Shown here: positions 1-24,123 of the stretch, piece by piece | How positions within the stretch are numbered: the first letter of the stretch is position 1 | How the letters are laid out: each line of letters starts with the position of its first letter | IMG/VR virus record: IMGVR_UViG_3300042549_004084 | Location: 1-24,123 of that record | Length of the DNA: 24,123 nucleotides | Direction: 5' to 3' (one strand) | Source: a virus | Translations under genes and position numbers: made by a program | Notes under the pieces: generated by a model | What the model saw: only the letters and a program-made list of their open reading frames with translations | The model's database searches: none | Told to the model about the DNA's origin: nothing

Positions 1-24
1 CTGGCCCACCTGTGTTTGTGTTGT

Positions 25-363
25 TCATGCTGCGTGCTCCAGTGCTTGCAGTTTGCTGATGCGGTCAAGGATGGCGTTCTCGCGCTGCTGGTTTTCTGCT
101 CGGACTTTTTGAAGTTGAGTGCTTAGGCCTTCCAGCTCCTTGGCGACCAACTCATCGCGGGGATGGAGTGTGATGGCGATGGTGGCGACGCCCGCCTCTG
201 CCCAGCCCTCGGCGTCGCTCATGTCGTTATTGGTGTACGTCATCACGCTGGCGGCTTCATCAAAGTCGCCTTCTTTGACCAAATGCAGGATGTGGTCAAT
301 GTTGCGCCATTGGCTGGTGGCCCAGGCCTTAACGGTGCCGGTGAATTGGATTGGTGTGCTCAT
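25..363 (-). CDS. Hypothetical early phage protein (112 aa)
   Basis: I do not recognise the family. The protein is 112 residues and soluble-looking. Its C-terminal third (about residues 75-112) is rich in Gln, Glu, Lys and Leu and looks like a short coiled coil, which suggests an oligomerising accessory protein. The start is the ATG at 363, with a strong AAGGAG site six bases upstream on the minus strand. That ATG overlaps the stop of the upstream gene as ATGA, so translation is probably coupled. It is the last visible gene of a five-gene leftward operon that begins near 1451. Existence of the gene is well supported by start, Shine-Dalgarno site and overlap; its function is unknown. Confidence 0.75.
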   Translation of the reverse strand: MSTPIQFTGTVKAWATSQWRNIDHILHLVKEGDFDEAASVMTYTNNDMSDAEGWAEAGVATIAITLHPRDELVAKELEGLSTQLQKVRAENQQRENAILDRISKLQALEHAA

Positions 364-755
364 GCTTTCTCCTTGGTTTCGGGTTTAAGTGCTTCTTTCC
401 ACGTCAGCGCCACAACGCTGGCCATGTCGGTCCATTTCATGGCGCGTGCGCCGTTCATGGTGTAGGTGTCTTTGAAGTGGTGGCTGCCATCAGCCCACAC
501 CGCTTGCGCCTTGGCAATCGCTGCAGGCTTGGACCTGGCGACCACGTTGTAGAGCCGCAGCCACTCGCCCGTCTCGCGGTGCTGGCCAAACACGGCCCAC
601 TTCGGTGAAGGTTTGGCGGGCTTGGTGAATTGCTTGCCCGTGCCTTGGCAGCGAAAACACTCGCCGCCGATCACGTTGGCAAACTGCGACATGCGGCCAG
701 ATCCTGTGCACCGGCTGCAGGCGTAGGCGTAGGCAACGCGCTCGCTGGTGGTCAT
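360..755 (-). CDS. Small protein with DnaJ-type CxxCxGxG zinc-finger motifs
   Basis: The protein is 131 residues. Near the N-terminus are two copies of the CxxCxGxG pattern, CSRCTGSG (about residues 13-20) and CFRCQGTG (about residues 33-40). This is the arrangement of the zinc-binding hairpins of DnaJ cysteine-rich domains. The rest, with WLRLYNVVARSKPAAIAKAQ around residues 65-85, is not recognised. Such stand-alone zinc fingers are common in phage early operons and may bind nucleic acid or protein, but no J-domain is present, so it is not a DnaJ co-chaperone. The ATG at 755 has a GGAGG site on the minus strand and overlaps the previous stop as ATGA. The downstream junction is also ATGA. 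Confidence 0.8.
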   Translation of the reverse strand: MTTSERVAYAYACSRCTGSGRMSQFANVIGGECFRCQGTGKQFTKPAKPSPKWAVFGQHRETGEWLRLYNVVARSKPAAIAKAQAVWADGSHHFKDTYTMNGARAMKWTDMASVVALTWKEALKPETKEKA

Positions 756-1006
756 GCCTTCCTCCGTGCCTCGTAGGCCTCACCAAGACTGCGCGCCGTG
801 CGCATGGGAAACGGCAGCACCAGGCTGCTGATCAGGCCCTCTGGGGCCGGTGCAGCCAGGCGTTTCTCCTGCTTGGCCATCACCCAGCGGCTGCCAAGCT
901 GGCGCACAGATCGAACCCAGGCCAGCATGTTGCGGCGCTGAGTTGCGCGGTCGGCGTGCCCTACGCACCAAAGGCGGCGGGCGGTTTTCAAAAGTTCGGT
1001 TTTCAT
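752..1006 (-). CDS. Hypothetical basic early protein (84 aa)
   Basis: The open frame extends upstream to 1132, but the start chosen is the ATG at 1006. It is preceded on the minus strand by GAGGAGC at good spacing, and it overlaps the stop of the upstream gene as ATGA. The 84-residue product is Arg/Lys-rich, starts MKTELLKTARRLWCVGH, and has no recognised domain. The upstream part of the open frame is the shadow of the 1003-1248 gene. High basic charge fits nucleic-acid binding, but that is only inference. It is the third gene of the coupled leftward operon. Confidence 0.7.
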   Translation of the reverse strand: MKTELLKTARRLWCVGHADRATQRRNMLAWVRSVRQLGSRWVMAKQEKRLAAPAPEGLISSLVLPFPMRTARSLGEAYEARRKA

Positions 1007-1248
1007 GATTGCTCCTCGTGGTTGATCCAGGCGGCGTCCAGCTCGTCGGCTGCGTAATTTCTGGCAAATTGATCTGCTTTGGGGTCTTTGAGAACCTTGA
1101 GCGCGTAGGCAATTGCCTCGTCCAGCGGCCAAGCCTGTGGCTCGCTGTCGCTGTCAGGGTGGGGCAGTGCCGGGTTGACCGTGAAGTGTTGCATGGGGGC
1201 TCCAAAATAACGCAGCGCTTGCTGCATGGCGGGGTGGACTTGGTTCAT
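1003..1248 (-). CDS. Hypothetical early protein (81 aa)
   Basis: This is an 81-residue acidic protein with no recognised family. The C-terminal half (about residues 40-81: PLDEAIAYALKVLKD followed by ARNYAADELDAAW) looks mostly helical. The ATG at 1248 has AGGAG about six bases upstream on the minus strand and overlaps the stop of the 1245-1451 gene as ATGA. The 3' end overlaps the start of the next gene in the same way. Start and reading frame are well supported; the role is unknown. Confidence 0.72.
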   Translation of the reverse strand: MNQVHPAMQQALRYFGAPMQHFTVNPALPHPDSDSEPQAWPLDEAIAYALKVLKDPKADQFARNYAADELDAAWINHEEQS

Positions 1249-1451
1249 GAGGCGCTCCTGCTTTGTTGGCCAGCCTGGTAAGCCGCCAGTAGCGCAGCTC
1301 TGATCGATGCAACGTTAAGGTCGTGGAAATCAAGCCGGTCGCTGTTTCTGGTTTCCAAAGTCTCCAAGCCAAGGGTCTGCTTGGCGATCCGGTCAAGTGC
1401 CTGTGTGAGGGTCATGCGGCGCTCCGTTTGGTGTTGCGATAACTGCATCAT
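1245..1451 (-). CDS. DUF6900-like small protein, first gene of the leftward operon
   Basis: The core LETLETRNSDRLDFHDL followed by SIRAALLAAYQAGQ matches from memory the short DUF6900 domain found in phage and plasmid proteins; its biochemical role is unknown. Two starts are plausible. The ATG at 1451 (68 aa) follows AAGGGTGG, and the ATG at 1415 (56 aa, starting MTLTQALDRIAKQ) follows GGAG with six-base spacing and leaves only the conserved domain. It lies closest to the divergent control region and so is probably the first gene expressed leftward. The next gene starts inside its stop codon. Confidence 0.72.
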   Translation of the reverse strand: MMQLSQHQTERRMTLTQALDRIAKQTLGLETLETRNSDRLDFHDLNVASIRAALLAAYQAGQQSRSAS

Positions 1452-1507
1452 GCCACCCTTTTAAATGGGCCGCAAGGGGTTTTTGTGGGTTTATTAAAGA
1501 TATTTTC

Positions 1508-1522
1508 AAGCAAGTGTTGCTT
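1508..1522. promoter_or_regulatory. Perfect 15-bp palindrome, probable repressor operator
   Basis: AAGCAA-GTG-TTGCTT is a perfect inverted repeat with a 3-bp centre, in the 91-bp gap between two divergent genes. It lies just upstream of a TACACT hexamer (1530-1535), about where the -35 region of the Cro-like gene would be. Half-sites and spacing of this size are typical for lambda-type dimeric HTH repressors. The likely ligands are the 1543-1809 product or a host-borne or flanking CI-type repressor; which one is inference. Confidence 0.55.
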
Positions 1523-1529
1523 TTTACGC

Positions 1530-1535
1530 TACACT
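1530..1535 (+). promoter_or_regulatory. Candidate -10 hexamer for the Cro-like gene (possible leaderless start)
   Basis: TACACT is a fair -10 hexamer ending eight bases before the ATG at 1543, so transcription would begin at or one base before the start codon. No Shine-Dalgarno sequence lies upstream of that ATG; the bases there are C-rich. No good -35 is visible at 16-18 bp, so promoter strength may depend on a regulator bound at the palindrome. Confidence 0.4.
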
Positions 1536-1542
1536 CCCCCGC

Positions 1543-1809
1543 ATGATCGCAGAAACCAAAGACCCCCTCCCCGATACCCCTGCTGACAAGTGCATTGAGG
1601 CCTTTGGCGGCGTTCGCGCGCTCGCCCGAGCCCTTGAGCGAAACCCCAGCTCCGTGGTTCGGTGGCGCAGGCCCAGGGACGAGGGCGGCAGCAGCGGGGC
1701 CGTGCCGTCTTCGTTGCAGGGGCGCATCCTGGCGCTGGCTCAAGAGCGCGGCCTCCCTCTGACTGCGGAGGACTTGATCTTGCGCACAGCCAAGGACTGG
1801 TCGCTGTAA
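1543..1809 (+). CDS. Cro/YdaS-like HTH transcriptional regulator
   Basis: This 88-residue protein has a compact helix-turn-helix at about residues 17-42 (CIEAFGGVRALARALE then SSVVRWRR). The pattern is that of Cro/YdaS-like phage regulators in which a short HTH is followed by a basic wing-like loop (RPRDEGGSSG) and a C-terminal helix containing LPLTAEDLI. Its place at the divergent junction, facing the leftward early operon, fits a genetic-switch repressor or Cro. No Shine-Dalgarno site precedes the ATG, and a -10-like hexamer ends eight bases upstream, so translation may be leaderless, as known for lambda cI from PRM. The next gene begins in its stop codon (TAATG). Confidence 0.8.
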   Translation: MIAETKDPLPDTPADKCIEAFGGVRALARALERNPSSVVRWRRPRDEGGSSGAVPSSLQGRILALAQERGLPLTAEDLILRTAKDWSL

Positions 1810-2000
1810 TGGTGGCCGACCGCATGCTTTTGTCGGTGATCTCCCCCGCGCGCTACGAGCTGCCCCGGGACATCGCCGCAAGAGTGGGCCTGCGCCGCGT
1901 CAACGCCTCGCTCGGTCGCCTGGTGCGATCTGGCCTCTTGGAGCGCGTGCCCGGGCCGACGTGTTTTTTGTACCGATCCAAGCGGGCAAGGATTACGTGA
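1809..2000 (+). CDS. Small winged-helix-like DNA-binding protein (63 aa)
   Basis: The ATG at 1809 shares bases with the TAA stop of the HTH gene (TAATG), a reinitiation arrangement. The 63-residue product has the layout ISPARYELPRDIAARVGLR, then VNASLGRLVRSGLLERV, then a short beta-hairpin-like tail. This resembles the core of MarR/IclR-type winged helices: a recognition helix, then a LxxxGLLER turn into the wing. The open frame runs further upstream, but that part is the shadow of the HTH gene. A second regulator in the same control operon is likely; the specific family is not recognised. Confidence 0.65.
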   Translation: MVADRMLLSVISPARYELPRDIAARVGLRRVNASLGRLVRSGLLERVPGPTCFLYRSKRARIT

Positions 2001-2025
2001 TTTATGGCCTGCGCCGCTGACAAAG

Positions 2026-2034
2026 TGGTACCAT
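2026..2034 (+). promoter_or_regulatory. Extended -10 promoter of the c4-like RNA / HNH leader
   Basis: TGGTACCAT is an extended -10 element (TGn followed by TACCAT). There is no clear -35, as is usual for extended -10 promoters. The predicted start is about 2041, five bases before the first base of the structured element at 2046. The same TGn-TACCAT arrangement recurs ahead of the terminase gene at 10515-10523. Confidence 0.5.
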
Positions 2035-2040
2035 GTTTGC

Positions 2041-2140
2041 ATCCCTTGGCGGGGATTCAGAGTAAGCCCTTGGGGCATGTCTGCCGTTACTCACGGTCCG
2101 CCAACACGCAAAAGCGTGAGACATGCGCCAAGGGCTTTTT
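2041..2140 (+). ncRNA. c4/CI-type antisense RNA with its target and terminator in one leader
   Basis: Two mutually exclusive folds can be drawn. Fold 1 pairs TTGGCGG (2046-2052) with CCGCCAA (2098-2104), and inside it GAGTAA (2060-2065) with TTACTC (2087-2092), leaving a short GCCC-TTG-GGGC hairpin (2066-2076). Fold 2 pairs AGCCCTTGGGGCATGTCT (2065-2082) with AGACATGCGCCAAGGGCT (2119-2136), 17 of 18 positions, directly followed by TTTTT (2136-2140). Two small hairpins, 2084-2096 and 2105-2118, sit inside fold 2. Layout and sequence resemble from memory the P1/P7 c4 and P4 CI immunity RNAs, in which a processed small RNA pairs in trans with a copy of its target in the same transcript. The target ends nine bases before the ribosome binding site of the HNH gene. 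Confidence 0.62.
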
Positions 2141-2153
2141 GTTTGGGGAAACC

Positions 2154-2921
2154 ATGGCAAAAACCATCGATATCACAGGGCTGCGGTTTGGAAGGCTAAT
2201 TGCATCGGAATATGTAAAAAGCGACAACGGTGCAATATGGGCTTACAAATGCGATTGCGGCAACAGCGTCATCCAAAGAACCACTCACATTCAACGAAAG
2301 CTGAAAAGAGGAAGCCCTGTTTCTTGTGGATGCGTAACGGCCTACACAAAGGTTTTTGATGATGGCATCAAATGTTTCGGGTGCCTTACCAACAAACCGC
2401 CATCGCACTTCAACAAATCAAAGAACGGTTACCAACCAAGATGCAAAGAGTGTCAAAAGCAATGGCGAGCTGAAAATGCTGCTTATTTAAAACAAGCCAA
2501 AGCCGAATATCATCAAAAGCATCGCGAGAATCTCAACAAAGCAGCCAGAGAGCGGCAGGCGAAAAACAAAGAACAGTCAAACGCCAGATCAAAAAGATGG
2601 CGTGATGCAAACCCTGATCGCCGCAAAGAAATTGCGAACGCATGGGCCAAAAGAAACCCAGAATCGGCGGTTCAACATCAAAGGCTGCGGACTGCAAAAG
2701 CAAAACAAGCTCAACCAATCTGGGCAAGAAAAGATTGCATGAAGGCAATTTACGTAGAGGCCAGACGCAGGCGCAATTCTGGAGAAAAATGTCACGTTGA
2801 TCATATTGTTCCGTTGTTGAGCCCCATCGTTTCCGGGCTTCACTGCGAAGCCAATCTTCAAATTATTTCGGCATTTGACAATCAATCAAAAAGCAACCGC
2901 CATTGGCCCGACATGCCATGA
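2154..2921 (+). CDS. HNH endonuclease, free-standing homing type
   Basis: The ATG at 2154 follows GGGGAAA and is the natural start; the frame continues upstream only through the structured leader. The 255-residue protein has an N-terminal zinc-binding module typical of phage HNH/AP2 endonucleases (DITGLRFGRL, Cys33/35, Cys58/60). A second Cys4 zinc ribbon follows (Cys74, 77, 97, 100), then a Lys/Arg-rich helical linker (about 101-200). The C-terminal HNH core shows His214, Asp216-His217, His230, Asn234 and Asn243-Asn248 (CHVDHIVPL, VSGLHCEANLQI). Base composition is visibly more AT-rich than its neighbours, which suggests recent acquisition. Its stop overlaps the helicase start as ATGA. It probably nicks or cuts DNA to spread itself; no RuvC domain is present, so it is not IscB or Cas9-like. 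Confidence 0.88.
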   Translation: MAKTIDITGLRFGRLIASEYVKSDNGAIWAYKCDCGNSVIQRTTHIQRKLKRGSPVSCGCVTAYTKVFDDGIKCFGCLTNKPPSHFNKSKNGYQPRCKECQKQWRAENAAYLKQAKAEYHQKHRENLNKAARERQAKNKEQSNARSKRWRDANPDRRKEIANAWAKRNPESAVQHQRLRTAKAKQAQPIWARKDCMKAIYVEARRRRNSGEKCHVDHIVPLLSPIVSGLHCEANLQIISAFDNQSKSNRHWPDMP

Positions 2922-4327
2922 CCATCACACTTCGCAATTACCAAGAAGACTTGGTCAAAAATGCACGCGCCAACTTTATTGCGGGAAAGCGCAGGCAGTT
3001 GCTTGTGCTTCCGACTGGTGGCGGCAAGACAGTTTGTTTTTCATACATGGCGCGTGCGGCAAAAGAAAAAGGCCTGCGTGTCTGGATTCTTGCGCATCGC
3101 GTTGAGTTGCTTGAGCAGATCAGCCGTACATTGAGCAGCTTCAACGTTGAGCACGGAATGATTGCTGCCGGGTATCCTGGCAACAGACATGCCCAGGTTC
3201 AAGTGGCATCGGTGTTCACGCTTGCTAGACGTCTTGATCGTTATGAACCAGCGGATTTGATCATCGTCGATGAGGCGCATCACGCAATTGCTGCATCAAC
3301 CTGGGGCACCGTAATCAAAGCCTGCCCAAACGCGCGCTTGCTAGGCGTGACTGCCACGCCGATTCGTTTGTCTGGTGAAGGCCTGAACGACTTGTTTGAG
3401 TGCATGGTGCAAGGGCCAACGGTCAAAGAGCTGATCGAAATGAATGCGCTTTCGCCGTACCGCTTGTTTGCGCCCGCTGGCGTCGACCTTTCTGGCGTAC
3501 ACACAAAGATGGGGGACTTTGTGCGCAGTGAGCTGGTGGATGCTATGAACAAGCGTTCAATCACTGGCGATGCTGTTTCTCATTACCAGCGCCTTGCCCC
3601 CGGCAAACGCGCTATCTGTTTTTGCTGCTCCGTTGAGCACGCTGAAAACGTGGCGGCGCAGTTCCGTGAGGCCGGGATCACTGCTGCATCAATCGATGGC
3701 AGCATGGACAAAGTTTTGCGCCAGCAGGTGCTTGCATCGTTCTCGTCTGGCGACATTCTGGTTTTGACGTCTTGCGATCTGGTTTCAGAAGGGTTTGATG
3801 TTCCGGCCATTGAGGTCGCCATTTTGTTGCGGCCAACAAAGTCTCTTGGCTTGTATTTGCAGCAGGTTGGACGAGCACTTCGTATTTTTCCAGGCAAGGA
3901 CGAGGCCATCATCCTTGACCATGCAAACGCAGTGCGGACGCACGGGTTCCCAGATGATGACCGCGACTGGTCATTGCTTGGCTCCGAGAAACGCAAAAAT
4001 GCCAAGAAGTCAGAGACACCAGTAAAAAGCTGCCCAGTCTGTTTTGCAACAGTGCCAAGCGCTGTAACAGATTGTGGTTGCGGCCATCACTTTGCGCCTG
4101 TGGCGCGGGAGATTGAAGAGGTCGAAGGTGACTTGGTGGAGATGACCAAAGAGGCTCGGGAGCAGCTTCGAGAGCAGGCCATCAAACAACGCAAGCAGGA
4201 GCAGGGCCGCTCGCAGACCGAGGCCGACCTGATACGCATCGCACGCGCCCGTGGCATGAAGCGGCCGGAGCTGTGGGCTAGGCACGTGCTGCGCGCACGC
4301 GCCGCCAAGGAGGCGCAACAGCGATGA
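2918..4327 (+). CDS. Superfamily 2 DEAD/DEAH-box helicase
   Basis: The ATG at 2918 overlaps the HNH stop (ATGA); a TTG at 2903 is possible but less likely. The 469-residue protein carries an N-terminal TLRNYQ motif (residues 4-9), Walker A LPTGGGKT (31-38), DEAH (118-121), TAT (145-147), SEGFDVP (290-296) and QQVGRALR (315-322): a complete SF2 helicase of the phage UvsW/RadD-like type. A C-terminal zinc ribbon (Cys372, Cys375, Cys386, Cys388) and a basic coiled tail follow. It hydrolyses ATP to unwind or remodel branched DNA during replication or recombination. It is coupled by overlap to the genes on both sides. Confidence 0.93.
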   Translation: MTITLRNYQEDLVKNARANFIAGKRRQLLVLPTGGGKTVCFSYMARAAKEKGLRVWILAHRVELLEQISRTLSSFNVEHGMIAAGYPGNRHAQVQVASVFTLARRLDRYEPADLIIVDEAHHAIAASTWGTVIKACPNARLLGVTATPIRLSGEGLNDLFECMVQGPTVKELIEMNALSPYRLFAPAGVDLSGVHTKMGDFVRSELVDAMNKRSITGDAVSHYQRLAPGKRAICFCCSVEHAENVAAQFREAGITAASIDGSMDKVLRQQVLASFSSGDILVLTSCDLVSEGFDVPAIEVAILLRPTKSLGLYLQQVGRALRIFPGKDEAIILDHANAVRTHGFPDDDRDWSLLGSEKRKNAKKSETPVKSCPVCFATVPSAVTDCGCGHHFAPVAREIEEVEGDLVEMTKEAREQLREQAIKQRKQEQGRSQTEADLIRIARARGMKRPELWARHVLRARAAKEAQQR

Positions 4328-4584
4328 CCTGCCCCACCTGCACCCACCCCCGCATCACGCTGATCGACGGCACCGAGACCTGCAGCTGGTCCGAGGACTG
4401 GCGAGCAGAGTGTGAGGCCCGCCACGTCCTGGCTATGCCCGGCAAGTTCGAACGGCGCGAGTACCTGCGCGGCCGTGAGGAGGCGGGCAAGATCGTCAAG
4501 CGCGGCGTGTTTCAAGTCCGGGGTGAGGCCGCATGCCTGCAGCTTGAGGCCCAGGTGCGCAAGGTCTGGGAGGCGCGGCGGTGA
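4324..4584 (+). CDS. Small phage protein with N-terminal CxxC (86 aa)
   Basis: This 86-residue protein opens with a CPTCTHPR zinc-knuckle-like motif and continues with EDWRAECEARHVLAMP, ERREYLR, then RGEAACLQLEAQVRKVWEARR. The middle and end resemble a small family seen beside replication genes in Burkholderiales phages (possibly DUF7696; uncertain). It starts by ATGA overlap with the helicase and ends by GTGA overlap with the VRR-NUC gene, so the four genes from the HNH gene to VRR-NUC form one coupled unit. Function is unknown; replication accessory is the likely context. Confidence 0.75.
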   Translation: MTCPTCTHPRITLIDGTETCSWSEDWRAECEARHVLAMPGKFERREYLRGREEAGKIVKRGVFQVRGEAACLQLEAQVRKVWEARR

Positions 4585-4892
4585 CCGAGGCAGATTTGAA
4601 GCGCGAAATCATGGTGGTGCTTTCGGCCGAAGGGCACTTCGTGGCCAGAGCCAACGTGGGGTTGTTCTTCACGGCCGACGGCAGGCCCGTCAAAACAGGA
4701 CTGCCGAAAGGGTTCTCGGATTTGTTTGGCCACCGGGCCAGCGATGCGCGAGCGATCTATCTGGAGGTCAAGACCGCCACCGGTCGGGCCAGCAAGGAGC
4801 AGCTTGCATTCATCAAAGCTATGAAAAAGCGCGGTGCCCTGGCGGCAATTGTGAGGTCGGTGGAGGATGCCAGGCTGGCGCTGGCAGAGTGA
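4581..4892 (+). CDS. VRR-NUC domain nuclease
   Basis: The start is GTG at 4581, overlapping the previous stop as GTGA. The 103-residue protein is a minimal VRR-NUC (PD-(D/E)xK fold) nuclease: GLPKGFSDLFG (about residues 40-50) carries the catalytic Asp, and IYLEVKTATGRASKEQLAFI (about 59-78) carries the ExK pair and the conserved Gln. Stand-alone phage VRR-NUC proteins are structure-selective, Holliday-junction-type nucleases, which fits its coupling to an SF2 helicase. Its stop codon directly abuts the 3' end of the antisense tRNA-like sequence. Confidence 0.9.
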   Translation: MTEADLKREIMVVLSAEGHFVARANVGLFFTADGRPVKTGLPKGFSDLFGHRASDARAIYLEVKTATGRASKEQLAFIKAMKKRGALAAIVRSVEDARLALAE

Positions 4893-4965
4893 TGGTAGCG
4901 GGCCACCGAATCGAACGGTGCGCGATAAGGCTTATGAGACCCTCCGGTGCCCAGCACCGCCCGCG
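4893..4965 (-). tRNA. tRNA-Met(CAU)-like sequence with encoded CCA and short D-arm
   Basis: Read on the minus strand from 4965 to 4893, the sequence forms a cloverleaf. The acceptor is CGCGGGC against GCCCGCT, with six pairs and a C1-T72 mismatch. The anticodon arm is AGGGT-CTCATAA-GCCTT with anticodon CAT. The T-arm is perfect (CACCG-TTCGATT-CGGTG), and the discriminator A and CCA are encoded. The D-arm is reduced to GGTGC-TGG-GCACC and the usual T8-A9 are missing, giving 73 nt. It lies antisense to its neighbours and its CCA abuts the VRR-NUC stop. An unpaired 1-72 position is a hallmark of initiator tRNAs, but the three G-C pairs of an initiator anticodon stem are incomplete. It may be functional, a decayed copy, or a tRNA mimic. 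Confidence 0.55.
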
Positions 4966-4970
4966 CCGAA

Positions 4971-4981
4971 ATCGTACCACA
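4971..4981 (-). promoter_or_regulatory. Extended -10 for the tRNA-like sequence
   Basis: On the minus strand TGTGGTACGAT contains TGn-TACGAT, an extended -10 whose predicted start falls at 4964-4965, the 5' end of the tRNA-like sequence. No good -35 is seen. Confidence 0.35.
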
Positions 4982-5044
4982 GCCGTTGCGCAAAACCGCA
5001 CAATATATTTTCACTGGTGTTGCGTTTTCCGCCCGACACACCCT

Positions 5045-5050
5045 TATACT
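5045..5050 (+). promoter_or_regulatory. Candidate -10 box upstream of the primase leader
   Basis: TATACT is a good -10 hexamer with predicted start near 5057. The best -35 is TTGCGT at 5020-5025 with a long 19-bp spacer, so the promoter is uncertain. A start at 5057 would fall within the first helix of the structured leader. Confidence 0.4.
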
Positions 5051-5054
5051 GTCC

Positions 5055-5118
5055 GTGGGGCTTGATCCGGTTCGCTACCGGGTGACACATGGCCTGACCC
5101 TGGCGAGGGCTGCCCCAC
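5055..5118 (+). ncRNA. Structured leader (three-way junction) ahead of primase-helicase
   Basis: GTGGGGC (5055-5061) pairs perfectly with GCCCCAC (5112-5118). Between them are two hairpins, CCGGT-TCGCT-ACCGG (5067-5081) and CCCT-GGCG-AGGG (5098-5109), joined by an unpaired GTGACACATGGCCTGA-like linker. This makes a compact three-way junction followed by CTTTTATT, 29 bases before the primase start. I do not recognise a known RNA family. It could be a cis-regulatory leader, a protein-binding operator RNA, or a weak attenuator. The open frame seen across it is not a gene. Confidence 0.4.
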
Positions 5119-5146
5119 CTTTTATTCGCCATAACCAAAGCCAGGC

Positions 5147-7696
5147 ATGACGGACACAAAAACAACAGGGCAGAGGGACCCCATTTCCCTTGAGACAGCG
5201 GAGCGCATGCTCTCCTATGTCCGTGGCGTTGATGACCGCGAGACCTGGGTGAAGATGGCCTTCATCCTCAAAGAAGAATTCGGCGAGCCCGCCTTCGAGG
5301 CCTGGGACGCGTGGAGCCAGCAGGGCGCCAACTACAAACCCATCGACGCCCGCGACGTCTGGAAATCGTGCAAGCCAGGCGGCAGCTCCAAACGCGCCAC
5401 CATTGGCACCCTGGTCGCCCTGGCCAAAGAGGGCGGCTTCAAATCCAACGCCCAAGACCGCAAGCCCGTTGACCCTGAGGAGCGCCAGCGCCGCATCGCA
5501 GAGCGCGAGGCCCGCATGGCAGCCGAGGAGGCCCAGGCCAAAATCGACCGCGACGCCGCAGCCACCCGCGCCGCCGAGATGTGGGCACGGGCCACCATGG
5601 TCACCGGCCACCCTTATTCCCAACGCAAGCTGATCGAGCCCGAGGGCGCGCGCATGCTGGGCGACGAGCTGCTCATCCCGCTGCGCCACGGCCCCGGCGC
5701 GCTGGTTGGCCTCCAACGCATCAAGCCCGACGGAACCAAGCTGTTCCTCAAGGGCACGCCCTCTGGCGGCGCTTACACCGTGCTGGGCAAGCCCGACAAG
5801 CAGGGCACGATCGTGATCGCAGAGGGCTGGGCCACAGCCTGCTCCATTCGGCAGGCCACCGAGCACTGCGTGGTGGTCGCCTTCAACTCCGGCAACCTCA
5901 TGCCGGTCGCCCGCAAGATCCGCGCGGCCATGCCCGAGGCCCGCATGATCATTGCGGCCGACGACGACTTCCAGACCAAAGGCAACCCCGGCATCGCCGA
6001 CGCCCGCAAGACAGCCATCGAGGTCAACGCGCTGCTGGCCATCCCGGTTTGGAGTCTGACAACTCGCGGCACCGGTACCGACTTCAACGACCTGCACCTA
6101 GCCGATGGTCTGGCTGCCGTCGAGGACTGCATCATGAAGGCCGACCCACCGGTCGAGCCCACGCCTGAGCCTCCACAGCCGCCCGAGCCAACGCCGGACC
6201 CCACGGACGACGCACCGCCTTGGGACGAGCACGCCGGCGACGGGTCACCGGACGACATTCCGCCGGATGATTTCGCCGATCAAACGCCACCGGACTCCGA
6301 CGATGAGCGGATGATCTTCTCCAGCTCACCCATGAAAACCGCCAGCCTGTTCCACAGCACACTGCCCGAGAAAGGCCGCATCCTGCACTGGCGCGGCGAG
6401 TTCTACAGCTGGGACGCCACGCGCTACGTCACCCGGGACCGGGTCTACATCGACCAGCGCCTCTACCATTTCATGGCCGGGTGCCAGACCCTGAAAATAA
6501 ATCCCAAGACCGGCGCGTCCGAGACGGTGGCCTTCAACCCAAAGTCCTCCACGGTCAACGATGTGGCCCACGCACTGCGCGCAGTCTGCTACGCCGACCT
6601 GCCCGAGCCGCAGGTCTGGATCGACGACGAGCCCGGCGACGTCCCGGCCCATGAGATCGTGGCCTTCAAAAACGGCTTTCTCCACCACCCCAGCCGGGCG
6701 CTCTTACCCTCCACGGACCGCCTGTTTTGCACCTCGGCCCTTGACTTCGACTTCACCCCCGAGGCCCCGCCACCCACCGAGTGGCTCAAATTCCTGCACA
6801 GCCTCTGGCCCAACGACCCCGAGTCGATCACCACACTGGCCGAGATGTTTGGCTACCTGCTGACCGACGACACCAGCCAGCAAAAGATGTTCATGCTGAT
6901 CGGCCCGCCTCGCTGCGGCAAGGGCACGATCTTGCGAATACTTGAGGCCTTGGTGGGGTACGCCAATAGGGTAAGCCCCAGCCTCGCGTCCCTTGGCACG
7001 CAGTTCGGCCTGCAGCCCCTGATCGGCAAGCGCCTGGCCATGATCTCCGACGCTCGCCTCTCCGGTCGCGCAGACCAGCAGCCCATCGTGGAAAACCTGC
7101 TGCGCATCTCCGGCGAGGACACCATCACCATTGACCGCAAGAACATGACCGCATGGTCCGGCAAGATGGCCATCCGTTTCGTGCTTGCCTCCAACGAGCT
7201 GCCCGCCTTCTCGGACGCCTCGGCTGCGCTGGCCAACCGCTTTTTGCCCTTCAAGTTCAGCACCAGCTTCTTGGGCAAAGAGGACCACAGCCTGACCGCC
7301 CGCCTGCTCAAAGATCTGCCCGGCATCGTGATCTGGGCCCTCGACGGACTTGGCCGCTTGAACCAGCGCGGCTACTTCCAACGCCCCACCTCAGCCGACG
7401 AGCTGGCTGCCGACCTGGTCGATCAGACCAGCCCGATCCGGGCCTTTGTGCAGGAGCACTGCGTCATCGGGGAGCACGCGCAGGCCGACCGCGACGAGCT
7501 TTTCAAGGCCTGGAAGGGCTGGTGCGAGTCCCAAGGCCGGGACCATGCGGGCACCAAAGTATCGTTTGGACGCCAGCTTTCAGCCGCTTTCCCGGGCATC
7601 AAACGCAGTCAGCCGCGTGAGACTGGCACACGATTGAATTTGTATTCTGGCGTTCGTTTGCGTGCTTCATGGGAAGATGGGGATGGCCCGTTGTGA
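5147..7696 (+). CDS. P4-alpha/D5-type primase-helicase
   Basis: The 849-residue protein is a multidomain replication enzyme. The N-terminus (about 12-97) resembles the PriCT-2 domain. A TOPRIM-type primase domain follows (about 165-330), with IVIAEGWAT (Glu226) and the AADDD acidic cluster (271-274). A Pro/Asp/Glu-rich linker (about 333-385) leads to a D5_N-type region (about 400-570) and an SF3 helicase with Walker A GPPRCGKGT (586-594), ASNELP (681-686) and a NRF arginine finger (697-699). It would make primers and unwind DNA at the origin. In P4 the homologous alpha protein also binds the origin iterons, and here an iteron cluster begins right after the stop codon. The ATG at 5147 has only a weak ribosome site (CAGGC), which may make expression depend on the structured leader. 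Confidence 0.93.
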   Translation: MTDTKTTGQRDPISLETAERMLSYVRGVDDRETWVKMAFILKEEFGEPAFEAWDAWSQQGANYKPIDARDVWKSCKPGGSSKRATIGTLVALAKEGGFKSNAQDRKPVDPEERQRRIAEREARMAAEEAQAKIDRDAAATRAAEMWARATMVTGHPYSQRKLIEPEGARMLGDELLIPLRHGPGALVGLQRIKPDGTKLFLKGTPSGGAYTVLGKPDKQGTIVIAEGWATACSIRQATEHCVVVAFNSGNLMPVARKIRAAMPEARMIIAADDDFQTKGNPGIADARKTAIEVNALLAIPVWSLTTRGTGTDFNDLHLADGLAAVEDCIMKADPPVEPTPEPPQPPEPTPDPTDDAPPWDEHAGDGSPDDIPPDDFADQTPPDSDDERMIFSSSPMKTASLFHSTLPEKGRILHWRGEFYSWDATRYVTRDRVYIDQRLYHFMAGCQTLKINPKTGASETVAFNPKSSTVNDVAHALRAVCYADLPEPQVWIDDEPGDVPAHEIVAFKNGFLHHPSRALLPSTDRLFCTSALDFDFTPEAPPPTEWLKFLHSLWPNDPESITTLAEMFGYLLTDDTSQQKMFMLIGPPRCGKGTILRILEALVGYANRVSPSLASLGTQFGLQPLIGKRLAMISDARLSGRADQQPIVENLLRISGEDTITIDRKNMTAWSGKMAIRFVLASNELPAFSDASAALANRFLPFKFSTSFLGKEDHSLTARLLKDLPGIVIWALDGLGRLNQRGYFQRPTSADELAADLVDQTSPIRAFVQEHCVIGEHAQADRDELFKAWKGWCESQGRDHAGTKVSFGRQLSAAFPGIKRSQPRETGTRLNLYSGVRLRASWEDGDGPL

Positions 7697-7893
7697 TGGC
7701 ACAGAATAAAACCTGTGCCGGCACGGGTTTGGCACGGGATCGAAATGGGCTGAAAACCCTTGTATTTCCTCACTTATTTCTATTGGCACAACATGGCACA
7801 GGTAAATAGACATGTATGTATATGCACACACACACACAAGAAGAACTGGCTGTAATGTGTTTTTCACGTGTGCCATCTGTGCCAGTTGTGCCA
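7697..7893. repeat. TGTGCCA iteron cluster with AT-rich core, probable replication origin
   Basis: Six exact copies of TGTGCCA or its complement TGGCACA occur in under 200 bases: 7697, 7784 and 7794 (TGGCACA; the last two ten bases apart) and 7869, 7878 and 7887 (TGTGCCA, exactly nine bases apart). Near copies at 7714 (TGTGCCG), 7719 (CGGCACG) and 7730 (TGGCACG) include a GTGCCGGCAC palindrome. Left copies mostly point one way and right copies the other. Between them lies an AT-rich stretch (7741-7860) with a (CA)7 tract at 7825-7838. Iterons flanking an AT-rich segment next to a primase-helicase gene match P4-type and plasmid iteron origins. Function is inference. Confidence 0.65.
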
Positions 7894-7947
7894 GCTCGTT
7901 CGTCCCATCAATTGCGAAAATCACACAACCGGAGTAATATTCTCATC

Positions 7948-9279
7948 ATGCAACCCTTACCCCCTTCCATCGGCGTCTATTCCATCCGGCCAATCGCTGG
8001 CCTGCAGCCGTATGAGAAAAACGCGCGTACGCATTCTGCGGCTCAGGTCGAGCAGCTGTGCCGGTCTATCCGCGAGTATGGGTTTACGAACCCGCTGCTG
8101 ATCGACGACCAGTCTCGCATCATTGCCGGTCATGGAAGGCTTCAGGCGGCTCTTGCGCTGCGAATGACCGAGGTTCCTTGCATCATCCTGTCTGGGTTGT
8201 CTGAGGCTCAAAGACGGGCCCTTATCCTGGCCGACAACAAGATCGCGCTCAACTCCGGCTGGGACGTGAAGCTGCTGGCCGAGGAACTGGCCGACCTCAA
8301 AACCGAGGGCTACGACCTGACCCTGACCGGCTTCTCGCTCGAGGAGATCGACGCGCTCACGCCTGTGCTGGTGCCCGAGAACGATCCCGACGATGCGCCC
8401 GACCTGCCAGCCGAACCCAAAACTAAACCCGGCGACGTGTACATCCTCGGGCCGCATCGCCTGGTCTGTGGCGATTCCACCTCGATCGACAACCTTGACC
8501 GCCTCATGCGTGGTGAGCTGGCCGACATGTGCTGGACCGATCCACCATACAACGTGGCCTACGAGACCAACGCTGGAAAAATCGCCAACGACGACCTGAG
8601 TGACAAGGAGTTCCGCGACTTCCTGTCCGGCGCCTACGCCTGCGCTTATGCTGCGCTCAAGCCTGGCGGCGCGATCTACGTGGCCCATGCCGACACCGAA
8701 GGCCTGAACTTCCGCGCGACTTTCACTGCTGCAGGCTTCAAGCTGTCCGGTTGCCTTGTCTGGCGCAAAGATTCGATGGTTCTTGGCCGCTCGGACTATC
8801 AGTGGCAGCACGAGCCAATTTTGTACGGCTGGAAACCTGGCAGCGCTCACCGCTGGTACGGCGGCCGCAAGCTGACGACCATGATTGACCTGAACCAGGA
8901 CGCGATGCCGTTTACCCGGCGCTCTGATGGCCGTTACGAGATCCGCATCGGCGATTCTGTGATGATCATCGACGGCACGGCCACGATCGAGGAGGTCATT
9001 CCTTCTGTCATCCGGGAGTCCAAGCCCAGGCGCTCGGATGGCCATCCGACGATGAAGCCCGTAGCTCTGATCGAGCGCATGCTGCGCAACAACGCGCGCC
9101 CCGGCGATATCGTTCTCGACCTGTTCGGCGGCTCTGGCTCCACCCTGATCGCTGCTGAACGGCTCGGCATGTGCGCCCGGTTGTCTGAGTTGGATCCAGG
9201 CTACTGCGACGTCATTGTGGCGCGCTACGAGGCCTACACCGGCCGCAAGGCTGTACTGGAGGTGCGTGATGCCTGCTGA
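7948..9279 (+). CDS. ParB-domain-containing DNA methyltransferase (N6-adenine or N4-cytosine)
   Basis: The chosen start is the ATG at 7948 (443 aa); the frame runs upstream to 7816 through the iteron region, without conservation. The N-terminal ParB/sulfiredoxin-like domain (about 10-105) shows PYEKNARTHS, IREYGFTNPLLID and IIAGHGRLQAA. The methyltransferase follows: DPPYN (198-202) is catalytic motif IV, and DLFGGSGST (391-399) is the SAM-binding motif I near the C-terminus, an order typical of beta-class amino-methyltransferases. An insert (about 322-362) precedes the GHPTMKPVAL motif. No restriction enzyme accompanies it, so it probably protects phage DNA or marks the adjacent origin. The ribosome site GGAG is 13 bases upstream, rather far. 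The next gene overlaps its end. Confidence 0.92.
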   Translation: MQPLPPSIGVYSIRPIAGLQPYEKNARTHSAAQVEQLCRSIREYGFTNPLLIDDQSRIIAGHGRLQAALALRMTEVPCIILSGLSEAQRRALILADNKIALNSGWDVKLLAEELADLKTEGYDLTLTGFSLEEIDALTPVLVPENDPDDAPDLPAEPKTKPGDVYILGPHRLVCGDSTSIDNLDRLMRGELADMCWTDPPYNVAYETNAGKIANDDLSDKEFRDFLSGAYACAYAALKPGGAIYVAHADTEGLNFRATFTAAGFKLSGCLVWRKDSMVLGRSDYQWQHEPILYGWKPGSAHRWYGGRKLTTMIDLNQDAMPFTRRSDGRYEIRIGDSVMIIDGTATIEEVIPSVIRESKPRRSDGHPTMKPVALIERMLRNNARPGDIVLDLFGGSGSTLIAAERLGMCARLSELDPGYCDVIVARYEAYTGRKAVLEVRDAC

Positions 9280-9763
9280 AATTCGAAATATTAAAAAGAA
9301 AACTGCTGCTCGCAAGGGTCCAGGCGGCCCGCGCGCCAACTCTGGCGGTGCTCGCGCGGGTGCTGGTCGGCCTAGTCTTGCGCCGTCCGACTCCGATCGC
9401 AAGCAGGTCGAGGCTATGTCTGGCTATGGCGTTCCGATCGAGCAGATCGCTGCCGTGACGATGGGCGGCATTGGCCTGGAGGCGCTGTACAACCATTTTC
9501 GTGAGGAGCTGGTCGCAGGCAAGGCCAAGATCAACGCCAAGGTGGGCCAAACCCTGGCGCAGAAGGCGCTGTCTGGCGACACGGCCGCGATGATCTGGTG
9601 GTCGAAGTCGCGCATGGGGTTCCGCGAAAAAGTCGAGCTGGAGCACACCGGCAAAGACGGCGGCGCGATCACTATGGCTGGCGTTGACCTCAAGGGCCTC
9701 AACGACACCGAGCTGGCGCAGATGCAGGCGCTGTTGCAGAAAGCCAACAACAAAGACGAATGA
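9269..9763 (+). CDS. Terminase small-subunit-like HTH protein
   Basis: The ATG at 9269 has GGAGGT at 9258-9263 and overlaps the methyltransferase gene by 11 bases. The 164-residue protein has a basic Gly-rich N-terminus (GGPRANSGGARAGAGRP, about residues 20-36), as in many phage small terminase and DNA-binding proteins. An HTH-like region follows (VEAMSGYGVPIEQIAAVTM), then EALYNHFREEL and AQKALSGDTAAMIWWSKSRMGFREK, a pattern seen in terminase-small-like proteins. It likely recognises phage DNA for packaging, with TerL 770 bases downstream. The terminase assignment is from sequence pattern and position, not from a diagnostic motif. Confidence 0.68.
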   Translation: MPAEIRNIKKKTAARKGPGGPRANSGGARAGAGRPSLAPSDSDRKQVEAMSGYGVPIEQIAAVTMGGIGLEALYNHFREELVAGKAKINAKVGQTLAQKALSGDTAAMIWWSKSRMGFREKVELEHTGKDGGAITMAGVDLKGLNDTELAQMQALLQKANNKDE

Positions 9764-10044
9764 ACATCATGAACAAACCCACCCTCCCTAAGTCCCCCCT
9801 GCCAGCCCTGCTGGACCACGACGGCCGCTTTCAGGCGCTCTACCCCGAGGACCTGGTGCGCCAGCACGGCGAGGACATGCTGGCCTTTGAGCGCGCCCGC
9901 ATTTTGGCGCTGCTCGACACATTCGCTGGCCAGTGCCAGGCTCAAGCTATGGCGATGAGCGAGACGGGCCACGCAAACACGACGGTTGTTGCCGTTCAAA
10001 TTGACGCGGTGCGTTTGCTGCAGGAAGCGATCAACGCAAGATAG
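9760..10044 (+). CDS. Hypothetical protein (94 aa), coupled to the small terminase-like gene
   Basis: The start ATG at 9760 overlaps the previous stop as ATGA; a second ATG at 9769 is also possible. The 94-residue product has a Pro-rich start (KPTLPKSPLPALLDHDG), a central acidic helix (EDMLAFERARILALLDTFAG) and a final helix. No family is recognised. It ends a short coupled set with the methyltransferase and small-terminase-like genes, before a promoter region. Confidence 0.7.
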   Translation: MNIMNKPTLPKSPLPALLDHDGRFQALYPEDLVRQHGEDMLAFERARILALLDTFAGQCQAQAMAMSETGHANTTVVAVQIDAVRLLQEAINAR

Positions 10045-10053
10045 TGCGCGATC

Positions 10054-10068
10054 TAGGGTTTGTCCCTA
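10054..10068. repeat. Perfect hairpin TAGGG-TTTGT-CCCTA
   Basis: This is a 5-bp inverted repeat with a 5-base loop, ten bases after the stop of the 9760-10044 gene and followed by an A-rich tract, not a T-run. It does not fit an intrinsic terminator on the plus strand. It may stabilise the 3' end of the upstream transcript or be a protein site. Confidence 0.4.
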
Positions 10069-10088
10069 CAAAAAAATTAAAAAAGACA

Positions 10089-10116
10089 TTTACACCCGCT
10101 AAAATGGGTGCATAAT
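10089..10116 (+). promoter_or_regulatory. Promoter TTTACA-N16-CATAAT with internal inverted repeat
   Basis: TTTACA (10089-10094) and CATAAT (10111-10116) are separated by 16 bp. An A-rich upstream segment (10070-10086) could serve as an UP element. CACCC (10093-10097) and GGGTG (10106-10110) form an inverted repeat that fills the spacer, so a bound repressor would occlude RNA polymerase. The KorA-like regulator encoded two genes downstream is a natural candidate ligand (inference). Confidence 0.65.
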
Positions 10117-10165
10117 AGAGCCCATGGACAGGCACAGGGCAGGTCCTAAACCAAGGGAAAAAATC

Positions 10166-10309
10166 ATGGCAACAACATTCACTTACGAAGCAGTCACGCT
10201 GAACGGAGTCAAAGGCTGGATCGCAACTCGTCGCATTGATGGCGTGCATGCGGGCAAGCTTTTTGGCAAAACCAAAAAAGCTGCCCGCGAGGCTTTCGAT
10301 CAGGAATAA
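10166..10309 (+). CDS. Small hypothetical protein (47 aa)
   Basis: The ATG at 10166 follows AAGGG at eight-base spacing. An in-frame ATG at 10124 lies only about one base from the predicted transcription start and is less likely. The 47-residue product begins MATTFTYEAVTLNGVKGWIATRR and ends in a basic helix (KLFGKTKKAAREAFDQE). The N-terminal half looks like beta strands, as in a tiny DNA-binding fold resembling the integrase-type AP2 three-strand sheet, but this is only a structural guess. It is cotranscribed with the KorA-like gene four bases downstream. Confidence 0.65.
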   Translation: MATTFTYEAVTLNGVKGWIATRRIDGVHAGKLFGKTKKAAREAFDQE

Positions 10310-10313
10310 GGGT

Positions 10314-10517
10314 TTGACCGATGCCCAATTCAAGGCCCTGGCGCAGCTCCTACGCTTGCGCCAAGGCTCAACCCGCGAGGCCGTGCGCCAGCACCTGGTG
10401 CAAGGCCTGCGCGTGCCCGATGCAGCTCGGGCGACCGGTGTCGATTACCAGCTGGCCCTGAAAGCGGTTTACAGGGTCAAGGCAGGCTTGGCTTTGATCA
10501 AAAAAATTGCGGACTGA
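10314..10517 (+). CDS. KorA/TrfB-like DNA-binding repressor
   Basis: The best start is TTG at 10314, with AGGA eight bases upstream overlapping the previous gene's end; a longer frame to 10236 is not supported. The 67-residue protein aligns by eye with plasmid RK2 KorA/TrfB: LTDAQFKALAQLL (RK2 LTESQFQEAI), then a HTH of the form VPDAARATGVDYQLALKAVYRV (RK2 FATSLGLTRGAVSQAVHRV). KorA binds short palindromes to repress plasmid genes. Here the gene lies between one promoter with an inverted repeat in its spacer and a second promoter overlapping a TTTGATCAAA palindrome, directly before TerL. A role in timing the late operon is inferred. Confidence 0.7.
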   Translation: MTDAQFKALAQLLRLRQGSTREAVRQHLVQGLRVPDAARATGVDYQLALKAVYRVKAGLALIKKIAD

Positions 10518-10523
10518 TACCAT
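10493..10523 (+). promoter_or_regulatory. Late promoter TTGATC-N18-TACCAT (extended -10) with TTTGATCAAA palindrome
   Basis: TTGATC (10494-10499) and TACCAT (10518-10523) are 18 bp apart, with TG at 10515-10516 making an extended -10. The -35 lies inside a perfect 10-bp palindrome TTTGATCAAA (10493-10502), a likely operator. The predicted start is 10529-10531, at the terminase ATG. It lies over the 3' end of the KorA-like gene. Confidence 0.55.
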
Positions 10524-10530
10524 TGGGGGG

Positions 10531-12108
10531 ATGACCCAGCCCATCTCCCCCGCCGTCATGCTGGACATGATCTCTAAGGAGCAGGCCCGCCGCAGAGCGG
10601 GCGCTTCGCTCTACGAGTTCGTCAAGCAGGCCTGGCACGTCATGGAGCCGGGCGTGCCCTTCGTGCCGAGCTGGCACATCGAAGAGATCTGCGAGCACTT
10701 GGAGGCCGTGAGCAGCGGCGAAATTCAGCGGCTGCTGATCAACATCCCGCCCCGGCACTCCAAGTCGACCATCGTCTCCGTGGCCTGGTGCGCCTGGGAG
10801 TGGATCACCCAGCCCCAGCAGAAGTTCTTAGCCGCGTCTTACTCCGGCTCGCTGTCCATCCGTGACAACCTAAAGGCCCGACGCCTCATCCAGTCGCCTT
10901 GGTACCAAGAACGCTGGGGGCACATGTTCGAGCTCGCTGGTGACCAAAACGCTAAGCAGCGATTCGAGAACAACAAGACCGGCTACCGGCTGGCCACCTC
11001 GGTCGGCGGCACGGCCACGGGTGAGGGCGGCTCGCGCCTGATCTTGGATGACCCCCACGGCGCGCAGGACGCGCAGTCCGAAACCATGCGGCAGACCGCC
11101 CTGGACTGGTTCGACGTGGTCTGGTCCACGCGTTTGAACAACCCAAAGACCGGCGCAATGGTGACGGTCATGCAGCGTCTGCACGAGAAGGACATCAGCG
11201 GCCACATCCTTGAGGACATCGGCGGCTGGGAGCACGTCTGCATCCCGGCCGAGTGGGACGGCAAGAAGCGGCGCACAGTCCTTGGCCCCTACGATCCCCG
11301 CACGGTCAAGGGCGAGCTGATCTGCCCCGAGCGTTTTGGCCCCGAGGAGATCACCAAGCTCAAGCAGCTGCTGGGCACCTACGGATCGTCCGGCCAGCTC
11401 CAGCAGGACCCCTCGCCGTCAAAGGGCGGCATTTTGGACACCGACCACTTCCAGCTCTGGCCGCACACGCAGCGCCTGCCGCAGTTTGAGTACGTGCTTC
11501 AGTCCTACGACACCGCGTTCTCCGAGCGCACCACGGGCGACCCCACCGCCTGCACCGTTTGGGGCGTGTTCACGCACAAAGGCATCCATCAGGGGATGCT
11601 GCTGGACGCTTGGGACGAGCCGCTCGGGTACCCGGACCTGCGCAAAAAGGTGATCGAGGATTGGACCTCGATGTACGGTGCCGACCCCGGACCCAAGGCT
11701 GGGATGCCGACCAAGGGCAGGCGTCCGGACCGGGTTTTGGTCGAGGCCAAGGCCAGCGGGCAGTCGTTGCTGCAGGACCTGCGGCTGGCCAAGGTCCCTG
11801 CCGTTGGCTACAATCCCGGAAACGCGGACAAGGTGTCAAGGGCGCACCAGGCCGCACCAACGCTGGAGCTGGGGTTGATTTGGATTCCCGAGTCCAACAA
11901 GAACCCTGGCCAACCGGTCAGTTGGGCGCAGTCTTTTCTGAAGCAGATCGCCAAGTTTCCTGTCGCAGAGCACGATGACTACGTGGACACGTTCACCCAG
12001 GCGGTCATTTTTCTGAAGAACGACGGCTGGTTCGAGTTGCCGCAAGCGCGGGACGTGGACGAGCACAGACTTGCAAGCAAGGAGAAGGTGAACCCTTATG
12101 CCGCCTAA
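10531..12108 (+). CDS. Terminase large subunit (TerL)
   Basis: The ATG at 10531 gives 525 residues; a TTG at 10507 and an ATG at 10558 are alternatives, and the only ribosome-like sequence is GGGGGG immediately before the ATG. The ATPase domain has Walker A IPPRHSKST (72-80) and the Walker B-like LILDDPHG with Asp173-Asp174. The RNase H-like nuclease has QSYDTAF (Asp327), VEAKASGQ (Glu405) and HDDYVDTFTQA (Asp482/483, Asp486). The PPRHSKS form with this C-terminus is common in phage terminases. It translocates DNA into the prohead and cuts concatemers, acting with the portal (15979-18477). Confidence 0.95.
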   Translation: MTQPISPAVMLDMISKEQARRRAGASLYEFVKQAWHVMEPGVPFVPSWHIEEICEHLEAVSSGEIQRLLINIPPRHSKSTIVSVAWCAWEWITQPQQKFLAASYSGSLSIRDNLKARRLIQSPWYQERWGHMFELAGDQNAKQRFENNKTGYRLATSVGGTATGEGGSRLILDDPHGAQDAQSETMRQTALDWFDVVWSTRLNNPKTGAMVTVMQRLHEKDISGHILEDIGGWEHVCIPAEWDGKKRRTVLGPYDPRTVKGELICPERFGPEEITKLKQLLGTYGSSGQLQQDPSPSKGGILDTDHFQLWPHTQRLPQFEYVLQSYDTAFSERTTGDPTACTVWGVFTHKGIHQGMLLDAWDEPLGYPDLRKKVIEDWTSMYGADPGPKAGMPTKGRRPDRVLVEAKASGQSLLQDLRLAKVPAVGYNPGNADKVSRAHQAAPTLELGLIWIPESNKNPGQPVSWAQSFLKQIAKFPVAEHDDYVDTFTQAVIFLKNDGWFELPQARDVDEHRLASKEKVNPYAA

Positions 12109-12268
12109 AGCCAAACCGATCTGGGAAAAGTCCCGGCCCAAAGACCTGGGCAAGCCCAAGGCCCTTTCACCAGCGGCCAAGACCAGTGCCAAACGCATGG
12201 CCGAGAACGCTGGGCGTCCTTACCCCAACATGGTCGACAACATGCGCGCGGCAAGGAAGTCAAAATGA
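12098..12268 (+). CDS. Small basic protein overlapping the terL end (56 aa)
   Basis: The ATG at 12098 lies inside the last codons of terL and follows GGAGAAGG (12081-12088). The stop overlaps the next start as ATGA. The 56-residue product is Lys/Pro-rich (MPPKAKPIWEKSRPKDLG, with AENAGRPYPNMVDNMRAARKSK-type ending). Short proteins with the phrase AGRPYPNMVDN occur next to terminase genes in related phages (from memory). Function is unknown; a DNA- or capsid-associated basic peptide is plausible. Confidence 0.72.
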   Translation: MPPKAKPIWEKSRPKDLGKPKALSPAAKTSAKRMAENAGRPYPNMVDNMRAARKSK

Positions 12269-12540
12269 CCAAGCCAGTCAAGAAGTCCGACATGGACTGC
12301 AACAAACCCAAGCGCACGCCGGACCACCCCAAGAAGTCGCACGTGGTCAAGGCCTGCTTTGACGGCACCGAGAAGGTGATCCGCTTTGGCGAGCAGGGTG
12401 CCAAAACAGCGGGCAAGCCCAAGGCTGGCGAGTCAGCGGCCACGACCGCCAAGCGCGACTCATTTAAGGCGCGTCACGCCAAGAACATCGCCAAGGGGCC
12501 GTCGAGCGCGGCCTTTTGGAGTGACCGTGTAAAGTGGTGA
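12265..12540 (+). CDS. Small basic head-associated protein (91 aa)
   Basis: This 91-residue, Lys-rich protein starts by ATGA overlap with the 56-aa gene. It has the conserved-looking segments KRTPDHPKKSHVVKAC, EKVIRFGEQGAKTAG and SFKARHAKNIAKGPSSAAFW. This FGxQG...FKARHxxNIAKG...AAYWxxxVKW pattern is recurrent in podovirus-like genomes near terminase and portal genes. The role has not been defined; high charge and location suggest it is packaged with or binds DNA. The family is recognised by pattern, without a named function. Confidence 0.78.
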   Translation: MTKPVKKSDMDCNKPKRTPDHPKKSHVVKACFDGTEKVIRFGEQGAKTAGKPKAGESAATTAKRDSFKARHAKNIAKGPSSAAFWSDRVKW

Positions 12541-12561
12541 ATCTGCAAAAAAGGAAAGAAC

Positions 12562-14664
12562 ATGGAAACCGATCTGACCCGCCCATTTATCGGCTACCGC
12601 TCCGCTGGTCGCCGCCCCGAGTCCCAGCAAGACCGCCGAGCTGCGGCCGACGCGCCTTTGTCTGCCCTGCGCGGCATGGTGTCCGGCGTGCTAGGTGCGC
12701 CAGGCGACATCGAGTCGTTGATTCGCATGCTGCCCGGCCTGTCCAAGCAGACGGTGCTGCCCACCAGCGAGGACATTGAGAAGCGCCTGCCCATGCGCGA
12801 GCTGAACCAGACGCCGACGGGCCGGGCATTCACCACGGCTGGCCAGCTCGGCGGCGGTTTTTACACCGGCCCCGGCTCCCCGTTGCGCGCCGTTGCTGCG
12901 CTGCCATCGGCGGTGTCGCGCGCTGGGCGTGACTTTGCGTTGGCTGGGTCGCCTGTGCACGTCGTGAAGCCCAAGGGCGGCAACTGGCTGGCGGGCAGTG
13001 TTGAGCGGGCGATTGAGCCGATGCAGAAAAGAGTGACACAAGCTGCAGAGCAAAACTTTAATCCGGCGCAAGGAATGACGTTTCGTGAAATTTACTCACA
13101 AGATGCTCTCAACAAGTGGCTCGAAACCAAGCTCGCCAAGTACATGCGCAACGAGATGGCCACGCCCGAGGACCCGCTGCGGGCGCTGGCTGAGCGGGGA
13201 ATCACGCACACTGAAATTCAGCCCACCGGCTACAACGTTGCCGTGCCGCGATCTTTTGCTGGCTTTTCGGAAGAAGGCATGGCCAAGTCTCCACAAGCCA
13301 AGTTGTGGGAGGACAAGTCCGACACGTTTGTGAGTCAACTGTTGGCGTCCGACATCACCAAAGGTTATCCCGGTGAAATCGCCAACAACCCCTGGCTTCT
13401 CAAAGTCCCACCCGAGACTCGCGTTTACGACATGCTGCGCGGTGCGGATGAAGACCTCGGCTTTTCCCACCTAACCGACGAGCTGCGCAACGCCATCAAC
13501 CCCGAGTCGGGCCTGCCCGCGAACCTGCGCCTGAAATACTCCGACCTGGAAAAAGTCACCGTGCCCCAGGCTGTCGAGCGCGTGGCCAAGATCAACGAGT
13601 GGCGTGCGGCGCAGAAGGCCGAGGCCGACATGGCTCGGGCCATGAACCCCGCCACGCATGTGGTAAAAGAGTACCCGGAGCAGGGCTTCAAGTGGGTGGA
13701 GTTGAGCAGTCCTAAATACTCTATGGACAAACTGCCGGAAGGATGGTCCTTGCAAGAGTTTGAGGGGTCTTCACCCGGCTCAAAGATTTTCGGCGTCGTT
13801 GACAGCAAAGGTCATTTGCATCCCAAAGCCGGGGGCAAGCAGCCTTTGACGCCTGAAATAGCGTACGAGAACTTCAAGCGCGGTTACGGCACCAAAGAAC
13901 TCGAAGACGCCCTCAAGTACGAGGGCGAGACCATGGGCCACTGCGTCGGCGGCTACTGCCCGGACGTGGTCGAGGGCCGGTCCAAGATTTACAGCCTGCG
14001 CGACGATAAGGGACGGCCGCACGTGACGATTGAAGTCAGGCCGAAGCGTCTGAATAACGTGCAAACTCTTGCGGAAATAGTCGGAAAAGATCGCGCTTTG
14101 CAGATTTACGACGAATACCAAGCGATTTCCAGATCTGGCGGAAAACCGGAAGTAAATTTTGAGCAGTTTGCTGTTTCGTTTCCTGATGTTGCACAAACGC
14201 TTGATGAAATCGGACCAATCCCTGACGACATCGTCCAAATCAAAGGCAAAGGCAATAAGGCCCCGAAGGAGGACTACCTGCCAGCCGTGCAAGACTTTGT
14301 GCGGTCGGGGAACTTTGGCAAGGTGGGCGACCTGCAAAACACGGGTTTGATTGACATTCAGGACCCGAATGCTGTGCTGCGTGCGCTTGGCAAGGTTTCA
14401 CCCGAGCGAAACATTCAGACGGCAATTGACAACTTCAACACCGCTGTTGATTCAGCGCCAAACGCTCAGCGCTACATGAGCCTTGACGAGATGCGTGATT
14501 TCTTGGGTGGCCCACCACCCGCCGAAGGCCTTTCCCGTGGCGGCCAAGTTCGTGGCTACGCCGAGGGCGGCATGGTAAGTGGTGCGAATTTCCCCACAGA
14601 CGACTTCGACCCGGCTAGAATCGACGCCATCGTGGCAGGTCTGCAAGCCGAAATGCAATCCTGA
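12562..14664 (+). CDS. Large structural-region protein with PcfJ-like motif (700 aa)
   Basis: The ATG at 12562 follows AAAGGAAAG. The 700-residue protein has a hydrophobic Gly/Ala N-terminal region (about 33-125) and a long helical middle. Around residues 454-491 comes EGETMGHCVGGYC, then GRSKIYSLRDDKGRPHVTIEV. This HCVGxY...G...IxSLRD..G.PHVTIEV pattern is that of PcfJ-like proteins of conjugative elements, whose function is unknown. The C-terminus (about 656-700) is Gly-rich (LSRGGQVRGYAEGGMVSG), similar in style to the next gene. Position between terL and portal suggests an internal or ejected virion protein, but that is inference. An AT-richer patch at about 14040-14250 hints at mosaic assembly. 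Confidence 0.75.
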   Translation: METDLTRPFIGYRSAGRRPESQQDRRAAADAPLSALRGMVSGVLGAPGDIESLIRMLPGLSKQTVLPTSEDIEKRLPMRELNQTPTGRAFTTAGQLGGGFYTGPGSPLRAVAALPSAVSRAGRDFALAGSPVHVVKPKGGNWLAGSVERAIEPMQKRVTQAAEQNFNPAQGMTFREIYSQDALNKWLETKLAKYMRNEMATPEDPLRALAERGITHTEIQPTGYNVAVPRSFAGFSEEGMAKSPQAKLWEDKSDTFVSQLLASDITKGYPGEIANNPWLLKVPPETRVYDMLRGADEDLGFSHLTDELRNAINPESGLPANLRLKYSDLEKVTVPQAVERVAKINEWRAAQKAEADMARAMNPATHVVKEYPEQGFKWVELSSPKYSMDKLPEGWSLQEFEGSSPGSKIFGVVDSKGHLHPKAGGKQPLTPEIAYENFKRGYGTKELEDALKYEGETMGHCVGGYCPDVVEGRSKIYSLRDDKGRPHVTIEVRPKRLNNVQTLAEIVGKDRALQIYDEYQAISRSGGKPEVNFEQFAVSFPDVAQTLDEIGPIPDDIVQIKGKGNKAPKEDYLPAVQDFVRSGNFGKVGDLQNTGLIDIQDPNAVLRALGKVSPERNIQTAIDNFNTAVDSAPNAQRYMSLDEMRDFLGGPPPAEGLSRGGQVRGYAEGGMVSGANFPTDDFDPARIDAIVAGLQAEMQS

Positions 14665-14678
14665 AAGGACCATCAAAA

Positions 14679-15989
14679 ATGTTTGACCAAATTGCAAGAA
14701 AATATGGCGTCATGAACTACGCCATGGGTGGCCCCGTAATGATGGCCGAGGGCGGTTTGACACCAGAGCAGTACCAGAGCATCAACGCGTACTTGGCCAC
14801 CAACCCGTCGGCCGAGGCTTTGGCTTCCGCTCAACAACAGTACGGTGTAAGCGATGCCGATCTGGCGGTTGCACGGCAGTTTGCCAACGTAGGTGCCGCA
14901 CCCGGCACGCCCGGCATGGACACTTCGCAGCCCGTGGTCGGCGGCGGCGGTTATGACCCTAATTGGAATCCAGACGATCCGTCAATGGGCGGCACCGTGG
15001 AGCAAGGTTATTCGCAGGCATACAGCCCTGAGCAGCTGCGAAATATTCGCGGTACGTTTGATCAATACCGCGAAGACCCCCAGAGAATGATGGAGTTAAT
15101 GACTCAGTACGGCGTCAACGTTAAAGACATCGCCACAGCCATGGGTGGATCGGAAAAAGGTTACCAAAACATCTTCTTGCAAGCAGGCGCGGCCCCGTCT
15201 TTTGGTGGCATGGACGACTACCAAGCGACCTCTGCCGACAAGGCATACCTCGACTACATGTTGAATCAGCCCAATTTTGCCGGGCAGGGAACGATGGCAG
15301 ACGTGTACAAGGCGCAGGGCATTGACCCCTACACCGACCCTCGCGTGCTGACACAAGCCCGTGAGGAGAACGAACGTCTGGTTCGCCGCAACTTGATGCG
15401 CACCAGTGCTGGCGCTGATCCCGTTCCAGGCCCCAGTGGCGGAGGTGGCGGCGGCGGAGGTGGCGGCGGCGGAGGTGGCGGCGGCGGAGGTGGCGGCGGC
15501 GGAGGTGGCGGCGGAGGTGGTGGCGGCGGAGGTGGTGGCGGCGGAGGTGGTGGCGGCGGCGGCGGTGTGACGCAGCCACCAACCCCGTTCACCGGCCCCA
15601 ACGGCACGATCTACCCCAACAGCATCCAGACCTCGCAGGGGCCGCAGCCCACCTACTTTCCGACAAGCTGGTGGACTCAATCGCCCTCGGCCAGCAAAGC
15701 CTACGGCCAAACAGCGCCAAGCACGGCGCGCAACTTCAACACCGAAATGGACGCCTACCGGGCAAAGTACGCGCCTGTTTTGACGCGGCCAGCACCACCG
15801 CCGCCGATACCCGCACCGGCTGCCAACACTCCGGTTGCCCAAGACCCAACAAAGCCTCCAACATCGGACCCCGGTGTGGGCAATGAATGGAAATGGAACG
15901 GCACAGCCTGGGTGGCTCAACCGATCCCAATTCAAGCGGCCCGTGGCGGCGAAGTAAACAAACTCTGGAACAAATACCATGGCCGATGA
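14679..15989 (+). CDS. Glycine-tract structural protein (436 aa)
   Basis: The ATG at 14679 follows AAAGGA. The first part (1-253) has an AMGGPVMMAEGGLTPEQYQ start like the preceding protein's tail, plus an acidic helical region. An uninterrupted run of 43 glycines follows (254-296). The C-terminal domain (297-436) includes GPNGTIYPNS, a Pro-rich linker and a final ARGGEVNKLWNKYHGR, close to the repeated R/AGGxV motif of the preceding protein. Such RGG/AEGG segments recur in phage virion proteins between terminase and portal. It overlaps the portal start by 11 bases. Its function is unknown; a flexible virion component is likely. Confidence 0.75.
   Translation: MFDQIARKYGVMNYAMGGPVMMAEGGLTPEQYQSINAYLATNPSAEALASAQQQYGVSDADLAVARQFANVGAAPGTPGMDTSQPVVGGGGYDPNWNPDDPSMGGTVEQGYSQAYSPEQLRNIRGTFDQYREDPQRMMELMTQYGVNVKDIATAMGGSEKGYQNIFLQAGAAPSFGGMDDYQATSADKAYLDYMLNQPNFAGQGTMADVYKAQGIDPYTDPRVLTQAREENERLVRRNLMRTSAGADPVPGPSGGGGGGGGGGGGGGGGGGGGGGGGGGGGGGGGGGGGGGGGGGGVTQPPTPFTGPNGTIYPNSIQTSQGPQPTYFPTSWWTQSPSASKAYGQTAPSTARNFNTEMDAYRAKYAPVLTRPAPPPPIPAPAANTPVAQDPTKPPTSDPGVGNEWKWNGTAWVAQPIPIQAARGGEVNKLWNKYHGR
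15438..15566 (+). repeat. Imperfect 15-bp repeats coding for 43 glycines
   Basis: The 129-base tract is built from GGN codons only. The first part repeats GGAGGTGGCGGCGGC, and later units are the variant GGAGGTGGTGGCGGC. The reading frame is kept throughout. Tandem in-frame units could expand or contract by slippage in multiples of five glycines without breaking the gene. Confidence 0.95.
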
Positions 15990-18477
15990 GATGAACAACA
16001 AGGGCTTGTCCAAGCGCAACGAGGAAATCATCGAGATCGATGACGAGCAAGGCGACGTGGAGGACACCGAGGACGGCGGCGCTGTTGTTCGGCTGGAAAA
16101 CAAGCAGGACGCCGACGAGTCCAAGGCTCACTTCGCCAACATCGTTGACGAGGTCCCACAGGACAAGCTGGACGACATCGTCAACGACCTGCTCGAAAAG
16201 ATCGAGCGCGACAAGGACGCCCGCGCCAAGCGCGACAAGCTCTACGAGGAAGGTCTGCGTCGCACCGGCCTGGGCGACGATGCCCCTGGTGGCGCGCAGT
16301 TCTCGGGGGCCAACAAAGTGGTGCACCCCATGCTGGTCGAGGCCTGCGTGGACTTCTCGGCCCGCTTCATGAAAGAAGTGTTCCCGCCCGGTGGCCCTGT
16401 CAAGTCCAAGGTGCTCGGCAAGGTTGACCGCGAGAAGCTGGACAAGGCGCAGCGCAAGGCCGACTTCATGAACTGGCAGACGACCGAGCAGATGCCCGAG
16501 TTCCGTGGCGAGCTGGAGCAGCTCTCCACGCAACTGCCCCTGGGCGGCGGTCAGTACCTCAAGCTGATGTGGTCGCCTCAGTGGCGTCGCCCCACGGCCG
16601 AGTTCATCGCCATTGATGACATGCACCTGCCGTTTGCAGCGACCAACTTCTACTCAGCCGACCGAAAGACGCACGTCCAGTATGTGACCAAGGCCGACTT
16701 CAACCGCCGCGTCAAGGCGGGCATGTATATCGACGTTGAGCTTGGTGCGCCGGGTGACATCGAATTCAGCGCGGCCAGCCAGGCCAACAACAAAATTGAG
16801 GGCCGCGAGGATACGTCCTACAACGAGGACGGCCTGCGCACAATCTTTGAGTGCTACACGCATCTGGACTTTGGCGACGGCAATTATCCCTACATCATCA
16901 GCATCGACAAGTCCTCAAGCAAAGCGCTTTCACTGTACCGAAATTGGGACAAGGATGACGAGCGGCGCAAGGAGATGGACTGGATTGTCGAGTTTCCGTT
17001 CGTGCCTTGGCGTGGTGCGTACCCGATTGGCCTGACCCACATGATCGGTGGCCTCTCCGGCGCGGCCACGGGCGCACTGCGTGCGCTGCTGGACTCGGCC
17101 CACATCCAAAACATCCCAACGCTGCTCAAGCTCAAGGGCGGGCCTGGCGGGCAAACCATCAACGTGCAGCCGACCGAGGTTGTCGAGCTCGACGGCGGCG
17201 CGCTGGTGGACGATGTGCGCAAGCTGGCCATGGCGCTGCCATTCAACGGCCCAAGCCCGACGCTGTTCCAGCTGCTCGGCTTCTTGGTGGACGCAGGCAA
17301 AGGCGTGGTGCAGACCTCGTTTGAAAAGCTCAGCGATCAAAACCCCAACGCCCCGGTGGGTACCACGCTGGCGCTGATTGAGCAGGGCATGGTGGTGTTC
17401 AGCTCCATCCACTCGCGCCTGCACAACTCGATGGCGCGGGTTTTCAAAATCCTGCACCGCATCAACAGCGCATACCTGACCGAGGACGACATCGAAGCGA
17501 TGGAGGCAGGCCTCGACGTCAAGCCCGAGGACTTCGACGGCCCTCTGGACGTGGTGCCCGTGAGCGACCCCGCCATCTTCAGCGAGGCACAGCGCTTCGC
17601 CCAAGTCCAGGCCGTGCAGCAGCGTGCAGCGGTGATGCCGCAGATGTACGACATGCGCAAGGTTGAAGAGATGTTCTTGCGCAACATCAAGCTTAGCCCG
17701 GACGACGTGCTGCAGCCCGAGCCTGGCAAGGATGACATTGACCCGGTGAGCGAAAACGTTGCCGCGTCCATGGGCCGTCCGATTTATGTGCTGCCCCAGC
17801 AAGATCACCTGGCGCACATGATGGTCCACCTCTCGTTTTTGCAGTCGCCGATGTTTGGCAAGAACCCAGCGATCATCAAGACTTTTCTCTACCCCATGGC
17901 CCTGCACCTGCGTGACCACGTGCTGAACTACTATTTGACAGAAGCTCACCGTGGCGTGCGCCTTGCCGTCGAGAAAAGCCAGATTAAGGAGGATGCGGAC
18001 CAGCAGGCCGAGCTGATCATGCGCGTGCAGCAACTGGTGGAGCAGCAGCTTGGCCAATATGCAGAGTTGTTGGCAGCCATCGATCAAGAGGCCCAGCAGT
18101 ACGCGCCGCAGCCGCAGATGCCACCGGACACCAGCATGCAGGTGGCCCAGCTCAACGCGCAGATTCAGCAGGCTGCCCTGCAACAGCGCAGCCAAACGGA
18201 TGCGCAGCGTCTGCAGATTCAGCAGCAAACAGCGGCTCAAAAGGCCCAGCTCGATGCCGCAAGCCTGGCCGACAAGCAGCAAGCGCGCGCAGAAGAGATG
18301 CAGCGCGAGCAACTGCGCCAGGCTGCAGAGAACGAGCGCACGGCGGCTGAAATCAGCGCCCGCGTCTCGATGAACGACTCGGACAACGCCACGGCCATGC
18401 GCCTGGCTGCTGCAGAAATCCAAACCGGTGAGAGAATCGCCGTGAGCACCGGTACCGGTATCAATCCCAACCCCTAA
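15979..18477 (+). CDS. Portal protein
   Basis: The ATG at 15979 overlaps the previous gene by 11 bases. The 832-residue protein has an acidic N-terminal tail (about 1-60), then the portal body, including RTGLGDDAPGGAQFSGANKVVHPMLVEA-type sequence (about 90-120), WRGAYPIGLTHMIGG (about 341-355) and TGALRALLDSAHIQNIPT (about 361-378). A long Gln/Ala-rich coiled-coil tail follows (about 670-800). Large portals with this LTHMIGGL...G.LRALLDSA signature are known in podovirus-like phages. It forms the dodecameric DNA channel at the head vertex and docks TerL. The position after terL and before scaffold and capsid supports this. Confidence 0.9.
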   Translation: MADEMNNKGLSKRNEEIIEIDDEQGDVEDTEDGGAVVRLENKQDADESKAHFANIVDEVPQDKLDDIVNDLLEKIERDKDARAKRDKLYEEGLRRTGLGDDAPGGAQFSGANKVVHPMLVEACVDFSARFMKEVFPPGGPVKSKVLGKVDREKLDKAQRKADFMNWQTTEQMPEFRGELEQLSTQLPLGGGQYLKLMWSPQWRRPTAEFIAIDDMHLPFAATNFYSADRKTHVQYVTKADFNRRVKAGMYIDVELGAPGDIEFSAASQANNKIEGREDTSYNEDGLRTIFECYTHLDFGDGNYPYIISIDKSSSKALSLYRNWDKDDERRKEMDWIVEFPFVPWRGAYPIGLTHMIGGLSGAATGALRALLDSAHIQNIPTLLKLKGGPGGQTINVQPTEVVELDGGALVDDVRKLAMALPFNGPSPTLFQLLGFLVDAGKGVVQTSFEKLSDQNPNAPVGTTLALIEQGMVVFSSIHSRLHNSMARVFKILHRINSAYLTEDDIEAMEAGLDVKPEDFDGPLDVVPVSDPAIFSEAQRFAQVQAVQQRAAVMPQMYDMRKVEEMFLRNIKLSPDDVLQPEPGKDDIDPVSENVAASMGRPIYVLPQQDHLAHMMVHLSFLQSPMFGKNPAIIKTFLYPMALHLRDHVLNYYLTEAHRGVRLAVEKSQIKEDADQQAELIMRVQQLVEQQLGQYAELLAAIDQEAQQYAPQPQMPPDTSMQVAQLNAQIQQAALQQRSQTDAQRLQIQQQTAAQKAQLDAASLADKQQARAEEMQREQLRQAAENERTAAEISARVSMNDSDNATAMRLAAAEIQTGERIAVSTGTGINPNP

Positions 18478-18489
18478 AAGGAGCATCCC

Positions 18490-18627
18490 ATGAGCGACAA
18501 ACCCACATCCGGCACCGTGCCTTTGAATTCGGCCCTGGTGCCCCAACACCACCGCATGGCCGCTGGCCAGCCCGTGACGGGCCAAACGCTGCCCGCTGCG
18601 CCCAGCATGCCTAAGACGCCCTGCTGA
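18490..18627 (+). CDS. Small hypothetical protein (45 aa)
   Basis: The ATG at 18490 has AGGAG (18480-18484) at ideal spacing, 12 bases after the portal stop. The stop TGA shares its A with the ATG of the next gene (TGATG). The 45-residue product is Pro/Ser/Thr-rich and contains QHHRMAAGQPVTGQTLP. It is not recognised. It is below common gene-caller length limits, but the ribosome site and the coupling support it. Confidence 0.68.
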   Translation: MSDKPTSGTVPLNSALVPQHHRMAAGQPVTGQTLPAAPSMPKTPC

Positions 18628-18824
18628 TGGCGATTGAAAACGCCCTGCTGAACCGGCTCAAAACCGAGCAGCAGGAATTTGCGCTTGAAGCCCTCAAGCG
18701 CCCGGTCAACCGTGACGCCTTCGAGTACGGATACCGAGTGGGCATGGTCGCTGGTTTGGAAGCGGCCATTTCATCCCTGCTCAAAATGCTGGACGACGAG
18801 CGAAACGACGACCGAGACCTGTGA
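18627..18824 (+). CDS. Small helical protein (65 aa)
   Basis: It starts in the stop codon of the 45-aa gene (TGATG). The 65 residues are mostly helical: NRLKTEQQEFALEALKRP, then DAFEYGYRVGMVAGLEAAISSLL. Similar short proteins sit after portal genes in related podovirus-like genomes, with no defined function. Its last codons lie inside the hairpin at 18815-18836. Confidence 0.72.
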   Translation: MAIENALLNRLKTEQQEFALEALKRPVNRDAFEYGYRVGMVAGLEAAISSLLKMLDDERNDDRDL

Positions 18825-18849
18825 TTTCACGGGTCTGCGAGGTTTTTTT
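18815..18849 (+). terminator. Possible intrinsic terminator or attenuator after the portal cluster
   Basis: AGACCTGTGA (18815-18824) pairs with TCACGGGTCT (18827-18836) with one T-G pair. After six bases (GCGAGG) comes TTTTTTT (18843-18849). The gap between stem and T-run weakens it as a terminator. A second strong hairpin, GGGCGGCC-GTTGT-GGCTGCCC (18853-18873), follows before the cochaperonin gene. Confidence 0.45.
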
Positions 18850-18895
18850 GAGGGCGGCCGTTGTGGCTGCCCGCAACTGCTGAAAGGAGCAGAGT

Positions 18896-19291
18896 ATGAG
18901 CGAAGCGTTGATTGAGGCTTTCCCGGTCGCGGACCCGGGCATCACCCCGTTCGGAAGTCGAGTCTTGGTGCAGATCCGCAGCCCCAAGACGAAAACGGCC
19001 TCCGGCATCATTTTGGACAACGGCTCCAGAGACACTGAAAAGTGGAACACGCAGGTGGCCAAGGTGGTTTCTGTCGGCTCCCTTGCCTTCAAGAATCGAA
19101 ACAGCATGGAGTCCTGGCCCGAGGGTAGTTGGTGCGGCCCCGGCGATTACGTGCGCGTGGCCAAGTACGGCGGCGACCGCTGGGAGGTTCCCCTGCCCAA
19201 CGGCGAGACCGCCTTGTTCGTGATCTTCAACGATCTGGACATCATCGGCCAGGTGACCGGCGACCCGCTGGCCATCCGTGCGTTTATCTGA
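18896..19291 (+). CDS. GroES-like (Cpn10) cochaperonin
   Basis: The 131-residue protein shows the Cpn10 fold pattern: PFGSRVLVQI (18-27), a mobile-loop-like KTKTASGIILDNG (31-43), TQVAKVVSVG (52-61), GPGDYVRVAKYGGDRWEV (81-98) and ETALFVIFNDLDIIGQV (104-120). In GroES the mobile loop ends in GIVL and docks to GroEL; here SGIIL fits. Phage cochaperonins such as T4 gp31 replace GroES to fold the capsid protein, and this gene lies in the head operon, before scaffold and capsid. The ribosome site AGGAG is at good distance. An insert NRNSMESWPEGSW (about 68-79) lengthens it compared with GroES (97 aa). Confidence 0.82.
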   Translation: MSEALIEAFPVADPGITPFGSRVLVQIRSPKTKTASGIILDNGSRDTEKWNTQVAKVVSVGSLAFKNRNSMESWPEGSWCGPGDYVRVAKYGGDRWEVPLPNGETALFVIFNDLDIIGQVTGDPLAIRAFI

Positions 19292-19303
19292 CGGGAGGCT
19301 GAC

Positions 19304-19768
19304 ATGGAACGTTACATTGGAACCAAACTGATCAACGCTAAGCCCATGACCCGTGCTGAGTACAACACCTTCCGGGGTTGGACTCTGCCCGCTGACGAGA
19401 ACGGCAACGACGCTGGCTTTCTGGTCGAGTACACCGACGGTGGCCGTGGCAACACCGACCACTACGCCGGTTATGTGTCCTGGTCGCCTGCCGACGTGTT
19501 CGACCGCGCTTACCGCCTGACCACCGGCATGACTTTCGGGCTGGCGCTCGAAGCCTTGAAGCTGGGCCACAAGGTGGCGCGAAGCGGCTGGAATGGCAAG
19601 GGCATGTGGGTAACCCGCATGGATTCAGGTGTGTGCCACAACCCCGAAAGTGATGACGAGTACACCGTGCGCGAATACATCGCCATGAAGACGGTGGACA
19701 ACCAGATCGTGCCGTGGACAGCCAGCCAGACCGACATGCTGTCCGAAGACTGGATGATTATTTCTTGA
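19304..19768 (+). CDS. DUF2829 (Tad2-like) protein with N-terminal phage domain
   Basis: The start ATG at 19304 follows GGGAGG. The 154 residues form two parts. Residues 1-71 (YIGTKLINAKPMTRAEYN, GFLVEYTDGG, GYVSWSPADVF) are a small domain often found on phage proteins. Residues 75-154 are DUF2829: MTFGLALEALKLGHKVARSGWNGKGMWV, then REYIAMKTVDNQIVPW and ASQTDMLSEDWMII. DUF2829 includes Tad2, the Thoeris anti-defence protein that sequesters the TIR-made signalling nucleotide and, in some members, other cyclic nucleotides. Domain assignment is strong by eye; anti-defence activity of this member is inferred. It lies between the GroES-like gene and the scaffold gene in the head operon. Confidence 0.85.
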   Translation: MERYIGTKLINAKPMTRAEYNTFRGWTLPADENGNDAGFLVEYTDGGRGNTDHYAGYVSWSPADVFDRAYRLTTGMTFGLALEALKLGHKVARSGWNGKGMWVTRMDSGVCHNPESDDEYTVREYIAMKTVDNQIVPWTASQTDMLSEDWMIIS

Positions 19769-19778
19769 GGAGAACACT

Positions 19779-20732
19779 ATGCCAACCATGACCGAAAACG
19801 ACGGCAAACCCGACAACGAAGAGCTGATCATTGTTGAGGAGAAACCAGCCTCCCAAGACAACAACGACGGCGACGACCAACGCCCGTCCAACAACGAAGA
19901 CGACGACGGCGAAACCCGGGGCGATGCCAACGACCCAGAGCGCGAAGCCATCCGCGAGCGCCGCCGTTTGGAAAAGCTCGAGCGCAAAAAGCGCCGCGAC
20001 GAGGCCATCGGCCGCGACAAGTTGGAGCTGAGTTTCCTGCGTAACCGCAATGACGATCTGGAGCGCCGCCTCACGGCCCAAGAGCAGCGGGCCGTGCAGC
20101 AAGACCTAAGCTCCGTCGATGCCAGCATCCAGCAGGCGATGAACGAGGCCCGGATGGCCGAGCAGGTGATTGCCAAGGCCGTGGCCGCTGGCAACGGCGA
20201 GGACGTGACGCAGGCGATGCGGTACCGGGACCAGGCTTTCGCCAAGGCCAACCACCTGGCCAGCGTCAAGCAGCAGCGCGAGCAGTCCGCCCGCGTGGCC
20301 CCGGTGCAAAACGACACCAGCATTGATCCGGCCGTCATTGAGCACGCCAAAGACTTCATGGAAGATGCGCCTTGGTACAAGCCCGACGGCAGCGATGAAG
20401 AGTCGGCCATCGTGCTGGCGATTGACGCGGCTTTGATGCGCGAGGGCTTCGACCCCAAAACGGAGGACTATTGGGACGAGCTGCGCAAGCGCTCTGCCCG
20501 TCGCCTTCCTGAGCGTTTTGAAAGCAAGGCGCAGGCCAACAATCGCGCCCCACGCGGCGGTCCTGCCGTTGGCTCAGGCCGTGAGCATGCGCCGCAGTCA
20601 ACCCGGACCGAGGTCTACATCAGCCCCGAGCGCAAGCAGGCGTTGATCGATGCAGGTGTCTGGGACGACCCGGTTTTGCGTCAAAAGTACGTCAAGCGGT
20701 ACGCCGCGTATGACAAAGCAAATCGGGCCTGA
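19779..20732 (+). CDS. Putative scaffold protein
   Basis: The ATG at 19779 follows GAGGAG; a second ATG at 19788 is possible. The 317-residue protein starts with a highly acidic Asp/Asn/Glu-rich segment (1-55), followed by a long charged coiled coil (about 50-165: REAIRERRRLEKLERKKR, then RLTAQEQRAVQQ). The C-terminal part (about 170-317) contains DFMEDAPWYKPDGSDEES and ISPERKQALIDAGVWDDP. Acid-rich, coiled-coil, Lys/Arg-ended proteins just upstream of the capsid gene are typically internal scaffolds. No protease gene is seen nearby. The assignment rests on composition and position. Confidence 0.75.
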   Translation: MPTMTENDGKPDNEELIIVEEKPASQDNNDGDDQRPSNNEDDDGETRGDANDPEREAIRERRRLEKLERKKRRDEAIGRDKLELSFLRNRNDDLERRLTAQEQRAVQQDLSSVDASIQQAMNEARMAEQVIAKAVAAGNGEDVTQAMRYRDQAFAKANHLASVKQQREQSARVAPVQNDTSIDPAVIEHAKDFMEDAPWYKPDGSDEESAIVLAIDAALMREGFDPKTEDYWDELRKRSARRLPERFESKAQANNRAPRGGPAVGSGREHAPQSTRTEVYISPERKQALIDAGVWDDPVLRQKYVKRYAAYDKANRA

Positions 20733-20761
20733 TTGTGTTTGCAAAAAATCAAGCCTATAAT
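20733..20761 (+). promoter_or_regulatory. Internal promoter TTGTGT-N17-TATAAT
   Basis: TTGTGT (20733-20738) and a perfect TATAAT (20756-20761) are separated by 17 bp, starting immediately after the scaffold stop. The predicted start is near 20768, 22 bases before the next ATG. It is the best consensus-like promoter in the window and would give extra transcription of the capsid genes. Confidence 0.75.
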
Positions 20762-20789
20762 TTTCCACAATCGCTGAAAGGAGCGAGTA

Positions 20790-21320
20790 ATGTCTGACGA
20801 ACGCTTTAAAAAATCTGCTGGTGACGACCGCGACAGCCGTGCGATGCAAGATCGCACCAAAACCGAAGATCGCAAGTTGTCCGACGACGAGCGGGTTGAA
20901 ATGTTCCGACAACAGTTCCACCAGTCCTCTTTACCGGACTTGCCAAAACTCGAAGGCTGGCATTGCTGCTGGCTGACCACGACAAACAATCGTGACTCCA
21001 TCCACATGAGAATGCGGTTGGGTTACGAGCCCTTGAAGCCGGACGACGTGCCTGGCTGGGAATACGTCACCATCAAAACTGGTGAGTATCAGGGCTTTAT
21101 TGGTGTGAACGAGATGCTTGCATTCAAGCTGCCAATGAGTCTGTATGAGAAATACATGCAGGAAGCTCACCATGACGCCCCTCTGCGCGAGGAGGAGAAG
21201 CTCAGCGACACAGCCGAGTTTATGGAGCAGCAAGCAAGAGCATCAAAGTCACGTCTGGATATGGGTGATGGCATGACGGAAATTGGACAACGCAGGAACG
21301 CTCGTTTTGAGCTGACCTGA
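20790..21320 (+). CDS. Hypothetical head-operon protein (176 aa)
   Basis: The ATG at 20790 has AAAGGAG at ideal distance. The 176-residue acidic protein contains LPDLPKLEGWHCCWLTTTNNRDSIHMRMRLGYEPL (split here as LPDLPKLEGWHCCW and RLGYEPLKPDDVPGW), then EMLAFKLPMSLYEKYMQEAHH and a charged tail. This GYEPVK.dDvPG.E pattern recurs in proteins between scaffold and capsid genes of podovirus-like phages, but no function is established. It is the first gene after the strong internal promoter. Confidence 0.75.
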   Translation: MSDERFKKSAGDDRDSRAMQDRTKTEDRKLSDDERVEMFRQQFHQSSLPDLPKLEGWHCCWLTTTNNRDSIHMRMRLGYEPLKPDDVPGWEYVTIKTGEYQGFIGVNEMLAFKLPMSLYEKYMQEAHHDAPLREEEKLSDTAEFMEQQARASKSRLDMGDGMTEIGQRRNARFELT

Positions 21321-21362
21321 CAAGTTGTTTCCATCTTCAACCTTCCATAAGGAAAACGCCAA

Positions 21363-21962
21363 ATGTCCTCGACAAGCGCACCTTTTGGCTTCCGTCCATC
21401 TTTCCACAACAGTGGTCAGATGCGTCCGAAGGCCTACACCATCGCGAGCACCTATGCCGCCAACATCTTTCAGGGCGACCCTGTGAAGTTGACGGACAAC
21501 GGTGTTATTCAACTGGGCAGCTCTGACGGCACCCGTTCTGGCACCACCGACGGCATCTCGCTGTTGGGCATTTTTGCAGGCTGCCAATACCTGGACGCCT
21601 CGGGAAAGCCCACCATCAGCCCGTTCTGGCCATCTGGCACGACCGGCACTGAAATCACGGCCTGGGTCTATGACGACCCCGAGACGCTGTTTGACGTCCA
21701 GTACACCAACCCCGGTACACCCGGCTCCACCACGGTGCAAACCGCAGTGGGCGAGGAGTGCGACTGGACCGTTGCGAGTCCTGGCGGCAGCACCCGTACT
21801 GGTCTTTCGACCACACAATTGAGCGCAATTCAGGCAACTTCTGGCCAGTTCCAGATCACCGGCTTTGCGGGCAACATCAATGACTCTTTGACAGACGCTT
21901 ATGTCGTGGCCACTGTTCGCATCAACGAACACCACTACAAAGCTGCGGTCAACAGCATCTAA
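21363..21962 (+). CDS. Putative head decoration / minor structural protein
   Basis: The ATG at 21363 follows AAGGAAAA. The 199-residue protein starts SAPFGFRPSFHNSGQMRPKAYTIAS (positions 5-29) and has Gly/Thr/Ser-rich beta-type sequence: FQGDPVKLTDNGVIQLG, GISLLGIFAGCQYLD, ITAWVYDDPETLFDVQ. The APFGFRPV...G...Y.IASGYA..IF.GD.V start is common in phage proteins encoded immediately before the major capsid gene and usually regarded as virion proteins. A decoration role is inferred from position and composition. Confidence 0.7.
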   Translation: MSSTSAPFGFRPSFHNSGQMRPKAYTIASTYAANIFQGDPVKLTDNGVIQLGSSDGTRSGTTDGISLLGIFAGCQYLDASGKPTISPFWPSGTTGTEITAWVYDDPETLFDVQYTNPGTPGSTTVQTAVGEECDWTVASPGGSTRTGLSTTQLSAIQATSGQFQITGFAGNINDSLTDAYVVATVRINEHHYKAAVNSI

Positions 21963-21975
21963 GGAGGGCTGAAAA

Positions 21976-22890
21976 ATGGCAACCCCAATGCGCAGTACGG
22001 ACTTCCGGTCCGTTGTTGAGCCGATCTTGAACGAAGTGTTTGACGGTGTTTACGAACAGCGTGCAGACGAGTGGAAACAAGTGTTCCGCGAGCAAAAAGG
22101 CATCCCACGCAACTACCATGAAGAGCCCGTCTTGTACGGCTTTGGCGCAGCTCCCGAGCTGCCCGACGGCATGGCAGTGACGTACCAGTCTGGTGGCGTG
22201 CTGTTCCTGCAGCGCTACCTGTACAAGGTGTACGGCCTGGCCTTCGCTTTGACCAAAGTTTTGGTTGAAGATGGCGACCACATCCGTATCGGTCAGACCT
22301 ACGCCAAGCACTTGGCTCAGTCGTTGATCGAGACCAAAGAAACCTTGGCTGCCAACATCCTGAACCGCGCTTTCAACGGTGCGTACACAGGTGGCGACGG
22401 CGTGTCTTTGATCTCCACAGCGCACCCCATCGTCAACGGCACGTTCAGCAACCAGCTGACCACCCCTGCCGCTTTGTCGCAAACCTCGCTTGAGCAGTTG
22501 TTGATCCAGATCCGCAATGCGGTGGACAACAACGGCAAGCGTATCCGCTTGACACCCAAACAGATCGTCACCGGTCCGTCCAACGTGTTCCAGGCCGAGA
22601 CGCTGCTCAAGTCGGTTTTGCGCAGCGGTACCGCTGACAACGACATCAACCCCGTGAAGTCGATGGGCTTGCTGGCCTCTGGCCAAGCCAACCTCTCGCG
22701 TATCACTTCCACCACAGCTTGGTGGATTCAGACCGACGCTCCCGAAGGTCTGAAACTGTTGATGCGTCGCGGCCTGGAGAAATCCATGGAAGGCGACTTC
22801 GAAACCGACAGCATGCGTTACAAGGCCACAGAGCGATATGTCCTCGGATGGACAGATCCAAGGGGATTGTACGGAACAGCCGGTGTTTGA
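21976..22890 (+). CDS. Major capsid protein
   Basis: The ATG at 21976 has AAGGAGGG, the strongest ribosome site in the window, as expected for the most abundant protein. The 304-residue protein has RSTDFRSVVEPILNEVFDGVY (6-26, given in part), ALTKVLVEDGDHIRIGQTY, then GVSLISTAHPIVNGTFSNQL, a loop seen in gpT-like and HK97-fold capsid proteins. It ends SMRYKATERYVLGWTDPRGLYG, the typical RYKAxxR...GWxDPRGxYG terminus. The size is within the range of HK97-fold capsids. It follows the scaffold and decoration genes and is closed by an intrinsic terminator. No protease is visible, so cleavage is uncertain. Confidence 0.9.
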   Translation: MATPMRSTDFRSVVEPILNEVFDGVYEQRADEWKQVFREQKGIPRNYHEEPVLYGFGAAPELPDGMAVTYQSGGVLFLQRYLYKVYGLAFALTKVLVEDGDHIRIGQTYAKHLAQSLIETKETLAANILNRAFNGAYTGGDGVSLISTAHPIVNGTFSNQLTTPAALSQTSLEQLLIQIRNAVDNNGKRIRLTPKQIVTGPSNVFQAETLLKSVLRSGTADNDINPVKSMGLLASGQANLSRITSTTAWWIQTDAPEGLKLLMRRGLEKSMEGDFETDSMRYKATERYVLGWTDPRGLYGTAGV

Positions 22891-22930
22891 CGCGGATCGG
22901 TCAAACCGAATCGCATAAGATGCCAACTGA

Positions 22931-22957
22931 AACCCCTGCCCTCGTGGCGGGGGTTTT
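22931..22957 (+). terminator. Intrinsic terminator after the major capsid gene
   Basis: CCCCTGCC (22933-22940) pairs with GGCGGGGG (22946-22953) with a single T-G pair around a CTCGT loop, followed directly by TTTT. It stands 40 bases after the capsid stop, so it defines the 3' end of the head transcript. No clear promoter is seen between it and 23050, so partial readthrough is likely. Confidence 0.85.
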
Positions 22958-23049
22958 GTTGGGCACCTTTGATCAGCGCAGCAGACGGCCCGCCCTGGCC
23001 GACGACATGCAGACGGCTGCGCACAACTTGCATGTAAGGAAAACAAATC

Positions 23050-23292
23050 ATGGGTTCTACTACCTTCTCCGGTCCCGTTACCTCTAACAACGGCTTCGTG
23101 GGCGACGTGACGGGTGACGTAATTGGCGCGGTTCAGCTGCCCGCCTACACCGTGGCCAGCGCTCCCGCCGCTACCGGCTTGACCGGCACTACGATCTACG
23201 TGAGCAACGGCCTGGCCGGTGCACCGTGCGTTGCGGTGAGCAACGGCACGAACTGGATCTCCCCCGCCGGTACCACCATCGCCGCTGCCTGA
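23050..23292 (+). CDS. Small structural protein, head fibre-like (80 aa)
   Basis: The ATG at 23050 follows TAAGGAAAAC. The 80-residue protein is Gly/Thr/Ala/Val-rich: STTFSGPVTSNNGFVGDVTG, then ASAPAATGLTGTTIYVSNG and PCVAVSNGTNWISP. The FVGDVTGDV repeat followed by an ...YVSNGxxGxPCxAVSNGTxW cap resembles short virion proteins found after capsid genes in phages. It likely forms a small surface or fibre subunit; the exact role is unknown. Confidence 0.7.
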   Translation: MGSTTFSGPVTSNNGFVGDVTGDVIGAVQLPAYTVASAPAATGLTGTTIYVSNGLAGAPCVAVSNGTNWISPAGTTIAAA

Positions 23293-23304
23293 TAGGGGTT
23301 AAAA

Positions 23305-23451
23305 ATGGGTATCAAATTCACCCCCGCCTCAGCCGAAGAGCTCGCCGAGCGTGGTGTCCCGGTCGAACAGCCCGCAGCTGACGACGCAAAGACACCCGCC
23401 AACGATAAGCCCAAGGCTGCCCCCAAGCCCACAAAGGGAGCAAAAAAATGA
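23305..23451 (+). CDS. Small Lys/Pro-rich protein (48 aa)
   Basis: The ATG at 23305 follows AGGGG; the stop overlaps the next start as ATGA. The 48-residue product has an N-terminal FTPASAEELAERGVP helix and a disordered Ala/Lys/Pro tail ending in KPTKGAKK. It is shorter than usual calling limits. Similar tiny proteins occur here in related phages, without known function. Confidence 0.68.
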   Translation: MGIKFTPASAEELAERGVPVEQPAADDAKTPANDKPKAAPKPTKGAKK

Positions 23452-24005
23452 CAGCCTCCCCAGACTACTTTTTTCTTGACGGTCAAAAACTGGTCGCGAC
23501 TGATAACGGCGACGGTACAAAAACGCTTGTTGTTTCCGGCGGCGGTGGTGGCGGCTCAGGGTCCATCACCGCTGCGGGTGTCAACGGAACACTTGCTCAG
23601 GCTGTGCAAGGGATTACCGGCGGGGTGCCGTTTCCCGTTTCCGCCGACGCCCTGCCTTTGCCAACTGGCGCGGCAACCGAGACCACCCTATCGGCCTTGA
23701 ACACCAAAATCCCGGCCCAGGGCATTCCGGGCCTTTTGCCCGTGGACACGCTCGGGACGCCCGGCGTTCCCCGTGTGCAGGCTACGTCTGGCACAGCAGC
23801 CACCATCACTCTGACCTCGACCTGTCGGCGGGTGTCAATGTTTGCAACGCAGGGCACGTGGTATTCGATTTCTGGCACAGCCACATCCTCTAGCCACTAT
23901 GTCGGGACAGGTGAGCGGATTGATTTTGACGTGCCAGCGTCTACGACAATTTCAGTGCTGCAAGAGACGGTAGCTGGGTCTATCCGCATCACGGAGCTGG
24001 TGTAA
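23448..24005 (+). CDS. Putative virion structural protein (185 aa)
   Basis: The ATG at 23448 overlaps the 48-aa gene's stop (ATGA) and has AAAGGGAG upstream. The 185-residue protein has an N-terminal DYFFLDGQKLVA, a Gly-rich linker (30-37), PVSADALPLPTGAATETTLSAL (62-82, shown in part), and a beta-rich C-terminal domain (about 105-185, with ITLTSTCRRVSMFATQGTWYS). The ALPLPTGAATETTLSA phrase is a hallmark of phage head or neck structural proteins. It probably sits at the head-tail junction or on fibres. Its stop shares a base with the next ATG (TAATG). Confidence 0.75.
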   Translation: MTASPDYFFLDGQKLVATDNGDGTKTLVVSGGGGGGSGSITAAGVNGTLAQAVQGITGGVPFPVSADALPLPTGAATETTLSALNTKIPAQGIPGLLPVDTLGTPGVPRVQATSGTAATITLTSTCRRVSMFATQGTWYSISGTATSSSHYVGTGERIDFDVPASTTISVLQETVAGSIRITELV

Positions 24006-24123
24006 TGCGGCTTCGCGCAACACGGCTGTTTTCAATTGGCAGCGGCAGGCGGCTTAGCCCTGTGCCCATCCTCGACCAGCTTGGAGTATCGGCTGCTGCC
24101 GCCTACAGCTTGCGTCAGGTGAG
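24005..24123 (+). CDS. Tail/fibre-type protein, 5' part only (cut by window end)
   Basis: The ATG at 24005 overlaps the previous TAA (TAATG), and the frame stays open to the end (39 codons visible). The visible segment includes LDQLGVSAAAAYSLRQV. From memory, AAAAYSLRxLR begins an arabinofuranosidase-like lectin module common in phage tail or fibre proteins. Only the N-terminus can be judged. Confidence 0.6.
   Translation, partial: MRLRATRLFSIGSGRRLSPVPILDQLGVSAAAAYSLRQV

Follow-up and report, generated by a model that had tools for sequence, protein, structure and literature searches.

Covarying leader RNAs with a built-in terminator ahead of phage replication genes: a probable cis-acting attenuator

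The question raised by IMG/VR virus record IMGVR_UViG_3300042549_004084 is what a short self-complementary stretch of DNA, placed between a small upstream reading frame and an HNH gene, does for the phage. The whole record (24,123 bases) was analysed and is called the window below; it carries helicase, VRR-NUC nuclease, primase, ParB-methyltransferase, terminase, portal and capsid genes. The ParB-methyltransferase gene (7816–9279) encodes a ParB-like N-terminal domain fused to an N6/N4 DNA methyltransferase; a long GGN repeat at 15329–15607 gives a poly-glycine run in a 436-aa protein and may vary in length among relatives. The initial annotation had read the self-complementary stretch as a c4/CI-type antisense immunity RNA that carries its own target and terminator and controls an operon of HNH endonuclease, helicase and nuclease.

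Anatomy of the element and its promoter

The pieces named in that annotation were all found in place: TTGGCGG (2046–2052) pairs with CCGCCAA (2098–2104), and GAGTA (2060–2064) with TACTC (2088–2092), to give the closed fold; arm 2065–2082 pairs with 2119–2136 at 17 of 18 positions (sole mismatch G2074·G2127) and is followed by the T-run T2136–T2140. The folding energy of the RNA was −55.8 kcal/mol vs a shuffled mean of −41.4 kcal/mol (z −3.79; none of 200 shuffles was as good). The parts are as follows (window coordinates, all plus strand).

2027–2034, extended −10-like promoter element TGG TACCAT, with the −10 around 2029–2034
2041–2056, hairpin hp1, ATCCC(TTGGCG)GGGAT; covarying stem, predicted transcript 5' end at 2041
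2046–2051, pseudoknot 5' half, i.e., the hp1 loop TTGGCG; partner CGCCAA at 2099–2104
2060–2064, linker k5, GAGTA; pairs with the hp2 loop k3
2065–2082, arm5, 5' half of the terminator stem; forms the 18-bp helix with arm3
2084–2096, hairpin hp2, CCGT(TACTC)ACGG; the loop is k3, 2088–2092
2098–2104, pseudoknot 3' half CCGCCAA; pairs with TTGGCGG
2105–2118, hairpin hp3, CACGC(AAAA)GCGTG; covarying stem, stacked on top of the arm helix
2119–2136, arm3, 3' half of the terminator stem; mismatch G2127 opposite G2074
2136–2144, U-tract of the intrinsic terminator, TTTTTGTTT in the window

In 152 relatives the only clear upstream signal was a −10 box, T-A-A-t-A-T, located 12–17 nt before the hp1 loop; it was accompanied by a weaker −35 signal (TT at −40) and by a preference for purine at the predicted +1, which is the first base of hp1. 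The phasing of this −10 box to the hp1 loop, together with the other two signals, leads to the prediction that the RNA starts at hp1 from a dedicated sigma-70 promoter. The promoter-like TGGTACCAT pointed out in the initial annotation sits where other members have the −10 box, but its TACCAT is a weak match and was not called by a consensus scan. A T-run of 6–9 is present in most members, and the distance from the U-tract to the start codon is nearly fixed in the family (about 15–20 bases).

The RNA family and its covariation

A search with the HNH protein led to three loci, L004 among them. In L004 a letter frame nearly identical to that of the window was kept (TTGGCGGGGATTCA ... GTCCGCCAACA), and both arms, the linker and the hairpin stems were changed together. 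The indels of L004 break the reading frame while the HNH protein, from 2154 on, is conserved; the 50-codon in-frame extension upstream of the HNH start is therefore not coding, as had been proposed, and no conserved leader ORF was seen between the window and L004.

Further relatives were gathered by pattern scans of IMG/VR, by BLAST against phages and with a covariance model built from 26 members. BLAST with the leader of the window itself gave no phage match, and other members were needed as queries. After parsing, at least 114 members that differ in arms and hp2 were obtained; window positions 2041–2144 are one of them (105.9 bits, E 2.7e-21, the window being one of the seeds of the model). 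Members are found in environmental phage contigs, Pseudomonas phage AH02, uncultured Caudoviricetes ct2t2046 and Leptolyngbya phage Lbo-JY16; the phages involved are those of Burkholderiales, Pseudomonas and a cyanobacterium; one bacterial genome with a member belongs to the order of Massilia. With strict filters, copies in bacterial genomes numbered 1 of 399 in that order and 0 of 369 in the class of a Pseudomonas genome. Pattern matches on genome contigs were taken as chance, none of 99 rechecked loci being scored as a member by the model. A divergent member (L396:3500–3625, 43 bits) was also seen, whose hp1 and pseudoknot do not parse at the usual place. An Rfam search with the window, a narrow region and four distant members returned no family, and no description of the RNA of this family was found in the literature searched.

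Covariation was measured on 103 sequences: 96.5% of cells were paired (97.1% in the first 26 members), 31 pairs showed double changes, and the covariation score was 0.649 vs 0.169 for shuffled and at most 0.100 for slid controls. The hp2 stem was 100% paired and covarying in the same set; hp1 was built from 23 different complementary 4-bp stems among the 114 parsed members; in the arm helix (set A4) a compensatory change was observed at every one of the 18 pairs, G-U pairs being tolerated inside the arms. Covariation of the two folds among relatives exceeds the controls by far, so those of the window are not due to chance.

The linker:hp2-loop helix and the pseudoknot both lie outside the covariance model. 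For the former, at least 4 contiguous Watson-Crick pairs were counted in 104 of the 114 parsed members (91%) vs 25% with re-dealt partners; the null was restricted to Watson-Crick pairs, a G-U-allowing null being too lenient. Pseudoknot pairing in most members is partly by construction, because the search patterns named both halves. Independent cases come from elements found by the model: TTGGTC with GACCAA in L375, TTGGAC with GTCCAA in the second element of L506, and the second elements of L530 and L171. Together with TTGGCG, these four loci define three pseudoknot classes with matching partners (TTGGCG, TTGGTC, TTGGAC).

The arms are hypervariable (26 sequence types among the 114 parsed members). 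Exactly one mismatch was present in 97 of the 114 and none in 11; of 109 mismatches, 91 fell at stem positions 9–11, and the mismatch 2074/2127 of the window is thus an instance of this central feature of the family. A fixed host target for the arms was considered and rejected, the 26 arm types being unrelated. In 93 of the 114 parsed members no nucleotide separates the linker from the base of the arm helix.

Among 49 matching records, 46 contained one element and three contained two; in each of these three phages the two elements differ in pseudoknot class.

L530, 6729–8067, minus strand: a TTGGCG-class element, a small HNH-like gene, a TTGGTC-class element, then a DUF1376-like replication gene
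L171, 119–230 and 2448–2566, minus strand: two elements of different pseudoknot classes
L506, 5631–5746 (minus strand) and 10625–10743 (plus strand): two elements of different pseudoknot classes

The arrangement in L530 looks as if a unit of element plus endonuclease had been inserted ahead of a resident element.

Proposed switch and competing readings

The element is rather likely to be a cis-acting attenuator in the leader of a replication operon, its read-through state being pseudoknotted, and probably determines if the replication genes are switched on. A stable 18-bp stem with a U-tract stands before the gene, and an alternative fold is supported by covariation; the exclusion of the terminator by that fold would follow from geometry. 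In the terminator state both arms would be fully paired, ending transcription about 100 nt from its start. The read-through state would arise when the pseudoknot and the linker:hp2-loop helix form first during transcription; with the linker at the base of the arm helix and the hp2 loop at the top, the terminator could not close in its lower half, and polymerase would proceed into the replication genes. The central mismatch would mark the border between the upper half-stem, present in both states, and the lower half-stem, present in the terminator only. Because 18 stacked pairs separate the linker from the hp2 loop, the linker helix and the full arm helix should be mutually exclusive, and in this model the linker helix would be compatible with closure of the upper half only. 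That the pseudoknotted state is the read-through one, rather than the reverse, we infer.

Two competing folds had been postulated in the initial annotation. Both are real and covarying, but they share almost no bases; their conflict is geometric, since the linker helix immediately adjoins the terminator stem, at the stem's base. Nearest-neighbour averages gave −12.5 kcal/mol for the lower half-stem vs about −14 kcal/mol for linker helix plus pseudoknot. On prefix folding of the window, TTGGCGG:CCGCCAA was held until arm3 emerged, and the terminator was preferred thereafter; the nested terminator (−52 kcal/mol) is far more stable than the prefix fold (−31 kcal/mol), and read-through therefore needs a factor or kinetic control.

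What the immunity reading says about structure was supported: a structured RNA driven by a promoter, two alternative folds, an arm of variable sequence whose complement lies in the same RNA, a terminator, and a leader that is not translated. Its mode of action, in which the closed fold is processed out as a trans-acting RNA and the exposed arm pairs with arm3 in transcripts of an incoming phage, is improbable. The arm does occur in 26 sequence types, as immunity types would, and the element stands before replication genes, as P4 CI does; C4/P4 CI RNAs (RF01695; target c4-a1b1, RF03163) are likewise phage RNAs that are self-complementary in part and belong to the leader of early or replication genes. 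Their sequence and fold are, however, unlike those of the present family. A search of 1950–2250 with RF01695 gave no match at E ≤ 10, the controls P1 c4 and P4 CI scoring 68.8 and 74.9 bits, and reciprocally the family model found neither of the two. The c4 and CI RNAs act on two targets that flank the antisense RNA, upstream and downstream; within the members' own contigs no second site complementary to either arm was found above shuffled arms, only arm3 being complementary, and once termination has occurred the arm is locked in its own hairpin. Prophage immunity also seems a poor fit, since integrases are few (a tyrosine integrase in 4 of 37 long phage records; contigs may be fragments) and prophage copies rare; membership in c4/CI is accordingly not supported. 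A plain intrinsic terminator of the upstream genes, followed by a promoter and without any switching, is very improbable: the strong stem and U-tract would suit it, but it would leave unexplained that the pseudoknot covaries, that a linker:loop helix exists, that the core is conserved and that the mismatch is central. A DNA-level signal, such as a single-strand initiation site, can hardly be credited; its location beside replication genes would be apt, but G-U pairs in the arms, the promoter phased to the hairpin and the terminal T-run point to RNA.

The element was compared with known leaders. In antisense-controlled attenuators of the pT181 type, which belong to plasmid rep genes (cited in PMC10724649), a terminator hairpin in the leader of a replication gene likewise serves as the control point; there an opposite-strand counter-transcript is used, and the pseudoknot arrangement differs in the phage family. 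The isrK RNA (RF01394, Gifsy-1; SeqA of P4) yields, from a single promoter, a short RNA that is terminated and a longer mRNA made by read-through (PMC4825925), a likeness that extends to the phage setting; no Rfam match and no common fold link it to the present family. In its letters the pseudoknot agrees with that of the IncI-alpha/IncB leader (ColIb-P9 repZ pseudoknot, target of Inc RNA): that leader also precedes a replication gene, and in it a downstream CCGCC-A is the partner of the hairpin loop TTGGCG(G). PMC10724649 cites its rUUGGCG loop motif and its pseudoknot switch. In ColIb-P9, CTTGGCGGAAC is located at 324 and CTCCGCCAT about 110 nt later, before repA, and the phage family shows the same pairing of a UUGGCG hairpin loop with a downstream CGCC-A. 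The plasmid switch is translational and works with an antisense RNA, whereas the phage family has a built-in terminator, its linker:loop and arm helices being extra. Either convergence or common origin could lie behind the likeness.

Two further readings were weighed. A riboswitch or protein-responsive leader, in which hp1, pseudoknot and hp2 form a pocket that binds a metabolite or a protein of the phage while the arms serve as expression platform, is unlikely but has to be reckoned with: core letters are near-invariant, helices variable and the terminator follows directly, but neither a single downstream function nor a common neighbouring regulator gene was found in the family, and the invariance of TTGG and CCAA stems partly from the search patterns. 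Rather doubtful too is a genome-dosage sensor, in which terminated leaders would accumulate with phage copy number, bind in trans, via the hp1 loop, CCGCCAA or the hp2 loop, to leaders still being transcribed, and block the read-through fold, thus giving negative feedback on replication without a separate antisense gene. In a fuller form, just as tentative, recognition would be loop to loop and the TTGGCG, TTGGTC and TTGGAC classes would be non-cross-reacting addresses. The U-turn (YUNR) is the pattern of antisense-recognition loops, and the hp1 loop UUGG fits it; the same hexamer pair also occurs in the IncI replication leader, and the predominance of one element per record with different classes in the double cases is a further hint, but the double cases are just three and their class differences could be historical.

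Downstream genes and meaning of the family

Behind the element of the window lie the following genes.

2154–2921, plus strand, HNH/endonuclease VII-like protein, first downstream gene (phrog_1035 endonuclease VII, 5.5e-16; phrog_374 HNH, 3.7e-10)
2903–7696, plus strand, replication operon: helicase 2903–4327, VRR-NUC nuclease 4581–4892, primase 5147–7696 (phrog_16, PF08774, phrog_2249)

In the family the first genes mostly encode replication initiators, primosomal proteins or helicases. The 119 proteins encoded downstream included 40 with a match to one primosomal-protein family, 32 to replication initiation O-like, 27 to DUF1376 and about 19 to an HNH family. In members whose first gene is an endonuclease, the gene behind it usually encodes a replication initiator, a helicase or a family-A-polymerase-like protein (the last name rests on the opening residues of the protein only) and often overlaps the endonuclease stop. 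In many unrelated phages, endonucleases of the HNH/NUMOD4 and GIY-YIG kinds occupy exactly the interval from the leader to the first replication gene. The HNH gene as specific target of the element is not upheld family-wide, the element preceding replication genes with homing endonucleases inserted between; the converse idea, that the element is a property of HNH endonucleases, was rejected, as most members precede replication genes directly. Judged from gene order, the HNH gene is a passenger in the replication operon and not the reason for the element, because most members directly precede replication genes and endonucleases intervene in others, the window included. The gap between leader and replication gene is a recurrent entry point for homing endonucleases behind a common leader.

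An RNA family absent from Rfam 15, with very strong structural support, thus stands before the genes that start phage DNA replication. The variable arms with their near-constant central mismatch provide a rule for testing how a terminator might be kept open. If the attenuator reading is true, phages gate replication by an RNA switch in which the pairing letters of the pseudoknot are those of the IncI plasmid copy-number switch; dosage sensing, if true, would give phages a plasmid-like copy-number circuit without a separate antisense gene.
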